Source of the DNA: Acidimicrobiales bacterium
GTDB taxonomy: Bacteria > Actinomycetota > Acidimicrobiia > Acidimicrobiales > SHLQ01
Length of the DNA stretch: 64,000 nucleotides
Reading direction: 5' to 3'
NCBI GenBank assembly: GCA_020629635.1
Contig: JAHDCX010000008.1
Location: forward strand, 1 to 64,000
Below, piece by piece: positions 1 to 64,000 of the stretch. The position numbers and the translations under genes were made by a program. The notes under the pieces were generated by a model. It saw nothing but the letters and a program-made list of their open reading frames with translations, did no database searches and was not told the DNA's origin. The stretch's first letter is position 1, and every line of letters starts with the position of its first letter.

Positions 1-187
1 TCGATGTCGTGAACAGAGGTTCCGGTCACCATGCACAACATTCTTCCAGGGGGGTATGACACTTAGGTCAGGATGGTGGCTGTCGCTCGTTGGTTTGGGA
101 ATCTCACCATTGGAATTCACGACGTCAACGCCCCCGACGCCTCCGATTGCGACGCACTCATCCCGGTCAGCGCGCCATCCTGGAGGG

Positions 188-487
188 ATGGGTAGGAAAC
201 GCACCATGGCTCTAACGGTTCTGCTCGTCAGCTGCGCCAACTGAGGAATCGCCTCGACAACTCCGCAAGACGGCGACCAGACCGCTTCCGTCGCGCAAAC
301 AACAACCACGCTCGCAGCAGACCGCCACGATTCTCCGGACGAGTCGGGAACCGCAACGATGTTCACCGATGTCCAGCTCACCGTGGACGTCCACACATTG
401 CTCTGGTCCGAAGACCCAGGGGGCTTGGAAGCAGGCCTGACGGGCTACCTCTGGAACGACGATGGCTGCCTCCCACTCAACGAAAGC
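188..487 (+). pseudogene. Degraded secreted lipoprotein gene with in-frame stop
   Basis: An ATG at 188 behind GGAGG begins a short lipoprotein-type signal (MALTVLLVSCAN) that meets TGA at 242-244. The same frame stays open after the stop and reads a Thr/Asp-rich linker (including AQTTTTLAAD) and then a folded-looking segment (VQLTVDVHTLLW, then GYLWNDDGCLPL). This is the usual build of an actinobacterial lipoprotein: lipobox, linker, small beta domain. The recognisable part ends near 487, before the 3' end of the opposing nuclease gene. I read it as a gene killed by a nonsense mutation and 3' truncation. Nothing recognisable lies in bases 1-187. Confidence 0.45.
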
Positions 488-580
488 GCCAGAAGTGGCG
501 TGACTCGCTTGCGATCGTGCACCTCGTCTCCACACCCAGAGACTGACCCTCCCAGCATCAACATGGAGGAGCCAGAGCGC

Positions 581-1528
581 TCAGTCGAAGTCGTCGAGCG
601 GGTCGTCGAATTCGCGGAGACTCCGTTTGCCGGGTTCGCAGGTGTCCAGGGCGCGGCACCACTTGCAGGCCCAGCCCGGCACGACGCTTGCGTTGGACGG
701 GTCGTGGGCGAGCTCGATCATCCTGCGAGCTCCCGCCGTTGCGCGCCCGGCCGCGGCAAAGAGGACGTCTTCGGTCACCTTCTCGGGGTGGAAGACGCCC
801 TCGTCCAGGTAGTAGCTCGCGGCCAGACGGGGTGGCACGCCCACCCGGATGGTCTCGAGGAGGGCATAGAAGCGCAGATCGTCCAGATGCGACGGACGCT
901 TGTTGCCACTCTTGAGGTCGATCAGGACCTTGCCCGCCCGGAGCCCCCGAGCTCGGCCAAGCGTGAGATCGATCTTGCCCTGAAAGACGAGGCGGTTGTC
1001 GAACAGGGTCAGCTTCACCCGGGACTCGGTGACCGGAGTCCATTTGCGATCCAGCGGTGGCCAACACTCGGCGAACTTCGAGACGAGGTCGACACAATCG
1101 CTTCGCAATTCGGCGCGGTCGACGTCGGCCAGTTCTTGGAGGAACTCACCGAGGCTCGATGCGCCACCGAACTCGAGGCTGGCGATGGCGTTGTCGACGA
1201 GGTCGGGGGGCCAGGCTTCGCCCTTGGTGTTGATGGAGAGCTCGATCGCTTTGTGGACGACGGTGCCACGTGCGGTCGGGACGCTCCAGCCGTCCCAGTC
1301 CTGCTCGGCGAGGTAGCGGGTCTCGCAGCCGAGCACCGACGAGAGCTTGTGTTTGCTGATGAATATCTCGGTCTCGGCGCCGACCGAGTCGATCGCGTCC
1401 CGTAGGCCGCGTTCGAGTTCGCCTCGCAGCTCGTGACGCAGCTCGGCCCGACATTCCGGCCGATCGTCGTCTCCTCGGGCGCCGAGGCGGTCGACGATGT
1501 CTTGCTGGACGGGGGAGAGGTCGGTCAG
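581..1528 (-). CDS. RecB/Cas4-like PD-(D/E)XK nuclease with probable Fe-S cluster
   Basis: About 315 residues. The nuclease core is visible as H92 (VVHKAIE), D187 (GKIDLTL), D204-L-K206 (VLIDLKSG) and an FYALL helix near 220, the layout of RecB-family exonucleases. Cys68 together with Cys288, Cys291 and Cys297 gives the one-plus-three cysteine arrangement that holds a 4Fe-4S cluster in AddB and Cas4 type nucleases. The frame has no ATG, GTG or TTG near a sensible N-terminus. The best start is CTG at 1528, which overlaps the TGA of the upstream acyl-CoA ligase as CTGA and suggests translational coupling. The next usable start, a GTG inside SSVLGCE, would remove the residues before Cys68. The substrate is unknown; DNA repair or processing is an inference. 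Confidence 0.75.
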   Translation of the reverse strand: MTDLSPVQQDIVDRLGARGDDDRPECRAELRHELRGELERGLRDAIDSVGAETEIFISKHKLSSVLGCETRYLAEQDWDGWSVPTARGTVVHKAIELSINTKGEAWPPDLVDNAIASLEFGGASSLGEFLQELADVDRAELRSDCVDLVSKFAECWPPLDRKWTPVTESRVKLTLFDNRLVFQGKIDLTLGRARGLRAGKVLIDLKSGNKRPSHLDDLRFYALLETIRVGVPPRLAASYYLDEGVFHPEKVTEDVLFAAAGRATAGARRMIELAHDPSNASVVPGWACKWCRALDTCEPGKRSLREFDDPLDDFD

Positions 1529-3144
1529 GACCGGGCCTTGTCTCGTAGGAGGAACTTCTGGATCTTGCCGGTCGACGTTTTCGGCAACTCGCCGAATTCG
1601 ACCGCCTTCGGCGTCTTGAAGCCCGCCAGGCGTTCGCGACAGAAGGCGATGATCTCTTCTGCGGTGGCCTCGTGGTCCGGCTTGAGCTCGATGAACGCCA
1701 TCGGCACCTCGCCCCACTTCTCGTCGGGCTTGGCGACCACGCCAGCGGCGAGAACGGCGGGGTGCTTGTAGAGGGTGTTCTCGACCTCGACCGACGACAC
1801 GTTTTCGCCACCCGAGATGATCACGTCCTTGAGGCGATCGGTGATCTGGATGTAGCCGTTCTCGCGCCAGACGGCCGCGTCACCGGAATGGAACCAACCG
1901 CCAGCGAAGGCCTTGTCGGTCTCGGCTTGGTCCTTGTAGTAGCCCTTCATGACGGTGTTGCCCCGGATGAAGATCTCGCCGGGGGTTTCGCCGTCGCGAG
2001 GCACAGGAGTCATCGTCTCGGTGTCGAAGACGGCGAGTTCTTCGCTCATTGGCATGGCGACGCCCTGCCACGACTTCTTGACCGCACGGCCCTCATCATC
2101 GAGATCGTCCCACTCTGAGCGCCACGCGCATTGGGAGACGTGGCCGTACGTTTCGGTGAGGCCGTACACCTGCATCACGTCGAAGCCGATCGCCTCGACG
2201 GCTTGGAGGATGGCTGCGGGAGGTGGTGCGCCGGCGGTCATGGCATGGACGGTGTGGTCGAACTCGCGTCGCTCGGATTCGCTTGCGTTGACGAGCATGC
2301 CCAGCACGACCGGGGCGCCGCCGAAGTGGGTGACGCCGTGGTCGGCGATGGCGTCGAAGATGTTGGCTGCCGTGATGTCCCGAACACACACGACCGTGCC
2401 GGCGAGCAGGGCCATCGTCCACGCATGCCCCCAGCCGTTGCAGTGGAACATCGGCACCGTGTACAGGTACTTCGGTGCGGACGGCAGCTCCCAGCCGACC
2501 ACCGTGCCCATGCTCATCAGGTACGAGCCGCGGTGGTGGTACACGACCCCCTTGGGATTGCCGGTGCTGCCGGACGTGTAGTTGAGCGCCAGCGCCTGCC
2601 ATTCGTCGGTGGGCATCTCCCAGGCGTAGTCCGGATCGCCCGACGCGATCAGCTCGTCGTAGGTGAGGGACCCGAGGCGCTCGCCTCCGGGGCCAGCCGG
2701 ATCGTCGATGTCGACCACGAGAATGTCTCGATCGAGGCGCTCGACCGCCGGACCCACCGTGGCGGAGAGCGCCGTGTCAGTGATGAGGACCTTCGCGTCG
2801 GAGTGATCGAGGATGTACGCGATCGTGTCGACGTCGAGTCGCGTGTTGATCGCGTTGAGCACGCCACCTGCCGCCGGCACGCCGAAGTGGGCGTCGAAGA
2901 GTTCGGGGGTGTTGGCGGCGATGACCGACACCGTGTCGCCGATCCCGATCCCGTGGACCTTCAGCGCTGAGGCAAGTCGGGCGGCTCGCTGCCCGACCTC
3001 GGCCCACGTGTACGACCGATCCCCGTAGATGACGGCCTCTCGGCTCGGCCACAAATCGACGGTCCGCCGAAGAAACGACAGCGGCGACAACGGCACGTGG
3101 TTTGCCGGTGTCTTCGGTAGCGACTCGTAGTCCCCTGCGGCCAT
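1525..3144 (-). CDS. Acyl-CoA synthetase (AMP-forming, FadD type)
   Basis: A 539-residue ANL-superfamily enzyme that activates a carboxylic acid to its CoA thioester through an acyl-adenylate. The P-loop YTSGSTGNPKG lies near residue 186, the A5 motif YGLTETYGH near 330, the A7/A8 region GWFHSGDAAV and DRLKDVIISGGENVS near 412-440, and the catalytic lysine in PKTSTGKIQKF at the C-terminus. The length is normal for medium- or long-chain fatty acyl-CoA ligases. The substrate cannot be read from the sequence. Its stop overlaps the start proposed for the downstream nuclease. Confidence 0.9.
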   Translation of the reverse strand: MAAGDYESLPKTPANHVPLSPLSFLRRTVDLWPSREAVIYGDRSYTWAEVGQRAARLASALKVHGIGIGDTVSVIAANTPELFDAHFGVPAAGGVLNAINTRLDVDTIAYILDHSDAKVLITDTALSATVGPAVERLDRDILVVDIDDPAGPGGERLGSLTYDELIASGDPDYAWEMPTDEWQALALNYTSGSTGNPKGVVYHHRGSYLMSMGTVVGWELPSAPKYLYTVPMFHCNGWGHAWTMALLAGTVVCVRDITAANIFDAIADHGVTHFGGAPVVLGMLVNASESERREFDHTVHAMTAGAPPPAAILQAVEAIGFDVMQVYGLTETYGHVSQCAWRSEWDDLDDEGRAVKKSWQGVAMPMSEELAVFDTETMTPVPRDGETPGEIFIRGNTVMKGYYKDQAETDKAFAGGWFHSGDAAVWRENGYIQITDRLKDVIISGGENVSSVEVENTLYKHPAVLAAGVVAKPDEKWGEVPMAFIELKPDHEATAEEIIAFCRERLAGFKTPKAVEFGELPKTSTGKIQKFLLRDKARS

Positions 3145-3183
3145 GAATACCCCCTCGTCAGCGGAGCCGAGGGTATTCGATTC

Positions 3184-3633
3184 TCAGAGTTCTCGGATCA
3201 TCGTGGCGTAGCAGAGGATCTCCGACGAGGGCTTCTGGCCACCCACATCCGACGTCTCGAAGCGAATGTTGATGAGTCCGGTGCCGCCGCGCTGTCGGGC
3301 GTCTTCGACCACGCGTAGGTAGGCCTCTCGGCGGCCACGATCGAGCACACGGGTCAGGCTGACGATCTCGCCGCCGACCATCGTGCGGAAACTTGCGAAC
3401 AGCTGCTTGAGATAGCCGGTACCGATCACGACCGAGGAGGACAGCAACTCGACATCGACTCGACCGAGGTCGGTCGGCGAGGTGCTGCGAACCGGAAAGT
3501 CGACGATGGCGGACTCCCGGCGGGCGAGATCCGCCTCGTGGCGACGTTCGATGATCTCACCGATCACGCTGAAGAGAATCGGGAGCCCGATGGTGAGGAG
3601 GAGCGGAAGGCCGATGGCGAGGAAGATCTCCAT
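3184..3633 (-). CDS. Membrane-anchored YbjQ/UPF0145-like protein
   Basis: 149 residues. One N-terminal membrane helix (IFLAIGLPLLLTIGLPILF) is followed by a YbjQ-type (UPF0145, heavy-metal-binding-like) domain. The family hallmarks are GTGYLKQLFASFRTMVGGE, then a helix of REAYLRVVEDARQRGGTGLI and the strand NIRFETSDV. The start codon shares one base with the stop of the upstream gene (TGATG), so the two YbjQ-like genes form a translationally coupled pair: this one tethered to the membrane, the other soluble. YbjQ proteins form pentamers of unknown function. Confidence 0.8.
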   Translation of the reverse strand: MEIFLAIGLPLLLTIGLPILFSVIGEIIERRHEADLARRESAIVDFPVRSTSPTDLGRVDVELLSSSVVIGTGYLKQLFASFRTMVGGEIVSLTRVLDRGRREAYLRVVEDARQRGGTGLINIRFETSDVGGQKPSSEILCYATMIREL

Positions 3634-3956
3634 CAGGCGCTCGGCGTGGCGACGACTGCGGTGCCGTAGGCGTACAGCTCGGCTGCTCCGCCGGCGATCG
3701 CAGACGTGGTGAATCGCACGTTGACGATCGCGTTTGCGTTCATGCCTTGGGCGGCGCCGACCATTCGCTGCATCGCCTCTGCCCGAGACTCGTTGAGCAA
3801 CTCGGTGTATCCGGTCAGCTCACCACCGACGAGGTTTTTGAGGCCGGCGCCGATGTCTCGGCCCAGGTGCTTGGCCCGAATGGTGTTCCCGCTCACGAGA
3901 CCCTTGGTCTCGACGATGTCATGTCCGGGAATGGTCTCTGTGTTGACTATCATCAT
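3633..3956 (-). CDS. YbjQ family protein (UPF0145), soluble
   Basis: 107 residues, the normal YbjQ length. Family features are the opening IVNTETIPGHDIVETKGLVSG, the central DIGAGLKNLVGGELTGYTEL, the helix REAEAMQRM-type segment (SRAEAMQRMVGAAQGMNANA) and the closing strand NVRFTTSAI. It is the first gene of a two-gene unit with the membrane-anchored homologue downstream. The start could be either of two adjacent ATGs at 3956 and 3953. Function unknown; a stress or envelope role is only a guess. Confidence 0.85.
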   Translation of the reverse strand: MMIVNTETIPGHDIVETKGLVSGNTIRAKHLGRDIGAGLKNLVGGELTGYTELLNESRAEAMQRMVGAAQGMNANAIVNVRFTTSAIAGGAAELYAYGTAVVATPSA

Positions 3957-4000
3957 AATGCATTAAAGATAAGGCAAGAGAGTCAGGCTGTAAAGGGTTT

Positions 4001-4150
4001 GGCCCGGCGAGACGCAGGGGTCGGAAGACACCGTCCGCCTCCAATCCGTCCCGCCGGCCCGGCGAGAAGCGGGGGCTTGGAAGACGCCGTCCGCCTCCAA
4101 TCCGTCCCGCCGGCCCGGCGAGAAGCGGGAGTCCGGAAGACACTGTCACA
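4001..4150. repeat. Tandem 55-56 bp GC-rich repeat, about 2.7 copies
   Basis: Three adjacent units start with GGCCCGGCGAGA at 4001, 4056 and 4112. The first two are nearly identical, and the third diverges after about 35 bases. Every unit carries GTCCGCCTCCAATCCGTCCC or its remains. No convincing protein reads through it on either strand. It fills most of the 215-base gap between the divergent YbjQ pair and the small gene at 4172. Unit length, copy number and the absence of spacers rule out a CRISPR array. Confidence 0.85.
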
Positions 4151-4171
4151 GGCCAGCGCGAGGATGCCGTT

Positions 4172-4480
4172 GTGGAGTCGACCGCCATTCGGTTTGCTGG
4201 GGCCGCCCGTGATCTCGGGCGTGCAGCACGGCTGCGGAGCCTTGAGGTTCCGTCGTTCACTTCGCCGCCGCGCCTCGATGGCGTGCATCGCACGATCAAG
4301 TGGCGGCGGGGGAGGGCGACGGTGGCGATCGTGCTTCGGGGACGCCCCTGGGCCGCCGTCCAAGCCGACATGATCGAGGGCATCGTGGTCGCCAACCGGT
4401 TGTCCGGTGCTCGGGCGGACCAGATCCGGGCGGCGATGTGGTTGGCCGTCGACACCGTCGTCGAGGATCAGGCGGCGTGA
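4172..4480 (+). CDS. Small conserved actinobacterial hypothetical protein
   Basis: 102 residues from a GTG start. The middle reads LEVPSFTSPPRLDGVHRTIK, then ATVAIVLRGRPWAAVQADMI and EGIVVANRLSGARADQIRAAM. I recognise this pattern (PxFxSPPR ... VAxxxRGRPxxxVxADMxEGxxxANRL) as a conserved actinobacterial family without a known function. It has no membrane helix or signal. The stop is 19 bases before the sulfatase start, so the two may be cotranscribed. The upstream flank is the tandem repeat. Confidence 0.7.
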   Translation: MESTAIRFAGAARDLGRAARLRSLEVPSFTSPPRLDGVHRTIKWRRGRATVAIVLRGRPWAAVQADMIEGIVVANRLSGARADQIRAAMWLAVDTVVEDQAA

Positions 4481-4499
4481 GTCTGGTTGAATCGGCTCC

Positions 4500-5912
4500 A
4501 TGACGGATCGTCCCAACCTGTTGTTCATCATGAGCGACGACCACGCAGCGCATGCGATCTCGGCGTATGGGAGCCGGATCAACGAAACGCCCAACCTGGA
4601 CCGGATCGCGGCCCGCGGCATGCGTTTCGATCGTGCTTACTGCACCAACTCGATCTGTGCGCCCAGCCGGGCGGCGATCCTGACGGGAACGTACAACCAT
4701 GTCAACGGCGTGACGACGCTCGACACCCCGCTCGACAACACGTTGTGGACCTTCCCTCAGGCGCTACGAGATGCCGGTGTGCAGACGGCGTTGTTCGGCA
4801 AGTGGCATCTCGGACACGGCCCAGACGCCGACCCTGCAGGATTCGATCGCTGGCGGGTGCTCCCGGGTCAGGGGCACTACCACAACCCGGTCTTCATCGA
4901 CTCGGAGGCGGGTATCGACGAGGTGGGCGGGTACGTCACGGATCTCATCACCGACGATTGTCTCGAGTGGCTTGACGGTCGAAACCCCGATCGGCCATTC
5001 GCGTTGTTCTGCCACCACAAGGCGCCCCACCGCACCTGGGAGCCCGACGCTGCGCACTTCACCATGTACGACGATGTCGAGATCCCCTTTCCGGACACGT
5101 TCCGCGACGATTTGGTCGGACGGGCCGAGGTGGTCCAGGCGGTGCGGATGCGAATGATGGATCTGGACCCGGTGACCGACCTCAAATCGACGGTCCCCGA
5201 CGGCCTCACCCTCGACGAGGAGATCGACTGGCGCTACCAGCGATACATCAAGGACTACCTGCGGGTGGTCGCTTCGATCGACGACAATGTCGGCCGGTTG
5301 CTCGACCGCCTCGACCAACTCGGGATCGCGGACAACACGATCGTCGTCTACACCTCCGACCAGGGGTTCTTCCTCGGCGACCACGGATGGTTCGACAAGC
5401 GGCTGATGTACGAGGAGTCCCTCATGATGCCGCTGCTCATTCAGTACCCCGATGTCGTGAAGGCCGGGAGCACCTGCGACGAGATCGTGGTCAACGTGGA
5501 CTTCTGCCGAACGCTGATGGACCTTATGGATGTCGAGGTGCCCGCAGAGGTGCAGGGCCGTTCCTTCCGTCCTCTGCTCGAAGGCGAGGGCGTCGATGAC
5601 TGGCCGACGTCGATGTACTACCGGTACTGGATGCACAACGACGGGGCCCATGCGTGTCCGGCGCACTACGGGGTCCGGACTCGCACGCACAAGCTCATCG
5701 GCTATTACAACGACCCGCTCGACCAGCCCGGCGCTCGAGGGCCGAGCAACCCGATGGAGTGGGAGCTGTTCGATCTCGTCAATGACCCGCTCGAGGTGAA
5801 CAACCTCTTCGGCCGGCCCGAGGTCGAGCAAGTGACGGCGGACCTTCTGGTCGAACTGGCGCGGTTGCAGCAGTCGGTCGGCGATGAGCCGTACCGGGTG
5901 GCTGAGCGATGA
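4500..5912 (+). CDS. Type I sulfatase (arylsulfatase / iduronate-sulfatase-like)
   Basis: 470 residues. The metal-binding Asp pair is in the opening NLLFIMSDDHAAHAI (D13, D14). The formylglycine signature C53-A-P-S-R57 is intact, so activation by formylglycine-generating enzyme is expected; no such enzyme is in the window. Later metal-site motifs are DNVGRLLDRL and YTSDQGFFLGDHGWFDK. The C-terminus carries the usual sulfatase end (YELFDL-like: WELFDLVNDPLEVNNL). There is no signal peptide, so a cytoplasmic location or an intracellular sulfate-ester substrate is likely. The last bases overlap the DUF1905 gene (ATGA). Confidence 0.92.
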   Translation: MTDRPNLLFIMSDDHAAHAISAYGSRINETPNLDRIAARGMRFDRAYCTNSICAPSRAAILTGTYNHVNGVTTLDTPLDNTLWTFPQALRDAGVQTALFGKWHLGHGPDADPAGFDRWRVLPGQGHYHNPVFIDSEAGIDEVGGYVTDLITDDCLEWLDGRNPDRPFALFCHHKAPHRTWEPDAAHFTMYDDVEIPFPDTFRDDLVGRAEVVQAVRMRMMDLDPVTDLKSTVPDGLTLDEEIDWRYQRYIKDYLRVVASIDDNVGRLLDRLDQLGIADNTIVVYTSDQGFFLGDHGWFDKRLMYEESLMMPLLIQYPDVVKAGSTCDEIVVNVDFCRTLMDLMDVEVPAEVQGRSFRPLLEGEGVDDWPTSMYYRYWMHNDGAHACPAHYGVRTRTHKLIGYYNDPLDQPGARGPSNPMEWELFDLVNDPLEVNNLFGRPEVEQVTADLLVELARLQQSVGDEPYRVAER

Positions 5913-6205
5913 GTCTTCGGTTCGTGTTCGATGCCGAACTGTTCCCGTGGACCGCCGACAAGGCGAGCTGGGTCTTCGCCTCGTTACCAGTCGACGATGC
6001 CGCTGAGCTGCGTGAGGATGCGCCGATGAAAGGCGGATTCGGCTCGGTTCGGGTTGTGGTCGAGGTTGGCGGGAGTCGGTGGAAGACCTCGATCTTCCCC
6101 GACAAAGCAAACGACACCTACGTGCTACCGATCAAGAAGGACGTGCGCCGGGCCGAGCAGATCGGCGTCGGCGATGTCGTTCGGATCGACCTCGAAGTGC
6201 TCTGA
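5909..6205 (+). CDS. DUF1905 domain protein
   Basis: 98 residues covering a whole DUF1905 domain: the opening FVFDAELFPWTADKASWVFASLP, the middle FGSVRVVVEVGGSRWKTSIFP and the closing YVLPIKKDVRRAEQIGVGD. It is coupled to the sulfatase by a four-base ATGA overlap and is followed by a strong hairpin, so it ends that transcription unit. The molecular role of DUF1905 is unknown. The sulfatase link may only be operon packing. Confidence 0.85.
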   Translation: MSLRFVFDAELFPWTADKASWVFASLPVDDAAELREDAPMKGGFGSVRVVVEVGGSRWKTSIFPDKANDTYVLPIKKDVRRAEQIGVGDVVRIDLEVL

Positions 6206-6213
6206 ACGCGCAA

Positions 6214-6240
6214 CGGCCGGACCCGAGGTGGGTCCGGCCG
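6214..6240. terminator. Hairpin terminator between converging genes
   Basis: CGGCCGGACCC and GGGTCCGGCCG form a perfect 11-bp stem with the loop GAGGT. It lies between the stops of the DUF1905 gene (6205, plus strand) and the fasciclin gene (6263, minus strand) and can serve both directions. There is no clear U-tract, which is common for high-GC actinobacterial terminators. Confidence 0.75.
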
Positions 6241-6262
6241 AGGGTTGCGGGAGACGCTGAAG

Positions 6263-6841
6263 TCAGCCCGGAAGCACGACAGCGTCGATCACGTGCACGA
6301 CACCGTTGCCGGCGACGAGGTCAGCGGTGGTGACGGTCGCGCCGTCGACCATGACCGAACCGTCGACGACGGAGACGGCGAGGGTGTCGCCGTTCACGGT
6401 CTCGATCTCCGTGCCGTCGGCGGCGATCGCATCAGCGGCCATGATCGTGCCCGGCACGACGTGGTACGTGAGGATGCCGGCGAGGTCTTCGCTTGCGAGC
6501 AGCTCTTCGGCGGTGAGGCCGAGGTCGGCGAGTGCCTGCTCGAACGCCGCGTTGGTGGGGGCGAAGACGGTGAACGGTCCGTCGCCCTGCAGCGTCTCGA
6601 CGAGACCGGCTTCGGTTACGGCGGCGACGAGCGTGGAGAAGTCGTCGCTCGAGGTGGCGATGTCGACCACGGTCGCCGGAACGTCCTCTTCCATCGCATC
6701 GTCTTCCATGGCGTCATCGGTGCCTTCTTCAGCCATTGCGGCCTCGTCGGCAGCGGTGTCGACATCGGTGTCTTCACCGCAGGCGGCGGCGAGGAGGCTG
6801 AAGGCGAGCATCGCGGCGAGGAGCTTCACGAGCTTGTGCAT
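6263..6841 (-). CDS. Fasciclin-domain lipoprotein
   Basis: 192 residues from the ATG at 6841, which has GAAAGGG upstream. A lipoprotein signal (MHKLVKLLAAMLAFSLLAAAC, lipobox Cys21) is followed by an acidic linker with AMAEEG and DDAMEDDAMEEDV. A complete fasciclin (FAS1) domain follows from about 57 to 190, with FTVFAPTNAAFEQAL, the central ILTYHVVPG and the closing NGVVHVIDAVVLPG. FAS1 domains mediate adhesion at the cell surface. The linker matches those of two other lipoproteins in this window. It is divergently transcribed from the TspO gene. Confidence 0.93.
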   Translation of the reverse strand: MHKLVKLLAAMLAFSLLAAACGEDTDVDTAADEAAMAEEGTDDAMEDDAMEEDVPATVVDIATSSDDFSTLVAAVTEAGLVETLQGDGPFTVFAPTNAAFEQALADLGLTAEELLASEDLAGILTYHVVPGTIMAADAIAADGTEIETVNGDTLAVSVVDGSVMVDGATVTTADLVAGNGVVHVIDAVVLPG

Positions 6842-6972
6842 GTCGGATCCCTTTCTCGGGGTGGGGGTTGGATGAGGTACGGATGAAGACACGCCATTGG
6901 ATGCGAGCCCGCCGGTGACCTGAGTCACGCAATGGTCCCGAGGGAGGACTTCGGGAGGATAGAAACACCGTT

Positions 6973-7359
6973 GTGACGTTCTTCGAGAGCCTGCAGAAGC
7001 CAAGTTGGATCCCGCCAGACTGGGCATTCCCCGCAGCGTGGTTCACCCTGTGGACGCTTCAGGCGATCGCGCTGGTCGTTCTTGTGGGGAGTGATCGCTC
7101 TGGGCGGAACCTCGCCATTGGACTCCTGGCGGGCCAGTTCGCGTTCGCGATTGCGTGGCAGGCCGTCGTGTTCGGGCCAGGCCGATTGCTGCTTGCGGCC
7201 TGGTGGCTCGCTGCGCTGCTGGTGTTCGTCGTCGTCACGGTCGTTGCGGCCTGGCGGGTCGAGCGACTCGCTGGCCTCCTCATCGCGCCGACCATCGTGT
7301 GGGTGACGACCGCAACAGCGCTCGGGTTCACGTTGCTGCGCCTGAATCCAGATGGGTGA
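6973..7359 (+). CDS. TspO/MBR (tryptophan-rich sensory) family membrane protein
   Basis: 128 residues from a GTG, with four hydrophobic segments. The opening KPSWIPPDWAFPAAWFTLWT is the TspO signature KPxWxPPxWxFxxxW. Two further helices (QFAFAIAWQAVVFG and AALLVFVVVTVVAAW) end in LNPDG. It is shorter than usual TspO (about 150-160), mainly because it lacks the first helix. TspO proteins bind tetrapyrroles and hydrophobic ligands. No pigment or haem genes are nearby to suggest the ligand. Confidence 0.8.
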   Translation: MTFFESLQKPSWIPPDWAFPAAWFTLWTLQAIALVVLVGSDRSGRNLAIGLLAGQFAFAIAWQAVVFGPGRLLLAAWWLAALLVFVVVTVVAAWRVERLAGLLIAPTIVWVTTATALGFTLLRLNPDG

Positions 7360-7408
7360 GTGACGGCGTCCGCCCTTACATGCACCCGATCGGTGCCGAT
7401 GGCCTCCC

Positions 7409-8062
7409 ATGGACGGAGTCCGCCCGCAAGACCTCTCCCGTCGAAAGCTGATTGGTGGCACCGCTGTTGGCGCAGCCGCCATGTGGGCGGCGCCCTCGGT
7501 GACAACTCTGGGCCTTTCCAAAGCTGCCGCCGCATCGGCGACGGGATACTGCCCAGGGTTCGTGATCTCCGCATTCGACGGAGCGACGACCTTCACCGAC
7601 GGCGGACAGCTCACGTCGGGTGCTGATCTGACGGAGAACAACGCGTCACCGTGGAGCAATGACGCAACCGGCTATGTCTTTTCTGAGACCGGTCCGGTGC
7701 AGCTTCCTGCGGCCGGCTATCAGTCGGAGACGGCGTTCATCCCGGGCGGGACGTGGGTCTGCTCGATCTACATTCACGGGTCTCCGACATCACGCACTTC
7801 TCGGTATCGCATGACGCTGACCATCCCCGGGGCAACGGTCCTCGGATACGACGGCCGGGACGCCAACCTCTCGAACTCGGATCCGCTGTTTGCGGTCGCC
7901 GGCGTTGATTACAACGGCGGCGCCCGAAGCCACGAATGGAACGGCAACTCCGGTGGCTCAGGCGACTATTTCGGTCAGACCGCTGCAGACACCGTCGAGG
8001 TCCGAATGGCGGTGGCAAATTGCTGCGTCGACCATGGGCGGCTGTTTGTGTCCTGCCTCTAG
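7409..8062 (+). CDS. Tat-exported protein of unknown function
   Basis: 217 residues. The N-terminus has a twin-arginine signal (SRRKLIGGTAVGAAAMWAAP) and a probable cleavage site near AAAASA, so it should be folded before export. The mature part is polar, rich in Gly, Ser, Asn and Asp, with beta-strand-like stretches (WVCSIYIHGSP, SRYRMTLTIPGATVLGY) and cysteines, two of them adjacent near the C-terminus (NCCVDHG). There is no metal or catalytic motif I recognise. It stands alone between the TspO gene and the methyltransferase. I do not recognise a family. Confidence 0.7.
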   Translation: MDGVRPQDLSRRKLIGGTAVGAAAMWAAPSVTTLGLSKAAAASATGYCPGFVISAFDGATTFTDGGQLTSGADLTENNASPWSNDATGYVFSETGPVQLPAAGYQSETAFIPGGTWVCSIYIHGSPTSRTSRYRMTLTIPGATVLGYDGRDANLSNSDPLFAVAGVDYNGGARSHEWNGNSGGSGDYFGQTAADTVEVRMAVANCCVDHGRLFVSCL

Positions 8063-8107
8063 CGGCCGCGTTGGCTCGCCTGTGCCAGCGGGCGTCAAGA
8101 TCGAGTC

Positions 8108-8913
8108 GTGGATCCCGTCGAAGAACACCTGGTCTCCGAACACCTGGTCTCCGAACACTATGACCAGGCCCACGTCGACTTTCTCGAAGCGCTGTGGGGC
8201 GAAGGGTGGTTGTCGCCGGGCGGTGCTGGCGAGGTCCAGATGCTCCTCGAAGGCCTCGATCTCGCTGGCCTCGACGTGCTCGACATCGGATGCGGGAGCG
8301 GGGGAGTGTCGACCGAGCTCGTCACCACGAATGGAGCCAGCTCAGTCGTCGGAATCGACGTGGAAGCAACGGTTCTGGACAATGCGATCACCCGCGTCGA
8401 GGCGGCAGGACTCGTCGACCGGATCGAACTGCATCTTGTCGAGCCCGGGCGGATTCCGCTCGACGATGCACGGTTCGACGTGGTCTTCAGCAAGGATTCG
8501 ATCGTCCACATCGCCGACAAGGAAGCGCTCGCCGTCGACGTCTTCCGCCTGCTCAAACCGGGCGGCTGGTTCGTCGCGTCGGACTGGATGATCACCCACG
8601 ACGGCGAACCGTCGACGGAGATGGCGCATTACCTGAAGCTGGAGGATCTGGGATTCGGCATGGCGTCACCGGCGAGGTATCGCCGCGCGCTCGCGGCCGC
8701 CGGCTTTGTCGGCATCACCATGACCAATCGGAACGACTGGTATCGAGAAGCGGCCCGGGAGGAGCGTCGACGGATCGCGACCGATCGCCGTCGCTTCGAT
8801 GCGACGATCGGTCGTCAGGCCATCGACGCGCAGCTCGAGACTGGGACGCCATGCAGGTTGTGTTGGATTCGGGGGAGCATTGCCCCCATCACTTCCGTGC
8901 CCGCCGCCCCTAG
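8108..8913 (+). pseudogene. SAM-dependent methyltransferase, frameshifted near its C-terminus
   Basis: A class I methyltransferase of the phosphoethanolamine/sarcosine N-methyltransferase type: motif I VLDIGCGSGGVS, motif II-like VVGIDVEATVLDNA, and post-motifs FDVVFSKDSIVHIADK and LLKPGGWFVASDWM. The opening frame runs to about 8845. The family's usual ending, DAMQVVLDSGEHCPHHF, is found one base out of register and stops at 8913. The original frame instead runs on through a repeat and into the tmRNA. A single-base indel near 8835-8850 explains this (mutation, or a sequencing error). The N-terminus also contains a perfect 15-bp tandem duplication (LVSEH twice, near 8127-8156). Confidence 0.8.
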
Positions 8914-8927
8914 TCCGGCGGTGCCGG

Positions 8928-9006
8928 TCCGCAGCGCGAGCCTGTTGCTCGCCTTGCGGCAAGAAGGTTCCGCAGCGCGAGCCTGTTGCTCGCCTTGCGG
9001 CAAGAA
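8928..9006. terminator. Duplicated hairpin behind ssrA (tandem terminator)
   Basis: A 38-base unit starting TCCGCAGCGCGAGC occurs twice, at 8928-8965 and 8969-9006, identical by eye. Each copy folds as CCGCA and GCGAGC pairing with GCTCGC and TGCGG. On the minus strand the pair lies directly after the mature tmRNA 3' end (9012), so it is best read as two tandem terminators of ssrA. It also follows the stop of the methyltransferase at 8913 and may serve that gene too. Confidence 0.75.
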
Positions 9007-9011
9007 GAACG

Positions 9012-9398
9012 TGGAGCTGGAGGGAATCGAACCCTCGTCCGCTGAAGGGTCACCACCCGCGCTACGACCATTCCCGTGAGCGAGGCTTCACAGCTGCCTC
9101 ATCGCCGGGTCGATTCGAGCCGAAGCTCCTCTGCCGGATCTGTTCTCCGATGTCAGCGGTCTTTCACGCCGTCAGTGGTCTTTCCCTACGGTCCTCCACC
9201 GCTTCTGTTGCCGGGCTGCGATGAACTGGCCCCGCGTGGCATTACTGCTCGCAATGACTCTCTGCTATCTGATCAGATCAGACGGCGAGAGCGAGATCGT
9301 CCTGATTGGCGTCTCTGTGTTTGCCCCGATTAAGGAGTCTGAGCAACTCCGGTCGCACGAAGAAGCTTCCGACTCCAACGTCGAAACCGATCAGCCCC
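9012..9398 (-). ncRNA. ssrA: tmRNA (transfer-messenger RNA)
   Basis: About 387 nt. The 5' end GGGGCTGATCGGTTTCGACG is the actinobacterial tmRNA opening, and the 3' end carries the T arm GAGGGTTCGATTCCCTC and the acceptor strand CAGCTCC. GGGGCTG pairs with CAGCTCC with one G-U pair. CCA is not encoded. The best tag frame is 9325 to 9278: GKHRDANQDDLALAV followed by TGA, with a hydrophobic LALAV end matching the ALAA class of tags. It rescues stalled ribosomes together with SmpB, encoded 4.6 kb away. The small frames across this region are not genes. Confidence 0.93.
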
Positions 9399-9460
9399 GT
9401 GTGCAAGGGACGCGACGCCACCGAGGCGGTGCCGCGTCGACTCGCTTGTCAAAAGACGTC

Positions 9461-9490
9461 CCCCCGACCGAACCAGCGGCCCGTCGGGGG
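9461..9490. other. Hairpin upstream of ssrA
   Basis: CCCCCGAC and GTCGGGGG form an 8-bp stem around a 14-base loop, in the 175-base gap between the 5' end of ssrA (minus strand) and the beta-propeller gene (plus strand). It may stop stray transcription between the divergent units, or be part of the ssrA control region. I could not place a convincing promoter for ssrA by eye. Confidence 0.45.
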
Positions 9491-9573
9491 ATCATCAACG
9501 GTAGCGCCTACGTGGCGATCGGAGACGCCGTCTGCCTACGAACCGTCCCCCACGAGCCCATACGATTGGCGAC

Positions 9574-10890
9574 GTGAGCAGCGAGCGAACCTACGGGATG
9601 GCCTACGTGGGCCTCATCGTGTCGCTCCTTGCGGTCGGCGTGGTTGGGTGGATCTTCCGGGATCAGGTCGAAACCTCCGTTCTCGCCGAGGTCGCGACGG
9701 CGACCACCTCCACCGCCCCGTCGAGCGTCGCACCCACGACGACGACCAGCACGACAACGACCACGTCGACAACGACCACGTCGACAACGACGACCACCAC
9801 AGCTCCCCCAACCACCACGATCCCGCTCGCCGAACGCACGCTCGAGCGGATCGACTCGGTCAGTGGCAACATCGCCCCGAAGTCCGTCGTGGCCACCCCA
9901 ACGGGGCTGTTCTTCGCCCAGAACATGATGTACCGCCACACCGTCACCGTGTACGACCAGCAAGGCGTGCTGCTCGAGACCATCAGCGACCGGGTCGATC
10001 TCGCCGAGTACGGGGTCGAGGGCGGGGTCGTCGCCCGGGGTGCGCCTGTCGAGGCAGCCTCGACCAGCGACGGCAGCAAGGTGTACGTCAGCAACTACGC
10101 GATGTACGGGCCGGGCTTCGGCCCCGAACCCGGCGACTCCTGCGCCGACACCGGATGGGACAACAGCTACCTGTACCGGGTCGACGGTGCGAGTCTCGAA
10201 ATCGACCAGGTGATCGAGGTCGGTGCCGTCCCGAAGTTCCTCGCCGTGTCTCCGGACGACCGCTGGGTGCTCGTCTCCAACTGGTGCAGTTTCGACCTGA
10301 GCATCGTCGACGCCGAGCTGGGCATCGAGGCCGGCCGCATCGACATCGGTCGCCATCCCCGCGGCATCGCGATCAGCTCCGATTCATCGACGGCGTACGT
10401 CACGGAGATGGGTGGCTCCGACATCGTCGTCGTCCCCCTCGACCAACTCGAGCGCACACGCGACGCCTTTGGCGGGGAGACCACGACCTGGAACGTCGCC
10501 GAGCTCGACGTGCAGCGACTCACCGACGTCGGCCGGGGTCCGCGCAGCGTCGTGTTGAGCCCCGACAATGCGCATCTGTACGTGACGCTCAACGGCGAGG
10601 GACAGGTGGTGAAGGTCGATGCGGGCACCGGCGAGATCCTCGAACGAGTTCGCACCGGTGATGCGCCGCGTTCGATGGCGATCTCGACCGACGGCGAGGC
10701 CCTGTACGTCGTCAACTATCTCTCCAACACCATGTCGAAGGTCCTGACCGAGACGATGGAGGAGGTCGACGAGGTGCGGACCGCCGACAAGCCGATCGGG
10801 ATCACCGTCGACCCCCGGAACGCCAACGTCTGGGTGTCGAACTACTCCGGTGTCCTGCAGATCTTCGAAGAGCAACTCGCCACGGGGTGA
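9574..10890 (+). CDS. Membrane-anchored YncE-like beta-propeller protein
   Basis: 438 residues from a GTG. One N-terminal membrane helix (MAYVGLIVSLLAVGVVGWIF) is followed by a long Thr-rich linker of about 40 residues and then a seven-bladed-type YVTN/YncE propeller. Repeated blade motifs are PKFLAVSPDDRWVLVSNW, PRGIAISSDSSTAYVTEMG, PRSVVLSPDNAHLYVT and PRSMAISTDGEALYVVNY. The propeller would sit outside the membrane. Related proteins bind ligands or scaffold complexes. No partner is evident; the next genes are the two Popeye-like proteins. Confidence 0.88.
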   Translation: MSSERTYGMAYVGLIVSLLAVGVVGWIFRDQVETSVLAEVATATTSTAPSSVAPTTTTSTTTTTSTTTTSTTTTTTAPPTTTIPLAERTLERIDSVSGNIAPKSVVATPTGLFFAQNMMYRHTVTVYDQQGVLLETISDRVDLAEYGVEGGVVARGAPVEAASTSDGSKVYVSNYAMYGPGFGPEPGDSCADTGWDNSYLYRVDGASLEIDQVIEVGAVPKFLAVSPDDRWVLVSNWCSFDLSIVDAELGIEAGRIDIGRHPRGIAISSDSSTAYVTEMGGSDIVVVPLDQLERTRDAFGGETTTWNVAELDVQRLTDVGRGPRSVVLSPDNAHLYVTLNGEGQVVKVDAGTGEILERVRTGDAPRSMAISTDGEALYVVNYLSNTMSKVLTETMEEVDEVRTADKPIGITVDPRNANVWVSNYSGVLQIFEEQLATG

Positions 10891-11011
10891 CCCGTGTCCA
10901 ACGTCACCACTCCGATGGGTGAAATCGCCCAGATCTGACCACACGGCGTCAAAACCCGCGCCGGATCGTTGCGATGGTGAACCCACCAACAACACGGGCG
11001 AGGTGGGAAAA

Positions 11012-11629
11012 GTGGATCTGTCGTTCTGGCTCCTCAACGCGGCCTATGCGGTCTACGTCGTGTCACCGGTCTTCAAGACCATGGTGAAGCTTCGAATCGT
11101 GCTCCTCCTGGCAACCATCCTGTTCATCGCCTACGGCCTGTCGAGCGGGGTCATGTCGGTGACCTGGTGGAATCTGCCCTTCGGCGCAATTCACCTCTGG
11201 CAGCTCTGGAAGATCAGCCCCTTCGGCCAGCAGGACCTCGATGCCGAGGCAGCGGGAGTCCACAGCGAGCTGTTTCCCACGCTGAGCCAGACCGACTTCG
11301 CCACGATTTGGAAGCTCGGCGAAGAGCGAATCATTTCCGTCCACGAGGAGCTGACCACACAAGGCGAACGGGTCGCCGACCTGACCCTGATTCTCGACGG
11401 CAACGCAGCCGTGGTCGACGAGGACGTGACGCTGACCTCGCTCGACCTCGTCGGCGAGATGTCGCTCTTGCTCGGCGGCGGAGCAACGAGGACCGTGTGC
11501 GCAACCTCTGAGATGCGAGTGCGAACGTGGCCCAAAGCGCACCTGGTCGCGCTCGGCGAGAAGAATCCTCACCTCAAGAGTGCGGGTTTGGTGGCCCTTG
11601 GACAGAGCCTGGCGCAAAAGGTGGCGTGA
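11012..11629 (+). CDS. Popeye-like cyclic-nucleotide-binding membrane protein (copy 1)
   Basis: 205 residues, choosing the GTG at 11012 (VDLSFWLLNAAY) because upstream codons look non-coding. Three membrane helices (LLNAAYAVYVVSPVFK, RIVLLLATILFIAYGLS and VTWWNLPFGAIHLWQLW) precede a cyclic-nucleotide-binding-type barrel with ELFPTLSQTDFATIWKLG and SLDLVGEMSLLLGG. This is the architecture of Popeye-domain proteins: helices, then the conserved WN..F..IH/N.WQL segment, then the cNMP fold. A paralogue follows. The phosphate-binding cassette is degenerate (GEMSLLLGGGATRT), so ligand binding is uncertain. Confidence 0.82.
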   Translation: MDLSFWLLNAAYAVYVVSPVFKTMVKLRIVLLLATILFIAYGLSSGVMSVTWWNLPFGAIHLWQLWKISPFGQQDLDAEAAGVHSELFPTLSQTDFATIWKLGEERIISVHEELTTQGERVADLTLILDGNAAVVDEDVTLTSLDLVGEMSLLLGGGATRTVCATSEMRVRTWPKAHLVALGEKNPHLKSAGLVALGQSLAQKVA

Positions 11630-11699
11630 ACGTCTTGCACCGGGTCTGCCCGGGGCCCGTTGGTCGTTTGGGTCGGCAAGGACATAGCCTCCGCCGCTG

Positions 11700-12323
11700 A
11701 TGGATGTGGTTCTCCTCAACATCGCGTACGCCGTGTACACGCTGTCGTCGGTGTTCACGTCGATGGTACGGCTGCGGATCGTGCTCCTCATCGCAACCGG
11801 CTTCTTCATCGCGTACGGCGTTGTCGTCGACTCGATGTCACTGATTCTGTGGAACGTCCCGTTCGGGATCCTCCACATCATCAATCTCTGGCGGCTCTGG
11901 CGTGAGCATCGCCGCAACGCTCAGGCTGGGGAACACGATGCCTACCGGGCGCTGCTGTTCCCGTCGTTGAGCCGGGTGGAGTTCGAACGACTTTGGGACA
12001 TCAGCGTCGAAGAAACGCTTGGGCCCGACGTCGCGTTGACGAGAGCGGGAGAACACCCAGCCAGCCTCTACCTAGTCACCGACGGCGACGCCGTCGTCCA
12101 GCTCCCCGATGGCCGTGCCGTGCATCTTGGCCGTCTCAGCCTCATCGGTGAAATGAGCCTCATCCGCGACGCGCCCGCATCGGCAACCGTCACCACGGGG
12201 TCTCCAACCGTGGTCCGTCGGTGGGATCACGGTGAGCTCAAGGCGTTGTGGACGCGTCATGCAGAGGTTCGTGAGGCGTTCCTGTTGCTGATCGGCAAGG
12301 ACCTGATCACCAAGCTCGATTGA
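11700..12323 (+). CDS. Popeye-like cyclic-nucleotide-binding membrane protein (copy 2)
   Basis: 207 residues. The order matches copy 1: helices LLNIAYAVYTLSSVFTSMV, RIVLLIATGFFIAYGVV and LILWNVPFGILHIINLWRLW, then ALLFPSLSRVEFERLWD and a cNMP-binding barrel with SLYLVTDGDAVVQLPDGR and LGRLSLIGEMSLIRDAPASAT. The last segment is a good phosphate-binding cassette (GEMSLIRDAPASAT), unlike copy 1. The pair arose by tandem duplication. A cAMP-type signal is plausible because an Rv1339-like cyclic-nucleotide phosphodiesterase homologue is encoded 3.5 kb downstream. The stop faces that of pgi. Confidence 0.85.
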   Translation: MDVVLLNIAYAVYTLSSVFTSMVRLRIVLLIATGFFIAYGVVVDSMSLILWNVPFGILHIINLWRLWREHRRNAQAGEHDAYRALLFPSLSRVEFERLWDISVEETLGPDVALTRAGEHPASLYLVTDGDAVVQLPDGRAVHLGRLSLIGEMSLIRDAPASATVTTGSPTVVRRWDHGELKALWTRHAEVREAFLLLIGKDLITKLD

Positions 12324-12332
12324 GGGTGGCGG

Positions 12333-13943
<1,611 letters not shown>

Positions 13944-13962
13944 CGGATCTCCTGTCGGTCGA

Positions 13963-14496
13963 TCAGCGAGAACCGTGATTGGCTCTCGACATCGCGCGCT
14001 CGGCCTCGCGGTCGGCATCACGTCGTGCGATGTCCTGGCGTCGGTCGAATTCTCGCTTGCCGCGCGCCAGGCCCATCTCGACCTTTGCTCGGCCGTTGAT
14101 GAAGTACAGCGAGAGCGTCACGAGCGCGAGACGTTCTCGCTGCAGGCGCGCATCGATGCGGTTCAGTTCGGTGCGGTGCAAGAGAAGCTTGCGGTGACGG
14201 TCGGGAACATGGCCGAACGACGCCGATCCCGTCGAGGCGTACGGCGAGATGTTCAGCCCGATCAACCACATCTCGCCGTCGTCGATGCGGCCGTACGCTT
14301 CATTGACCTGCACCTGGCTGTCTCGAAGTGACTTCACTTCGCTGCCGCGCAACACGATGCCGCACTCGTACACGTCGAGAATGTCGAAGTCGCGACGAGC
14401 TCGCCGATTCGTCGCGACGATCTGCTTGTCGAGTCCGACGATCCCCGGCTTCTTTTTGCCGTTCTTCGCGCGAGCGTTGGCGTTCTTCGTAGCCAT
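13963..14496 (-). CDS. smpB: SsrA-binding protein SmpB
   Basis: 177 residues from the ATG at 14496. SmpB binds the tRNA-like domain of tmRNA and brings it to stalled ribosomes. Family motifs are [77 protein letters not shown] and the basic tail [19 protein letters not shown]. The N-terminus has an extra basic stretch ([10 protein letters not shown]). Its RNA partner ssrA lies 4.6 kb away on the same strand. Only 21 bases separate its start from that of the divergent JAB gene. Confidence 0.97.
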
Positions 14497-14517
14497 TCCG
14501 TCGAGCGTAACCTCGCA

Positions 14518-14973
14518 GTGGTGAAGACGGTTTGCATCGCGTCGACGGTGGTGGCGACAGCCTCGGCGATGGCGCGTGCCGCCCTGCCGCGCGAAGCGTG
14601 CGGCGTGCTGGGTGGGGCGCCACCGATGACGCCGGAGGATCCGATCGAGATCTCGACCGTGATCCCGGTCGAGAATCGTGCCGATGACGCGAGGCGGTTC
14701 GAGTTGGACCCGGCCGGGCTGATCGACGCCGAGGACCGTCTCGAGGCCCAAGGGCTGGTCATGATCGGCGTGATGCACTCCCATCCCCAGAGCGTCGCTG
14801 CGCCGTCGCCCACCGACCTCGCGGACGCCGCACGCTATGACCCGAGAAGCGACCTTCTGCACCTCATCGTGTCGCTTCAGGGGTTTGCGCCGCAGGTGGA
14901 TCTGTGGCGATATCCACATCGACCGTCAGGGGAAACCGTTGCCGTGCGACTACCGTGGTCGGCCTATGGATGA
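14518..14973 (+). CDS. JAB/MPN metalloprotease (Mec-like)
   Basis: 151 residues; start GTG at 14518 or 14521. The JAMM zinc site is complete: Glu in PREACGVLGG, then HSHPQSVAAPSPTD (HxH, seven residues, SxxD). In Mycobacterium the homologous gene (mec) removes the C-terminal residue from the sulfur carrier CysO and is followed by cysO, cysM, a rhomboid gene and murI. Here murI follows directly, overlapping by 8 bases, and cysO and cysM are absent, so the substrate may differ. Confidence 0.85.
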   Translation: MVKTVCIASTVVATASAMARAALPREACGVLGGAPPMTPEDPIEISTVIPVENRADDARRFELDPAGLIDAEDRLEAQGLVMIGVMHSHPQSVAAPSPTDLADAARYDPRSDLLHLIVSLQGFAPQVDLWRYPHRPSGETVAVRLPWSAYG

Positions 14974-15766
14974 CCGCCCCATCGGCGTGTTCGACAGCGG
15001 ATTCGGTGGGCTGACCGTCGCCCGAGCGCTCATCGATCTCCTCCCGGCAGAACGATTCGTCTATGTCGGAGACACGGGCCGCTATCCGTGGGGTTCCAAG
15101 CCCCTCGAAGACGTGCGGGGGTACGCGATCGAGATCAGCGAATGGTTGCTCGCGCAGCACGACGTGAAGATGATCGTCGTTGCCTGCAACACTGCGTCGG
15201 CTGCGGCCCTCGACGACCTCCGTGCGCTGACCGATCGTCCGGTGATCGGCGTGATCGACGCCGGTGTGCGGTCGCTGCTCCGAGCGTCGGGTTCGCGCAA
15301 CATCGGTGTCATCGGAACGGTCGGCACCGTTTCGAGTGGTGCGTATCAACACGCGGTCGCGGCGCTCGATCCCGACATCCGGCTGACCTGTGCGGCCTGC
15401 CCGGGTTTCGTCGAGTTCGTCGAACGTGGCGAGCTCGTCTCCGATCAGGTCCGGGTCCTCGCGCAACGCCTCCTGGCCCCGATCGTCGACGCGAAGGTCG
15501 ACGCGCTCCTCCTCGGGTGCACGCACTATCCGTTTCTCGCTCGAACGATCCGCGAGGTCGTCGGGGAGCAGTGCACACTCATCTCGAGCGCCGATGAGAC
15601 CGCATTCCAGGTCCGACGGATCCTCGAATCCACCGAAAACGCTCGCAGAGGTGCGCCAGAACCGCCGCAGTTCCTATCCTCGGGGAACCGACACGAGTTC
15701 GAACGACTCGGTGCGATGCTCCTCGGACCCGAAATCGGGCACGTCGGCGCATGGGAAGGCAAGTAA
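14966..15766 (+). CDS. murI: Glutamate racemase
   Basis: 266 residues from the ATG at 14966. It makes D-glutamate for peptidoglycan. Both catalytic cysteines are present, Cys74 in VVACNTASAAAL and Cys185 in LLLGCTHYPF, along with the opening IGVFDSGFGGLTVA and YVGDTGRYPWG. The start overlaps the JAB stop by 8 bases and the stop overlaps the next start (TAATG), so it sits inside a tight operon. Confidence 0.97.
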   Translation: MDDRPIGVFDSGFGGLTVARALIDLLPAERFVYVGDTGRYPWGSKPLEDVRGYAIEISEWLLAQHDVKMIVVACNTASAAALDDLRALTDRPVIGVIDAGVRSLLRASGSRNIGVIGTVGTVSSGAYQHAVAALDPDIRLTCAACPGFVEFVERGELVSDQVRVLAQRLLAPIVDAKVDALLLGCTHYPFLARTIREVVGEQCTLISSADETAFQVRRILESTENARRGAPEPPQFLSSGNRHEFERLGAMLLGPEIGHVGAWEGK

Positions 15767-16515
15767 TGGCGGATCACCCCGAATTGACCATCACGGTGCT
15801 CGGGTGCTCGGGGACGTACTCGTCGGCGGTGTCGTCGTGTTCGTCATATCTCGTCCGCTCGGCGACCACGACCGTCCTGGTCGACGCCGGACCGGGGTCC
15901 TCGATGGAGCTCCAGCGCCACGTCACGTTCCACGACCTCGACGGCATCATCATCAGCCACGAGCACGCCGACCACTGGACCGAACTCCCGTCGATCTACC
16001 ACGCTGTCCGCTACGGCGTTGAGCGTCCGATCATTCCCACGTGGGGAACCGCAGGGACGCGCCGGCTGCTCGACCTTGCCGTCCCGGAGGCCCGCAACCA
16101 CGCCTTCGAATGGACGACCATCGACGAGTCGAGCCGGGTGAACATCGGCGACATCGACTTCTCCTTCTCGCAGACGGATCATCCGGTCGAAACCCTCGCC
16201 ATCCGTGCCGAGTCCAACGGCAAGTCGATTGCGTATACCTCCGACACCGGCCCCGGTTGGTCGCCGTCCTCGTTCGAGGCGCCGATCGATGTGCTCGTCA
16301 GCGAGGCGACCTTGCCCGCCGAACTCGCCGACCAGGGGATCCCCCACGTGAGCGGACGCGATGCCGGCGCCTCAGCCGCTGAGGTCGGCGCGAAGCTGCT
16401 CGTTCTGACACATGTGCCCCCACAGAACGACCCCGAGGAGCGTCGGATCGGCGCCACCGCGGTGTTCGACGGACGCGTCGAAATCGCCGCACCAGGGCGT
16501 CGATTCGCCGCCTGA
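15766..16515 (+). CDS. MBL-fold hydrolase, Rv1339-like (class II cyclic-nucleotide phosphodiesterase type)
   Basis: 249 residues. The metal motif ISHEHADHW (HxHxDH), SQTDHPVETLAIR and YTSDTGPGW, and the final LTHVPP place it in the RNase Z/cyclic-nucleotide phosphodiesterase branch of the metallo-beta-lactamase fold. In Mycobacterium the gene at the same place (between murI and rph) is Rv1339, reported as an atypical cAMP phosphodiesterase. Its position and motifs support the same role; the substrate is inferred. It is coupled to murI by TAATG. Confidence 0.85.
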   Translation: MADHPELTITVLGCSGTYSSAVSSCSSYLVRSATTTVLVDAGPGSSMELQRHVTFHDLDGIIISHEHADHWTELPSIYHAVRYGVERPIIPTWGTAGTRRLLDLAVPEARNHAFEWTTIDESSRVNIGDIDFSFSQTDHPVETLAIRAESNGKSIAYTSDTGPGWSPSSFEAPIDVLVSEATLPAELADQGIPHVSGRDAGASAAEVGAKLLVLTHVPPQNDPEERRIGATAVFDGRVEIAAPGRRFAA

Positions 16516-16606
16516 AGCGCCACCGGAGCAGGCTGCCAGACCCTGTAACACGATCGTCGCAAAGTCGTCGGGAACCAGAGACGCGCACGCGCTCGTACAA
16601 CGACGC

Positions 16607-18400
16607 ATGGAACACACCCCTGCACCCCAGCAACGATCCGGGCGCGCCCACCAGGCCACGCTCGCCCGCCTGATCGCCGTCATCGTGGCCCTGGCTCTTC
16701 TCGGGGCCGCATGTGCGAGCGACCGCGCCGACACGGCGATGGATGCGTCGAGCGATTCCGGCTCCGCCGACGCCGAAAGCTCGTTCTCGGGGTCCGACGA
16801 CGCGTCCGTCGACATCGACGACACCACCGACGCCGCAGACGACGCCATGGAAGACGTCGACGCCATGGAGGACGAGGCGATGGCAGAGGCCACCGATGCG
16901 GATGCGGACTTCGCAGGAGACGCGGAGACCGCGAGCCGCGCGACTCCCGAGGCCGAGGACGCCTCGGCCGACGAGGCGACCGAAGGTGGCGGACTCTTCG
17001 GCACGGTCGACGCCGATGACGACGTCGAGATCGTCGAGGAACCGCAGCCTGTCGATCAGCGGTTCACCGACTACGGGATCCGGACGTTCGTCCGAACGTC
17101 TCGGGACCCCCTTTCGACGTTCGCGCTCGATGTCGACACCGGTTCGTACACCATTGCGCGTCGCTACTTCGATGACGGCAGCCGACCCCCGCAAGAGTCG
17201 GTCCGAGTCGAGGAGTACGTCAACGCATTCGACTACGACTACGACGTGCCCCGCAACGGTCTGGACGTGCAGGTCGACGGCGGGCCGTCGCCATTTCACG
17301 AGGACGGCTGGTTGATCCGGGTCGGCGTGCAAGCGGTCGAGGTCGACGATGACGAGCGACTTCCGGTCTCGTTGACGTTCGTGGTCGACACGTCGGGTTC
17401 GATGAACACCGAGGACCGGCTGGGTCTGGTGAAGGAATCGCTCTCCTTGTTGGTCGACGAGCTCGATCGTGACGACACCGTCGCCATCGTCACCTATTCC
17501 GGGAGCTCGGGTGTGGTCCTCGAACCGACGAGTGTGCGCAACCGCGAGGAGATCTTGGACGCCATCGACGGGATGGAGTCGGGCGGATCGACCAACCTCC
17601 AAGCCGGACTGGACACCGGCTACGACATGGCCCGCGAGGCCTTCCGCGAGGACGGTCTCAACCGAGTCATCGTCGCCTCCGACGGGCTGGCAAATGCCGG
17701 CATCACCGACGTCGACCGTCTCGTCGAACGCATCCGCCGAGACGCCGACGCCGGTGTCGGGCTCGTTACCGTCGGCTACGGGCTGTCGGGCTACAACGAC
17801 ACCACCATGGAGCAGCTCGCCGACAACGGTGACGGGTTCTACGCCTACGTCGACACCATCGACGAGGCCGAACGGCTCTTCTCTGACGAGCTCACCTCCA
17901 CGCTCGTCACGGCAGCCATCGACGGCAAGATCCAGGTCGAGTTCGACCCGGACGTCGTCGACGAGTACCGGCTCATCGGCTACGAGAATCGCGGCGTGCT
18001 CGACCAGGACTTCCGCAATGACGAGGTCGACGCCGGCGAGCTCGGTGCTGGCCATCAGGCCACGGCACTCTACGAAGTCTTCTTCGACCGCGACGTCGAC
18101 ATCGACGACCGCGCCGAGCTCGGCGTCGTCCGGCTCCGCTGGGAGGACCCCGCATCAGGCGATGTCGACGAGATCGACGAAGACATCGACATGCGCGACC
18201 TCGACGCCGGCTGGACCGACACGGCGACCGACTTCCGCCAGGCCGTCGTGGTCGCGACGTTTGCCGAGATTCTCCGGGACAACCCCTACGCCGACGATGT
18301 CGATCTCGAGGCGTTGCTCGAGGAGGTCGACGATCTCGCTCGAGACATCGACACCGATGAATTCGACGAGTTTGCCGATCTCGTCGCCCAGGCGTTCTGA
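16607..18400 (+). CDS. VWA-domain lipoprotein (YfbK/DUF3520 type)
   Basis: 597 residues from the ATG at 16607. Lipoprotein signal with lipobox LALLGAAC (Cys36), then about 90 acidic residues including [19 protein letters not shown] von-Willebrand N-terminal region ([17 protein letters not shown]) precedes a VWA domain with an intact MIDAS ([34 protein letters not shown]). The C-terminus resembles DUF3520 ([19 protein letters not shown]). It is surface-anchored and probably binds a metal-dependent partner. It interrupts the usual phosphodiesterase-rph-rdgB order and may have its own promoter in the 91-base gap upstream. Confidence 0.9.
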
Positions 18401-18432
18401 CCATTGCGATGCGGTCGCTAGGGTTTGCGCCC

Positions 18433-19161
18433 ATGGCACGACCCGACGGCCGCAGCGCCGATGAACTCCGCCCACTCAGCTTCCACCGCGACTTCGTCGA
18501 CACCTGCTCTGGTTCGGTCGTCGTCTCGTTCGGACGGACGAGAGTCTTGTGCACCGCCTCGGTATCCGATGAGGTACCGAGGTGGATGCGCGACACCGGG
18601 AAGGGGTGGGTGACCGCCGAGTACTCCATGCTCCCCGGCTCGAGCCCCGACCGGATTCGCCGCCGGGTCAGCGGACGCAGCCAGGAGATCCAGCGACTGA
18701 TCGGCCGTTCGCTTCGTGCCGTTGTCGACATGAAAGCGCTCGGCGAGCGCGAAGTCGTCATCGACTGTGACGTGTTGCAAGCCGACGGCGGGACTCGGAC
18801 GGCCTCGATCACCGGCGGCTATCTGGCCCTCCACGACGCACTGACGCGACTCGTCATCGCCGGCGACCTTCCGGAACACCCGATCCAGACCGAATGTGCG
18901 GCGATCTCGGTCGGAATCGTGAATGGCGAGCCCGTGCTCGACCTGCCCTACGTCGAAGACTCGACGGCCGAGGTCGACATGAATGTGGTGATGGACGGCA
19001 ACGGCAACTTCATCGAGGTGCAGGGCACCGCCGAGGGCGCCGCGTTCGGACGTGATCGTCTTGACGCCATGCTCGATCTGGCCGAGAAGGGCATCCGTGA
19101 GATCACCGTCGCCCAGCGCGGAATCGTGGCCGAGCCGCCAATGGAGCTGCCGTCGCGATGA
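18433..19161 (+). CDS. rph: Ribonuclease PH
   Basis: 242 residues from the ATG at 18433. A phosphorolytic 3'-5' exoribonuclease that trims tRNA 3' ends. Motifs are [84 protein letters not shown] and the closing [11 protein letters not shown]. Length is standard. The stop overlaps the rdgB start (ATGA). Confidence 0.97.
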
Positions 19162-19772
19162 CTGGAGCCACCAGCTTTCCGCGGCCCAGCGTCGTGGCGA
19201 TGGCGAGCGCCAACCCCGACAAAGTCGCGGAGATGGTGTCGCTCATGGAGGACGTCGTGCGGATCCAACCACGTCCTGCGGACGTCCCCGACGTCGTCGA
19301 GGACGCGCCGACGCTCGAAGGCAACGCCCGCCTCAAGGCCCGGGCGATCGCCGAGGCGACCGGCCTCGTGGCGATGGCGGACGACACCGGACTCGAGATC
19401 GATCACCTCGACGGAGCCCCGGGGGTGTACACCGCCCGATTCGCGGGTCCGGACGCGACCTACGCCGACAACGTCGCCAAGACGCTGCACGTGCTCGAAG
19501 GAATCCCCCTGAGCGAGCGGACGGCGAGGTTCCGCACCGTCGCGATGCTCCGCCATCCGAGTGGCGCCGAGATCGTGGCGCACGGCGTCGTCGAGGGGCA
19601 CATCGCCGTCGAGCCTCGCGGTGTCGGCGGGTTCGGCTACGACCCGATCTTCGTGCCCGCCGAGGTGCAGGAGCTGACCTTCGCCGAGATGGATCCCGTC
19701 GCCAAACACGCCATCAGCCACCGAGGACGCGCGTTTCGCCGCCTTCGCGAGCTCCTGCTGGCGCTCGACTGA
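19158..19772 (+). CDS. rdgB: XTP/dITP diphosphatase (RdgB/HAM1)
   Basis: 204 residues. It removes deaminated purine nucleoside triphosphates. Motifs are [51 protein letters not shown] (catalytic Asp) and [11 protein letters not shown], ending with [10 protein letters not shown]. Translationally coupled to rph. The order rph-rdgB is conserved in actinobacteria. The opposing EAL gene stops 7 bases after its stop. Confidence 0.96.
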
Positions 19773-19778
19773 CTCGGC

Positions 19779-22550
19779 TCAGTTCGACCAGCGCATCCCG
19801 AGGTAGGCCCGAAACGACTCGGCGGCGACCGGTTTGGAGAACAGGTAACCCTGCACGAGGTCGCATCGCAGATCGGCGAGGCGGTCCAGCTGGTCCTCGG
19901 TCTCGACGCCCTCGGCGACGACCCGGAGGTTCAGGCTGTGGGCCAGCGCGATCGTCGCCCGGACGATCGCCGAGTCGTTCTCGTCGCTGCCGAGGCCGTT
20001 CACGAAGCTCTTGTCGACCTTGAGGAAACTGATCGGGAATCGCTTGAGATAGGCGAGCGAGGAGAACCCGGTTCCGAAGTCGTCGAGCCCAATACGTGCG
20101 CCCATGTCACGAAGTTGCTGAAGCGAGCGCTCGGTCGTCGGGTTTCCGTCGATCAGGGCGCTCTCGGTCAGCTCGATCGACAGCTGGTTCGGGGCGAGTC
20201 CGGCGCTGGTCAGCACCTCGCCGAGCTGATCCGCGTAGCCGGCATCGGTCAGTTGGCGAGCCGACACGTTGACCGCGATCGACAGCGGTGACTGCCCGGG
20301 CACGTGTTCTCGGGTCCACTCCGCGGTCTGATGGATCGCCTTGACGAGCACCTGGTGTCCGAGCTCGGCGATGAGGCCAGAGTCCTCGGCGACGTCGATG
20401 AAATCGCCGGGCATCACGAGCGAGCCGTCGTCGTTGCGAATCCGGACCAAGGCCTCGGCGCCGGCCAACCGACCGTCGAAGACGGACAGCACCGGCTGGT
20501 AGTGCACGACCAGGGCGTCGTTGGCGATCGCGCGACGCAGCTTGTTTTCGACCTCGAGTCGCCGGACGGCCTGATCCCGGAGATTGTCGTCGAACACGAC
20601 GGCGACGTCGCGACCCTGCTGCTTCGCACGATGAAGCGCAGTGTCTGCGTCACGCAGGAGGGACTCCGGTTCGTCCTGCCCGTTGGTGATGGCGATGCCG
20701 ATCGACGTCGTGATCACCGCCGTCTGGTCGCCGATTCGGATCGGCTCGGTGAGCGCCTTCCGGAGGCGCCGAGCCGCCACGACGGCGTCGCCCTGGCGCA
20801 ACATGTCGGAGATCACGACGGCGAACTCGTCGCCCCCGAGACGAGCCACCACATCGCCAGGTCGAACGACGCCTTCGATCCGGGTCGCGACCTCGGCGAG
20901 CAACTCGTCGCCCGCCCGATGGCCGAGTGACTCGTTGACGACGTTGAAGCGGTCGAGGTCCAAGAAGAGCACGCCGACGAGCAGGCGGCGCTCGCGGCAT
21001 CGACGGAGCGCGTCGCGGAGCCGTTCGATGAGCAACGCTCGATTCGGCAGGCCAGTCAACTCGTCGTGGAACGTGCGGGCCTCGAGCTGTTCGGCGGCTT
21101 CGACCCGATCGGTGACATCGGTCGCGTTGAGCACGATGGCGGCGACTTCGTCGGTGCCGAGCAGGTTGTTGGCCACCACCTCGAGGTGTCGATACGAGCC
21201 GTCGTGGTGGGAAATCCGAACCTGCGCCGAACGGGACTCGCCCTCGCTCTCGAGGATCGCCGCGGCCACGTCGTAGGCGGCGGCCAGGTCGTCGGGGTGG
21301 ACGAGTTCGAGGACGTCACTGCCTTCGAGCGAACGCGATGGGTGCCCGAGGACTCGTTCGACAGCGGGGGAGGCGTAGACGATCGCCCCGTCGTCGCCCA
21401 CCAGCGCGACGAGATCCGACGCGTGCTCGACGAGTGCACGCAGCCGAACCTCGGATGCGGCGACCCGGGCCTGCGCAGCTCGGAGGTCCGAAACGTCTCG
21501 TGCGACGAGCGAGATCGCCTCGATCTCGCCGGCGTTGTCGTGATGGGTGACCAGCATCGCGTTGACCGGCGTGGTCCCTCCGGGGACGATCAGCGTCAGC
21601 TCGCCACGCCAACGCCCCGACTCGGCGACCGTCGGCAGAGCTCCGGCCACGAAGGTTGCTTGGGAGAACTCGTCGAGATGTTGGACGAACGGAACGGTCG
21701 TCGCCGAGTCGCCGAGCTGTTCGCCCAGCGAGTCGTTGACCCAGACGAGGACGCCACCGTCGGCCGAGAGGATCCCGACCATGTCCTTGGTTGCCTCGAG
21801 GACCCGCGACAGTTCGTCGGCGCGGCGGGCGGCGTCTTGGTCCTCGGTCATGTCCTCGAACGTGAGCAGGGCGGCGCCCGGCTCGTCGAGGGGGGTGCTC
21901 GAGATGTCGAGCCAACGAATGTCGCCAGCGACCGTGATCACCCGGAGGCGGCCCCGGATGGCCTCGTTGCGAGCAGAGGCATCGGTGAGCGCCGCCACGA
22001 AGTCGCTCCGGCCGTCGACGTCGACTGCGGCGAGCCAGCCGTCGCCGAGGGCGGTGCTGCGTTCCTGGCCGGTGATTTCGGTCCAACGGTCGTTGATCTC
22101 GAGCAGTGATGTTCCGTTGCCGAGTCGGGCGAGTCCCGTTGGGCTTCGGGCGATCAGGGCCGAGAGCTGAGCGGAGCGATCGTCGCCGGAGGCCACCTCG
22201 ACCATCGCCAGGATGACGCGGCCGTCGTTGGTGTCCTGCGGCCAGCATTGCAGCGAGACCACCCGCAGCACGCCTGATGTCTCGATTCGAAACACTCGCC
22301 TTGTGTGCTGGCCACCGTGCGCGGCCCGAATGGTGTCGTCCAGAAGCGGCGAGTCACCGCCGTCGGCGAGAAGATCGGCGAAGTGCACTCCGCTCCGGCT
22401 CGGTGACAGGCCGAGCAGCTCGGAGGCGCCGTCGTTGAGTGCGATGATGCGACCGTCGGGCGCCATGACGAGCATCCCGAACGGTGCAGACGTCAAAAGC
22501 GCCGTGACCTGGTCGGGGTTGAGTTCGGAAACGGGAATCGGATCGGCCAT
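19779..22550 (-). CDS. PAS-GGDEF-EAL signalling protein (cyclic di-GMP turnover)
   Basis: 923 residues from the ATG at 22550. Four PAS-like sensor segments fill about 1-485 (for example FGMLVMAPDGRIIALNDGAS and DLVALVGDDGAIVYASPAVE). A GGDEF domain (about 490-650) has FLDLDRFNVVNESLGH and an intact RLGGDEFAVV near 571. An EAL domain (about 660-915) has AEALVRIRN near 697, LDDFGTGFSSLAYLKRFP and KVDKSFVNGL. Both active sites look intact, so it could make or break c-di-GMP. There is no membrane helix, so it senses a cytoplasmic signal. tRNA-Leu ends 33 bases upstream on the same strand. Confidence 0.94.
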   Translation of the reverse strand: MADPIPVSELNPDQVTALLTSAPFGMLVMAPDGRIIALNDGASELLGLSPSRSGVHFADLLADGGDSPLLDDTIRAAHGGQHTRRVFRIETSGVLRVVSLQCWPQDTNDGRVILAMVEVASGDDRSAQLSALIARSPTGLARLGNGTSLLEINDRWTEITGQERSTALGDGWLAAVDVDGRSDFVAALTDASARNEAIRGRLRVITVAGDIRWLDISSTPLDEPGAALLTFEDMTEDQDAARRADELSRVLEATKDMVGILSADGGVLVWVNDSLGEQLGDSATTVPFVQHLDEFSQATFVAGALPTVAESGRWRGELTLIVPGGTTPVNAMLVTHHDNAGEIEAISLVARDVSDLRAAQARVAASEVRLRALVEHASDLVALVGDDGAIVYASPAVERVLGHPSRSLEGSDVLELVHPDDLAAAYDVAAAILESEGESRSAQVRISHHDGSYRHLEVVANNLLGTDEVAAIVLNATDVTDRVEAAEQLEARTFHDELTGLPNRALLIERLRDALRRCRERRLLVGVLFLDLDRFNVVNESLGHRAGDELLAEVATRIEGVVRPGDVVARLGGDEFAVVISDMLRQGDAVVAARRLRKALTEPIRIGDQTAVITTSIGIAITNGQDEPESLLRDADTALHRAKQQGRDVAVVFDDNLRDQAVRRLEVENKLRRAIANDALVVHYQPVLSVFDGRLAGAEALVRIRNDDGSLVMPGDFIDVAEDSGLIAELGHQVLVKAIHQTAEWTREHVPGQSPLSIAVNVSARQLTDAGYADQLGEVLTSAGLAPNQLSIELTESALIDGNPTTERSLQQLRDMGARIGLDDFGTGFSSLAYLKRFPISFLKVDKSFVNGLGSDENDSAIVRATIALAHSLNLRVVAEGVETEDQLDRLADLRCDLVQGYLFSKPVAAESFRAYLGMRWSN

Positions 22551-22583
22551 GGCTGTCGGGTTGAGCGGGTGTTGAAGAGCGGT

Positions 22584-22666
22584 GCGGACGGGGGGAATCG
22601 AACCCCCAAGCCCTTGCGGGCACCAGGACCTAAACCTGGCGCGTCTGCCAGTTCCGCCACGTCCGC
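22584..22666 (-). tRNA. tRNA-Leu (anticodon UAG)
   Basis: 83 nt. Acceptor strands GCGGACG and CGTCCGC pair perfectly. The anticodon stem and loop CCAGG-TTTAGGT-CCTGG give anticodon TAG (read as UAG, decodes CUN). The long variable arm TGCCCGCAAGGGCTT is typical of leucine tRNA, and the T arm is GGGGGTTCGATTCCCCC. CCA is not encoded. There is no clear terminator between its end and the PAS-GGDEF-EAL start. Confidence 0.97.
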
Positions 22667-22831
22667 GGGACTGTGCCAAACCCTACAACGACGGTGCGTG
22701 AGGAGCCGCCACCGGCCGGTTCTCGACCGCTAGCCTGCGAGAGCCCCATCACCCGGAATCATCCGGTCGACCCAGCGTTGCATCACGAACACCTCAGTCT
22801 CTGCAACCTCTGCGCCGATCACAGGAGAACC

Positions 22832-23431
22832 ATGGAATTCGAACTCCCCGGAACCAGCCGTGCCGCCACCCTCACCGAAGACGTGTCGCGCATGGACATC
22901 TACAACCGGTTGCTGAAGGACCGCATCATCTTCCTCGGCACCGACGTCAACGACGACATCGCCAATTTCATCACGGCACAGATGTTGTACCTCGAGGGCC
23001 AGGACCCCGAGAAGGACATCTGGCTCTACATCAACTCGCCCGGCGGTTCGGTGACCGCCGGTATGGCGATCTACGACACGATGAAGTTCGTCGGTCCCGA
23101 CGTCGGCACGATCTGCATGGGACTCGGCGCATCGATGGGGCAGTTCCTGCTCGGAGCCGGTGCCAAGGGCAAGCGCTATGCCCTTCCCCACGCCCGGATC
23201 ATGATGCACCAGCCGCTCGGCGGCGTTCAGGGCCAGGCGAGCGACATCGCGATCCAGGCCGATCAGATGGCGAAGACCAAAAAGCTTCTCCAAGCGTTGA
23301 TCGCCGAGCACACGGGACAGCCGGTCGAACGGGTCGAGGCCGACTCGGACCGAGACCAGTGGTTCACGGCCGAGGAGGCCAAGGACTACGGAATCATCGA
23401 CGAGGTCATCACGAGCCGCCGCGAGATGTGA
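22832..23431 (+). CDS. clpP: ATP-dependent Clp protease proteolytic subunit
   Basis: 199 residues from the ATG at 22832 behind an AGGAG ribosome site. The serine-protease triad is Ser101 ([11 protein letters not shown]), His126 ([11 protein letters not shown]) and Asp175 ([10 protein letters not shown]). Other motifs are [21 protein letters not shown] and the end [12 protein letters not shown]. There is a short N-terminal propeptide. ClpP degrades tmRNA-tagged proteins among others, linking it to ssrA and smpB in this window. Only one clpP copy is visible; actinobacteria usually have two. Confidence 0.97.
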
Positions 23432-23440
23432 GCGCGGGGT

Positions 23441-24109
23441 TCAGCGCGCGGCTTCGGCGCGCTGGCGAAGATCACTCACTCCCTCGGCCAGCGTCGGGTA
23501 GCGGAACAACGCGCTGCCGCTGATGAACACGTTGGCGCCTGCGTTTGCCGCCCCGGCAATCGTGTCCGCGCTGATGCCGCCATCCACTTCGAGGTCGACG
23601 TCGAGGCCGCGCGCATCGAGTCGCGTCCGGATCGCCTCGATCTTCGGTTCCATCGACGCGAGGTAGGCCTGGCCACCGAAGCCGGGGTTGACGGTCATGA
23701 CGAGCACCATGTCCACCAGGTCGAGCACGTGCTCGACTGCCTCGGGCGGGGTCGACGGGTTGAGGGCGACGGCCGGCTTGGCGCCGAGCGTACGCACGTT
23801 GGCGAGGGTGCGATGCAGATGCGTCGACGTTTCGGCATGCACGATCAACATGTCGCAGCCGGCGTCGACGTAGGCCTCGGCGAGCAGGTCCGGGTCGGTG
23901 ACCATCAGGTGAGCCTCGAACATCACGTCGGTGTGAGAACGGCAGGCCTTGATGACGTCTGGGCCGAACGTCAGGTTCGGGACGAAGTTGCCGTCCATCA
24001 CGTCCCACTGGATCCGGTCGACACCGGCCGCTCCCAACCGGGCGCATTCGGCGCCGAGGGAGGCGAAATCGGCGGGCAGGACGGACGGAACGATCTCGAC
24101 ATCGCGCAT
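23441..24109 (-). CDS. rpe: Ribulose-phosphate 3-epimerase
   Basis: 222 residues. It interconverts ribulose 5-phosphate and xylulose 5-phosphate in the pentose phosphate pathway. Family motifs are VPSVLPADFASLGAE, QWDVMDGNFVPNLTFGPDVI, FEAHLMVTDPD, VNPGFGGQAYL and DLEVDGGISADTI, with the final phosphate site FISGSALF. The stop faces that of clpP across 9 bases, and it is divergent from the RNA methyltransferase gene. Confidence 0.97.
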   Translation of the reverse strand: MRDVEIVPSVLPADFASLGAECARLGAAGVDRIQWDVMDGNFVPNLTFGPDVIKACRSHTDVMFEAHLMVTDPDLLAEAYVDAGCDMLIVHAETSTHLHRTLANVRTLGAKPAVALNPSTPPEAVEHVLDLVDMVLVMTVNPGFGGQAYLASMEPKIEAIRTRLDARGLDVDLEVDGGISADTIAGAANAGANVFISGSALFRYPTLAEGVSDLRQRAEAAR

Positions 24110-24141
24110 GCGCGCTGACGCTAGCGGCCTACCGTGAATCG

Positions 24142-25380
24142 GTGAACTCCGAGCCGTTGCAAGATGACGTCATCGAGCTCCGCCTCGATCGTCCCGGAGG
24201 CGGCGCGGATGCCGTTGGCCGTGGAGACGACGGCAAGGTGGTGTTCGCCGGCGGCGGGCTCCCCGGCGAACTCGTTCGTGTCCGGATCGACGAGCGTCGG
24301 AAACGATTCGATCGTGGTCAGGTCGTCGAGGTGCTCGACGCGTCGCCGGATCGCCGAGATCCGGACTGCCCAATGGTCGACGAAGGCTGCGGCGGATGTG
24401 ATCTCGCACACGTGAGGGCGCCGGCGCAGCAGCAGTGGCGCTCGCACCTCGTCGCCGACGCGCTGGACCGAATCGCACGACTCGACAACCGTCCGCCGAT
24501 CCGGACCGGCCCGCTGTTCCTTCGGACCGCACGAACCACGGTGCGGCTCGGGATCGATCGGAAGGGGCGATTGGGTCATCGCCAGCGGCGTTCGAACGCC
24601 GTGGTCGCCCCGATCGAGTGCGGCGTCCTCGACCCGAACCTCGAGGCACTCGTCCGTACCGTCCGCGTCGGGAGCGTCGCTGACGATGACGAGGTGCTGG
24701 TTCGCTGGAGCGTGCACGACGGCCGCGGGTACCTCGTCGCCCCGGCAGCAGCGCGCGTCGAGATCGGCGAGTGGTCGGATCGTGTCGAGATCCACGGCCC
24801 GGACGCGTTTGGCGCGGGCAGTGGGGTCGAGCTCACCGAGCTGGCTGGAGGTCGCCTGTGGCGCGTGTCGGCCGGTTCGTTCTTCCAGGCGGGTCCGGCC
24901 GTCGTCGATGCGCTGGTCGACGTCGTCGACGCCATGCTCGACGAACATGCAGGGCCGTTGGACACGTTTGTCGACGCCTATGGCGGGATCGGGATCTTTG
25001 CCGGGACGGTCGGTCGCCGATTCGGTCATCGCATCGTGATCGAATCGTCGCCGTCATCGGTCGCCGACGCCCGTCACAACCTCGACGCCGACCGTGTCTC
25101 GTTCGTGGAGACTCGGGTCGAGCGGTGGAGCCCCGCATCTGCCGACGTGGTCGTTGCGGACCCCGCCCGGCGTGGCCTCGGCGAGGCGGCGGTCGAACGT
25201 CTGACGGCCACTGGCGCGACGACGCTGGTCCTCGTCTCGTGCGACATCGGCAGCATGGGCAGAGACGTCGGGCTGCTGAGCAGGGCCGGCTGGTCGCTCG
25301 AGGACGTCGTGATCGTCGACGCCTTCGTCGACACCAGTCACGCCGAAGTGGTCTCGAGACTGGGCCGAGCGGCCCTGTAA
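24142..25380 (+). CDS. TrmA/RumA-family RNA 5-methyluridine methyltransferase
   Basis: 412 residues from a GTG. An N-terminal TRAM-like segment (RGDDGKVVFAGGGLPGELV) is followed by Fe-S cysteines C76, C83, C86 and C160, then the SAM site FVDAYGGIGIFAGTVG, VVADPARRGLG, the catalytic Cys367 in LVSCDIGSMGRD and the final SHAEVVSRLGR with its Glu. This is the RumA layout with a 4Fe-4S cluster. It methylates a uridine in 23S rRNA or tRNA; the exact site cannot be told. Divergent from rpe by 32 bases. Confidence 0.9.
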   Translation: MNSEPLQDDVIELRLDRPGGGADAVGRGDDGKVVFAGGGLPGELVRVRIDERRKRFDRGQVVEVLDASPDRRDPDCPMVDEGCGGCDLAHVRAPAQQQWRSHLVADALDRIARLDNRPPIRTGPLFLRTARTTVRLGIDRKGRLGHRQRRSNAVVAPIECGVLDPNLEALVRTVRVGSVADDDEVLVRWSVHDGRGYLVAPAAARVEIGEWSDRVEIHGPDAFGAGSGVELTELAGGRLWRVSAGSFFQAGPAVVDALVDVVDAMLDEHAGPLDTFVDAYGGIGIFAGTVGRRFGHRIVIESSPSSVADARHNLDADRVSFVETRVERWSPASADVVVADPARRGLGEAAVERLTATGATTLVLVSCDIGSMGRDVGLLSRAGWSLEDVVIVDAFVDTSHAEVVSRLGRAAL

Positions 25381-25430
25381 GGCGTCCCCGCCGGGCTCTA
25401 CTCTCGCCTTGCAGGTGTGGAGGTGCCTGC

Positions 25431-28400
25431 ATGCGGCTGATCGTCGAGGACGGAGATCGGCGCCGCCTCGTCGACGTCGAGGCGGATCCGACCAGCACGG
25501 TCGCTCAGCTCGCGGCTGCGCTCGATCTTGTTGGCGATGAGGTCCTGATCGACGGCGTTCCGGTGCACCCAGGAACCCTCCTCGATGCGACCGACATCGT
25601 CGCCGGCACGGAGATTGCCTCGATGGCCTCAACCCCGACGGGCAGACCCGCCGCCGACGACTCCGACACGGCGATCGTGGTGACGAGCGGACCGGGCGCA
25701 GGAGAGCGGGTCGCGATCGGGCCGTCTCGACCCGTACGCATCGGTCGAGCGTCCGATGGGCGCAATGACCTGGTGCTGGACAACCCGACCGTCTCGATCG
25801 AGCACGCCGAGGCGACGTGTGTGCGGGACGGGATGGTCGTCCGAGACCTCGGTTCCAAGAACGGGCTGGTACGTCACGGCTCGCATTCCGACGAGATTGT
25901 GTTGTCGGCAGAGGCGGCCGATGACTTCGGTGCGCCGATCCATCTCGGCTCATCGACCATTGAGGCTCGTCGCCTGCGGGCCGACGATCGTCCGACTGGC
26001 GCCCACCCCCGCTTCCGTTCGAGCGCGGGGACGATCCTGGTCAACCGGCCTCCTCGTCGCCTGCCGCCGGCTCCCGCTGAGCCCATTCGCCGGCCGCCAC
26101 CTCTCGAAGAACGTGCCAATCCGACGTTGTCGCTGGCGGCGATGATCGCGCCGATCGTGTTCGCCGGCGTGATGGTCCTGCTTCTCGGGCGATGGCAGTA
26201 CGCGGTCTTCGCGTTGCTGTCTCCCGTGATGGTCTTCGCCAACTGGCTGTCGGCTCGGCGTCGGGTGCGTCGCGAAAGAGACGGAGACGTCGAGAGCCGT
26301 CAGGCCGCGCTCGACCGCGTCGAGCAAGAATTGATCGACCGACGCAATCGAGAAGCGAGGCGCCTGCACCACCTCGGTCCGGATCTCGACGAGATCCACC
26401 GGCGGGCACGCCTGCCGTCTCACCGGCTGTGGGAACGCCGCAGTCACCACGAAGACGCGTGGACGCTTCGAATCGGCCATCGGCGTTCGGCGCTGGTCGC
26501 CGAATTTGTGGACGCGAATGGCCGAGCAACCGACGACACCCTCGATCCTGAATGTCAGGCACTCGTCGACGCCCTCGAGCCAGTGGACGTGCCGGTCCTC
26601 GTCAATCTCGACGACGGCCCGGTCGGAATCGTCGCACCACCAGCGGTTGCTCGTTCGGCGTGTGCTGCGGTGATGCTGCAGCTCGTGGTGACGCATGGTC
26701 CTGCAGATGCCGCAGTGACGGTGGTGACGAGTGAGGATGCGCTCGACGAGTGGGCGTGGGTGGCGATGCTGCCGCACTCCTCGACCGGCGACGGCGGGGT
26801 GCGGGTCCTGACGGGCGCAGCGGCGAACGCGTGGGCGACGACGCGCCTGGGCGCCTCGGGTGATTCGGCCGGACCTCGAGATGTGGTCATCGTCGAGGAC
26901 CTCTCGTTGCTGCACGAGCGGGGGAGTGCGCTCCGGGGGTTGTATGAGCAGCCGGGAGCTCGGGCCACCGGCATCTTGTTGTCCACCGAGCGCGATCAGC
27001 TCCCGGCATCGGTTGGCTCGATCGTCGACATCGACGACGACGGCGCCGCCCAGCGTGATCCGCTCGACGCCAACCGCGAATCCATGGTGTTCGTCGCCGA
27101 CTTGCCAACCCGATCGCATCGAGAACGTGTGGCCCAAGCGGTTGCCCGTTGGCAGGACCCCGACGTCGATGCGGGCGACGTGTCGTTGCCGTCGAGCGTT
27201 GACGCCGCCGAGCTTTTCGGCGACGACGTGTTCGACGCCGAGTCGATCGGGCGACGCTGGCAGCTGCGCGACCGTCGGTCACTCGTGGCCCCACTCGGAT
27301 TCGGGTCCGGCGGAGCGGTGGAGGTCGACCTTGTCAGCGACGGCCCGCACGGTTTGGTCGCCGGAACGACCGGTGCCGGAAAGTCCGAGCTCCTCCGCAC
27401 CTGGGTGTTGTCGATCGCGGCGAACCATTCCCCCGAGGACGTCGTTTTCGTGCTCGTTGACTACAAGGGTGGTGCGGCATTCGACTGCTGCGCCGACCTC
27501 CCGCACGTCGTGGGCATGGTCACCGACCTCGATGGGCACCTTGCCGCACGCGCCCTCGTCTCCCTCGAGGCCGAACTCCACCATCGCGAACTGGTTCTCC
27601 GAGACGCTGGCGTATCCGACAGTTCAGACCTGCCGCTCGATGTCCGGCTGCCCAGGCTCGTTGTTGTCATCGACGAGTTTGCGACGCTGCGCGCCGAACT
27701 GCCGGACTTCATGTCGGCGTTGGTGGGCATCGCCCAGCGCGGCAGGAGCCTCGGCGTGCATCTGATTCTGGCCACCCAACGCCCATCGGGAGCCGTTGAC
27801 GCAAACGTCCGGGCGAACACAAATCTTCGGATCGCGTTGCGAGTGCAGGACCAGGGGGACTCGAAGGACGTCATCGACGACCCGGCGGCCGCCGAGATCG
27901 CTCGCCATCGGCCCGGACGATGCTGGGTGCGCCGTGGTGCGTCCGATCTCGTCGCAATACAGACGGCCTACGTTTCTGGCGGGCGCTCGACGGGCGCGTC
28001 GATGGTGCGGGTTGGGCCGGTTCTGCTCGGGTCTGGCGTGGCAGCGCCCATGGAATCGCCAGTCGAGCGATCTGGCGACACGGAGTTGCAACTGATCGTC
28101 GATGCCATCCGGGCGGCTGCAGAGTCACAGGCGTCACCTCGACGTCCCTGGCTTCCGGAGCTACCCGACGCGCTGTCACTCGCTGATCTCTGTGCCGACA
28201 ACAACCATCAGGCCGACAACAACGACGGTGATGTCGTGCTCGGGCTTGCCGACCATCCGAACGAACAAGCGCAACGACCGTGGACCTGGCCGTCGCTGGA
28301 CGGCCACCTCCTCGTGGTCGGTGCGCTCGGAAGCGGCGTTTCGACGACGCTGTGGACGGCGGCCAGCCAACTCGCGACGCGCGGAGACTGGGTCTACGTG

Positions 28401-29564
28401 GCGGACGAAGGTGGCGCGCTCTCGGCATTCGGCGATCGCGTCGCCGGCCTCGTGTCCGCCGGTGACGTCGCCCGACATCGGCGGCTGCTCACCGTGCTCG
28501 CGCACGAGCTCGACGAGCGACAGGGGTTGCGCGTCGACGAGGCGCGTGCCCGACCGTCCATCCGGTTGATCATCGATGGTGTTGGCTCGTTCATGGACAC
28601 GGCTCAGACGGAGTCGGGTGGCGAGCTCGGCGATGCCTTCGCCCGACTCGTCCGCGACGGCCCCGGTGTCGGCATGACGATGGTCGTCGGTGCCGCTTCA
28701 GCGGCGGAGCTGCCTCGGCCGTTACGTGGGGGAGCCCGCCACACGGTCGTTCACGAACTCACGGATCGAAGCGATCTCGGTGCCTTCGGCCTTCGCCCCA
28801 AGGACGTGCCGACGTTGCCGCCGGGACGGGCGGTGCACGCCCCGAGTGGTGTGCTCCTCCAGGTCGCCAGGTCGACGCTGCCGAACGTCGAGCCACCGAT
28901 CGACGCTCCCGCCGTCGACCTCCTGCCCACGGTGGTGAGGCTCGAGGACCTCCCGCCCGCATCGGTCGATCCGGATCTGCGCGTACCGGTCGGGATCCTC
29001 GAGCTGGACCGAACGCCTGCAACGTTGCTGGCGAGGACGGGGGAGGCCGTGCTGATCAGCGGTCCCGCCGGGAGTGGGCGTACGTCGACGCTGCGGACGA
29101 TCGCTCGCTCGGCGAGAGCCGCGGCCAGTGAGCTCGTGATGGTCGGGGTTGGACCCGATGCCGAGCGTGAACTCGCCGACATCGGTCTCGACGCGGTGGG
29201 TACCCACGAGGACCTCCATGCCGTACTCGAGGTCGCCGCGTCGGACGAACGACGTTGGTTGATCCTCGTCGACGACGCCGACCGGCTCGAAGACGCCGCA
29301 GATCTGGCCGACCTCGCGAGCTCGCGTCATCCCGCGGTCACCGTCGTCGCGGCCGGGTTGACCCCTGCGCTGCGGCAGTCGTACGGCCATTGGGCGCGTC
29401 GCCTCGGTGGTAGCGGTGTCGGCGTGTTGTTGCACCCCGAGCCCGCCGACGGCGAGCTGCTCGGCGTCCGCCTGCCTCGTTCGCTCGAGGTGGACCGCGT
29501 TCCGGGACGAGCGTTTCTCGCCATTCCCGGCGAGGTCGCCGGGGTCGTCCACGTCGCGACCTGA
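25431..29564 (+). CDS. EssC/EccC-type type VII secretion ATPase with YukD and FHA domains
   Basis: 1377 residues from the ATG at 25431. Order: a YukD-like ubiquitin fold (1-62, RLIVEDGDRRRLVDVEAD ... GVPVHPG), an FHA domain (about 75-180, with IGRASDGRNDLVLDNPTVS and DLGSKNGLV), two membrane helices (about 225-270) and three FtsK/SpoIIIE ATPase modules. Walker A of module 1 is canonical (AGTTGAGKSELL, near 644) with Walker B LVVVIDEFATL. Modules 2 (GALGSGVSTT, near 963) and 3 (GPAGSGRTST, near 1210) lack the lysine and are degenerate. It should power export of WXG-type proteins; one follows 136 bases downstream. No other T7SS core gene is in the window. Confidence 0.92.
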   Translation: MRLIVEDGDRRRLVDVEADPTSTVAQLAAALDLVGDEVLIDGVPVHPGTLLDATDIVAGTEIASMASTPTGRPAADDSDTAIVVTSGPGAGERVAIGPSRPVRIGRASDGRNDLVLDNPTVSIEHAEATCVRDGMVVRDLGSKNGLVRHGSHSDEIVLSAEAADDFGAPIHLGSSTIEARRLRADDRPTGAHPRFRSSAGTILVNRPPRRLPPAPAEPIRRPPPLEERANPTLSLAAMIAPIVFAGVMVLLLGRWQYAVFALLSPVMVFANWLSARRRVRRERDGDVESRQAALDRVEQELIDRRNREARRLHHLGPDLDEIHRRARLPSHRLWERRSHHEDAWTLRIGHRRSALVAEFVDANGRATDDTLDPECQALVDALEPVDVPVLVNLDDGPVGIVAPPAVARSACAAVMLQLVVTHGPADAAVTVVTSEDALDEWAWVAMLPHSSTGDGGVRVLTGAAANAWATTRLGASGDSAGPRDVVIVEDLSLLHERGSALRGLYEQPGARATGILLSTERDQLPASVGSIVDIDDDGAAQRDPLDANRESMVFVADLPTRSHRERVAQAVARWQDPDVDAGDVSLPSSVDAAELFGDDVFDAESIGRRWQLRDRRSLVAPLGFGSGGAVEVDLVSDGPHGLVAGTTGAGKSELLRTWVLSIAANHSPEDVVFVLVDYKGGAAFDCCADLPHVVGMVTDLDGHLAARALVSLEAELHHRELVLRDAGVSDSSDLPLDVRLPRLVVVIDEFATLRAELPDFMSALVGIAQRGRSLGVHLILATQRPSGAVDANVRANTNLRIALRVQDQGDSKDVIDDPAAAEIARHRPGRCWVRRGASDLVAIQTAYVSGGRSTGASMVRVGPVLLGSGVAAPMESPVERSGDTELQLIVDAIRAAAESQASPRRPWLPELPDALSLADLCADNNHQADNNDGDVVLGLADHPNEQAQRPWTWPSLDGHLLVVGALGSGVSTTLWTAASQLATRGDWVYVADEGGALSAFGDRVAGLVSAGDVARHRRLLTVLAHELDERQGLRVDEARARPSIRLIIDGVGSFMDTAQTESGGELGDAFARLVRDGPGVGMTMVVGAASAAELPRPLRGGARHTVVHELTDRSDLGAFGLRPKDVPTLPPGRAVHAPSGVLLQVARSTLPNVEPPIDAPAVDLLPTVVRLEDLPPASVDPDLRVPVGILELDRTPATLLARTGEAVLISGPAGSGRTSTLRTIARSARAAASELVMVGVGPDAERELADIGLDAVGTHEDLHAVLEVAASDERRWLILVDDADRLEDAADLADLASSRHPAVTVVAAGLTPALRQSYGHWARRLGGSGVGVLLHPEPADGELLGVRLPRSLEVDRVPGRAFLAIPGEVAGVVHVAT

Positions 29565-29590
29565 GCGCTCGTCGGAATCCACGTACTCGA

Positions 29591-29686
29591 ATGCTTTTCG
29601 ACATCTTTCCGCGCTCGTGTTGACATTCCCCTGCCTGTGAAGTACATCTGATGACACCGATAGGCACAAAAAATATCGAAAAGCAT
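29591..29686 (+). promoter_or_regulatory. Promoter of the WXG gene flanked by an inverted operator pair
   Basis: TTGACA at 29620-29625 and TACATC at 29643-29648 (17-base spacer) make a good sigma-A-type promoter. It is bracketed by an 18-base inverted repeat matching at 16 positions: ATGCTTTTCGACATCTTT at 29591-29608 and, on the other strand, ATGCTTTTCGATATTTTT at 29669-29686. The AT-rich words stand out against the local GC. One site is upstream of -35 and the other between the start point and the ribosome site, a layout suited to a looping repressor or to separate activator and repressor sites. Confidence 0.65.
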
Positions 29687-29700
29687 GAAAGGGGCCAGCA

Positions 29701-30195
29701 ATGGCGATCATCGGAGGCAACCTGAACGACATCGCGGCGAGTGCGTCGCGGCTCGACGACTCGGCGCTCATGGCGTTGCAGACGCAGGAGCAGACCAAGG
29801 GTGCCGGAGGGGTGCTGCAGGATGCCGTCACCGACGCCACGCAGCAGCTGATCACCCAGTTCCAGGAGATCGCGTCGTCGATGGTGGGGGACATCGAACA
29901 ATCCCACCGGGTCCTCGCCGGCGCCGACTGGAATGGGCAGTCGCAGCGGAACGCAATTGCGATCAAGGAGCAGCTCAAGGCCGAGGTCGGACGCGTGCTC
30001 GACGAGGCAACGCTGGCGTTCCAGGCCGAGCAGCGCGCTTTCAACGGACGCGCTGCGGAGCTGATGGCCCAGATCGACGGATCGTTCGGTCAGGTGATGA
30101 AGCAGGTCGACGTGCAGTACCGAGACCTCGCTACTGCCGCCAAGACGATGCGCGACAACCTCGAGGCCGCCGACCAGACGATCCGGATGGGCTGA
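29701..30195 (+). CDS. WXG100-like type VII secretion substrate
   Basis: 164 residues, almost entirely helical and heptad-like, with the hairpin motif W77-N78-G79 (AGADWNGQSQ) between two long helices. This fits the WXG100/LXG superfamily, though it is longer than the usual 100 residues because a third helical stretch follows (about 95-160). It starts with ATG after AAAGGGG. No C-terminal YxxxD/E secretion signal is evident. Its place directly after the EssC-like ATPase supports a substrate or partner role. Confidence 0.78.
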   Translation: MAIIGGNLNDIAASASRLDDSALMALQTQEQTKGAGGVLQDAVTDATQQLITQFQEIASSMVGDIEQSHRVLAGADWNGQSQRNAIAIKEQLKAEVGRVLDEATLAFQAEQRAFNGRAAELMAQIDGSFGQVMKQVDVQYRDLATAAKTMRDNLEAADQTIRMG

Positions 30196-30252
30196 AGCGG
30201 ACGGCGGTCGACGTCGTCAACAGACGAGGGCCGATGGAGTTCGTGCTGGACG

Positions 30253-31038
30253 TCAGCCTCCGCTCCAGTCGAGCTCGATCACCAGTGGCGCATGGTCCGA
30301 CGGACGTTCGGCCATGCGCCACGCGGTGTCCGGACGACACGACGACGCCGCCGCTCGCACTCCATCGCTGGCCAACGCGAAGTCCAGCCGATAGCCGAGC
30401 CCACGCTCGAGTTGTTCGGCGCTGTGGGAGAACCAGGTGTAGCCCGGCTCGTCGGGGTGGCAGGATCGCCCGAGGTCATGGAGACCGACCTCACACAACC
30501 GGTCGAACGCCGCTCGCTCGTCAACGCTCGTCAGGTTGCGGCTGCCGTTGATCGGCTTCCACAGATCGATCGCTGCCGGGCACACGTTGAGGTCGCCGAG
30601 GAGAAGAAGATCCGGTTCCCCGACGAGCGTTTCTTCGGCCTCGATCCGCAGCAGCTCGAACCAGGCGAGTTTGTGTCTCCACTCGGCGCTGCGATAGCGC
30701 CGACCATTCGGCGCATACACCGAACCCACCCGGATCCCCTCCACGTCTCCGAGCAGGAGCCTCGGCTCGTCGAACGGAGGACCGTGCTCGCCGTGAAAGC
30801 CCCACTGGACCCGGTCGAGGCCGCTTCGACTCAGAAGGGCAACGCCGGCATGGCCATGGCTCCCGCCGAGGTGCGCCCACTCGAAGCCCAACGCTTCGAA
30901 CGCCGCTGACGGAAACTGCGCGTCAGAACATCGGGTCTCCTGCAGCGCCACCACATCGGGATCGAGCTGGTCGATCAGGCTCTCGACCAGTGGCAGCCGG
31001 GACCGGATCGAGTTGACGTTCCACGAGACGAGTCGCAC
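30253..31038 (-). CDS. xthA: Exodeoxyribonuclease III (AP endonuclease)
   Basis: 261 residues with the GTG at 31038 as start (VRLVSWNVNSIRSRL, the standard family N-terminus); a longer form from 31071 is possible. Catalytic and metal motifs are SWNVNSIR, ALQETRC, VYAPNGRR, LLLGDLNVCP, YRLDFALAS and the final RPSDHAPLVIEL. It removes abasic sites and 3' blocks in base excision repair. It converges with the WXG gene. Confidence 0.94.
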   Translation of the reverse strand: MRLVSWNVNSIRSRLPLVESLIDQLDPDVVALQETRCSDAQFPSAAFEALGFEWAHLGGSHGHAGVALLSRSGLDRVQWGFHGEHGPPFDEPRLLLGDVEGIRVGSVYAPNGRRYRSAEWRHKLAWFELLRIEAEETLVGEPDLLLLGDLNVCPAAIDLWKPINGSRNLTSVDERAAFDRLCEVGLHDLGRSCHPDEPGYTWFSHSAEQLERGLGYRLDFALASDGVRAAASSCRPDTAWRMAERPSDHAPLVIELDWSGG

Positions 31039-31128
31039 CGCCTCACTCTGCCGCGCCGGTGCGACAATCACCGCCGAGCTCGAAGAAACCGGTCAGGCTG
31101 CCGCGCCGGAGGACCGAACATTGTCGAC

Positions 31129-31320
31129 ATGAGGGCGTTGATCAATCGACCTGGCGTCTCGTTGTTCGCCGTTGGTGTGGTCCTCGTGATCGCGGTACGC
31201 CAGATCGTCGGTGCGATCTGGCTGATCGGTGGATTCCTCTCGACGGCTGCCGTCCTCTCGGGCGTCGCGGCGATTCTCGGCGGGGGAGCATTGATCTTGC
31301 TCGCCGCGCGCCGGACCTGA
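31129..31320 (+). CDS. Small two-helix membrane protein
   Basis: 63 residues: a polar start (MRALINRPGV), two hydrophobic helices (SLFAVGVVLVIAVRQIVGAI and FLSTAAVLSGVAAILGGGAL) and a basic end (AARRT). The positive-inside pattern and ATG start support a real small protein. No family recognised. It lies 33 bases upstream of the GAF-LuxR gene on the same strand and may be cotranscribed with it. Confidence 0.5.
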   Translation: MRALINRPGVSLFAVGVVLVIAVRQIVGAIWLIGGFLSTAAVLSGVAAILGGGALILLAARRT

Positions 31321-31353
31321 TCTGGGCGTTGCGCGTCGGTCTACGATCAGGTC

Positions 31354-32301
31354 GTGGCGCTGCGAAACGACACGAACGGTGAACCGGCCGACACTGAATC
31401 GACTCGACTTCAGCACGTGGAGGCGATGTGTGAAGACCTCGTGCCGGAGTCGGTTGTCGACTCGGTCGGGGCGTCGCTGCGGCGTTCACTCGACGCCGAC
31501 GTTGGCTTCGTCGGCCTGGTCGACGACGATGCGACGTTGACGCTCGGCTCAGTCGCCGGTGGGCGCGTCGGCGCCCTGGATGGCATGCGCGTCGAGTCCG
31601 GCAATGGGCTCGGCGGCCAGGTGCTCGCGACGGAGACACCCGCGTCCGTCGAGGACTACGTCCGCTCGACCGAGATCACCCATGAACACGACGCGGAGGT
31701 CGAACGCGAAGGGGTTCGAGGGCTGGTCAGCGTTCCCCTCGTGGTCGCCGGCGACGTCCTTGGAGTCGCCTACGTGGGCTTTCGCCGTCCCTTCGAGTTC
31801 ACCGACCGGGCGATCTCCGAGGTCATGACCGTCGTCGAGTCCGCGTCGGTCGCCATGACGCTCGCGGAGCGGGCGCGGACAATGCGCGACGAGGCGGCGA
31901 GATCGGCGCGCGAAGCGGCGATGAACGACGTGCGCGATGCGCTCGACCCCCAACTCGCTGCGCTGGTCGACGGGATCCGAGACATCGTCGGCGATCCGGC
32001 CGCGGATCCGACCATCGTCGAGAAGGCGTCGCGATTGCTCGGTCAGACGATTCGTACGCGTGCCGCCATCGGGGAGGATCTTCCGGCTCCCGAGCGCGAG
32101 GCCGCACCCTCTCCCTTGACCCCGCGCGAGACCGAGGTCATTCGGTTGGCGGCGACCGGCGCCACCAACGCGCAGATCGCCGAATCCCTCTTCCTTGCGC
32201 ACGGCACCGTCAAGGCCTACATGGAATCCGTGCTCCACAAACTCGGGGCCCGAAATCGGGTCGAGGCGGCGATGATCGCCGCCGGGTTGGATCTGCTGTA
32301 G
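31354..32301 (+). CDS. GAF-domain LuxR-type transcriptional regulator
   Basis: 315 residues from a GTG. A GAF sensor spans about 40-180 (VGFVGLVDDDATLTLGSVAG, GNGLGGQVLATETPASVEDY, VRGLVSVPLVVAGDVLGVAY). A linker helix follows, then a C-terminal LuxR helix-turn-helix (LTPRETEVIRLAATGATNAQ, then IAESLFLAHGTVKAYMESVL). The ligand is unknown. It lies 138 bases upstream of the fadD-liv operon, so control of that operon is possible. Confidence 0.92.
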   Translation: MALRNDTNGEPADTESTRLQHVEAMCEDLVPESVVDSVGASLRRSLDADVGFVGLVDDDATLTLGSVAGGRVGALDGMRVESGNGLGGQVLATETPASVEDYVRSTEITHEHDAEVEREGVRGLVSVPLVVAGDVLGVAYVGFRRPFEFTDRAISEVMTVVESASVAMTLAERARTMRDEAARSAREAAMNDVRDALDPQLAALVDGIRDIVGDPAADPTIVEKASRLLGQTIRTRAAIGEDLPAPEREAAPSPLTPRETEVIRLAATGATNAQIAESLFLAHGTVKAYMESVLHKLGARNRVEAAMIAAGLDLL

Positions 32302-32307
32302 CCCGTA

Positions 32308-32321
32308 CTGCCGATCGGCAG
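32308..32321. promoter_or_regulatory. 14-bp perfect palindrome ahead of the fadD-liv operon
   Basis: CTGCCGATCGGCAG is a perfect palindrome just after the stop of the LuxR-type gene and 119 bases upstream of the acyl-CoA ligase start. It could be a dimeric-regulator operator or a small transcription-ending stem. No other copy was noticed. Confidence 0.35.
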
Positions 32322-32439
32322 GGGTCGCCCGGCAGATTGTCCGCAATCGACTCCCGGGGGGTTGTAACGGCCGTCACACCCCGTGCTACCTTGCCGACGG
32401 TCGGTCGCGCGTGGGGCGCACCGTGCAGGAGGGGACAGG

Positions 32440-34314
32440 ATGACCATCGTCGAAGAACGTGTCGATCCCGCACCGTCACCGAGTGGCGGCGCCAAGACGG
32501 TGGCGTCGATGGCCCGAGACTGGGCGACGTCGGATCCGACGCATATCGCATTCCGCGAGAAGGACTTCGGCATCTGGCAGGAATTCACGTGGGCCGAGGC
32601 GTGGGACCAGATCGAGCTCGCCGCCCACGGTCTGCTCGCACTCGGCGTGGGGGTCGGTGATCGAGTCACCATCCACTCCGAGGACCGGCCCGAGTGGATC
32701 ATCATGGACCTCGCCACGGTCGCCGTCCGGGGCACCACGGTCGGGCTGTATCCGACCAACCCCGCGGCCGAGGTCGAGTACATGCTCACCGATTCGGGTG
32801 CGGTGGTGCACGTGGTCGAGGACCAAGAGCAGGTCGACAAGGTCTTCGAGATCGATCCCGCCACGATCCCGGACGTGCGGTCGCTCATCTATCTCGAGCC
32901 CCGCGGGTTCTCCGAATTCACCGACGAACGCCTCACCTTCTGGGACAACTTCATCGAGATGGGTCGCGAGCATCGGACGGCCAACCCGACCGCGGTCGCC
33001 GACCGGATGGCTGCGGCGACCGACGACGACGTGATGACCTTCGTGTACACGTCTGGCACGACCGGCCCGCCCAAGGGCGCGATGCTCACCAACGCCAACT
33101 CGATGTATGCGATGGACAAGATCATCGCCGAGCAGAAGGCGTATCCCGACGGCACCGCACCCAACAAGAACGACCAGATCCTCACGTACCTCCCGCTGTG
33201 TCACGTCGCAGAACGGATCTTCTCGACGTGGACGATGCTCGCCGGCGGCCCGACGCTCAACTTCGCCGAGTCCATCGAAACCGTTGCGATGAATCTGCGC
33301 GAAGTGCAGCCGACGCTGTTCTTCGCGGTGCCGAGAATCTGGGAACGCCTCCACGCCGGAGTGATGATCCGTGGCGGAGATGCGACCTGGTTCAAGAGCC
33401 AACTGCTGAAGGCGGGCATGGGCGCCGCTGACCGCATCGGCAAGGCCAAGGTCGCCAACGGCGGAAATCACACGGCGTCGAGTCGGATCCTGCACTGGAT
33501 CTTCTACCCACTCGTCTTCCGTGCGCTGCAAGAGCGGGTCGGGCTCCGGCATTGCCGACGTGCGTCGAGTGGCGCCGCCCCGATCGCCCCGGAGGTCCTC
33601 CAGTTCTTCATGGGCATCGGCATCGACGTCTTCGAGCTCTATGGCATGACCGAGAACTCCGCGGTCGCAACGGTCAACTACCCCGGTCGACTCAAGCTCG
33701 GCACCGTCGGCGAGCCCTACGAGGACATCGGCCTTCGCATCGACGAGCAGACGGGCGAGATCCAGACCAAGCATCCCGGCGTGTTCAAGGGCTACTGGAA
33801 CAAACCCGACAAGACCGCCGAAACCTTCACCGAGGACGGGTGGCTGCGCACCGGCGATGTTGGCGAGTGGGTCGACGGCACCCACATCAAGATCGTCGAC
33901 CGCATGAAGGACATCATCATCACGTCGGGTGGCAAGAACATCTCGCCATCCGAGATCGAGAACACGCTCAAAGCGTCGCCCTTCATCAAGGAAGCGATGG
34001 TCATCGGCGACAAGCGCAAGTACCTCACCGCGCTGATCGGCATCGAGCTCGACACGGTCGGCAACTGGGCGTTGCGCAAGAACATTCCCTACACGACCTA
34101 CCGGGACCTCACGGAGAAAGACGAGGTCCTCGAGATGGTCCAGGGCATCGTCGACGACTGCAACACGAAGTTCGCTCGCGTCGAAGGGATCAAGAAGTTC
34201 CGGATGATCCCCAAGGAGCTCGACCACGAGGACGGCGAGCTGACCGCAACCCAGAAACTCAAGCGGTCGGCGATGGTCGACATGTTCGGCGACCTCGTGG
34301 AGTCGATGTACTGA
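32440..34314 (+). CDS. Long-chain acyl-CoA synthetase (FadD15-like)
   Basis: 624 residues from the ATG at 32440 with a GGAGGGG ribosome site. AMP-forming ligase motifs are FVYTSGTTGPPKGAMLTNAN, FELYGMTENSAVATVNYPG, GWLRTGDVGEW, DRMKDIIITSGGKNISPSEIE and the C-terminal TATQKLKR with its lysine. Its length matches the long FACL group used with long-chain acids. It starts an operon with liv transport genes (TGATG overlap with livH), as in other actinobacteria and proteobacteria where acyl-CoA ligase and Liv-type transporters are paired. The imported substrate may therefore be an acid to be activated, not an amino acid. Confidence 0.92.
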   Translation: MTIVEERVDPAPSPSGGAKTVASMARDWATSDPTHIAFREKDFGIWQEFTWAEAWDQIELAAHGLLALGVGVGDRVTIHSEDRPEWIIMDLATVAVRGTTVGLYPTNPAAEVEYMLTDSGAVVHVVEDQEQVDKVFEIDPATIPDVRSLIYLEPRGFSEFTDERLTFWDNFIEMGREHRTANPTAVADRMAAATDDDVMTFVYTSGTTGPPKGAMLTNANSMYAMDKIIAEQKAYPDGTAPNKNDQILTYLPLCHVAERIFSTWTMLAGGPTLNFAESIETVAMNLREVQPTLFFAVPRIWERLHAGVMIRGGDATWFKSQLLKAGMGAADRIGKAKVANGGNHTASSRILHWIFYPLVFRALQERVGLRHCRRASSGAAPIAPEVLQFFMGIGIDVFELYGMTENSAVATVNYPGRLKLGTVGEPYEDIGLRIDEQTGEIQTKHPGVFKGYWNKPDKTAETFTEDGWLRTGDVGEWVDGTHIKIVDRMKDIIITSGGKNISPSEIENTLKASPFIKEAMVIGDKRKYLTALIGIELDTVGNWALRKNIPYTTYRDLTEKDEVLEMVQGIVDDCNTKFARVEGIKKFRMIPKELDHEDGELTATQKLKRSAMVDMFGDLVESMY

Positions 34315-35666
34315 TGCTCTCGGTTCTCGCACAATCGGACGTGGGTTGGTTCGCCACGTTCTTCAACACGATCGTCAAGGGCCTTGCGGTCGGTGGCGTG
34401 TACGCCATCATCGCCTTGGGTTTCGTGATCATTTTCAAGGCGACACAGGTGCTGAACTTCGCCCAGGGGGCGCTCGCTGCGACCGGAGCGTTGTTCTTGT
34501 CGTTCCTCGTGTTCGACCGACCAAACCAGGACGCCCCGCAGGGCCAGACCCCCGCCACCTGGTGGCGTGCGCCCTTCGCCGGTGACGGATTCCCGGACTA
34601 CGGCGAGCAGTGGGCGTCGATCGTGCTGATCAGCGTGCTGGCCGGGGTGGCGCTCGCGCTCATCACCGGCAAGTCCATCTCGGGCTGGGCGATCGGGTCG
34701 TTCTTCGCCGCGTTCCTCGCGTGCAGATGGCTCGCGACCCGCGAGGGTTTCACGTGGCTCGACGAGCCCATCGTGTCGCTCATCGTCGCATTTGCCGTTG
34801 CGGTTGGTGTTGGTGTCGCACGAGGTTGGCGCCCGCCGGTCCAGATCGGCATCGGCGCGGCGGCGACGTTCGTCGCATTGGTGGTGATCGCGGCCATCGA
34901 CAACGAATGGATCGAATGGCTGGGCAACCTCGTCATCGCCGTCATCCTCGGCGCCCTGTTCGGGATGATTCTCGAGCGCTTGGCGATCCGCCCCATGGTG
35001 GGTGAGCCGCTCTTCTCGATGGCAGTCATCACGCTCGGTCTCGAGATCGCCATTCGCCAGTTCGCCAACGACTCGGTGAAGATCCTCAACCGGCCGATCC
35101 TGGCGCCGTGGGAGGGCGATCCGCTCGATCCGGCATCGGATGGAGGGTTCTTCGCTGGCGGCGTGTTCTACAACTGGAGCTGGTTCGCCATCCTGTTCGC
35201 CGCCGCCATCAGCTTCGTCGCCGTCTTCCTCTTCTACCGCTCCAAGCTCGGGGTCGCGATGCGGGCGGTGTCGTTCGACCAAGAGGCCGCGATGGCCCAG
35301 GGCATCAACGTCGGCCAGGTCTTCGCCATCGCCTGGGCCTTCGGCGCCGGACTCGCCGTGCTCGGCGGCGTCTTTGCCACCCAGCCACCGATCTCCCAAG
35401 AAGGGTCCGTGACGGTTCTCACGGCGCTCGTTGCGTTCCGGGCCCTTCCGGCGGTGATCCTCGGCGGCCTCGATTCGGTGCAAGGCGCCGCGATCGGAGG
35501 CCTGCTGATCGGCCTGGCCGAGATCTTCGCTGGCCAGTATCTCGCTCGCTTCACCGACACCCTCGGTGCCGGCTACCAGACCATCGTTCCGTACGTCGTG
35601 ATGTTGGGGGTGCTGCTCGTCCGGCCCTACGGGCTGTTCGGCACACCGGAAGTCAGGAGGGTCTAG
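34314..35666 (+). CDS. livH: Branched-chain amino acid ABC transporter permease LivH, enlarged
   Basis: 450 residues, against about 290 in usual LivH. The family start is present (GLAVGGVYAIIALGFVIIFK, VLNFAQGALAATGA) and so is the rest (ERLAIRPMVGEP, AVITLGLEIAIRQFA, LGVAMRAVSFDQEAAMAQGI, GGVFATQPPISQEG, GGLDSVQGAAIGG). Between helix 2 and the ERLAIRP region sits an insert of about 130 residues (70-203) with four more hydrophobic helices. Starts at TGATG with the ligase gene. It forms the channel with LivM. Confidence 0.9.
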   Translation: MLSVLAQSDVGWFATFFNTIVKGLAVGGVYAIIALGFVIIFKATQVLNFAQGALAATGALFLSFLVFDRPNQDAPQGQTPATWWRAPFAGDGFPDYGEQWASIVLISVLAGVALALITGKSISGWAIGSFFAAFLACRWLATREGFTWLDEPIVSLIVAFAVAVGVGVARGWRPPVQIGIGAAATFVALVVIAAIDNEWIEWLGNLVIAVILGALFGMILERLAIRPMVGEPLFSMAVITLGLEIAIRQFANDSVKILNRPILAPWEGDPLDPASDGGFFAGGVFYNWSWFAILFAAAISFVAVFLFYRSKLGVAMRAVSFDQEAAMAQGINVGQVFAIAWAFGAGLAVLGGVFATQPPISQEGSVTVLTALVAFRALPAVILGGLDSVQGAAIGGLLIGLAEIFAGQYLARFTDTLGAGYQTIVPYVVMLGVLLVRPYGLFGTPEVRRV

Positions 35667-37022
35667 ATGCGCGGTCGACCGAAACTGTTCACGTCGTATG
35701 AGGCCGATTCGGCCATCTTCCCGACGTCGCTGCAGAAGTGGCTCGCCGCCGCGGGCATCCTGCTGCTCTTCATGTTGCCCTTCGACATCCCGTTCTTCAC
35801 GGGACCCGTGCCGAGGGCGTTCCCCGACAGCTGGCCACTGCTCGGTGGCCGTTACACGCTGCTCGGCCAGATCCCGATCCTCCAGGACGGCATCCCGCTC
35901 GTTCGGTTCCTCGGTGATTCCAACTGGCTGCGACCGATGACCGAGGTGTTGATCTTCGCGATCGCCGCAATTGGGCTCAACATCCTTGCCGGCGTCGCGG
36001 GCCAGGTCTCGCTCGGTCACGCCTTCTTCATGGGCGCAGGTGCGTGCACCGCGGCGGTGCTCGGTGGCCCAGAGGACTCCGAGCTGTTCTGGGGCCTCGG
36101 CCTGCCGATCTGGATCTGGCTGCCCGCATCGGGCATCGTTGCGGCGCTCGTCGGGATCCTCGTGTCGCCGACTGCGGTACGACTGCGCGGTCTGTATCTG
36201 GGCATCGTGACGCTCGGCCTGGTCTTCATCGGCATCCACCTGGCTCGGGTCTTCCCCCAGATCGCCGGCGACACCGAATCCGGACGCCGCTACCCCGAGT
36301 TCGACATCCGGGCGTGGAAAGAAGGCTCACCGCAGGTGACCATCTCCTCCGAGGAGACGGTCACCGGTTGGTTCGGCCTCAACGCCTTCACCGTCACCGA
36401 ACGCCAGAAGGTGTACCTGTTCTGCCTCGTCGTGTTGTTGGCGATGGCGTTCTTCGGGAAGAACCTGATGCGCTCGCGAACCGGCCGGGCCCTTCAGGCC
36501 ATCCGAGATCGCGACATCGCCGCTGAGGTGATGGGGGTCAACGAGGCGAAGTACAAGATGATCGCCTTCGCCATCTCGTCGTTCTACGCCGGAATTGCCG
36601 GAGCCATGTGGGCGAGCTTCCTCGGCAAGGTGGCCGGCAACCAGTTCAGCCTGTTCATCTCGGTCGAGTTCATCGCCATCTTGTTGATCGGCGGAGCCGG
36701 CACGATGTCGGGGGCACTCGCCGGCACCTTCTTCGTCATCCTCCTGCCGGAGTTGGTGGAGAAGGCGACCGAGTGGCTGGCCGAACAGGACAGCGGCATC
36801 AGCGGTGCGATCGGTGACTTCCTGCTCACGGAGGGTCCCGGCGACTTCGGCCCGATCTCGGAGCCGAACGTGGCGCCGGGCTGGGCGCTGAACGTCTTCG
36901 ACTGGAACGTCGTCATCTACGGCGTCTTGATCGTCGTCTTCTTGATCTTCGAGCCGCTCGGACTGTTCGGCATCTGGATCAAGATTCGCAACTACTGGAA
37001 GGGTTGGCCCTTCTCGTACTGA
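35667..37022 (+). CDS. livM: Branched-chain amino acid ABC transporter permease LivM
   Basis: 451 residues. Family motifs are EVLIFAIAAIGLNILAGVAG, QVSLGHAFFMGAGACTAAVL, LRGLYLGIVTLGLVFI, RSRTGRALQAIRDRDIAAEV, IAFAISSFYAGIAGAMWA and FIAILLIGGAGTMSGALAG. It begins directly after the livH stop. It is longer than E. coli-type LivM, with a long loop (about 195-235) before the MRSRTGRAL segment and another near the C-terminus. Confidence 0.93.
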   Translation: MRGRPKLFTSYEADSAIFPTSLQKWLAAAGILLLFMLPFDIPFFTGPVPRAFPDSWPLLGGRYTLLGQIPILQDGIPLVRFLGDSNWLRPMTEVLIFAIAAIGLNILAGVAGQVSLGHAFFMGAGACTAAVLGGPEDSELFWGLGLPIWIWLPASGIVAALVGILVSPTAVRLRGLYLGIVTLGLVFIGIHLARVFPQIAGDTESGRRYPEFDIRAWKEGSPQVTISSEETVTGWFGLNAFTVTERQKVYLFCLVVLLAMAFFGKNLMRSRTGRALQAIRDRDIAAEVMGVNEAKYKMIAFAISSFYAGIAGAMWASFLGKVAGNQFSLFISVEFIAILLIGGAGTMSGALAGTFFVILLPELVEKATEWLAEQDSGISGAIGDFLLTEGPGDFGPISEPNVAPGWALNVFDWNVVIYGVLIVVFLIFEPLGLFGIWIKIRNYWKGWPFSY

Positions 37023-37143
37023 CCGGGAAGAACCCGACGGGGTGACGCACATCACACCGTCGACTGAACGAAAATGATCTCTGGGGCATCAGCCCCGAAG
37101 AAAAACCCGGGGCGACCCGGACCAAATCCCAGGAGGGGAACAC

Positions 37144-38619
37144 ATGACACGAATGCGATGGTTGGTGGCGCTGGTCGCTGCACTCAGCCTGTTCGCAGCG
37201 GCTTGTTCGGCAGCGGAGGATGCGGCGGACACCGCAACCGACGCCGTCGGCGACGCTGCAGAAGCCGCCGGTGACGCTGCCGAAGATGCAGCCGAGGCCG
37301 TCGAAGACGTCGTCGACGGTGACGACGATGCCATGGAAGAAGAAGACGCCATGGAAGAAGAAGACGCGATGGAGGAGGAGTCTGCAGAGATCGCCACCGA
37401 TTACGGCGTGACCGAGGACGCGATCCGCATCGGTCTCTCGGCTGACCTCTCCGGTCCGTTCTCGGCGCTCACCTCGGTGATCGTCGATGCACAGACCGCG
37501 TACTTCGACCGGGTGAACGAGAACGGTGGCATCGCCGGTCGCGAAGTCGAACTCGTCGTGCTCGATAACGCCTACGACGTGCCGACCCAGCTCGACAACT
37601 ACGCCGAGCTGGCCGACGAGAGCGAAGACGGCGTCGTGATGATCAGCCAGTCGACCGGCTCGCCGCACACGTCGGCCATCGCCGGCGACCTCGCCGACGA
37701 TGACCTCATCGCGATCCCGCTGTCGTGGTACTCCGGTTGGGCTGACCAGGAGTTCGGCTCCAACGTGTTCGAGCTCTACACCAACTACTGCTTCGAGGGC
37801 ATGAACGGTGTCGAGTTCCTCGTCGAGCAGTCGGGCGAAGCCGCGCCGACCCTCGCCATCGTGTCTCGCCCCGGCGAGTACGGCCAGGACGGCGCCGCCG
37901 GCGCCCGCATCGCTGCCGAAGCGCTCGGTCTCGAAATCGTGTACGACGGCGAAGGCGCCATCGCCGGTGACGACTTCACCCCGGTGATCAGCCAGCTCGT
38001 CGCTGCACAGCCCCAGATCGTGTGGTTCACCGGTTCGCCGACCGAACTCGCACAGATCTTCGGTGGTGCCGCAGCAGGTGGCCTGACCGCACTGTGGTCG
38101 GGTAGCTCGCCGAGCTACAACGTTGCCCTCCTCGACACGCCCGTCGGTCCGGCGCTCGACGCCTTCTACTTCCACAGCACCTACGCGGCGCTGTGGAACG
38201 CGAACGACTCGGCTGGCATGCAGGACATGGTCAGCGAGATCACGGCTCGGATCCCCGAGGGCAACTACGCCCAGTCCGACACCTACGTGATCGGCTGGAC
38301 CGAGGCGATGTTCGCCGAGGCCGTGCTCGAGCAGGCCGCCGCCAACGGTGACATGACCCGTGCCGGCGTCGTCGCCGCCGCCAACCAGGTGACGGTCGAC
38401 TTCCAGGGCCTCGCCCCGGACCAGAGCTGGACCGGCGATCCGAATGACTTCGCCGTTCGTGCCTCCTACATCTACGACGTGGTCCTCGCCGACGCGACCC
38501 CAACCACGCCGATCACCGAAGCAGGCTCGAGCGGTCTGTCGCTCGTCAAGGAGAACTTCGTCGGCAGCGTCGCTGCTGGCTTCGAGTTCACCGAGCCTTG
38601 CTTCGTCAGCGAAGGCTGA
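37144..38619 (+). CDS. livK: ABC transporter substrate-binding lipoprotein (LivK type)
   Basis: 491 residues with an AGGAGGGG ribosome site. Lipoprotein signal with Cys21 (SLFAAACSA), then an acidic coiled linker (22-83: ACSAAEDAADTATDAV ... and DAMEEE three times). A periplasmic-binding fold of family 5/6 follows (IRIGLSADLSGPFSALTSVI, YFDRVNENGGIAGREVELVV, STGSPHTSAIAGDLADDDL). It captures the substrate for LivHM. The linker is unusually long and charged and recurs in other lipoproteins here. The 121-base gap before it holds a GGGGC/GCCCC stem. Confidence 0.93.
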   Translation: MTRMRWLVALVAALSLFAAACSAAEDAADTATDAVGDAAEAAGDAAEDAAEAVEDVVDGDDDAMEEEDAMEEEDAMEEESAEIATDYGVTEDAIRIGLSADLSGPFSALTSVIVDAQTAYFDRVNENGGIAGREVELVVLDNAYDVPTQLDNYAELADESEDGVVMISQSTGSPHTSAIAGDLADDDLIAIPLSWYSGWADQEFGSNVFELYTNYCFEGMNGVEFLVEQSGEAAPTLAIVSRPGEYGQDGAAGARIAAEALGLEIVYDGEGAIAGDDFTPVISQLVAAQPQIVWFTGSPTELAQIFGGAAAGGLTALWSGSSPSYNVALLDTPVGPALDAFYFHSTYAALWNANDSAGMQDMVSEITARIPEGNYAQSDTYVIGWTEAMFAEAVLEQAAANGDMTRAGVVAAANQVTVDFQGLAPDQSWTGDPNDFAVRASYIYDVVLADATPTTPITEAGSSGLSLVKENFVGSVAAGFEFTEPCFVSEG

Positions 38620-38646
38620 TTCCTAACCAGTAGATCCTGGGTCTGC

Positions 38647-38678
38647 GCCTGTCGGGGCGGTTCGCCGCCCCGACAGGC
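38647..38678 (+). terminator. UUCG-capped hairpin between livK and livF
   Basis: GCCTGTCGGGGCGG and CCGCCCCGACAGGC form a perfect 14-bp stem closed by TTCG, a very stable tetraloop. It lies in the 90-base gap between the livK stop and livF. Partial termination or 3'-end protection of the livHMK part would give more binding protein than ATPase, as is common for ABC systems. Confidence 0.75.
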
Positions 38679-38709
38679 ACCCCAGATACCTCTCTCAACG
38701 GAGCTCTCG

Positions 38710-39507
38710 ATGCTCGAAGTCGCCAACCTCGAAGTCGTCTACAACGACGTGATCCTCGTGCTGCGGGGACTCTCGATCGAGGTGCCCGAAGGTCAGATCG
38801 TTGCGCTGCTCGGTGCCAACGGCGCCGGTAAGACCACGACACTGCGTGCCATCTCCGGATTGCTCGACGTCCACGAGGGCGACGTCACCAAGGGTTCCAT
38901 CACCTACAAGGGTGAGGTCATCTCTGGCCGGAACCCGGCAGACATCGTGAAGGGCGGCATCACCCAGGTGATGGAGGGTCGCCGGGTGTTCGCCGAGCTG
39001 ACCGTCGACGAGAACCTCCAAACCGGGGCGTTCACGAACGGTGACAAGGGTTCGGTCGACGCGGCGTACGACCGCACGATGGAGCTCTTCCCGGTGCTCA
39101 AGGAGCGCCGCAACCAAACCGCTGGCTACCTGTCGGGTGGCGAGCAACAGATGTTGGCCATCGGGCGGGCGATGATGGCCAATCCCGAGCTGTTGATTCT
39201 CGACGAGCCATCGCTCGGGCTGGCGCCTCTCCTCGTCGAACAGATCCGCGACATCGTCGTGGAGATCAACAAGACCGGCGTGAGCGTGCTGCTGATCGAG
39301 CAGAACGCGGCGATGGCCCTTTCCATCGCGGACTACGGCTACATCATGGAGACCGGCAAGGTCGTCCTCGATGGCGACGCCGAAAAGCTCCGCAACGACG
39401 AAGACGTGCAGGAGTTCTATCTCGGACTGCACACCGACGAGTCCGGAGAACGCAAGAGCTTCCGAGACGTGAAGCACTACAAGCGCCGCAAGCGCTGGCT
39501 GTCCTGA
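38710..39507 (+). CDS. livF: Branched-chain amino acid ABC transporter ATP-binding protein LivF
   Basis: 265 residues. ABC ATPase of the LivF type: Walker A LLGANGAGKTTTLRAISGL, signature YLSGGEQQMLAIGRAMMANP, Walker B LLILDEPSLGLAP and the switch His region replaced by VLLIEQNAAMALSIAD, all typical. It has a C-terminal basic extension (FRDVKHYKRRKRWLS) beyond the usual 235 residues. Pairs with LivG encoded 10 bases downstream. Confidence 0.95.
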   Translation: MLEVANLEVVYNDVILVLRGLSIEVPEGQIVALLGANGAGKTTTLRAISGLLDVHEGDVTKGSITYKGEVISGRNPADIVKGGITQVMEGRRVFAELTVDENLQTGAFTNGDKGSVDAAYDRTMELFPVLKERRNQTAGYLSGGEQQMLAIGRAMMANPELLILDEPSLGLAPLLVEQIRDIVVEINKTGVSVLLIEQNAAMALSIADYGYIMETGKVVLDGDAEKLRNDEDVQEFYLGLHTDESGERKSFRDVKHYKRRKRWLS

Positions 39508-39517
39508 GGAGATCGAC

Positions 39518-40294
39518 ATGGCCGACCATCTGCTCGAAGTCGACGACATCACGCTGCGTTTCGGCGGTGTGACGGCGATCAACGGCGTCTCGTTCCACGT
39601 GAACGATGGCGAGCTCTTCTCCATCATCGGCCCCAACGGCGCCGGGAAGACCTCGATCTTCAACACCCTGTCGCAGGTCTATCGCCCTCAAGAGGGCGAC
39701 ATTCGCTGGCAGGGCGAGTCGATCATGGGTATGCGGCCGGACAAGGTGGCCGAGCTCGGCATCGCTCGCACGTTCCAGAACATCGAGCTGTTCGCGAACA
39801 TGACGGTGGTCGACAACCTGTTGACGGGCCGTCACGTGCGGATGAAGAACTCCTGGCTCACGGGTGCGCTGTGGTTCGGTCCCGCCAAGACCGAAGAGAT
39901 GGAGAATCGGCGCAAGGTCGAGGACATCATCGACTTCCTCGAGATCGAGCAGTATCGCAAGAGCCCGGTCGCCATGCTGCCGTACGGCATCCAAAAGCGC
40001 GTGGAGCTTGGCCGAGCACTCGCAATGGATCCCGTGCTCCTGCTCCTCGACGAGCCGGTGGCCGGCATGAACCAGGAAGAGACCGAGGACATGGCTCGGT
40101 TCATCCTCGACATCCGCCGCGAGCTCGGGATCGCCATGATCATGGTCGAGCACGACATGGGTCTCGTCATGGACATCGCCGACCGGATTCTCGTCCTCGA
40201 CTTCGGCCAGAGAATTGCCGAAGGGCTTCCGGACGACATCCAGAAGAACCCCGACGTCATCGCTGCCTACCTCGGCGGGGAGCTCGCGCACTGA
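39518..40294 (+). CDS. livG: Branched-chain amino acid ABC transporter ATP-binding protein LivG
   Basis: 258 residues with a GAGGAG ribosome site. Walker A FSIIGPNGAGKTSIFNTL, ARTFQNIELFANMTVVDNLL (typical of LivG), signature MLPYGIQKRVELGRALAM (PYG in place of SGG, which is usual in this subfamily), Walker B VLLLLDEPVAGMNQEE and the switch region MVEHDMGLVMDIADR. Last gene of the transport unit. Confidence 0.95.
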   Translation: MADHLLEVDDITLRFGGVTAINGVSFHVNDGELFSIIGPNGAGKTSIFNTLSQVYRPQEGDIRWQGESIMGMRPDKVAELGIARTFQNIELFANMTVVDNLLTGRHVRMKNSWLTGALWFGPAKTEEMENRRKVEDIIDFLEIEQYRKSPVAMLPYGIQKRVELGRALAMDPVLLLLDEPVAGMNQEETEDMARFILDIRRELGIAMIMVEHDMGLVMDIADRILVLDFGQRIAEGLPDDIQKNPDVIAAYLGGELAH

Positions 40295-40329
40295 GCCTCG
40301 CTGACCCGCAGCCGTGTGAGACTGCGGTC

Positions 40330-41742
40330 ATGACGACACCTGTCCACGCCGACTATGTGATCGCCGGAAGCGGTGCCGTCGGCATGGCCTTCGCCGACGT
40401 CCTCGTCACCGATTCCGACGCCACCGTTGCGATCATCGACCGCTACGCAAAGCCCGGGGGTCACTGGAATGTGGCCTACCCGTTCGTCACCCTCCATCAG
40501 CCTGCGGCGTTCTACGGTGTCAGCTCACGGGAGCTTTCGAGCGGGATCCTCGAGCGGGGCGGTCTCAACGACGGGCTCGCCGAACTGTCGAGTGGCGCAG
40601 CGGTCTCTGCCTATTTCGACGACGTCATGCGACACCAGTTCTTGCCCTCGGGACGCGTGCAGTGGTTTCCGATGTGCGAATACGACGGCGGGGGCCGCTT
40701 CTCCTCAACGGTGACCGGAGAGCGGTACGAAGCGACCTGGAACGAGCGCTTCGTCAACGCAACCTTCTTGAACACGAGCGTTCCGGCGACGCACACGCCC
40801 AACTTCACCGTCGCAGGCGGCGTGCATTTCATCCCACTCAACGACCTCCCGACAGTACGGGACGCCCCCGAGCGATTCGTCGTGGTCGGTGGGGGAAAGA
40901 CCGGGGTCGACGCCTGTCTCTGGCTCCTCGAACAGCGTGTCGACCCGGACAAGATCACCTGGGTCGTGTCTCGAGACGCGTGGATGCTCGATCGCCAGAA
41001 CACCCAGAATCGGCCGGAGTTCTTCGAACACACCATCGGTACGCAGGCCAGGTTCATGGAAGCGATCGTTGCCTCGGATTCTCCGGAGGACATGTTTCTG
41101 CGGTTGGAGGCGTGTGGCTACTTCGTTCGCATCGACACCGACGTGTTGCCAGAGATGTTTCACGGCGCAACCGTCAGCCAGCTCGAGATCGAGGCACTGC
41201 GGCGTATCGACGACGTCGTCCGGCTGGGCCGCGTCACGTCGATTGGTGCGGAGGAAATCGTGCTCGAGCGCGGGTCGATTCCGACGGGGCCTGGCGTCGT
41301 CCACGTGGACTGTTCGGCCAGTGCGCTCAAGAAGCACGATCCCGTGCCGGTCTTCGACGGTGACGTCATCACGCCCCAGCTCGTTCGGCCGTATCAACCC
41401 GTGTTCAGTGCAGCGCTCGCCGCCCACGTCGAGCTGACGTACGACCACGACGAGACGCGCAACCGATTGTGCGGTGTCGTTCCGCTCCCGGACACGACCG
41501 ACGACTTCATCCGCTTCACCATTGCGGGCCTGCTCAACGAGAACGAGTGGTCGCAGGATCGGGAGTTGCGGTCGTGGATCGCTGCCAACCGCTTGGATGG
41601 TGCCGGGAAGCTCGTGCGGTCGATCTCGCGTGACGACACCGCGAAACGCGACCTGATCCGGTCGATCCGTTCGACGGCGCCCGGAGCGGTCATGAAGCTG
41701 ATGGAATACGAAGCCGCATTGGAGACCGGGGGAGCCACATGA
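40330..41742 (+). CDS. FAD/NAD(P)-binding oxidoreductase
   Basis: 470 residues. The opening ADYVIAGSGAVGMAFADVL is an FAD-binding Rossmann GxGxxG, followed by IIDRYAKPGGHWNVAYPFVT. A second nucleotide fold is RFVVVGGGKTGVDACLWLLE. This resembles flavin monooxygenase and lysine-N-hydroxylase-type enzymes, but no exact family is clear. It overlaps the next gene, a DUF2855 protein, by ATGA, so the two products probably act together. The substrate is unknown. Confidence 0.8.
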   Translation: MTTPVHADYVIAGSGAVGMAFADVLVTDSDATVAIIDRYAKPGGHWNVAYPFVTLHQPAAFYGVSSRELSSGILERGGLNDGLAELSSGAAVSAYFDDVMRHQFLPSGRVQWFPMCEYDGGGRFSSTVTGERYEATWNERFVNATFLNTSVPATHTPNFTVAGGVHFIPLNDLPTVRDAPERFVVVGGGKTGVDACLWLLEQRVDPDKITWVVSRDAWMLDRQNTQNRPEFFEHTIGTQARFMEAIVASDSPEDMFLRLEACGYFVRIDTDVLPEMFHGATVSQLEIEALRRIDDVVRLGRVTSIGAEEIVLERGSIPTGPGVVHVDCSASALKKHDPVPVFDGDVITPQLVRPYQPVFSAALAAHVELTYDHDETRNRLCGVVPLPDTTDDFIRFTIAGLLNENEWSQDRELRSWIAANRLDGAGKLVRSISRDDTAKRDLIRSIRSTAPGAVMKLMEYEAALETGGAT

Positions 41743-42833
41743 TCGAACAATTCGAGGTCCGTCGTTCGGGCCATGTCGAGAGCCGGCTGTCCACCGCCGA
41801 GCCGAGTGATCTGGCGGACGGCCAAATCCGGTGCTCGGTTGATCGTTTCGCCTACACGGCGAACAACATCACCTACGCCGTCGCCGGAGACTTCCTTCGG
41901 TATTGGCAGTTCTTTCCGACCCTCGACGGCGACGCCGAATGGGGAGTGATCCCGGTGTGGGGATTCGCCGACGTAGCCGAGACCCGGGCAGAGAACGTCG
42001 AGGTCGGTGATCGGCTGTACGGGTACTTTCCGCCCGCCACCGAAGTCGTCATGACCCCAACGGCGGTGAGCTCAGCTCGGTTGATGGACGGCTCCGAGCA
42101 CCGGTCGTCCCTGCCCCCGCAATACAACTTCTACCGGCGCGTCTCCGCCGATGCCGGCAATGATCATGACGCCGCCACCGCTCTTCTGGCTCCGCTCCAT
42201 CTGACGTCGTACTCGATCGCCGATGCGCTGCGCCGAACGTCGCGCCATGGGGCTGACTCCGTCGTGATCGTCTCCGCGTCCTCGAAGACGAGCCTCGGGT
42301 TGGCGTACGCGCTTCGCCACGGCGACGACGATCTCGTGCGGGAGCGTCCCGCCCGGGTGGTCGGGCTGACCTCGGTGCGCAACGTGGACTTCGTCGAAGG
42401 CACGGAGATGTACGACGAGGTGTGCACCTACGACGACATCGCGTCGCTCGACGTCGATCCGATCGTCGTCGTCGACATGGCGGGAAACTCGGCGGTCGGC
42501 GCGGCGATAGTCGATCGATTCGGCGAGCAACTGCGATGGTGGATGGCCGTCGGCATCACCCACTGGGATGCTGGAGCCGGGGTTGGCGACACGGTGCCCC
42601 CGGACCGCCGAGAAATGTTCTTTGCGCCGTCGGTCCTCGGGACCATCATCGAGGAACTCGGCATCGCGGAATTCGAAGATCGGACGCAACGATTCCTGGC
42701 TGGCTCGGCTGCAGCCACGTTCGAGTGGATGGAGGTCGACGACCGCACCGGTCTCCTCGCGCTCGAGGAGGTCCACCCCGCGGTCTGCGATGGTTCGTAT
42801 CCCGCGTCGTCGGGTCTCATGATCTCGCTCTGA
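41739..42833 (+). CDS. DUF2855 protein (MDR-like fold)
   Basis: 364 residues. The N-terminal part (ADGQIRCSVDRFAYTANNIT, then YAVAGDFLRYWQFFP and EWGVIPVWGFADV) is the DUF2855 signature. The family looks like a zinc-free medium-chain dehydrogenase: a GroES-like region and then a Rossmann-like part (SVVIVSASSKTSLGLAYAL). Coupled by ATGA to the preceding FAD oxidoreductase. Reaction unknown; an oxidoreductase on a lipid or ketone substrate is a guess from the fold. Confidence 0.83.
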   Translation: MIEQFEVRRSGHVESRLSTAEPSDLADGQIRCSVDRFAYTANNITYAVAGDFLRYWQFFPTLDGDAEWGVIPVWGFADVAETRAENVEVGDRLYGYFPPATEVVMTPTAVSSARLMDGSEHRSSLPPQYNFYRRVSADAGNDHDAATALLAPLHLTSYSIADALRRTSRHGADSVVIVSASSKTSLGLAYALRHGDDDLVRERPARVVGLTSVRNVDFVEGTEMYDEVCTYDDIASLDVDPIVVVDMAGNSAVGAAIVDRFGEQLRWWMAVGITHWDAGAGVGDTVPPDRREMFFAPSVLGTIIEELGIAEFEDRTQRFLAGSAAATFEWMEVDDRTGLLALEEVHPAVCDGSYPASSGLMISL

Positions 42834-42858
42834 CACGGCCTCGCCTACGCTCAGCGAC

Positions 42859-43923
42859 ATGGACCGCCACGAACTCGACGAACTCGCCGATGCGTCGCTG
42901 CGAGGTGACGTCCCGACCCCGGAGGCGGCGGAGGCATTGCTCACCGACCCCGACGTCCCAACGCTCGCGATGCTCGACGCCGCGTTCCGAGTGCGCGAGG
43001 CGTCGTGGGGACGAGGCGTGCAGGTTCACATCCTGAACAACGCCGCCAACGGCAAGTGTCCCGAGGACTGCTCGTACTGCTCCCAGGCGAAGACGAGCGA
43101 GGTCGACATCGAGGACTACTCGATGAAGCCACGTGAGGAGATCCTCGCCGAGGCCGAGCAGGCGTGGCGCAACGGCGCATTTCGCTACTGCATGGTCTTC
43201 TCGGGACGAGGACCGTCGACCCGACGGACCGAAGAGCTCGCGTCACTGGTTCGAGAGATCAAAGAGCGATACCCACTCGAGGTGTGCGTCTCTGCCGGCC
43301 TTCTCGACGACCCGAAGGCTGCCGTGCTCGCCGAGGCCGGACTCGACCGGCTCAACCACAACCTGAACACGAGCGAAGAGCACTACGCCGAGATCTGCAC
43401 CACCCACACGTACCAGGACCGGATCGCCACGCTCGAGGCCGCCAAGCGAAATGGCATCGAGACCTGCTCCGGGTTGATCGCCGGCATGGGCGAGCCCGCG
43501 AGCGACCTGGTGGAGATCGCCCACACGCTGCGCCGTCTGGGCGCCGAATCGATTCCGGTCAACTTCTTGTTGCCCTTCGAGGGCGGCGATCTCACGCCGG
43601 TCGGCATCACGCCGGAGTACTGCCTTCGGGTCTTGTGCATGTTCCGTTTCGTGAACCCGACCGCCGAGATCCGCATCGCCGCAGGCCGTGAGTTCCACCT
43701 GCGGTCGATGGAGGTAATGGCGCTCTATCCCGCCAACTCGCTCTTCCTGGAGGGGTACCTGAACGCCCGTGGGTCGGCGAGCAACCGGACCTACGAGATG
43801 ATCCGGGACGCCGGCTTCGAGATCGTCAGCGAGTTCTCGGCGAGCGAGCTGCTCGATCCGGGCCGGGCGGTCGAGATCAAGACGCGGGAGGACCTGCGTC
43901 CGACCGAGGCAGCGCATAAGTGA
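42859..43923 (+). CDS. bioB: Biotin synthase
   Basis: 354 residues. Radical-SAM enzyme inserting sulfur into dethiobiotin. The 4Fe-4S motif C67-PED-C71-SY-C74 is intact, followed by YSMKPREEILAEAEQAW, LDRLNHNLNTSEEHYAEICT, CSGLIAGMGEP and the second-cluster region (VNFLLPFEGGDLT). No other biotin gene lies nearby. The 3' end overlaps the opposing thioesterase gene by 47 bases. It starts 25 bases after the DUF2855 stop and may belong to that unit. Confidence 0.95.
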   Translation: MDRHELDELADASLRGDVPTPEAAEALLTDPDVPTLAMLDAAFRVREASWGRGVQVHILNNAANGKCPEDCSYCSQAKTSEVDIEDYSMKPREEILAEAEQAWRNGAFRYCMVFSGRGPSTRRTEELASLVREIKERYPLEVCVSAGLLDDPKAAVLAEAGLDRLNHNLNTSEEHYAEICTTHTYQDRIATLEAAKRNGIETCSGLIAGMGEPASDLVEIAHTLRRLGAESIPVNFLLPFEGGDLTPVGITPEYCLRVLCMFRFVNPTAEIRIAAGREFHLRSMEVMALYPANSLFLEGYLNARGSASNRTYEMIRDAGFEIVSEFSASELLDPGRAVEIKTREDLRPTEAAHK

Positions 43924-44329
43924 CCGTCGCGTGGGCGACGGGCTTGTCCGGCTGGCCGTCGACCCACATCTCGACATCGCCGTAGATCAGCGACCGGCCC
44001 CGCTTGAGCTGACGACCCTTGGCGATCACGTCGCCGCCGATCGCGGGACGCATGAACGTGATGTGCAGGTCCCAGGTGACAGCCATCGGCACGATGCCTT
44101 CCGTGGCGAAGACGAGGATCCAGCCGCAGAGGTCGGCGATCGAGAACAGCGTGGGTCCGGAGATGTAGCCGCCGGGGCGTAGCGCCGCTTCGTCGTATCG
44201 CCATCGAACTCTGACGTCGTCGGGTTCGATGTTCTCGACGACGATCGGGCCCGCCGACATGAAGTTGCTCTCTTCGGCGAGCGAGGCCAGGTAGGCGTTG
44301 ACGGCGTCGGTCGACGGAGCGTCGTTCAT
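43877..44329 (-). CDS. Hotdog-fold thioesterase (PaaI type)
   Basis: 150 residues. Hotdog segment YDEAALRPGGYISGPTLFSI and ADLCGWILVFATEG, then VTWDLHITFMRPAIGGDVIA and YGDVEMWV. The general PaaI plan is kept, but the catalytic HGG of the family is replaced by GGYISGP, so its hydrolase activity is less certain. It is coupled by ATGA to the upstream PaaI gene, making a two-thioesterase unit, and overlaps bioB tail to tail. Confidence 0.8.
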   Translation of the reverse strand: MNDAPSTDAVNAYLASLAEESNFMSAGPIVVENIEPDDVRVRWRYDEAALRPGGYISGPTLFSIADLCGWILVFATEGIVPMAVTWDLHITFMRPAIGGDVIAKGRQLKRGRSLIYGDVEMWVDGQPDKPVAHATVTYALPRSDAGPPAS

Positions 44330-44694
44330 CGGCGTACCGATCTCGTTCGGCCACGAAAGTGGGCCAGCACGGCGCTCTCCGTTCGGACCACGCAGTCGAG
44401 CAGAGAGCTCCGACCCCAGGTATCGGTCGTTGACCCCGTGGCGGTTACGACGTCGCCAACGTGGGCCGGGCGGAGGTAGTCGATCTCTGCATGGGCCGCG
44501 AATGAGGTCGACGCCGGGTCGCCGTTCGTCGCGTAGTCCATCGTCACGTCAGCGAGCATGAAGAGGAGCCCTCCGTGGCACACGCCATGGCGGTTGCACA
44601 TGTCCTCGGTGACCGTGAGCGTTGCGGTGCAACCGGTCTCGGACACCTCGAGGATCTCGATGCCGATCAGCTCGGCGGCCGGGTCGTTGCCCAT
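44326..44694 (-). CDS. paaI: PaaI-type hydroxyphenylacetyl-CoA thioesterase
   Basis: 122 residues with the complete PaaI signature: DMCNRHGVCHGGLLFMLADV (NxxGxxHGG), then FAAHAEIDYLRPAHVGDVVT. It cleaves phenylacetyl-CoA pathway thioesters or rescues trapped CoA. No other paa gene is in the window, so the physiological substrate is open. First of a two-gene unit with the second hotdog gene. Confidence 0.85.
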   Translation of the reverse strand: MGNDPAAELIGIEILEVSETGCTATLTVTEDMCNRHGVCHGGLLFMLADVTMDYATNGDPASTSFAAHAEIDYLRPAHVGDVVTATGSTTDTWGRSSLLDCVVRTESAVLAHFRGRTRSVRR

Positions 44695-44758
44695 GAGTGC
44701 ACCCTAGTTGTGCGGCGCGGTGGCTCGAAGCCCGACGGGCGGGCTCTACGCTGCGGAG

Positions 44759-46186
44759 ATGTTCATCAACGGTGAATGGCAGGACGCAGCGAGCGGTCGG
44801 ACCTTCGAGGTGACCAATCCGGCCACGGGCGAGGTCATCGGTACCGTGCCTGACGGCGATGGGGACGACGCCCGCCGAGCGGTGGCTGCTGCGGAGGCAG
44901 CGTTGCCTAACTGGGCGGCGACCTCTCCCTTCGAGCGTGCGGACATCTTGATGCGCGCCTGGGAGCTCATGCGGGAGCGAGCCGACGAGCTTGCCGAGCT
45001 CATGACCGTCGAGCAGGGCAAGCCGCTTCGAGCGTCGAAGGCCGAAGTCGCCTACGGCGCCGACTTCATTCGGTGGTTTGCCGAGGAAGGTCGTCGGCTC
45101 AACGGCGAGTGGCTTCCGTCTGCTCGTCGAAACCAACGGTTCTTGTCGGTTCATACGCCCGTTGGTGTCGTGGCCGCCGTGACGCCGTGGAACTATCCGA
45201 TGTCGATGCTCACCCGAAAGATGGCGCCCGCCCTCGCCGCCGGATGCACGATCGTGCTCAAGCCCGCAGAGGCGACGCCCCTCAACGCCAAGGCGATCTT
45301 CGAGGTGTTTCACGACGCTGGCGTGCCCCCAGGGGTGATCAACATGGTCACCGCGCTCGACCCGGTGCCGGTAGGGGAGGTGTTCACCGATGATCCACGG
45401 ATCGCAAAGTTGACCTTCACGGGCTCGACCGCCGTCGGACGGCGACTCGCGGCGGCCGCCGGCGCGTCGCTCAAGCGCGTGAGCGTCGAGTTGGGAGGGC
45501 ATGCCCCATTCCTGGTCATGCCCGACGCCGACCCGGTTCACGCGGCCAAGGGAGCGGCCGCGCTGAAGTTTCTGAACGCCGGCCAGGCGTGTATCAGCCC
45601 CAACCGGATCTATGTGCACTCATCCGCCGCCGAACCGTTCGTCGAGACGATGACCGAGCGGGTCGGGCGAGTCGTTGCGGGTAACGGTCTCGAGGATGGG
45701 GTGGGTTGTGGGCCCCTCGTCAATGACGATGCAGTCGCCAAGGTCGAGTCGCAGGTGAATGACGCGATCTCGAAAGGTGCTGCCGCACTCGTCGGCGGAC
45801 ACCGTCTCACTGACGGCGCGCTCGGTGACGGGCACTTCTATGCGCCGACGCTCCTCGCCGGCGTGACGCCGGACATGGTGATCCACTCCGAAGAGACGTT
45901 TGGTCCGGTCGCTCCGGTCATCATCTACGACGATGTCGACCAGATCTGGGATTTGGCGAACGACACCAACTACGGACTCGCCGCCTACGTGTACACGAAC
46001 GATCTCAAGACCGGCCTTCAGGCGGTCGAACGCCTTCGTTTCGGCATCATCGGGATCAACGACGTGAACCCGACTTCGGCGTCCGTGCCCTTCGGCGGGA
46101 TGAAAGACTCCGGTCTCGGCCGAGAGGGTGGCCGAGAGGGCTTGCTTGAATATCTCGAGACGAAGACCGCGGGCTTCGCAATCTGA
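44759..46186 (+). CDS. NAD(P)-dependent aldehyde dehydrogenase (succinate-semialdehyde type)
   Basis: 475 residues from the ATG at 44759, which aligns with the family N-terminus (MFINGEWQDAASGRTFEVTN). Motifs are VAAVTPWNYPMSMLTRKMAP, LTFTGSTAVGRRL, the general base Glu in VSVELGGHAPFLV, the catalytic Cys in LNAGQACISPNRIYV and ETFGPVAPVIIY. It resembles GabD (succinate-semialdehyde) enzymes most, but the substrate is inferred. Single gene, divergent from paaI. Confidence 0.92.
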   Translation: MFINGEWQDAASGRTFEVTNPATGEVIGTVPDGDGDDARRAVAAAEAALPNWAATSPFERADILMRAWELMRERADELAELMTVEQGKPLRASKAEVAYGADFIRWFAEEGRRLNGEWLPSARRNQRFLSVHTPVGVVAAVTPWNYPMSMLTRKMAPALAAGCTIVLKPAEATPLNAKAIFEVFHDAGVPPGVINMVTALDPVPVGEVFTDDPRIAKLTFTGSTAVGRRLAAAAGASLKRVSVELGGHAPFLVMPDADPVHAAKGAAALKFLNAGQACISPNRIYVHSSAAEPFVETMTERVGRVVAGNGLEDGVGCGPLVNDDAVAKVESQVNDAISKGAAALVGGHRLTDGALGDGHFYAPTLLAGVTPDMVIHSEETFGPVAPVIIYDDVDQIWDLANDTNYGLAAYVYTNDLKTGLQAVERLRFGIIGINDVNPTSASVPFGGMKDSGLGREGGREGLLEYLETKTAGFAI

Positions 46187-46250
46187 CCACCGGCGTTCGA
46201 GTCAACCATAGACCATTGTCAGAGGGCACGATCTATTGTACCATTACGGG

Positions 46251-46793
46251 ATGGCACGTGGTGTAGGTTGGGGCGATCGCAAAGACGGGTACTGGTTGGC
46301 GTCGAACGGTCGGTGGTACGAGGCGCGGCACCGTCCAAAGCGTTGGGACCGGACTGCACTCCCTCCGGCGCCCTACGATCCGGCGGACGTGAAGTCATCG
46401 GGGATGTCCACGTCGTCGTCCTCCGGAGCCCCGGCGGTCTCACCGCCGGCGCCACCGCCGGCGACCGCCCCTTCGGCCTCACCGCCGGCGCCGAAGGCGC
46501 CCACGAGCCGAATTGTTCGCAGCCGAGCACCGGGACGGGTCGCAGACGCTGACGTGATCGACCAACGGGATCACCATCGACGTATCGACTCGGGAGCAGC
46601 CCCCGCTGCAGCACTCTCGGCAGGCGGCGACGAGGGCGCTGTCGAACAGGTGGAGGCTCCCACCACGCCTCCCGCCCCGAGCCAGCCGGCCAACGACGCC
46701 TTGGAGGTGGTCGCAGGCGACCTCGGGCGGGTCTTCGGCGCCGCCAAGAGGCGACTCGAACAAGCGGTGAACGACGCAGTCGACGACCGCTGA
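46251..46793 (+). CDS. Low-complexity protein with actinobacterial WYPP-like motif
   Basis: 180 residues from the ATG at 46251. The N-terminus has GYWLASNGRWYEA, a variant of the short aromatic motif (DGYWxASDGxWYPP) that actinobacterial proteins carry ahead of membrane or disordered parts. A Pro/Ala/Ser-rich disordered stretch follows, then a C-terminal helical segment (LEVVAGDLGRVFGAAKRRLE). No membrane helix. Function unknown. Confidence 0.6.
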   Translation: MARGVGWGDRKDGYWLASNGRWYEARHRPKRWDRTALPPAPYDPADVKSSGMSTSSSSGAPAVSPPAPPPATAPSASPPAPKAPTSRIVRSRAPGRVADADVIDQRDHHRRIDSGAAPAAALSAGGDEGAVEQVEAPTTPPAPSQPANDALEVVAGDLGRVFGAAKRRLEQAVNDAVDDR

Positions 46794-46861
46794 GCAGCTA
46801 GCGTCAGGCCCACATTCGACGTCTCGACTCGGGAGGCGTCCACGAGCAGGGGAGCGCGAGC

Positions 46862-47323
46862 ATGGGTGTCTCGATCAAGGACATCGACGGTCTGAAGGGC
46901 CTGATCACCGAAGAGTGGACCGACTGGAGCGAACCGGTCGAGATCACCCAGGACATGATCAACACCTTCGCCGACGTCACCAAGGATCATCAGTGGATCC
47001 ACGTCGACATCGAGAAGGCGAACGCCGGGCCATTTGGCGGCCCGATCGCCCACGGATTTCTCACGCTCAGCCTCGTCTCGCACTTCGGCTTCGAGATCGG
47101 GCCGAAGATCGACGGCGTGCTCGGCGGATTGAACTACGGCGCCGACAAGCTCCGCTTTCTCAACCCGGTTCCCGCGGGTTCGCAGGTGCACGCGCGCTCG
47201 CGAGTCGTCGACATCACGGAGAAGTCGAGCGGCATCCTCATGAAGCAGGAGATCGCTGTTCACGTCGTCGGCGACGACACGCCAGCCCTCGTCTACGAAA
47301 GCCTCGGCCTCCTGCTCGGCTAA
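46862..47323 (+). CDS. MaoC-family (R)-enoyl-CoA hydratase
   Basis: 153 residues. Hydratase-2 motif FADVTKDHQWIHVDIEKA (the catalytic Asp and His) and GPFGGPIAHGFLTLSLVSHF, standard for single-domain MaoC hydratases. It hydrates enoyl-CoA in fatty acid or polyhydroxyalkanoate routes. It lies next to the acetoacetyl-CoA ligase on the opposite strand, which may mean a shared ketobody or polyhydroxybutyrate role. Confidence 0.92.
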   Translation: MGVSIKDIDGLKGLITEEWTDWSEPVEITQDMINTFADVTKDHQWIHVDIEKANAGPFGGPIAHGFLTLSLVSHFGFEIGPKIDGVLGGLNYGADKLRFLNPVPAGSQVHARSRVVDITEKSSGILMKQEIAVHVVGDDTPALVYESLGLLLG

Positions 47324-47388
47324 GTCGCTGTCCTTCGCTGCGAGTTCGCGCCCTCCCGGGCGCTCATGCGCAGATTGCCGCGCTTGTC

Positions 47389-47458
47389 GGGGTCAAGTCT
47401 TTCCAATCGACAACTCCCCGTTCGCAGCTTCAGTTGTCAATTGGAAAGACTTGACCCC
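47389..47458. repeat. REP-like imperfect palindrome (27-bp arms)
   Basis: Arms at 47389-47415 and 47432-47458 are inverted copies with a single mismatch, starting GGGGTCAAGTCTTTCCAAT, around a 16-base loop. The GC is lower than in the genes. Such GGGGTC-ended palindromes resemble REP elements moved by REP-associated transposases. The right arm contains the stop codon and last codons of the acetoacetyl-CoA ligase gene, so the element lies in that gene's 3' end. It could also act as a bidirectional terminator between two converging genes. Confidence 0.75.
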
Positions 47459-49389
47459 AATTCGGGGCGGTTCTTGTAGTGCTCCAAGGCTTCGGGGTTG
47501 GCGAGTGCTTCGGTGTTCTTGACCGCTTTGCCGTGCACGACATCCCGCACCGCGAGTTCGGAGATCTTTCCGCTACGTGTACGAGGGATGTCGGCCACGT
47601 CGAGGATCTTCGCCGGGACGTGACGCGGTGACGCCCCCTCGCGGACCGCAGCACGGATTCGGGTGCGAACGTCGTCGTCGAGGGTGACGCCGTCGGCCAT
47701 GCGGACAAAGAGCACGACACGGGTGTCGTCGTCCCAACGCTGGCCGATGACGAGCGACTCCTCGATCTCGTCGAGCTGCTCGACCTGCCGGTAGATCTCT
47801 GCGGTCCCAATGCGAACGCCGCCGGGGTTGAGCGTCGCATCCGAGCGTCCCGAGATGACCATGCCGCCACCGGGCGCCCATTCGGCGAAGTCCCCCTGGT
47901 GCCAGGCGCCGGCGAAGCGGTCGAAGTACGACCCGTCGTAGCGGACGTCGCCCGTGTCTCCCACAAAGCGCAGTGGCATCGACGGGAAAGGGGTGGTGCA
48001 CACGAGCTCGCCCTGTTCGCCCGCACCCAACGGAGTACCGGAGTCGTCGAAGACCTCGATGCCGAGGCCGATGGCGGGAGCCTGAATCTCGCCGGCGATC
48101 ACCGGCGCAGTCGCGTCGCCGGCGACGAGGCAGCCGCAGAGGTCGGTTCCGCCCGACATCGAGGCGACATGGACGTCGGATTTCACGTGCTCGTACAGAT
48201 ACCGGAAGCTCTCGTGCACGAGGGTCGATCCGGTCGAGCAGATGGTGCGCACCGATTTGAGGTCGTGGGTTTCGACCGGACGTCGACCGGCCTTGTTGAG
48301 CGCGTCGACGTATTTGGCGGAGATCCCGAGCAGCGTCACCGACTCGCGGTCGACGAGGTCGAAGACGACGTCGGCGTCGGGATGAAAGGGCGACCCGTCG
48401 TACAACACGACGGTTGCATCGGCGGCGAGCACCACGACGAGCCAGTTCCACATCATCCATCCCGCGGTCGTGAAGTAGAACACTCGGTCGCCGGGCCGGA
48501 TGTCGCAGTGCACCCGATGTTCGCTGACGAGCTTGAGGAGCACGCCGCCTGCACGGTGCACGATGGCCTTCGGCGCGCCCGTGGTGCCCGACGAGAAGAG
48601 CACGAAGACCGGATGGTCGAAGGGCAGCCGTTCGAACGTCGGGCTCTCGGCCTCGATGTTTGCGGTGAAGGCCGCCATCGACGTGACGCCGTCGAGTGCG
48701 ACGTCGCCGTTCAGGTAGGGCACGTGGATCGTCGCCGAAAGCGATGGCAACCGGTCCCTGATCTCGGCGAGCCGAGCGGTCGTGTCGTGGCGTTTCTGGG
48801 CGTAGAGGTATTCGTCGGTAGCGAACAGGAGCTTCGGTGCGATCTGCCCGAACCGGTCGACCACGCCGTTCGTGCCGAAGTCGGGCGAACTCGACGAGAA
48901 GGTCGCGCCGATGGAGTTCGCGGCCAAGAAGATGGCCATCGTGTCGGGGAGGTTCGGTAACCACGCCGCAACGACATCGCCGGCCCCGACGCCGGCGCGC
49001 CGCATCGCCTGTTGGAGCACCGACACTCGGGCACGAAGTTCGGCCAGCGACAGTGAAGAGTGAGCGCCGTCCTCGTTGCTGAATGAGATCGCCGTGTGCG
49101 CCGACGGCTCGTCGACTGTCGACCCGCGGAGAAGGTTCTCCGCAACCGACAACCGCGAGTCGGGGAAGAACCGATTCGACCGAAATCGATCCTCGGATTC
49201 CAAGACTGCGCCTTCACGGTCACCGATCAGCCCGTAGCGCTCCCACACGGCCTCCCAGAATCGTGCCGGGTCGGCGATCGACCAGGTATGGAGATCGGCG
49301 TAGGTCTCGAGTCCGAGCTCCGAACACCATTGGGCGATCTCGGTCTGCTCGACTCGGTCGGTCGACGGGGTCCACAACACGTCGGTCAT
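47437..49389 (-). CDS. Acetoacetyl-CoA ligase
   Basis: 650 residues. AMP-forming ligase of the acetoacetate-CoA ligase family: YADLHTWSIADPARFWEAVW, the P-loop FVLFSSGTTGAPKAIVH, the family-specific FFTTAGWMMWNWL, ASMSGGTDLCGCLVAGD and the final PRTRSGKISELAVRDVV. It activates acetoacetate for ketone-body or lipid metabolism. The last residues (from about GSSLSN) come from the palindrome at 47389-47458, so the original C-terminus has been replaced; the enzyme is probably still active because the catalytic lysine region is intact. Confidence 0.93.
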   Translation of the reverse strand: MTDVLWTPSTDRVEQTEIAQWCSELGLETYADLHTWSIADPARFWEAVWERYGLIGDREGAVLESEDRFRSNRFFPDSRLSVAENLLRGSTVDEPSAHTAISFSNEDGAHSSLSLAELRARVSVLQQAMRRAGVGAGDVVAAWLPNLPDTMAIFLAANSIGATFSSSSPDFGTNGVVDRFGQIAPKLLFATDEYLYAQKRHDTTARLAEIRDRLPSLSATIHVPYLNGDVALDGVTSMAAFTANIEAESPTFERLPFDHPVFVLFSSGTTGAPKAIVHRAGGVLLKLVSEHRVHCDIRPGDRVFYFTTAGWMMWNWLVVVLAADATVVLYDGSPFHPDADVVFDLVDRESVTLLGISAKYVDALNKAGRRPVETHDLKSVRTICSTGSTLVHESFRYLYEHVKSDVHVASMSGGTDLCGCLVAGDATAPVIAGEIQAPAIGLGIEVFDDSGTPLGAGEQGELVCTTPFPSMPLRFVGDTGDVRYDGSYFDRFAGAWHQGDFAEWAPGGGMVISGRSDATLNPGGVRIGTAEIYRQVEQLDEIEESLVIGQRWDDDTRVVLFVRMADGVTLDDDVRTRIRAAVREGASPRHVPAKILDVADIPRTRSGKISELAVRDVVHGKAVKNTEALANPEALEHYKNRPELGSSLSN

Positions 49390-49456
49390 GGCCGGATGCT
49401 ACAAGTCACGTCCTCTCAGGTTGCGAAGCGGAGCGCCCGTGCGGCAGCGTGTCGCC

Positions 49457-49873
49457 ATGATCGATGCATCGCTCTCGCTCAACACGATTCGGATCTTTCT
49501 CCACGTGCTGTCCGTGTCGGTTTGGGTCGGTGGTCAGTTCGTCATGTTGGCGCTCTTGCCCGTCCTGCGGAATGCCGGTGTGGATGGGCTTCCCAAGCAG
49601 GCGGCGCGGGCCTTTCAGCGTGTGGCGTGGCCGGCGTTTGCGGTGGCGTTCTTCACCGGCATCTGGAACATCTTCGAAGTCGACATGGCGAACGCCACCA
49701 CTCGCTACAGCGTGATCTTCGGGACGAAGTTCTTGCTCGTCCTGATCTCTGGCGCCGCCGCGTGGATCCATGCGGTGTCCTCGAAGCCGGCGATCAAAGG
49801 CATGACCGGCGGGCTCGGGTTCTTGGCGGGTCTCGTTGCGATGCTGCTCGGATTCACCCTGACGCACGGCTGA
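49457..49873 (+). CDS. CopD-like four-helix membrane protein
   Basis: 138 residues from the ATG at 49457; a longer form from an upstream GTG or ATG is possible. Four hydrophobic helices; the first (SLNTIRIFLHVLSVSVWVGG) has the His and WVGG typical of CopD/DUF2269-type membrane proteins. The last (GLVAMLLGFTLTHG) ends near the stop. Possibly a haem or copper-linked membrane protein, but no metal-resistance genes lie nearby. Its 3' end overlaps plsC tail to tail by 20 bases. Confidence 0.72.
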   Translation: MIDASLSLNTIRIFLHVLSVSVWVGGQFVMLALLPVLRNAGVDGLPKQAARAFQRVAWPAFAVAFFTGIWNIFEVDMANATTRYSVIFGTKFLLVLISGAAAWIHAVSSKPAIKGMTGGLGFLAGLVAMLLGFTLTHG

Positions 49874-50561
49874 GCCGGTCTCGTCCGTCGAGGACGAGCC
49901 CAGAGATTGCCGTCATCACTTCGCGCACGTTGGCGTCGTGATCGTCGGTGTCGAAGCCGATCGGTTCACCGATCGACGCGATCACCCGGCTCGATCGACG
50001 GCCGAGCTTGGGCAGCGACGTCCCGGGGATCCAGGCGTCGTCGCTGCCAGCGAAACCGACAGGCACCACGGCGGCGTTTGCTCGTCGGACGATTCGGGAC
50101 AGGCCGGGTCGTCCGGGACCGACTCCGGCGATCTGGTCAGCGGGCCGGACGATCTTGCCCTCGGGCATGAGCGCACACGCCTCACCTCGTTCGAGCGCGG
50201 CAACCATCGTGTCTTCGGCGCGTTGACGGTTGTCACGGCTGAATGGAACGCAGCCGATCCCGCGCAGAAACCAGCCCGACACGGGATTGGCGAAGAAGCG
50301 CTCGTTGACGCCGATCCGGGCGGGCAGGCCGTAGTGCCCGAGCGTGATCAGCGAGGCAACGAGATCGAACAGGCTCGAGTGGTTGGCGGCGATGACGACG
50401 GGTCGGTCTGTGGGGAGCGTGACGGTCGGCGGCAGCTCGACTCGAGTGCTGGTGGCCGCCAGAACCTTGGAGACCCGAACGGACACGTTGAAGAAGCGAT
50501 CGAACTCGTTTCGTTCAATGAGCGTGTGGCCAGCTCCAGGCCCGATCGGTCGGGTATGCAC
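49854..50561 (-). CDS. 1-acyl-sn-glycerol-3-phosphate acyltransferase (PlsC family)
   Basis: 235 residues. The acyltransferase motif NHSSLFD (H61-x4-D66) and the substrate motif ALMPEGKIVRP are present, with GCVPFSRDNRQRAEDT between them. It esterifies the second position of lysophosphatidic acid, or a related acceptor. No membrane helix is strong enough to call. It is transcribed toward the CopD-like gene and divergent from metY. Confidence 0.87.
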   Translation of the reverse strand: MHTRPIGPGAGHTLIERNEFDRFFNVSVRVSKVLAATSTRVELPPTVTLPTDRPVVIAANHSSLFDLVASLITLGHYGLPARIGVNERFFANPVSGWFLRGIGCVPFSRDNRQRAEDTMVAALERGEACALMPEGKIVRPADQIAGVGPGRPGLSRIVRRANAAVVPVGFAGSDDAWIPGTSLPKLGRRSSRVIASIGEPIGFDTDDHDANVREVMTAISGLVLDGRDRLSRASG

Positions 50562-50664
50562 GTCGCCGAGTGTAGGGAGCGGTGCAACGTCACCGGTGGC
50601 AGGTGACCGGTCGGGTGAGGGCTACGATTCGCCCCGAGCCCGCCGAGCCTGCAAGGGGACACCG

Positions 50665-51957
50665 ATGGTCGAACCCGATTTCCTGAGATTCTCGACGTTG
50701 AGCCTGCACGCTGGGCATCAACCCGATGCAGAAACCGGCGCCCGTGCCGTGCCGATCTACTGGTCGACGTCGTTCATGTTCGACGACACCGACCATGCAG
50801 CGAGCTTGTTCAACCTCGAGACCCCGGGCCACATCTACAGCCGGATCTCCAACCCGACCACCGCCGTGTTGGAGGAACGGATCGCGGCCCTCGAAGGCGG
50901 TGTCGGCGCGGTCGCAACGGCGTCCGGGATGGCGGCGTTCCACCTCGGCGTCGCGACGCTCATGGGACAGGGCGGACACATCGTCGCCGCCCGAAACCTC
51001 TACGGCGGTACGGCGAACATCCTCACGCAGACCCTGCCGAGGTTCGGGATCACCACGACCTTCGTGGACCCTCGGGATCCGGCGGCCTTCGAGGCCGCGA
51101 TCACCGACGACACACAGCTCGTGTACGGCGAGACGCTCGGCAATCCCGGGATCGAAGTCATGGACATCGAAGCGATCGCAGACGTCGCCCACCGCAACGG
51201 CCTGCCGCTCATGGTCGATTCGACGTTCGCAACGCCGCACCTCATTCGCCCCTTCGAGTACGGCGCCGACATCGTGATGCACTCGATCACCAAGTTCATG
51301 GGGGGCCACGGCGTGGCGCTCGGTGGTGTGCTTGTCGACGGTGGCCACTTCGACTGGCAGGCGTCAGGGCGATTCCCAACGTTGACCGAGCCCTACGACG
51401 GCTACCACGGACTGTCCTTCACCGAGGAGTTCGGCCCTGCGGCGTTCATCAGTCGGGCACGCGCCGAGGGCCTGCGAGACTTCGGCGCCTCGATCAGCCC
51501 CATGGCGGCATTCCAGATACTCCAAGGCATCGAGACGCTCCCGCTTCGAATGGACAAGCACGTCGCCAACGCCCGGGCGGTCATCGAGATGCTCGAGGCG
51601 AATGACGCGGTCAGCTGGGTGAGTCACCCGCACTCGGCGACGCACCCGGACCACGAGCTCGCCAAGCAGCTGTATCCGCGTGGGGCCGGGGCGATTCTGA
51701 GCTTCGGGGTCAAGGGCGGGCGAGAGGCCGGCCGAAAGTTCATCGAGTCGGTTCGCCTTGCGTCGCATCTGGCGAACGTCGGCGACGCCCGAACCCTGGT
51801 CGTGCATCCGGCATCCACGACCCATCAACAGATGTCCACAGAGGCGCTCGAGGCCGCCGGCGTGGGCGAGGACCTGGTCCGACTGTCGGTTGGGTTGGAG
51901 GACGAGCGAGACATTCTGGACGACCTTCGTCGGGCGCTCAAGGCATCGCAGCGGTAG
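50665..51957 (+). CDS. metY: O-acetylhomoserine sulfhydrylase (PLP-dependent)
   Basis: 430 residues from the ATG at 50665 behind AAGGGGA. Cys/Met-metabolism PLP family: [56 protein letters not shown], the PLP lysine in [11 protein letters not shown] and the extended MetY segment [19 protein letters not shown]. It makes homocysteine from O-acetylhomoserine and sulfide. The 103-base leader holds a GTCACC/GGTGAC stem but no riboswitch I can confirm. An alpha/beta hydrolase follows after 12 bases. Confidence 0.93.
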
Positions 51958-51969
51958 GGGGAACCAATC

Positions 51970-52782
51970 ATGGAGATCGAGTTCAGGGGCGCTCCGGTTC
52001 GGATTGCGACCGGGGGACGTTCCCACGACAGCGACCCGGAGTCGCCCGGCATCGTGCTTCTTCACGGCTCAGGTCAGGACCGCACGATGTGGCAGATGCA
52101 GACGCGCTGGCTCGCACATCACGGCTTTCGAGTGGCCGCGGTCGACCTCCCTGGTCACGGACTCAGCGGCGGGCAGCCGCTCGAGTCGATCGAAGCCATG
52201 GGGGAGTGGACGGCCGCGCTCGTCCACGAGATCGGCTTTGCCCCCGCACATCTCGTGGGCTTCTCGTCGGGCTCGTTCGCCTCGCTCGAGGCGGCATCAC
52301 AGGATCCGACGTGCGCCGCATCGTTGATTCTCATCGGGACGGCCCAATCGATGCCGGTGCATCCGGCCCTGCTCGAATCGAGTGGTGAGGACGTGCCCAG
52401 AGCAAGTCGGCTCATGACGTCGTGGGGGCTCGGCTCGCGGGCCCATCGAGGTGGGCACCCACAGCCCGGCACGTGGCTCGTCGGTGCCTCGACGGCGCTC
52501 GTCGACGCGTCGCCAACGGGTGCGCTCAAGGCCGACATGGAGGCCTCGAACGCTTACTCCGGCGCGATCGAGGCCGCATCGGTGATCGCGGTGCCTGTGA
52601 CCTTCGTGCTCGGCCGGGAGGACAAGATGACCCCGTCTCGAAACGCTGCCGAACTGATCGAGGCGACCGCGGATTCGACCGTCGTCACCCTCGACGGAAC
52701 CGGACACATGATGCCGATCGAGGACCCGATCCGCGTGCGCGAAGCCATCGCCTCGGCCGCGGGCTGGTCGGGCGGACGCTGA
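51970..52782 (+). CDS. Alpha/beta hydrolase
   Basis: 270 residues. Oxyanion motif IVLLHGSGQDRTMW, DLPGHGLSGGQP, the nucleophile elbow GFSSGSFASL, Asp in the strand VLGREDKMTPSRN and the catalytic His in GTGHMMP. All three catalytic positions are present. The substrate is unknown. Directly behind metY on the same strand, so a role in the homoserine-ester step is possible but speculative. Confidence 0.85.
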   Translation: MEIEFRGAPVRIATGGRSHDSDPESPGIVLLHGSGQDRTMWQMQTRWLAHHGFRVAAVDLPGHGLSGGQPLESIEAMGEWTAALVHEIGFAPAHLVGFSSGSFASLEAASQDPTCAASLILIGTAQSMPVHPALLESSGEDVPRASRLMTSWGLGSRAHRGGHPQPGTWLVGASTALVDASPTGALKADMEASNAYSGAIEAASVIAVPVTFVLGREDKMTPSRNAAELIEATADSTVVTLDGTGHMMPIEDPIRVREAIASAAGWSGGR

Positions 52783-52881
52783 CCCCACGGCCTCCGAGGG
52801 TCGGACAAGCCACCGATCGAATTCGGACAACCGGGCATTGCGTCCGGGAATGAACTCGCCTGCTCCGTACATTCATCAATC

Positions 52882-53637
52882 GTGGAGATCTTCGGAGTCG
52901 TCAACGCATCCCCTGATTCACTCGCCGATTTCTCTGTCGCGACGACAGGGCCCGATGCCGCCGCATATGCGCGCACGTTGCTTGCCGACGGGGCCGATCA
53001 CATCGATCTCGGCGGTCAAGCGAGTCACGGTGACGCCGCAATGGTCACGCCCGACGAGGAATGGGCAATTCTCGAGGCGCCGCTTCGAGCGATCGTCGGC
53101 CTCGGCGTGACGGTGTCGGTGGACACGTGGCAGGTCGAGACCGCCCGCCGAGCGTTCGACGCAGGCGCGACGGTGCTCAATGCGGCTGACGCGCTCCAGG
53201 ACCCGGCGATGCTCGAGTTCGCGGCCGAGCGCGAATGCGACGTCGTGTTGCCGTTCATGCTCGGCCCGGACCCCCGCCACCTCAAGCACGTCGAAGGTGA
53301 TCCGGTGGAGGTCATGGTCGACTGGTTCGACCATCGGCTTCGAGACATGGATCGATACGGGCTTCGAGACCGGTGCTACCTGGACCCTGGCACAGGATTC
53401 TCTCCGGCGCATTGGGATTGGTCCGAGCGTCGGGAGTATCAACGACGGATCTACTCAGGGCTCGATCGACTCCGTGTCTTCGGGTTGCCGATCTACGTGC
53501 CGGTGCCGTGGAAGCAGACGCCGGATCGCATGGAACTGCTCGACATTGCGCTGTCGCACGACGTCGAGTTCGCTCGAGCCCACCATCCGGGTCAGATCCG
53601 AGCGCGCCACGATGCGCTCATCCCTCGGGTTGCCTGA
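52882..53637 (+). CDS. Divergent dihydropteroate-synthase-like protein
   Basis: 251 residues from a GTG. It has the pterin-binding fold: FGVVNASPDSLADFSVATTG (family NxTPDSF loop), DHIDLGGQASHGD, VSVDTWQVETARRAF, CYLDPGTGFSP and the terminal ARAHHPGQIR. Some canonical residues are changed: the S-T-R-P loop is SHGD, and the SRK region is PWKQTPDR. It may be a FolP2-type paralogue without normal synthase activity, or act on another pterin. It is 24 bases upstream of an Fe-S photolyase. Confidence 0.75.
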   Translation: MEIFGVVNASPDSLADFSVATTGPDAAAYARTLLADGADHIDLGGQASHGDAAMVTPDEEWAILEAPLRAIVGLGVTVSVDTWQVETARRAFDAGATVLNAADALQDPAMLEFAAERECDVVLPFMLGPDPRHLKHVEGDPVEVMVDWFDHRLRDMDRYGLRDRCYLDPGTGFSPAHWDWSERREYQRRIYSGLDRLRVFGLPIYVPVPWKQTPDRMELLDIALSHDVEFARAHHPGQIRARHDALIPRVA

Positions 53638-53661
53638 CGGCCCAGGCGGCTTCCGGTCGCA

Positions 53662-55161
53662 ATGACGAGTCCGGTCCCAACGGTGTGGATACTCGGCGAC
53701 CAGCTCCGCCGAGATCGAGGAGCGCTCGCAACCTTCGAGCCCGGTGAGTGCCGTGTCCTGTTGATCGAGAGCGAGACGAAGATCTCCTCCAAGCGGTGGC
53801 ACGTGCAGCGGCTCCATCTCGTGTTGTCGGCGATGGCGCACTTTGCCGCCGAGCTTCGCACGGCGGGCTTCGAGGTCGACCACCGTCGTGCCGCCTCCTT
53901 CGACGCGGGGGTGAGTGCCCACGTGGACGAGTTCGACGTCGACGAGGTCATCGCCATGGAACCGATGTCGTGGGACGCACGGGCGCTGTTCGCTCGGCTC
54001 GACGTCCGTTCGATCGGGAACGATCAGTTCAGTTGCTCCTACACCGAGTTCGCATCGTGGGCTGAGGACCGGAAGAGCTTCAAGCTCGAGGACTTCTACC
54101 GCTGGCAGCGAACGCGCCTCGGGGTTCTCATGAACGATGACGGCACACCGGCTGGAGGCGCCTGGAACTTCGACCACGACAATCGAGAACCGCCGCCGAA
54201 GGACGGACGCTCGTGGCCGTCGATCACGGAGTTCGAGCTCGACGAGATCGATCGCGACGTGCTCGATCGCCTCCCGGACACGTGGGGCGTCGAACCGCGG
54301 GGGCTGTGGCCGGTGACCAGATCCCAAGCGCTCACCCGCCTGGAAGAGTTTGCGTCGAGTGCGCTTGTGCCCTTCGGCCCCTACGAGGACGCCATGCTCA
54401 CGGGGGAGTGGAAGCTGGCCCATTCGGTGTTGAGCTCGTCGCTGAATCTGGGTCTGCTCGATCCGATCGAGGTCATCGAACGGGTGGTCGAGGAGTGGAC
54501 GGCCGGCCGGGCCCCGATCAACAGCGTCGAGGGATTTGTCCGGCAGGTCATTGGATGGCGCGAGTACGTCTGGGGCGTGTACTGGCTGTGGATGCCCGAC
54601 TATCGAGGTCACAACGCACTCGACGCCGACCAGGCCGTCCCGCCCGTCTTTCTCGGCGAGGCGGAGACGGACATGGCGTGCGTACGCGACGTGATCGGTA
54701 AGGTCGAGCACAACGGCTTCGCCCATCACATCGAGCGGCTGATGGTGTTGGGCAATCTGGCCCTCACTCATGGGGTTGATCCGTGGGCGATGACCGAGTG
54801 GATGTGGGCGAACTTCGTCGATGGTGCCGAGTGGGTGATGTTGCCGAACGTGTTGGGGATGGCGCTGCATGCCGACGGCGGGATGATGGCCACGAAGCCC
54901 TACGCCAGCGGGGGTGCGTACATCAACAAGATGAGCAACCACTGCAAGGGCTGTGCGTTCGACCCGAAGAAGCGGGTGGGTGAGACCGCGTGTCCGTTCA
55001 CCACGCTGTACTGGGACTTCCTGGCCCGAAACGAAGCGGCCTTTCGGGGGAACCATCGCATGGGCCAACAGCTGGCTGGGATGCGGCGTCTCAAGGATCT
55101 CGATGCGGTTCGTGAACGGGCGGTCGACGTACGAGCGCGGTTGTCCTCTGGCGACTTGTGA
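53662..55161 (+). CDS. phrB: FeS-BCP/PhrB-type photolyase
   Basis: 499 residues. Opens with the family pattern TVWILGDQLRRDRGALATFE. Four cysteines at 340, 428, 431 and 444 are spaced as in Agrobacterium PhrB (350, 438, 441, 454, each ten residues later) and should hold the 4Fe-4S cluster. FAD-site segments are QVIGWREYVWGVYW and LMVLGNLALTHGVDPWAM, then GGAYINKMSNHC. Such enzymes repair (6-4) photoproducts and use a lumazine antenna. A weak stem (ACGGATG/CATCCGT at 55172-55194) follows the stop. Confidence 0.93.
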   Translation: MTSPVPTVWILGDQLRRDRGALATFEPGECRVLLIESETKISSKRWHVQRLHLVLSAMAHFAAELRTAGFEVDHRRAASFDAGVSAHVDEFDVDEVIAMEPMSWDARALFARLDVRSIGNDQFSCSYTEFASWAEDRKSFKLEDFYRWQRTRLGVLMNDDGTPAGGAWNFDHDNREPPPKDGRSWPSITEFELDEIDRDVLDRLPDTWGVEPRGLWPVTRSQALTRLEEFASSALVPFGPYEDAMLTGEWKLAHSVLSSSLNLGLLDPIEVIERVVEEWTAGRAPINSVEGFVRQVIGWREYVWGVYWLWMPDYRGHNALDADQAVPPVFLGEAETDMACVRDVIGKVEHNGFAHHIERLMVLGNLALTHGVDPWAMTEWMWANFVDGAEWVMLPNVLGMALHADGGMMATKPYASGGAYINKMSNHCKGCAFDPKKRVGETACPFTTLYWDFLARNEAAFRGNHRMGQQLAGMRRLKDLDAVRERAVDVRARLSSGDL

Positions 55162-55251
55162 CGTGACCGAAACGGATGCCGTTCACGCATCCGTGCGCCG
55201 CCTCGGCGCCGTAGGTTCGATAGGCACCGGCGACCGAAAGGCACCTCACCC

Positions 55252-55689
55252 ATGGCCCACTACGCAACACGAGTCGCAAGCGAACTCAGCCAGCAGGAGG
55301 CCTTCGACTACATGGCGGACTTCCGCAATCTGATTCTCTGGGACCCCGGCGTCTCCTCGGTCGAACAGATCGCTGGTGACGGCCCCGGCCCCGACGCGCA
55401 GTATCGAGTGAAGGTGCCCACCGGGCCACTGGTGTACAAGGTGCTCGAATTCGACGCACCCAATCGGATCGTGCTCGAAGCCAAGACGGCGACGCTGCGC
55501 AGCTACGACATCATCGAAGTCGACGTCACCGACGAAGGGTCGTCGATCCTTTACGACGCCACGCTCGAGTTGCAGGGCGTATTGGGCCTCGCGAACCCGT
55601 TGCTCGGTCTCGTCTTCGATCGGGTCGGCGACAATGCCGCCAACGGCCTCAGCAAGGCGATCGGTTCGGGAGCAGCCGTCCGGGTCTGA
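55252..55689 (+). CDS. SRPBCC/polyketide cyclase-like protein
   Basis: 145 residues. START/SRPBCC fold: SQQEAFDYMADFRNLILWDP, GPGPDAQYRVKVPTGPLVYK, RIVLEAKTATLRSYDII and a long C-terminal helix with VGDNAANGLSKAI. It likely binds a hydrophobic ligand. Single gene with a good start (ATG at 55252). No specific ligand can be inferred. Confidence 0.82.
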   Translation: MAHYATRVASELSQQEAFDYMADFRNLILWDPGVSSVEQIAGDGPGPDAQYRVKVPTGPLVYKVLEFDAPNRIVLEAKTATLRSYDIIEVDVTDEGSSILYDATLELQGVLGLANPLLGLVFDRVGDNAANGLSKAIGSGAAVRV

Positions 55690-55719
55690 CGCCGTCCATT
55701 CCGGTGGCCAGCCCGTGAG

Positions 55720-56052
55720 CTACGCCTCGGCGACGATCCAGCCGCGGCGCTGGAGCTCTGCAGCGAGATCCTCGTCGCTGAACTTCTGTAGTGCTCGCTG
55801 AGCGGACGAAGGCTTGGGAGCGACGGCCGCCGGCGGTTCCTCTGCTGCGCCGGATTCGCTTCGTTCGCGGAGTAGCTCGATGAAGTGGTCCGCCTCGTCG
55901 CGAGAGAACTTGCCGTTCGCCTGTCGCTGCGTGAAATCGAACTGGTATCGAGCCTCCCGGAAGTTCTCGAAGCCGAGATCTGCCAAGAGCTCGAGCAGCT
56001 CATCGATCTGCTTCTGCATTGCGGGTGGTCCCGACGACTGTCCAAAGGCCAT
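55720..56052 (-). CDS. Conserved actinobacterial hypothetical protein
   Basis: 110 residues, taking the ATG at 56052 (MAFGQSSGPP), the usual N-terminus of this family; an ATG at 56136 would add 28 residues overlapping the gene behind. The pattern QIDELLELLADLGFENFREA, TQRQANGKFSRDEADHFIEL and the short acidic/Pro tail before a C-terminal SAP-like helix (FSDEDLAAELQRRGW) is conserved but uncharacterised. The ending resembles a nucleic-acid-binding SAP motif. Confidence 0.65.
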   Translation of the reverse strand: MAFGQSSGPPAMQKQIDELLELLADLGFENFREARYQFDFTQRQANGKFSRDEADHFIELLRERSESGAAEEPPAAVAPKPSSAQRALQKFSDEDLAAELQRRGWIVAEA

Positions 56053-56132
56053 TCCCACAGTCTGGCCGGTCCGAGTGACATCGATCGCAATCCCGGCCGC
56101 GACGGCGGCCGCGTGATACCTCGGGCCCGGTG

Positions 56133-56930
56133 TCATTCAGACTCGACGGCGTTGGTGACGTGACGCACGAACATGTTCGCCTCGAGCTCCTTCTGGAGCG
56201 CCATGGGTATTGGCGCCCCTCCGAGGTCGACTCGCCAGGACGGAGTCATCAGGTCGACGGAGATCTCTCCGACATCATCTGGATCACCGTCGAAGAACTC
56301 GAGGAACTCGCGATGGGTTTCCTCTTTGTCAACGAAGTAGATCCCGGGTAGGTCGTTTCCAATGAGGCCTCGAACTGCGTCCCGTCCGTCGTCTCCTGCG
56401 TCCGCGTGGAGATAGATGACGCTGAGCTTGTGTCGCGGATCAGATCGATCTGTCAATACATCGATCTCATGCTTTGTCGGCTCGGTGACGGCGCGAACCG
56501 CAGGGTGGGCCGATACTTGCGAGGAGATCGCATCGGACAGCTGGCCCTGCAAGCGGAACGAGGGTGGCATGTCCTGTGCGGTAACCGTTGGGTCCCCTGC
56601 CATCTCCGGGAAGAACTCGAGAAACTCGGCGTAGGTGTCTTCCTGGTCGACGAAGGTGATCTGGTGCTTGTCGCCGATGACCTGTTCAACCGCTCGGAAG
56701 TCTGAGGCGTTCGCGTCCGCAGTGAAGAAGATCGCTGTCTCTGACTGCTCGTCGGGCCGACCGTCCGAAACCGGTTGTGATGCGTCAGGAGGCGCCGAGT
56801 AGAGGTCTTCCGACGGAGCCGTCAGCGCGTTGCCCCGCGAGGGCGACTCCGGAGATTCGCGGGTGGTACTGCAGGAGACGGTCAGCGTGAATAAGGCGAC
56901 CGCCGCTGCCACCCCTGATCGACGTCTCAT
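56133..56930 (-). CDS. Secreted lipoprotein with two FtsX-ectodomain-like repeats
   Basis: 265 residues. A lipoprotein signal (AVALFTLTVSC, Cys20) is followed by two homologous domains (about 64-150 and 170-260). Each has the pattern of the FtsX extracellular domain: IFFTADANASDF..., FVDQEDTYAEFLEFFPEM, then MPPSFRL in the first; IYLHADAGDDG..., FVDKEETHREFLEFFDG, then MTPSWRV in the second. The FtsX ectodomain normally sits between membrane helices of a divisome ABC permease and binds cell-wall hydrolases. Here it is free-standing, duplicated and lipid-anchored, with no FtsE or FtsX in the window. Confidence 0.78.
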   Translation of the reverse strand: MRRRSGVAAAVALFTLTVSCSTTRESPESPSRGNALTAPSEDLYSAPPDASQPVSDGRPDEQSETAIFFTADANASDFRAVEQVIGDKHQITFVDQEDTYAEFLEFFPEMAGDPTVTAQDMPPSFRLQGQLSDAISSQVSAHPAVRAVTEPTKHEIDVLTDRSDPRHKLSVIYLHADAGDDGRDAVRGLIGNDLPGIYFVDKEETHREFLEFFDGDPDDVGEISVDLMTPSWRVDLGGAPIPMALQKELEANMFVRHVTNAVESE

Positions 56931-57074
56931 CTTTGGAGTGTCGGCGCCGTAGCAGCGGCCCTTGACGGTCGTTCCGCTGATGCAGCGTAGAGGTCGACGG
57001 ACATCCTTTGAGCATGTCCGGCCGGGTGCGGACCGGCCAGACGTGCGAGGTGATTGTCGTCTCGCGAACGCCAG

Positions 57075-57897
57075 TCACCGATCTCCTGTCGCAACCTTGT
57101 GACCGGGACGGTGGTCTCCGTCGGGGACGGCGTTGATGATGGCCTCGGCTGCGGCGCCGCCGGCCTCGATCGTGTACTGCTCCGGCCAGACGACAACGAG
57201 GTTGTCGAGGTCGGTCGTGAAGCGTTGGTCGACGAGCTTCGCTGCAAGGTTCTCGAGCGCGAGAGCTCGGGTCCAGCCTTCGGGTCGATAGGGCTCGAAT
57301 GCGGCGCCGATTGCCTGTGGAGAGAGATTGGCCTCTTCGAGTGCGAGCCACATGTCGAACAGATCGCGGCCCTTTCTGCGTTGGTACAGCGCTCGGATCT
57401 TGGTGGCGACGAGCTCCTCGACTGCGAAGGACTTCACTTCGGCGCTTCCCTCGAACCAGGGTGAGCTGATCGCGAACGGCACCCTCGTGGTGGGGCGAGC
57501 GGGCGACCGTTCGTAGGTGTTCATCTCGATCTTGATCCTCATCCGCGCTCCGTTGAGGAAGGTCGAGTCGAGCCTGGCCTTGGGGTGACGCCTGACGTCT
57601 GTCTGCACTCGATCGAAGCCGACAGCGTCGGCCACTTCCCGAAGCGCATCGAGGACATCACCGACCCCGCCGGCTGAGCGACGGACGTAGTCGAGGTCCT
57701 CGCTGTAGCGCCATGGCCGGCCGAGCCACAGTTGGTGGAAGCACGTGCCACCTCGGAACACGAGCTCGTCACCGAGGAGGGGATGGTTCGCGATCTCGAC
57801 GATGAGGCGAGACAAGTACGAGGTCTTGTTCGACCTGCTCGTCCGTGCTCCAGGGCGCGAACTGTTGCCAGTGGGCCAGGTCGGATGCTGCGATCAC
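57075..57897 (-). pseudogene. AbiEii-type nucleotidyltransferase toxin, frameshifted
   Basis: The toxin half of an AbiE system. The core is FRGGTCFHQLWLGRPWRYSE then DLDYV, the DNA-polymerase-beta-type GGTxxxR...SxDxD motif. The C-terminal frame opens only from a TTG at 57815. Upstream, a GTG at 57897 overlaps the stop of the antitoxin gene (GTGA) and encodes the family N-terminus (DLAHWQQFAPWSTDEQVEQD) in another frame, up to about 57813. One extra base near 57812 separates the two. If real, toxin activity is lost; a sequencing error is the alternative. Confidence 0.8.
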
Positions 57898-58709
57898 AGG
57901 TCGTGCTCGACGTCGATATTGACGATGATTCGCCAGCGGTTGTCACGTTCGCCAGCGCCGCTGCCGGGTGACAAGGCCCGGAAACGGCCTTCCCTGACGG
58001 TCGCGTTCAGCGGGTCGGTGTCGATCGGGAGATGCTCCTCGCTCGACATGAAGTCGATGAGGTGGCCAGCCCGTTGCGCGACCGCTGTGGGGTAGAAGGC
58101 CGCGACATCGGCGAGCGAAGCGGGGTCGAGCATGTCGTCGTGGAGGAGATCTCCGACGATCGTGGCGACGTTGGAGAGTCCGGCGGCACGTTGGGGTGCC
58201 TCAACCAGGTCGAACACAGTGACTTCGGGGGAGGAGATCCAGATCCGCCCGGTCGGGACCGTGTGCCGCAACCGTGGCCGTTCGGCAGCGTCGGCCCGTT
58301 GGATGAACTGGAGTCGGGTACGCCCGATGGTTCGGTCGCGAAGTCGAGCCGGAGTGACGACTTGGAAGACCATGGGCGCCTGATGTGAGGCGCCGTGAAT
58401 GGCGGCGGCTGATAGCAGTCCCACGTAGTAGTCATGGCCGATGTGGGTCATCATCTGGTCGATGTAGTGGCTTCCAGGGGGTGCCCCAGCCGCCCGGTAC
58501 TCGGGCGGGACCGGAACCCACCCTCCTTTGGTGACCGATACGAACTTGGCCGCTTGGCGTGCTCGCCTGAGGCTTCGAGGGACGGCGTTGACGTCGACAC
58601 CCAGGCGTGCGGAGGCTTCCTCACTGGTGATGAAGTGTTGGCCACGACCCATGAGCTCATCGGCGAGCTGGCCCGGCGCAACGGTGGCGACGACTTTCAT
58701 GCCGTCCAA
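57894..58709 (-). CDS. AbiEi antitoxin-like regulator
   Basis: 271 residues; the start could also be the second ATG at 58700 (MKVVATVAPG). An N-terminal winged helix (HFITSEEASARLGVDVNAVP, then RSLRRARQAAKFVSV) precedes the AbiEi C-terminal domain (YYVGLLSAAAIHGASHQAPM, TVFDLVEAPQRAAG). AbiEi represses its own operon and neutralises AbiEii. An inverted repeat sits right at its promoter. The toxin gene downstream is frameshifted, so the antitoxin may persist alone. Confidence 0.9.
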   Translation of the reverse strand: MDGMKVVATVAPGQLADELMGRGQHFITSEEASARLGVDVNAVPRSLRRARQAAKFVSVTKGGWVPVPPEYRAAGAPPGSHYIDQMMTHIGHDYYVGLLSAAAIHGASHQAPMVFQVVTPARLRDRTIGRTRLQFIQRADAAERPRLRHTVPTGRIWISSPEVTVFDLVEAPQRAAGLSNVATIVGDLLHDDMLDPASLADVAAFYPTAVAQRAGHLIDFMSSEEHLPIDTDPLNATVREGRFRALSPGSGAGERDNRWRIIVNIDVEHDL

Positions 58710-58710
58710 C

Positions 58711-58745
58711 GTATCAAAAGCGTACGCCGTGGACGTGTTTGATAC
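58711..58745. promoter_or_regulatory. Inverted repeat operator ahead of abiEi
   Basis: GTATCAAA at 58711-58718 and TTTGATAC at 58738-58745 form a perfect 8-bp inverted repeat across 19 bases, directly upstream of the antitoxin start codon. AbiEi antitoxins are known to bind inverted repeats in their own promoter. It is the AT-richest word locally. Confidence 0.7.
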
Positions 58746-58928
58746 TTCAAGAGGCAGCGGGGTTAGTCGCGAAGGACAACTTGGCCCGCCAGTTCACGTG
58801 CTCAGCGACCGCGACCCACCGGTACACGTGCCAACCGCGCCCACTGCGAAAGCGTTTGACGCGGTAGGCGGCAGAGCGGAGGTGGGGTCAGTCTTGCCAC
58901 TCGAGCGGCGCCGCCGGGTCGTCAGAGC

Positions 58929-59169
58929 CTCGAACTCTCCGGCCGCTGGTACGGCACCCTCGCCGCCGAAGTCGGCCTGACCGGACCCATCGACCCCGAC
59001 CACTTCCGCGCCGTGCTCGAAGGCGTCCGCCCCGCCACCGGCACCTCGCTCACCGAGCACCGAGTCCACATGCCCGGGCTCGACACCACCATTCGAACAC
59101 GCCCTCGAGCGAGCCGAAGAGGTCGTCGTCGCGGTCCTCAAGCCCGAGGCCACCGACGAGACCGGATGA
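58929..59169 (+). pseudogene. Relaxase-like fragment (mobile element remnant)
   Basis: The segment at 58929-59072 reads LELSGRWYGTLAAEVGLTGP, then DPDHFRAVLEGVRPATGTSL, which resembles the N-terminal region of MobF/TrwC conjugative relaxases. After a frame change the rest (59092-59169) reads FEHALERAEEVVVAVLKPE and stops at TGA. Neither part is a complete gene, and they may be joined by deletion. The remainder of 58746-58928 shows no gene. It lies about 90 bases from the tRNA-Lys fragment, consistent with the wreck of an integrative element. Confidence 0.5.
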
Positions 59170-59206
59170 CGGACCTGATGTGACCACGGGGGCGGCCCGT
59201 AACGTC

Positions 59207-59249
59207 GAAACCCCAGGCGGCCCCAAAACAGGGCCTGATCTGGGGTTTC
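59207..59249. terminator. Two-tier hairpin next to the tRNA-Lys fragment
   Basis: GAAACCCCAG and CTGGGGTTTC pair over 10 bp, with a second inner stem GGCCC/GGGCC. On the minus strand it lies directly after the tRNA-Lys 3' end, which suggests it was the terminator of the original tRNA gene and moved or stayed with the attachment site. Confidence 0.65.
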
Positions 59250-59255
59250 TCGGTG

Positions 59256-59298
59256 TACGCCCCCTGGGACTTGAACCCAGAACCTGCGGATTAAGAGC
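59256..59298 (-). pseudogene. 3' half of tRNA-Lys (CUU): probable attachment site
   Basis: Reading the minus strand: CTCTTAATCCGCAGG, the variable loop, the T arm CTGGGTTCAAGTCCCAG and the acceptor strand, i.e. anticodon loop to 3' end of a tRNA-Lys(CTT). The 5' half is missing; the sequence upstream cannot pair with the anticodon stem. A tRNA fragment running from the anticodon loop to the 3' end is the classic att core left by a tyrosine-recombinase integration. No full tRNA-Lys is in the window. Confidence 0.75.
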
Positions 59299-59380
59299 AG
59301 CCGAAGGCCGGTTTCGACCCGTACCGGCTGGTGGCGAGAAGTACCGCCTGAACTGGGGAAACGTGTGCTTTCGGATCGTG

Positions 59381-59456
59381 GCTCATCCCGTCCGATCCCT
59401 GTGGATAACCTGTGATCACGGAACTGTTGTGACCACCTCGTGACCACGGGATGAGC
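59381..59456. repeat. GTGAYCAC repeats inside an 11-bp inverted repeat
   Basis: GCTCATCCCGT at 59381-59391 and ACGGGATGAGC at 59446-59456 are perfect inverted arms. Between and into the right arm lie GTGATCAC (59412), GTGACCAC (59429) and GTGACCAC (59440). A fourth GTGACCAC is at 59180, on the other side of the tRNA fragment. Such small repeats near an att core look like integrase or excisionase arm sites. The gap 59300-59518 has no gene. Confidence 0.45.
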
Positions 59457-59518
59457 TCCCTGCCTGCCGTCCCGGGTATCGAAGTCCGGCGTTTCGCCGG
59501 TGTTCGGTACCCGGGGCG

Positions 59519-60268
59519 TCACTCGCCGATCCGGTCGAGCGCAGCCCGCACCCGAGCAAGGCAGTCGTCGGGCGAGTCAAGGTCGGAGGCTTGGTGCCCG
59601 AGCTCCGTTTGCCACGACGAGGCGACCGAGCGGGGAACGGTGCGCTCGAGATTGGCGGCCCCGGGAGTGAATCCGGCGATCGGGCGCACGAGGGTGACTG
59701 CAGTTTCGTCAATGTGTCCGGCGTCGGCGAGTGCTGCGAGGTCGTAGAGGTCGCGAGGGGTGTGGCGGTCGAACCAGGCCATGAGCTTCATCGCGGCGAA
59801 GCCGCTGGGCGTCGGGACTCTGAGATCGACCGAGGGCGAGAGGTCCGAGTAGCGGAGCTGCACAGGCTCGATGGTGAAGGGAATCGCCTGCCATTCCTGC
59901 CTTCGGGCGAATTGCACCTTGACCTCGAGGTCGTCGGCGGTGAGATTCCACGTTTCGACCTGGTGCTGGGAGCCGAGGCCGGTCCAGGTGAGGTTCGGGA
60001 ACTCGCGACGGAGCCGTCTGGTGACGTGAGTTCGGAGACCGGCGCCGTCGGTGGGCGAGTCGACGAGCAGGTCGATGTCTTCGGACAGGCGGAGGTCGGG
60101 CAGCCACGTGCGGCAGAGCGCTGTGCCGCCGAAGAATGTGACGCGGTTGCTGTCGGGCCAGTCGGCGATTGCGGCGAGTACGTGGCTGATGAGGTGGTCG
60201 CGGATGATCTGGCTATCTGGCGCGCCGAACCGCCCGGCGACAGCTTCGATCTCGGCGCGGTCGATCAT
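59519..60268 (-). CDS. AbiEii-like nucleotidyltransferase toxin (second locus)
   Basis: 249 residues. Nucleotidyltransferase motif FFGGTALCRTWLPDLRLSED, then IDLLVD (GGTALxR...SEDID), and the C-terminal DLYDLAAL segment typical of AbiEii. The N-terminal helix DSQIIRDHLISHVLAAI is intact, so this copy is complete. Coupled to its antitoxin by ATGA. It should be a bacteriostatic GTP-using toxin of a type IV toxin-antitoxin system. Confidence 0.88.
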   Translation of the reverse strand: MIDRAEIEAVAGRFGAPDSQIIRDHLISHVLAAIADWPDSNRVTFFGGTALCRTWLPDLRLSEDIDLLVDSPTDGAGLRTHVTRRLRREFPNLTWTGLGSQHQVETWNLTADDLEVKVQFARRQEWQAIPFTIEPVQLRYSDLSPSVDLRVPTPSGFAAMKLMAWFDRHTPRDLYDLAALADAGHIDETAVTLVRPIAGFTPGAANLERTVPRSVASSWQTELGHQASDLDSPDDCLARVRAALDRIGE

Positions 60269-60897
60269 GGCCGGGGTCGACCGAGCATCGTGCGAAGCCT
60301 GTGCAGCGTCTTGATGCCTCGTGTCGACTCAGCGATCTCGTCGATCAAATCCCAGTCGATCCGGTCGGCGAGTCGGCGGATCATCTCGGTTCGGGCCTCG
60401 TCAGTGATGTTCCAGGCCGGTCGGTTACGACAGAGATCGAGCGCAGTGTGCTCGATGCTGGTCGCCCAACCGGGGCCGAGGTCTGTCTCGACGCGGACGG
60501 TGTCCAGCTTGTCGATGTTTCGCTCGACGAATCGGATCTCGCCGAGGATTGTCTGGCGTGGTCGGCGTTGGTCGGGCACGGCGACGAATGCGGTGCCGAG
60601 CGCACGGGGGTAGCAGCGGTGGGCGCGAGCTGCCGACGGTCCCACGAGCGCTACCTCGTCAGGCGAGTGCAGTGCCGCCGCGATGCCGAGAGCGGCCCCC
60701 TCGATCGAGGGCCTCCACGTGGTCTGGGCACCGCGCCGGTCTTCGGGCACCAGCGCGTAGAAGCCCTTCGTGAGGGCGAGCACCGTGCCGACTTCGGCCA
60801 GTCGCTGGAGTTCGGCATCGGGACGGTCGAGCGCGAACGATCTCGTTCGGCCGACCCGAAGCTGACGCCTCGCCAGCTGTTCGACAACTTGCGTCAT
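60265..60897 (-). CDS. AbiEi-like antitoxin (second locus)
   Basis: 210 residues. An N-terminal wHTH-like part (LAEVGTVLALTKGFYALVPE) is followed by an AbiEi domain (ALGIAAALHSPDEVALVGPS, ATSIEHTALDLCRNRP). Less similar to the first antitoxin than expected for a recent duplicate, so the two loci are separate acquisitions. The inverted repeat upstream is a good autoregulatory operator. Confidence 0.87.
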   Translation of the reverse strand: MTQVVEQLARRQLRVGRTRSFALDRPDAELQRLAEVGTVLALTKGFYALVPEDRRGAQTTWRPSIEGAALGIAAALHSPDEVALVGPSAARAHRCYPRALGTAFVAVPDQRRPRQTILGEIRFVERNIDKLDTVRVETDLGPGWATSIEHTALDLCRNRPAWNITDEARTEMIRRLADRIDWDLIDEIAESTRGIKTLHRLRTMLGRPRP

Positions 60898-60910
60898 CTG
60901 ACGATTGTAC

Positions 60911-60942
60911 GCAGTAACGCGGTCTTTAGCCCGCGTTACTGC
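60911..60942. promoter_or_regulatory. 12-bp inverted repeat operator of the second abiE locus
   Basis: GCAGTAACGCGG and CCGCGTTACTGC are perfect inverted copies around the loop TCTTTAGC, placed 14 bases upstream of the antitoxin start. Position and symmetry fit binding by the AbiEi-like protein; a hairpin in the 5' leader is the alternative. Confidence 0.7.
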
Positions 60943-60976
60943 ACGGAATCGGAATCACACCCATGTGATTCGTTGG

Positions 60977-61041
60977 GTCCGTGGGCTACGCTCCAGCTTG
61001 CGCAGAGCGCCGCCGAGGCGGCTGGAGCGTAGCCCACGGAC
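60977..61041. repeat. Perfect 21-bp inverted repeat
   Basis: Arms at 60977-60997 and 61021-61041 are exact inverted copies (beginning GTCCGTGGGC and ending GCCCACGGAC) around a 23-base loop. It lies between the promoter side of the second AbiE locus and the 3' end of the CBS-HEPN gene, so it can stop transcription of that gene. A short-palindrome mobile element is also possible. One copy seen. Confidence 0.75.
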
Positions 61042-61055
61042 CTGCAGGGATCCCG

Positions 61056-62255
61056 CTACTCAGGTGCGCCAAGCCAATGGCTTTCTCGTTCGACCGCTCC
61101 CGACCCGCAGCTCACGACCCGTAACTCGTCGGCTTCGAGCTCGAAGATCGCGCGTTGACCGAACCGCCGCGCCGCCTCGACTGCCTCTGAGCGCGTGAGT
61201 CCGGCGACGGCGAACGATCGCTCTACCCACGATCCCGATGATGAGCCACACTCGACTTCCTCGAGCGCCTCGGCAACTTCACCAAGGTGAAACCGCAGCC
61301 GCTCGTTCGCAAGGTCATTGGCGGACCGGGAGCGCGGCCGCCCGTTCGGGTTATGCGCGGTGATGACGTGCACCAGCCTGCTGCCCGTGCCGCTGAGTAG
61401 CGAGACCGGGGTTGTCGCAAGCGGAGTGATCTCGGTCTCGGCGTAGGCGTCCCAGACGAACGGACTGTGGGCGACGAGCGCCCATGCTCGCTCGGCGAGG
61501 TCCTCAACGACGCCGATGGTCCGCAAGGTCTCGTCGAAGTCTTCGTGAGCGCCGATGACGTTACCGCCATGCGCAAGTGGGTTGCGGAGCTTCTCGATTC
61601 GCTTCCTGACCTTGTCGGCCTGATTGGGAGAAACAATGGCCAGGGCTTCGCCGAGGGGTGAAATACGACCGACGAGATCGAAGCGGTCGATCAGGTCCAG
61701 GCACTCGAGCTCTGTGATCTCAGCGTTCGCGCGACGTGCCTTCTCAAACCGTTCGAGGAGCTTCCTCCGGCGGCCATCCTGCATTTCGTCCAGCCAAGAG
61801 CCGTGGGAGTAGGTAGCGATCAGCTCGGTCAAGGCCATCTCCAGCGAGACGACGAGGCCGAGCACCGCCATCGATACCGGTGGCAGCTGCAGATCTGCCC
61901 TCGTCACGATGCCCTGGATGCCATCTCCATCGAGCACGTAGAAGTGATCCCTCTCCGCGAACCGGGGCAGGAGGCTGGCAAGTCCGGTCGATCCGGCGAC
62001 CACCTCCTCGACCTTGATCGGCTCGGCGACCGAATCGAGGGTGCCTGCTGCGTCGCGAAGGTCGGGAAGCCGGACCGACCGTCGGATGGGTGTCTCGGCC
62101 AGAGGTGCCTGGTCGATGTCGAGGATTTCCAGCTCTCTTCTCGCCCGGTCGACATCGACGTCAGGGTCCAAGCAAAAGAGGTCGCTGGTGGTGATCTGCC
62201 GCACGGTGATGCCGGACTGGAGCAACCTCCTCGTGGCCTGATCCTCAGCTCGCAT
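61056..62255 (-). CDS. CBS-HEPN-DUF3293 fusion protein
   Basis: 399 residues. Part 1 (about 20-125) is a CBS-pair-like sensor (ITTSDLFCLDPDVDVDRARR, YVLDGDGIQGIVTRADLQLP). Part 2 (about 128-262) is all-helical with R224-N-P-L-A-H229, the HEPN ribonuclease motif Rx4H (KLRNPLAHGGNV). Part 3 (about 290-395) resembles DUF3293 (HVITAHNPNGRP, WVERSFAVAGLTRSEAVEAA, RRFGQRAIFELEAD). I do not know this combination. A nucleotide-sensing CBS unit controlling a HEPN RNase would be a defence or stress effector. It sits 32 bases downstream of a restriction-like helicase and may be cotranscribed with it. Confidence 0.68.
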   Translation of the reverse strand: MRAEDQATRRLLQSGITVRQITTSDLFCLDPDVDVDRARRELEILDIDQAPLAETPIRRSVRLPDLRDAAGTLDSVAEPIKVEEVVAGSTGLASLLPRFAERDHFYVLDGDGIQGIVTRADLQLPPVSMAVLGLVVSLEMALTELIATYSHGSWLDEMQDGRRRKLLERFEKARRANAEITELECLDLIDRFDLVGRISPLGEALAIVSPNQADKVRKRIEKLRNPLAHGGNVIGAHEDFDETLRTIGVVEDLAERAWALVAHSPFVWDAYAETEITPLATTPVSLLSGTGSRLVHVITAHNPNGRPRSRSANDLANERLRFHLGEVAEALEEVECGSSSGSWVERSFAVAGLTRSEAVEAARRFGQRAIFELEADELRVVSCGSGAVERESHWLGAPE

Positions 62256-62287
62256 GAGGGCCCCCTCTCGGAACTGGCATGGTTGCG

Positions 62288-64000
62288 CTACCCGGTGACG
62301 TATGGGGCAGAGGCTTGCCCGGTGTACAGGGCGGCGACCTCTGCTCCCTCGAAGCTCCGGACTTCGTCACGGACGACCTCTTCGCCGAGGTCGAGGTAGC
62401 GGAGCCCGTCGGTGGTCTTGGTGATCGACTCGACCCGTACGAACGAGCCTCCGTGGTGCTCAGCGAAGTCGGCGAGTGCGATGAGCTTGTTGCGGGCATC
62501 GGCGAGATGGTCGCCGTGCGGATCGACGATGGATGCCGCCAAGGTGCCGTTGTCGAGGCGAGAGATGACTACGAAGTCGGGTTGAAGTGACGTCCACCGG
62601 CCGTCGTCGCGCTGATAGGCAATCCGAAGCGCTGCGGGCGTCGCTCTCGATGGGTTGCGGTACCAGGCGACAGTCGTTTCGCGGGCGATCTCGGTCTCGA
62701 TCACCTCGGTCTCCCAGCTGTTCAGCTGTGCGGGGAACATTCCCTCGGCGTCGCTGAACAGGTGCTTCGCGAAGACCGGAAGTGGCCCTGTGGATCCCGC
62801 AGTCGCGGTGGTCAAGTTGTCTCGCAGGTCGATGGTTGCTGCCTCCGGGGCGGTCGTCATCTCTTGCACGCGGCGATAGGCGTCGCGGGTCGACCCGGTG
62901 GTGTTCTTGATGGCGACGGCGTGATCGCTCAGCCGGGCTTGTACCCACGCAGTCGCAGCAGCATCGAGCGCGCCCAGAACGCCGCTCACGCTGAACAGCG
63001 CGGCGACCTCGACGCGGACCGACAGGGTGTCGGCGTCGTCGCCGGCCCTGTCGACGCGATACCGGTAGTAATCCTTACCTGCTCCTTCCGGCACCGAGCT
63101 GATGACCTTGCGTGTGTCGCGGTCGAGGTCGGCGAGGTGGGTCGCAATTTGGCGGGTGGACCGCTGCACGGCCTGGCCTTGGGCATCCAGAACATCGGTG
63201 GCGACGTCGGTCGTCTCGAAGTCGGCGACTTTCGCCTCGACCTCGTCGGCGTACTTCGCTGCCTGGCCGTCGAGTTCGGAGTTCAGCACCTTCGTGAGCT
63301 GCTGGCCTGCATCGGCGACGAGTGCGGATCCTGACACGTCATCGCAGAGCAGCTGTGCCAGCTTTCGTGCGCGACGCAACGGGCTCGCCAAGGTGTCAGG
63401 GGTTGGGATGCTCGGCAGCGACTCGACGAACTCGAACACTTGCGCAGGGAGCGAACCGTTTCGCTCGAAAGTCTTCGGGTCCCGACTGACTGTCGCGCCG
63501 ACGCGGCCGTCACGGCCGCTGGCGCCTTCGCCCTCGAGTTCCGCCTTGATCGTTTCGAGCGCAGCCCTGTTGAAATTCGGCAGGTAACACGAGACCGAGT
63601 TCAGCGCGTCGTCGGTGGCGATCCTGTGGGCAAGCGGCTGACGCACCATGCGGCCGACGATCTGGGCAATGTGCGTGGCGTCCTTCGCTGGTCGCTCGGA
63701 GTACATGACCTCGGCTCGAGGGCAGTCCCAGCCGGTCGAGATCGCCGTCTTCGCCAAGACAACTCGGATGTCGTCATCGGACTGGATCGACTCCGGGGAG
63801 ACCCACCGGATGGTTCGCGATGGCAGCGCGATCGTTTCGTGCTCGCCGAAGACGTTCACGACGGCGTCGGCATGCAGGCCTGGCCATTCGGCATCGATGA
63901 CAGCCATCAATTCGGTCAGCTTCGAGTCGGACGCCTTGTCCGGCACCTGCACGACCATCACAGGAAGCACCGAGGGCTCGCTCTCCTCGGCGGCGTACGT
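62288..64000 (-). CDS. Type III-restriction-like helicase, C-terminal part (runs off the window)
   Basis: The frame is open to the window end, so the N-terminal part with Walker A is outside. Visible SF2 motifs are AKTAISTGWDCPRAEVMYSE (motif V) and THIAQIVGRMVRQPLAH (motif VI, QxxGRxxR). The C-terminal region has SLQPDFVVISR ... AASIVDPHGDHLADARNKL, a PD...VDPHG arrangement like a degenerate PD-(D/E)XK nuclease, where the usual (D/E)xK is replaced. About 570 residues are seen. Likely the Res-type subunit of a restriction or related defence system; the modification partner would lie beyond the window. Confidence 0.85.
   Translation of the reverse strand, partial: TYAAEESEPSVLPVMVVQVPDKASDSKLTELMAVIDAEWPGLHADAVVNVFGEHETIALPSRTIRWVSPESIQSDDDIRVVLAKTAISTGWDCPRAEVMYSERPAKDATHIAQIVGRMVRQPLAHRIATDDALNSVSCYLPNFNRAALETIKAELEGEGASGRDGRVGATVSRDPKTFERNGSLPAQVFEFVESLPSIPTPDTLASPLRRARKLAQLLCDDVSGSALVADAGQQLTKVLNSELDGQAAKYADEVEAKVADFETTDVATDVLDAQGQAVQRSTRQIATHLADLDRDTRKVISSVPEGAGKDYYRYRVDRAGDDADTLSVRVEVAALFSVSGVLGALDAAATAWVQARLSDHAVAIKNTTGSTRDAYRRVQEMTTAPEAATIDLRDNLTTATAGSTGPLPVFAKHLFSDAEGMFPAQLNSWETEVIETEIARETTVAWYRNPSRATPAALRIAYQRDDGRWTSLQPDFVVISRLDNGTLAASIVDPHGDHLADARNKLIALADFAEHHGGSFVRVESITKTTDGLRYLDLGEEVVRDEVRSFEGAEVAALYTGQASAPYVTG

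What the first reader, a model, noticed from the sequence alone, without database searches (positions are those of the whole stretch)
25431..30195. YukD-FHA-EssC fused ATPase with a lone long WXG partner
The ATPase carries a ubiquitin-like YukD domain and an FHA domain ahead of the EssC core. In firmicutes YukD is a separate protein. Only the first ATPase module keeps the Walker lysine. The single downstream WXG-like protein is 164 residues, not about 100. No EccB, EccD, EccE or mycosin is in the window. This looks like a minimal type VII-like system.
Basis: partly seen in the sequence, partly recalled or inferred. Interest (0 to 1): 0.6.

Follow-up and report, generated by a model that had tools for sequence, protein, structure and literature searches.

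The report
Ubiquitin-fused two-gene type VII core
This bacterium carries what looks like a protein-export pump cut down to two genes, with a ubiquitin-like part welded onto the motor protein instead of being a separate piece; the same welded motor recurs in other actinobacteria and I did not find it described.

Summary
Window 25431-29564 encodes a 1377-aa EssC/EccC-type ATPase: a ubiquitin-like (Ubl) domain (residues ~1-66), an FHA domain (~78-181), a membrane segment and three FtsK modules, of which only the first keeps the Walker lysine. Window 29701-30195 encodes a 164-aa protein predicted as a long helical hairpin with W77-N-G79 at the turn. The genome has no second EssC/EccC and no EccB, EccD, mycosin or separate YukD above curated cut-offs.

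It is not peculiar to this genome. About 80 of 198 genomes of the order have such an ATPase. The fused Ubl was detected in 26 of 38 long ATPases from named non-Bacillota records (Streptomyces, Nocardioides, Arthrobacter and others) and in 0 of 27 from the Bacillota-type set. WXG-like genes cluster beside it. The long WXG form is in 9 of 9 genomes of the genus.

Best reading: a minimal type VII-like export core, ATPase plus WXG partner, with the EsaB/EccD Ubl built into the motor. Secretion is inferred, not shown. The papers I read place the actinobacterial YukD domain only in EccD. New variant of a known kind.

The parts
25431..29564 (+). Ubl-FHA-membrane-(FtsK)x3 ATPase of the EssC/EccC type, 1377 aa
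   Evidence: ORF and start; TIGR03928 EssC 443.9 bits (cut-off 778), EccCa 316.6 (cut-off 509); PDB YukB 9qks E 3.7e-59
25431..25628 (+). ubiquitin-like domain, residues 1-66
   Evidence: AF2 strand order b-b-a-b-b-b; profile hits to ubiquitin family in PDB; Pfam YukD in 5 of 28 homologues
25662..25973 (+). FHA domain, residues 78-181, with R106, S122, H125, N144 (recalled as the phosphothreonine-binding set)
   Evidence: Pfam FHA; structure match Z 17.0; residues
26121..26249 (+). membrane segment, residues 231-253 clearly hydrophobic, a second weaker stretch to ~273
   Evidence: Kyte-Doolittle scan; second helix by eye
27363..27386 (+). Walker A of FtsK module 1 (GTTGAGKS, residues 645-652), the only one with lysine
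   Evidence: lysine in 54 of 54 order ATPases
28320..28343 (+). degenerate Walker A of module 2 (GALGSGVS, residues 964-971)
29061..29084 (+). degenerate Walker A of module 3 (GPAGSGRT, residues 1211-1218)
29591..29608 (+). left arm of an 18-nt inverted repeat (16 of 18) upstream of the WXG promoter-like site
   Evidence: found nowhere else in the genome with up to 3 mismatches
29669..29686 (-). right arm of the same inverted repeat, in the presumed leader of the WXG gene
29701..30195 (+). elongated WXG-like helical hairpin, 164 aa, W77-N-G79 at the turn
   Evidence: AF2 helices 2-73 and 80-163, pLDDT 85; conserved W and G in relatives; Pfam WXG100 in 7 of 14 relatives, best 0.0044

Best explanation
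A reduced type VII-like secretion core of two genes. The ATPase sits in the membrane through its N-terminal hydrophobic region and assembles as a ring of EssC/EccC-like subunits. Its first FtsK module is the working motor; modules 2 and 3 have lost the Walker lysine and probably serve as docking and regulatory domains for the WXG protein, as in EccC/EssC. The Ubl domain, which in Bacillota is the separate protein EsaB/YukD and in ESX systems is part of EccD, is built into the motor and packs against the ATPase core. The FHA domain keeps the residues for binding phosphothreonine and links the pump to one of the cell's Ser/Thr kinases. The 164-aa protein forms a dimer of long helical hairpins and is the core substrate and activator (the EsxA role). 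Shown here: sequences, predicted folds, conservation, linkage, genome-wide lack of the recognised ESX parts named above. Inferred: ring assembly, dimer, secretion, the role of each domain.
For: ATPase family; module-1 Walker lysine in 54 of 54 order ATPases, while modules 2 and 3 keep it in only 12 and 17 of 54. Ubl and FHA folds. WXG-like hairpin. Linkage: 49 WXG-like ORFs in 350 kb within 4 kb of the ATPase against 3 in 273 kb at 4-8 kb, over 49 order loci. Long WXG in 9 of 9 genus genomes, next to the ATPase in 8 of them, the ninth cut by its contig end. No EccB, EccD, mycosin or YukD over cut-off, with the EccB model working in 4 of 7 named genomes. Nine Ser/Thr kinase matches over the cut-off in the genome. 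In assembled ESX-5 the EccD Ubl touches EccC's first nucleotide-binding domain (stated in PMC11217815).
Against: No secretion data. The WXG protein itself does not reach Pfam's WXG100 cut-off (11.8 of 27.3 bits) and lacks the YxxxD/E motif recalled for ESX substrates (0 of 14 relatives). The ATPase is below the NCBI cut-offs for EssC and EccC. Of 46 named loci with enough flank, 23 have no WXG-like ORF within 4 kb, so the linked pair is not universal outside the order. Unlinked accessory proteins cannot be excluded.
Confidence: 0.6

Rival explanations
1. A full T7SS whose other membrane parts are encoded elsewhere in the genome and are too diverged, or of new families, to be recognised.
For: T7SSc-j each use different, often system-specific membrane proteins (PMC11217815). 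EssA, EssB and EsaA were not searched genome-wide. EccE had no working control.
Against: In the order loci the neighbours other than WXG change from lineage to lineage and mostly look like housekeeping genes by eye, so no third linked partner is conserved. No EccB or EccD above cut-off.
Confidence: 0.25
2. Not a secretion system: a membrane FtsK-family machine with another task (DNA handling or phosphorylation-controlled envelope signalling) whose WXG partner acts inside the cell.
For: FtsK family; no recognised substrate gene beside it in this genome; the 164-aa hairpin is unusual.
Against: Nearest families are EssC and EccC, well ahead of FtsK (443.9 and 316.6 bits against 67.6); PDB best hits are T7SS ATPases; some relatives sit beside Rhs or WXG-headed proteins, as reported for T7SS loci.
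Confidence: 0.1
3. A decaying remnant of an ESX or Ess system.
For: Two of three Walker motifs are degenerate; most known partners are missing.
Against: Both ORFs are intact in the genus loci read; the module-1 motif and FHA residues are kept in 7 of 7 genus ATPases examined; the same Ubl-FHA-ATPase plan is present across the phylum. Loss of the lysine in both modules 2 and 3 is common, 29 of 54.
Confidence: 0.05

Closest known systems
T7SSb EssC/YukB with separate EsaB/YukD (Bacillota)
   Same: EssC is the best-scoring family for the ATPase; FHA ahead of the membrane region; a Ubl protein and a single WXG protein belong to the system; PDB YukB is a top hit
   Different: Ubl is fused to the ATPase and takes the place of the first of EssC's two FHA domains; no EssB, EssA or EsaA recognised beside it; no Ubl found in 27 Bacillota-type ATPases by the same profile
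T7SSa / ESX (EccB, EccC, EccD, EccE, MycP)
   Same: EccC-type motor; Ubl present in the machine; same phylum
   Different: the Ubl of ESX is part of EccD; EccB, EccD, mycosin not found; EccC has no FHA (PMC11217815)
T7SSd (Olsenella, Bifidobacterium; PMC11217815)
   Same: Actinomycetota; EssC-type ATPase with FHA; single WXG
   Different: T7SSd is reported to have no Ubl at all and to include a kinase (TsdD), TsdH and a large TsdI; none of these lies beside the locus here
Solo WXG with a three-domain YueA-like ATPase, called 'mobile versions of T7SS' (table footnote in PMC3482391)
   Same: idea of a WXG-ATPase pair without the other parts; three FtsK domains of which one is active
   Different: there the middle domain is active and the hosts are proteobacteria and others; here the first is active, the locus looks inherited in place, and the ATPase carries Ubl and FHA

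Membership tests
Type VII secretion (general) | membrane-anchored EccC/EssC-type FtsK ATPase | tested here: met
   (below the NCBI equivalog cut-offs of EssC and EccC, but these are the best families)
Type VII secretion (general) | WXG-type helical hairpin partner encoded beside it | tested here: met
   hairpin with WxG at the turn, conserved W and G, linkage control
Type VII secretion (general) | ATPase-dependent export of the WXG protein | not testable with these tools
   needs a secretion assay
WXG100 (Pfam PF06013) | match over the curated cut-off | tested here: not met
   11.8 bits of 27.3; 7 of 14 relatives match weakly, best 0.0044
T7SSa / ESX | EccB | tested here: not met
   no match in own genome; the model rings in 5 of 10 genomes searched, 4 over cut-off
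T7SSa / ESX | EccD | tested here: not met
   18.8 bits of 94.95; no control genome rang
T7SSa / ESX | mycosin | tested here: not met
   37.2 bits of 278.75
T7SSa / ESX | EccE | tested here: inconclusive
   no match, but no control rang
[quoted passage not shown]
   Ubl then one FHA
T7SSb / Ess | separate EsaB/YukD gene | tested here: not met
   no YukD over cut-off in own genome
T7SSb / Ess | EssA, EssB, EsaA | not tested
T7SSd | no ubiquitin-like protein; kinase TsdD, TsdH and large TsdI in the cluster | tested here: not met
   Ubl present; neighbours are a 23S rRNA methyltransferase relative, exonuclease III and a GAF-LuxR regulator

The most novel reading that the evidence does not exclude
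The Ubl-FHA-EssC ATPase defines a further subtype of type VII secretion native to Actinomycetota, in which the Ubl subunit is permanently tethered to the motor; in the order of this genome it has shrunk to one ATPase and one WXG protein, the smallest form I know of, and in this genus the WXG protein has grown by more than half, perhaps making up for missing envelope parts by reaching further through the pore.
Probability: 0.4. Interest if true: 0.75.

Novelty: new variant of a known kind. Interest (0 to 1): 0.52.

Why it matters
The role of the small Ubl protein in T7SS is an open question: PMC11217815 calls EsaB essential but its precise role unclear. A natural tether fixes its stoichiometry and place and makes it testable on one polypeptide. 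A two-gene system would also be the simplest setting in which to ask what an EssC-type motor can export without EccB/D/E or EssA/B/EsaA. It also qualifies the statement that the actinobacterial YukD domain is always fused to a 12-helix membrane domain (PMC1779556).

Tried and rejected
Single-protein scan of genome contigs with the ATPase found no relative, probably because the peptides chosen were too specific; repeated with alignment A5.

Pfam scan of ten further N-termini from named records: one YukD hit (L131, E 0.014), one SAMP2 (L112, 0.0018), one UBX (L115, 0.061), the other seven nothing or unrelated families. Single sequences are too diverged for Pfam; the profile A4 is what detects them. 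This is a weakness: the Ubl label outside the order rests mainly on our own profile.

Fold comparison of the 164-aa hairpin is not specific: Z 9-11 to many coiled coils; LapD2, a T7SSb partner protein, is in the list (Z 9.7, rmsd 2.8, 109 residues) but tied with unrelated rows. The Ubl part was not searched on its own against solved structures; FHA fills the lists.

Promoter: a TTGACA-17-TACATC site lies 52 bases before the WXG start, and 6 of 7 genus loci have a similar best site 48-53 bases before theirs, but the window's score is reached in 14% of simple shuffles and the stricter scanner lists none. Suggestive only.

A 52-aa ORF at 31162-31320 was considered as a third component; it has no convincing match in six genus loci.

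The search of the own genome for the inverted repeat, hoping for co-regulated substrates, found only the two arms themselves.

In the tree 127 of 132 ATPases were used, five short ones dropped; it is a quick LG+G4 tree with composition and long-branch warnings.

In the WXG linkage counts the short-WXG profile was built from clusters found near ATPases, so the near count is partly circular; the far count with the same profile is the control.

Full report
What is there. The window (contig 6 of a 4.45-Mb genome in 37 contigs, 96.5% complete) holds a 1377-aa ATPase at 25431-29564 and a 164-aa protein at 29701-30195, 136 bases downstream on the same strand. The ATPase starts at an ATG with a good ribosome site. 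On either side lie a relative of 23S rRNA uracil methyltransferases (24142-25380) and, downstream, exonuclease III (30253-31071, minus) and a GAF-LuxR regulator (31354-32301). A tRNA-Leu and a tmRNA are; other neighbours look like housekeeping genes by eye.

The ATPase. Its best families are EssC (TIGR03928, 443.9 bits, cut-off 778) and EccCa (316.6, cut-off 509), against 67.6 for FtsK; the best PDB hits are an EccC-type ATPase (4nh0) and B. subtilis YukB. It is therefore of the EssC/EccC type without being a member of either NCBI equivalog. Among 54 ATPases of the order, module 1 has the lysine in 54, module 2 in 12 and module 3 in 17; 29 lack it in both 2 and 3. A strongly hydrophobic segment is at 231-253.

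The N-terminus. AF2 with an alignment of 28 homologous N-termini gave two confident domains (mean pLDDT 88): 2-64 with strand-strand-helix-strand-strand...strand order, which is the order listed for YukD and ubiquitin in PMC1949818 (passages), and 80-181, an FHA domain (Z 17.0 to 3gqs, Z 15.8 to GarA; Foldseek E 5.6e-8 to GarA). A profile of the 28 first domains (A4) hits SAMP2, redesigned ubiquitins and ubiquitin-like proteins first, and EccD Ubl domains at 0.019, 0.14, 0.23, 1.5 and 3.6; Pfam YukD hits 5 of 28 members. The window's own copy alone hits no Ubl family in Pfam. I take the Ubl fold as established at the level of prediction, and the YukD/EccD identity as likely from context. The FHA domain keeps R106, S122, H125 and N144, which I recall as the phosphothreonine-binding set; 26 of 54 order ATPases keep all four, including 7 of 7 from the genus. 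The genome has nine Ser/Thr kinase matches over the cut-off.

The WXG protein. AF2 predicts two long helices, 2-73 and 80-163, with W77-N-G79 in the loop (pLDDT 85 for the best of five models, which ranged from 69 to 85). It is a stretched version of the ~100-aa hairpin. W77 is present in at least 90% of 14 aligned proteins and G79 in all. Its own Pfam WXG100 score is only 11.8 bits (E 0.31), though 7 of 14 members hit the family weakly. In 397 genomes of the order, 24 have a match to the long form at E 0.01 or better, of which 19 are below 1e-6 by my count of the listing; all 9 genomes of the genus are among them and none of the 8 other genomes of the family. In 8 of the 9 it lies next to the ATPase; in the ninth it sits at the end of a contig. 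In a quick tree of ATPases the genus and three further order members (L044, L096, L097), which all have the long form beside the ATPase, form one set of 10 rows (SH-aLRT 99). The long form also occurs apart from an ATPase, for example twice in tandem in L101, and beside an ATPase in L104, which was too short for the tree.

How common the fusion is. In 198 order genomes, about 80 have an ATPase match at E 1e-30 or better (counted by hand); weaker hits are mostly FtsK-like. Of 26 order ATPases not used to build the Ubl profile, 17 have the Ubl (E below 0.01), and four more show it when the longest ORF is read (L052, L059, L067, L069). Of named records, 27 of 51 outside the Bacillota-type set have it, or 26 of 38 among those longer than 1300 aa, and 0 of 27 in the Bacillota-type set (that set includes one record labelled Deltaproteobacteria). 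Hosts include Actinoplanes, Curtobacterium, Demequina, Kineosporia, Cellulosimicrobium, Microbacterium, Nocardioides, Streptomyces, Microbispora, Nonomuraea, Arthrobacter and Pseudarthrobacter. In the tree 100 rows, all but two of the non-Bacillota rows, separate from the Bacillota-type rows with SH-aLRT 99.

Linkage with WXG. Over 49 order loci, WXG-like ORFs number 49 in 350 kb within 4 kb of the ATPase and 3 in 273 kb at 4-8 kb. Among 40 order loci with at least 2 kb on both sides, 35 have such an ORF within 4 kb (a few of these are overlong ORFs that overlap the ATPase, so this is an upper figure). Among named records with such flanks it is 23 of 46. No other neighbour is shared across the order, but within lineages the surroundings are stable (beside a gene that looks like groEL in three loci, and beside lysA/argS-like genes in six; names by eye), which points to vertical inheritance.

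Missing parts. Genome-wide: EccB none, with the same model ringing in 5 of the 10 genomes, four over the cut-off (two Streptomyces, Actinomadura and Actinoplanes hosts), but not in the window's genome, two order relatives, or the Curtobacterium and Pseudarthrobacter genomes that also have the fused ATPase. EccD 18.8 of 95 bits, mycosin 37 of 279, YukD none over cut-off, WXG100 none over cut-off. EccE no hit but no control rang. EssA, EssB and EsaA were not searched.

A control element. The space before the WXG gene holds an 18-nt inverted repeat (29591-29608 and 29669-29686, 16 of 18; 0 of 60 Markov shuffles as good) around a TTGACA-17-TACATC site. Two other genus loci have the same layout (L093 16 of 18, 0 of 60; L094 14 of 18, 2 of 60); the other four do not stand out. 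In the whole genome the motif occurs only here. The WXG gene thus probably has its own regulated promoter.

Mechanism. From these facts and established knowledge of EccC/EssC (PMC11217815, parts 1-5 of 7 read), I infer a ring of ATPase subunits driven by module 1, with Ubl tethered on the motor, FHA as a phosphorylation input and the hairpin dimer as substrate and activator. None of these last steps is shown.

Literature. Searches gave no paper that I could see describing a Ubl fused to EssC/EccC; most of the listed papers I saw only as titles and abstracts. [quoted passage not shown] PMC11217815 describes T7SSa-j, with the Ubl separate or, in T7SSa, in EccD, and none in T7SSd. PMC3482391 (passages) mentions solo WXG with a distinct three-domain ATPase. 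The library lacks most subscription journals and all bioRxiv preprints, so absence here is not proof.

Verdict.

Noticed in passing
window 29591-29686: 18-nt inverted repeat (16 of 18) around a promoter-like site before the WXG gene, absent elsewhere in the genome; same layout in two other genus loci (L093, L094).
   Followed up: partly
L056 8017-13695 (minus): One order relative has a Ser/Thr kinase domain (residues 19-268), Ubl (461-525), FHA (542-633) and the EssC-type ATPase on one 1892-aa chain; its FHA lacks the usual binding residues.
   Followed up: partly
L110 13419-19901 (minus): Rhs protein with a predicted RNase A-type toxin domain and a papain-fold domain close to the ATPase-WXG pair of another order member; Rhs-like proteins also beside L045, L048 and L111 by eye.
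   Followed up: partly
L071 14128-15264 and L074 5767-7368: WXG-headed longer proteins near the ATPase: one with an alpha/beta hydrolase domain (378 aa), one of 533 aa with unknown C-terminus; candidate substrates.
   Followed up: partly
L101 9403-11996 (minus): Two long WXG genes in tandem next to a 478-aa cutinase/DUF900-type hydrolase, with no ATPase in the 20-kb stretch.
   Followed up: partly
L138, L188, L120, L126, L163 (genes upstream of the ATPase): In Arthrobacter-, Nocardioides- and Cellulosimicrobium-type loci the fused ATPase follows genes that look by eye like PP2C phosphatase, FHA protein and Ser/Thr kinase (clusters c7, c4, c3, c5).
   Followed up: no
L064, L067, L074, L075, L108: Genes that look by eye like MoxR ATPase, DUF58 protein and transglutaminase precede the ATPase in several order members.
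   Followed up: no
L049 12488-14506 (minus), L054: A ~650-670-aa protein without any Pfam match lies just upstream of the short WXG and ATPase in another genus of the same family; its N-terminus looks WXG/LXG-like by eye.
   Followed up: partly
L184 3461-12115: A 2884-aa ORF holds the ATPase match in an uncultured-bacterium record and branches at the base of the Bacillota-type side; not examined.
   Followed up: no

Follow-up and report, generated by a model that had tools for sequence, protein, structure and literature searches.

The genome of an uncultured actinobacterium of the order Acidimicrobiales encodes a predicted lipoprotein that carries two full FtsX extracellular domains (ECDs) in one chain, apart from the FtsX permease. 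The gene lies in the window (the whole stretch of DNA analysed, 64,000 nucleotides), and its parts are as follows.

56133..56930, minus strand: lipoprotein gene, 265 amino acids, two FtsX ECDs (open reading frame, FtsX-only HMM, Pfam)
56871..56930, minus strand: predicted signal peptide with lipobox LTVS-C, residues 1–20 (sequence; lipoboxes of the orthologues; LspA)
56871-56873, minus strand: codon of the predicted lipidation site, Cys20 (sequence)
56748..56870, minus strand: disordered tether, residues 21–61 (low pLDDT in the model)
56475..56747, minus strand: FtsX ECD repeat 1, residues 62–152 (Pfam, hhalign, FtsX-only HMM, fold)
56433..56474, minus strand: linker between the repeats, residues 153–166, 14 residues long (model, HMM)
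56145..56432, minus strand: FtsX ECD repeat 2, residues 167–262 (hhalign, FtsX-only HMM, fold)

We hypothesize, at a probability of about 0.4, that the protein is a lipid-anchored clamp of two ECDs that binds an FtsX-type helical partner independently of ATP. The partner would probably be an M23-type wall hydrolase or a regulator, which the clamp recruits, activates or withholds from FtsEX. In the literature searched, every FtsX ECD belongs to an ATP-driven complex that times wall-cutting enzymes; a natural two-ECD protein that works without ATP would pose the question of whether grip on a partner suffices for regulation. As a putative single-chain stand-in for the FtsX dimer, the tandem ECD could be purified and its structure solved with the partner.

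Two FtsX extracellular domains in a predicted lipoprotein

The first-pass annotation had described two repeats with the FtsX extracellular pattern, and the PPSFRL and TPSWRV motifs that it pointed to are both present in the 265-residue reading frame. The Pfam model FtsX_ECD (PF18075) recognizes repeat 1 at E=1.6e-4 and 22.6 bits, slightly below the gathering score of 23.5 bits, which is a curated threshold and not a biological feature; the two orthologues described below exceed it, at 29.5 bits (best on repeat 2) and 33.5 bits (best on repeat 1). Because the Pfam score was marginal, we built a held-out HMM on ECDs taken only from genuine FtsX permeases (at least three transmembrane (TM) helices), leaving detached ECDs out of the training set. 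This FtsX-only HMM bears out the annotation, matching repeat 1 with 40.3 bits (i-E 4e-11; model positions 3–97) and repeat 2 with 35.1 bits (i-E 1.6e-9; positions 5–99), and it also detects both repeats in both orthologues. The top score of 2000 shuffled sequences was about 10–11 bits.

The annotation had named the lack of a profile match, or a match confined to acidic stretches, as grounds for giving up the FtsX assignment. The assignment survived profile–profile comparison, in which repeat 1 matches the FtsX ECD with a probability of 99.2 over 92 columns and repeat 2 with 99.3 over 91 columns; matches of this length at 99% for each repeat are no artefact of acidic stretches. The repeats also resemble one another (99.4% in profile–profile comparison; Smith–Waterman score 104, against a shuffled mean of 24 and maximum of 49). 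Searching the PDB by sequence alone gave no FtsX match, whereas the structure search did find FtsX. A match to the type VI secretion protein TssF (E 0.078) was dismissed as chance.

Modelled alone with AlphaFold, repeat 1 reaches a pLDDT of 91.5, and each of the top ten Foldseek matches in the PDB is an FtsX ECD or FtsEX. It superimposes on the Mtb FtsX ECD (4n8n_A) with Z 10.5 and rmsd 2.2 over 85 residues. Unrelated ferredoxin-like folds come next, with Z up to 9.3 and fewer residues aligned, so the FtsX ECD call needs sequence and fold jointly. The full-length model, based on the three orthologues, is of moderate quality (pLDDT 65.8) with a disordered tether; FtsX ECDs rank first in a Foldseek search with it, but none reaches E 0.001. 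Its second repeat matches 4n8n_A with Z 9.5 and rmsd 3.3 over 92 residues. Strands and helices follow the same order in both repeats of this model, and the models of repeats 1 and 2 both match the FtsX ECD fold with its upper and lower lobes.

A lipobox, LTVS-C20, was read by eye in the window protein, as were the lipoboxes of both orthologues. The same genome encodes LspA (PF01252, 102 bits), which makes lipoprotein processing plausible, and we predict from the sequence that the protein is anchored to the membrane by lipid. Hydropathy and the model reveal no TM helix in it, only the N-terminal signal peptide. The annotation's view of a lipoprotein separate from the permease thus holds as a prediction: the genome has one ordinary FtsX, with four TM helices, encoded on another contig (C31) directly behind ftsE.

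The lipoprotein shares domain fold and sequence family with FtsX (PF18075; PDB 4n8n, 6tpi and 6hfx), including the lower-lobe motif, and retains most of the ligand-gripping positions. The two differ in architecture: whereas FtsX places its ECD between TM1 and TM2 of four TM helices and its gene adjoins ftsE, the lipoprotein has no TM helices, has a duplicated ECD in one chain with a lipobox anchor, and is encoded away from ftsE.

Orthologues and descent

Orthologues occur in two of the ten other genomes of the genus (CALHXU010000207.1 and JAHDEJ010000009.1), at 43% and 37% identity to the window protein. Its distribution is patchy: the gene is present in 3 of the 11 genomes of the genus, several of which are incomplete. 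All three proteins have a lipobox and both repeats, and the invariant EF..F and PPS/PSWR motifs are kept across them. When a full-length profile was searched against 297 genomes of the order, these three genomes alone exceeded 100 bits and no other came near.

The neighbourhoods of the three genes differ, with no synteny and no linked hydrolase or partner gene. In JAHDEJ, a cell-wall cluster of FHA, phosphatase, RodA-FtsW, PBP and kinase genes, identified by eye, begins some 0.8 kb downstream of the orthologue and runs in the same direction (L033:214-8669), a suggestive arrangement but a single case. This orthologue is also flanked by two opposite-strand reading frames that share the start MKGSRLTFT (L033:7402-7854 and 10789-11211) and may be a repeat element.

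A tree of 85 ECDs over 100 columns, with many long branches, groups the detached ECDs of the order and the lipoprotein repeats apart from FtsX (support 94/97). In this tree, repeat 2 of the three lipoproteins forms a clade (100/97), so the two-repeat form probably arose before the three species diverged. A single clade of all six repeats is neither shown nor rejected (AU test, p 0.418). The best tree does not show the repeats arising recently from the FtsX of the genus itself, although a grouping of the two is not rejected by the AU test (p-AU 0.256). The grouping of the lipoprotein repeats with the sigma-linked ECDs described below may reflect long-branch attraction.

Detached FtsX domains across the order

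The first-pass annotation had described a free-standing lipoprotein. Its detachment from the permease stands, but it is not alone: it is one of a scattered set in the order. We searched a profile of detached ECDs over 396 genomes of the order and then read the loci. About 24 of these genomes (6%) have an FtsX ECD outside FtsX. They comprise 23 of the 24 genomes that gave multiple matches, plus one (G564) in which the sole match is detached. G434 was left out of the count because its second match reads as another permease, apparently a second FtsX-like protein with four TM helices (L105:692-3358).

The detached ECDs fall into two classes: lipoproteins, and single-pass proteins that begin with a short cytoplasmic segment. 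Fifteen single-pass genes (L035, L057, L059, L101, L102, L104, L107, L108, L180, L182, L187, L189, L190, L192 and L195) lie immediately behind an ECF sigma-factor gene of the same strand, either overlapping or adjoining it; Pfam confirms eight of these sigma genes, and the rest were assigned with a home-made sigma profile at lower scores. Two other single-pass genes (L168 and L193) lack a sigma gene within reach, two further cases have one on the other side, and one sigma-linked case comes from outside the order (L095). The sigma-linked proteins may regulate their sigma factors through a sensor domain of the FtsX type. They suggest that, in this little-studied bacterial group, transcription may respond to the state of the division wall. 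One of them, L057, ends in a DUF6636 region at its C terminus, and in G445 (L104:230-1348 and 1509-3044) a single ECF sigma gene is flanked by two detached-ECD genes.

Eight proteins make up the lipoprotein class: the window protein, its two orthologues, L106, L109, L177, L183 and L191. No sigma gene was found beside any of the eight in the flanks examined (about 0.7–1.5 kb upstream), and the window's own genome has no sigma-linked ECD at E<=1e-5. The window protein and the sigma-linked proteins (for example, L035, L057, L059, L102 and L182) have a detached extracellular FtsX ECD in common, but the latter also possess a short N-terminal segment in the cytoplasm, a TM helix and an overlapping or abutting ECF sigma gene upstream, all of which the lipoprotein lacks. 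Its resemblance to the other five ECD lipoproteins extends to the lipobox, the ECD or ECDs and the sigma-free flanks; by full-length score, these are not its orthologues.

Tandem ECDs recur in both classes. The lipoprotein L177 (G685) has two Pfam stretches (73.6 bits), as does the sigma-linked L182 (G544; 109.2 bits), which thus resembles the window protein in having two ECDs. L109 has one ECD and a degenerate second, so that its tandem is more weakly supported, and L106, L183 and L191 have a single ECD each. The plasmid collection that we searched gave no detached-ECD match. Our literature search, to which subscription journals were mostly closed, found nothing on FtsX ECDs outside FtsX. The detached ECDs thus seem to be an undescribed, scattered group in which a known domain has entered new architectures.

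Ligand-gripping positions and candidate partners

In Mtb FtsX, mutation of the phenylalanine cluster F61/F110/F113/F122 abolishes RipC binding, and two ECDs lock RipC in an asymmetric grip (PMC10694151). The EnvC complex likewise contains two ECDs and one EnvC (PMC11627006). The equivalents of the four Mtb positions are F, F, M and M in repeat 1 of the window protein and Y, F, D and M in repeat 2; in the FtsX proteins that we collected, they are mostly F/W/Y, F, L/M and L/M. All six repeats of the three proteins keep an aromatic residue at the F61 and F110 equivalents and Met or Leu at the F122 equivalent, as does the FtsX of the order. The F113 equivalent varies (V, a gap and M in repeat 1; Q, Q and D in repeat 2). 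Because it is polar in every repeat 2, the two ECDs are not equivalent, which by analogy may fit an asymmetric grip such as that on RipC.

The RipC-like hydrolase proposed in the first-pass annotation is a doubtful partner, as the NlpC/P60 domain (PF00877) has no match in the window genome, nor in the two genomes that carry the orthologues. The window genome has five M23 domains, in proteins with at most a short helical segment and no long RipC-like coiled coil (judged by eye and a crude score). In G544 (L112:1495-3859), an M23 peptidase gene (479 amino acids, 113.9 bits) directly follows ftsE-ftsX, and its product is a candidate FtsX partner in the order. With no NlpC/P60 match, five M23 domains and the gene order in G544, an M23-type partner is the stronger candidate.

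Proposed function

In the reading that we favour, lipid and a flexible tether would hold two FtsX ECDs in one chain at the outer surface of the cell membrane. As the FtsX dimer grips one coiled-coil partner (EnvC or RipC) with two ECDs, the tandem lipoprotein would mimic that pair. Having no TM helices, it would operate without FtsE and ATP, binding a helical partner as FtsX does, and the bound partner would be recruited, activated or kept from FtsEX. Because it has neither a TM helix nor an ATPase, the lipoprotein alone cannot relay a cytoplasmic signal, which leaves binding, recruitment, activation and sequestration. That a pair of ECDs can act without ATP in principle is suggested by the 2:1 EnvC complex and by a report that the isolated Mtb ECD is enough to activate RipC in vitro (Mavrici 2014, cited in PMC10694151). 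Membrane anchoring, the 2:1 grip, the identity of the partner and whether that partner is activated or sequestered are our inferences. The first-pass idea of a decoy or an alternative hydrolase activator at the septum is plausible.

This clamp reading draws on the full-length ECDs, the retained gripping positions, the recurrence of tandems (L177 and L182) and the M23 gene behind ftsX in G544. Counting against it are the lack of a linked partner gene, the loss of the F113-equivalent hydrophobic residue in repeat 2, the patchiness of the gene and the absence of a long coiled coil from the M23 proteins. The lipoprotein's nearest relatives in the tree, the sigma-linked ECDs (94/97), hint at ligand sensing over hydrolase control, although this tree is short and rich in long branches.

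SweC/SweD and SteA/SteB are accessory envelope proteins that modulate FtsEX–hydrolase pairs. From descriptions alone, the lipoprotein can be likened to them as a putative accessory modulator.

Alternatively, and somewhat improbably in our view, the lipoprotein could be a stress-sensing accessory, the sigma-free arm of a family of detached ECDs for sensing an envelope ligand; it would capture or present a ligand that the sigma-linked members signal to their ECF sigma factor. The sigma neighbours of 15 single-pass genes in the order and one outside it agree with such a role, as does the grouping of the repeats with sigma-linked ECDs and not with FtsX (94/97). Nevertheless, none of the eight lipoprotein genes adjoins a sigma gene in the flanks examined, the window genome has no sigma-linked ECD within the threshold given above, and the grouping may be an effect of long branches; the AU test is compatible with the repeats joining the FtsX of their genus.

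The tandem ECD might instead compete with FtsX for its partner and damp septal hydrolysis without ever activating it, a decoy role that we consider unlikely. Most gripping positions are kept in a protein that has no link to ATP, and activation of RipC by Mtb FtsEX depends on ATP hydrolysis (PMC10694151); an ECD that works without ATP might therefore bind its partner and leave it inactive. The reported activity of the isolated Mtb ECD on RipC, as cited in that paper, argues against inhibition alone, as does the lack of linkage to division genes in the window genome. It is very unlikely that the protein is a fragment duplicated from the FtsX of its genus, without settled function and being lost: the patchy distribution, the unconserved neighbourhood and the unrejected origin from that FtsX (p-AU 0.256) would suit this, but orthologues at 37–43% identity to the window protein or less retain the lipobox, both repeats and the EF..F and PPS/PSWR motifs, and the repeat-2 clade (100/97) points to a two-repeat form that predates the species split and was kept.

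If the clamp reading is extended to the whole set of detached ECDs, a broader scenario emerges that we regard as rather doubtful. The Acidimicrobiales may repeatedly have freed and redeployed the ligand-binding domain of FtsX, both as tandem clamps on a lipid anchor, imitating the FtsX dimer without ATP, and as sensors in membrane regulators of ECF sigma factors. The cell could then both buffer the engagement of a wall hydrolase (or its regulator) at the septum and signal it to the transcription machinery.

Neighbouring genes

The lipoprotein gene is surrounded by AbiE-type genes and an SRPBCC gene, and no genetic linkage to division genes was found in the window genome. It overlaps a downstream reading frame of 138 amino acids through an ATGA. 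We rejected a meaningful operon of the two, because the 138-residue frame is separately conserved in most genomes of the genus, away from ECD genes, and its homologues seem to begin at an internal MAFGQ. Two AbiEii/AbiEi pairs, resembling type IV toxin–antitoxin systems, occupy positions 57075-58709 and 59519-60897 of the window, one of them directly upstream of the lipoprotein gene. Farther along, at 61056-62255, a single protein combines a CBS domain with DUF3293.
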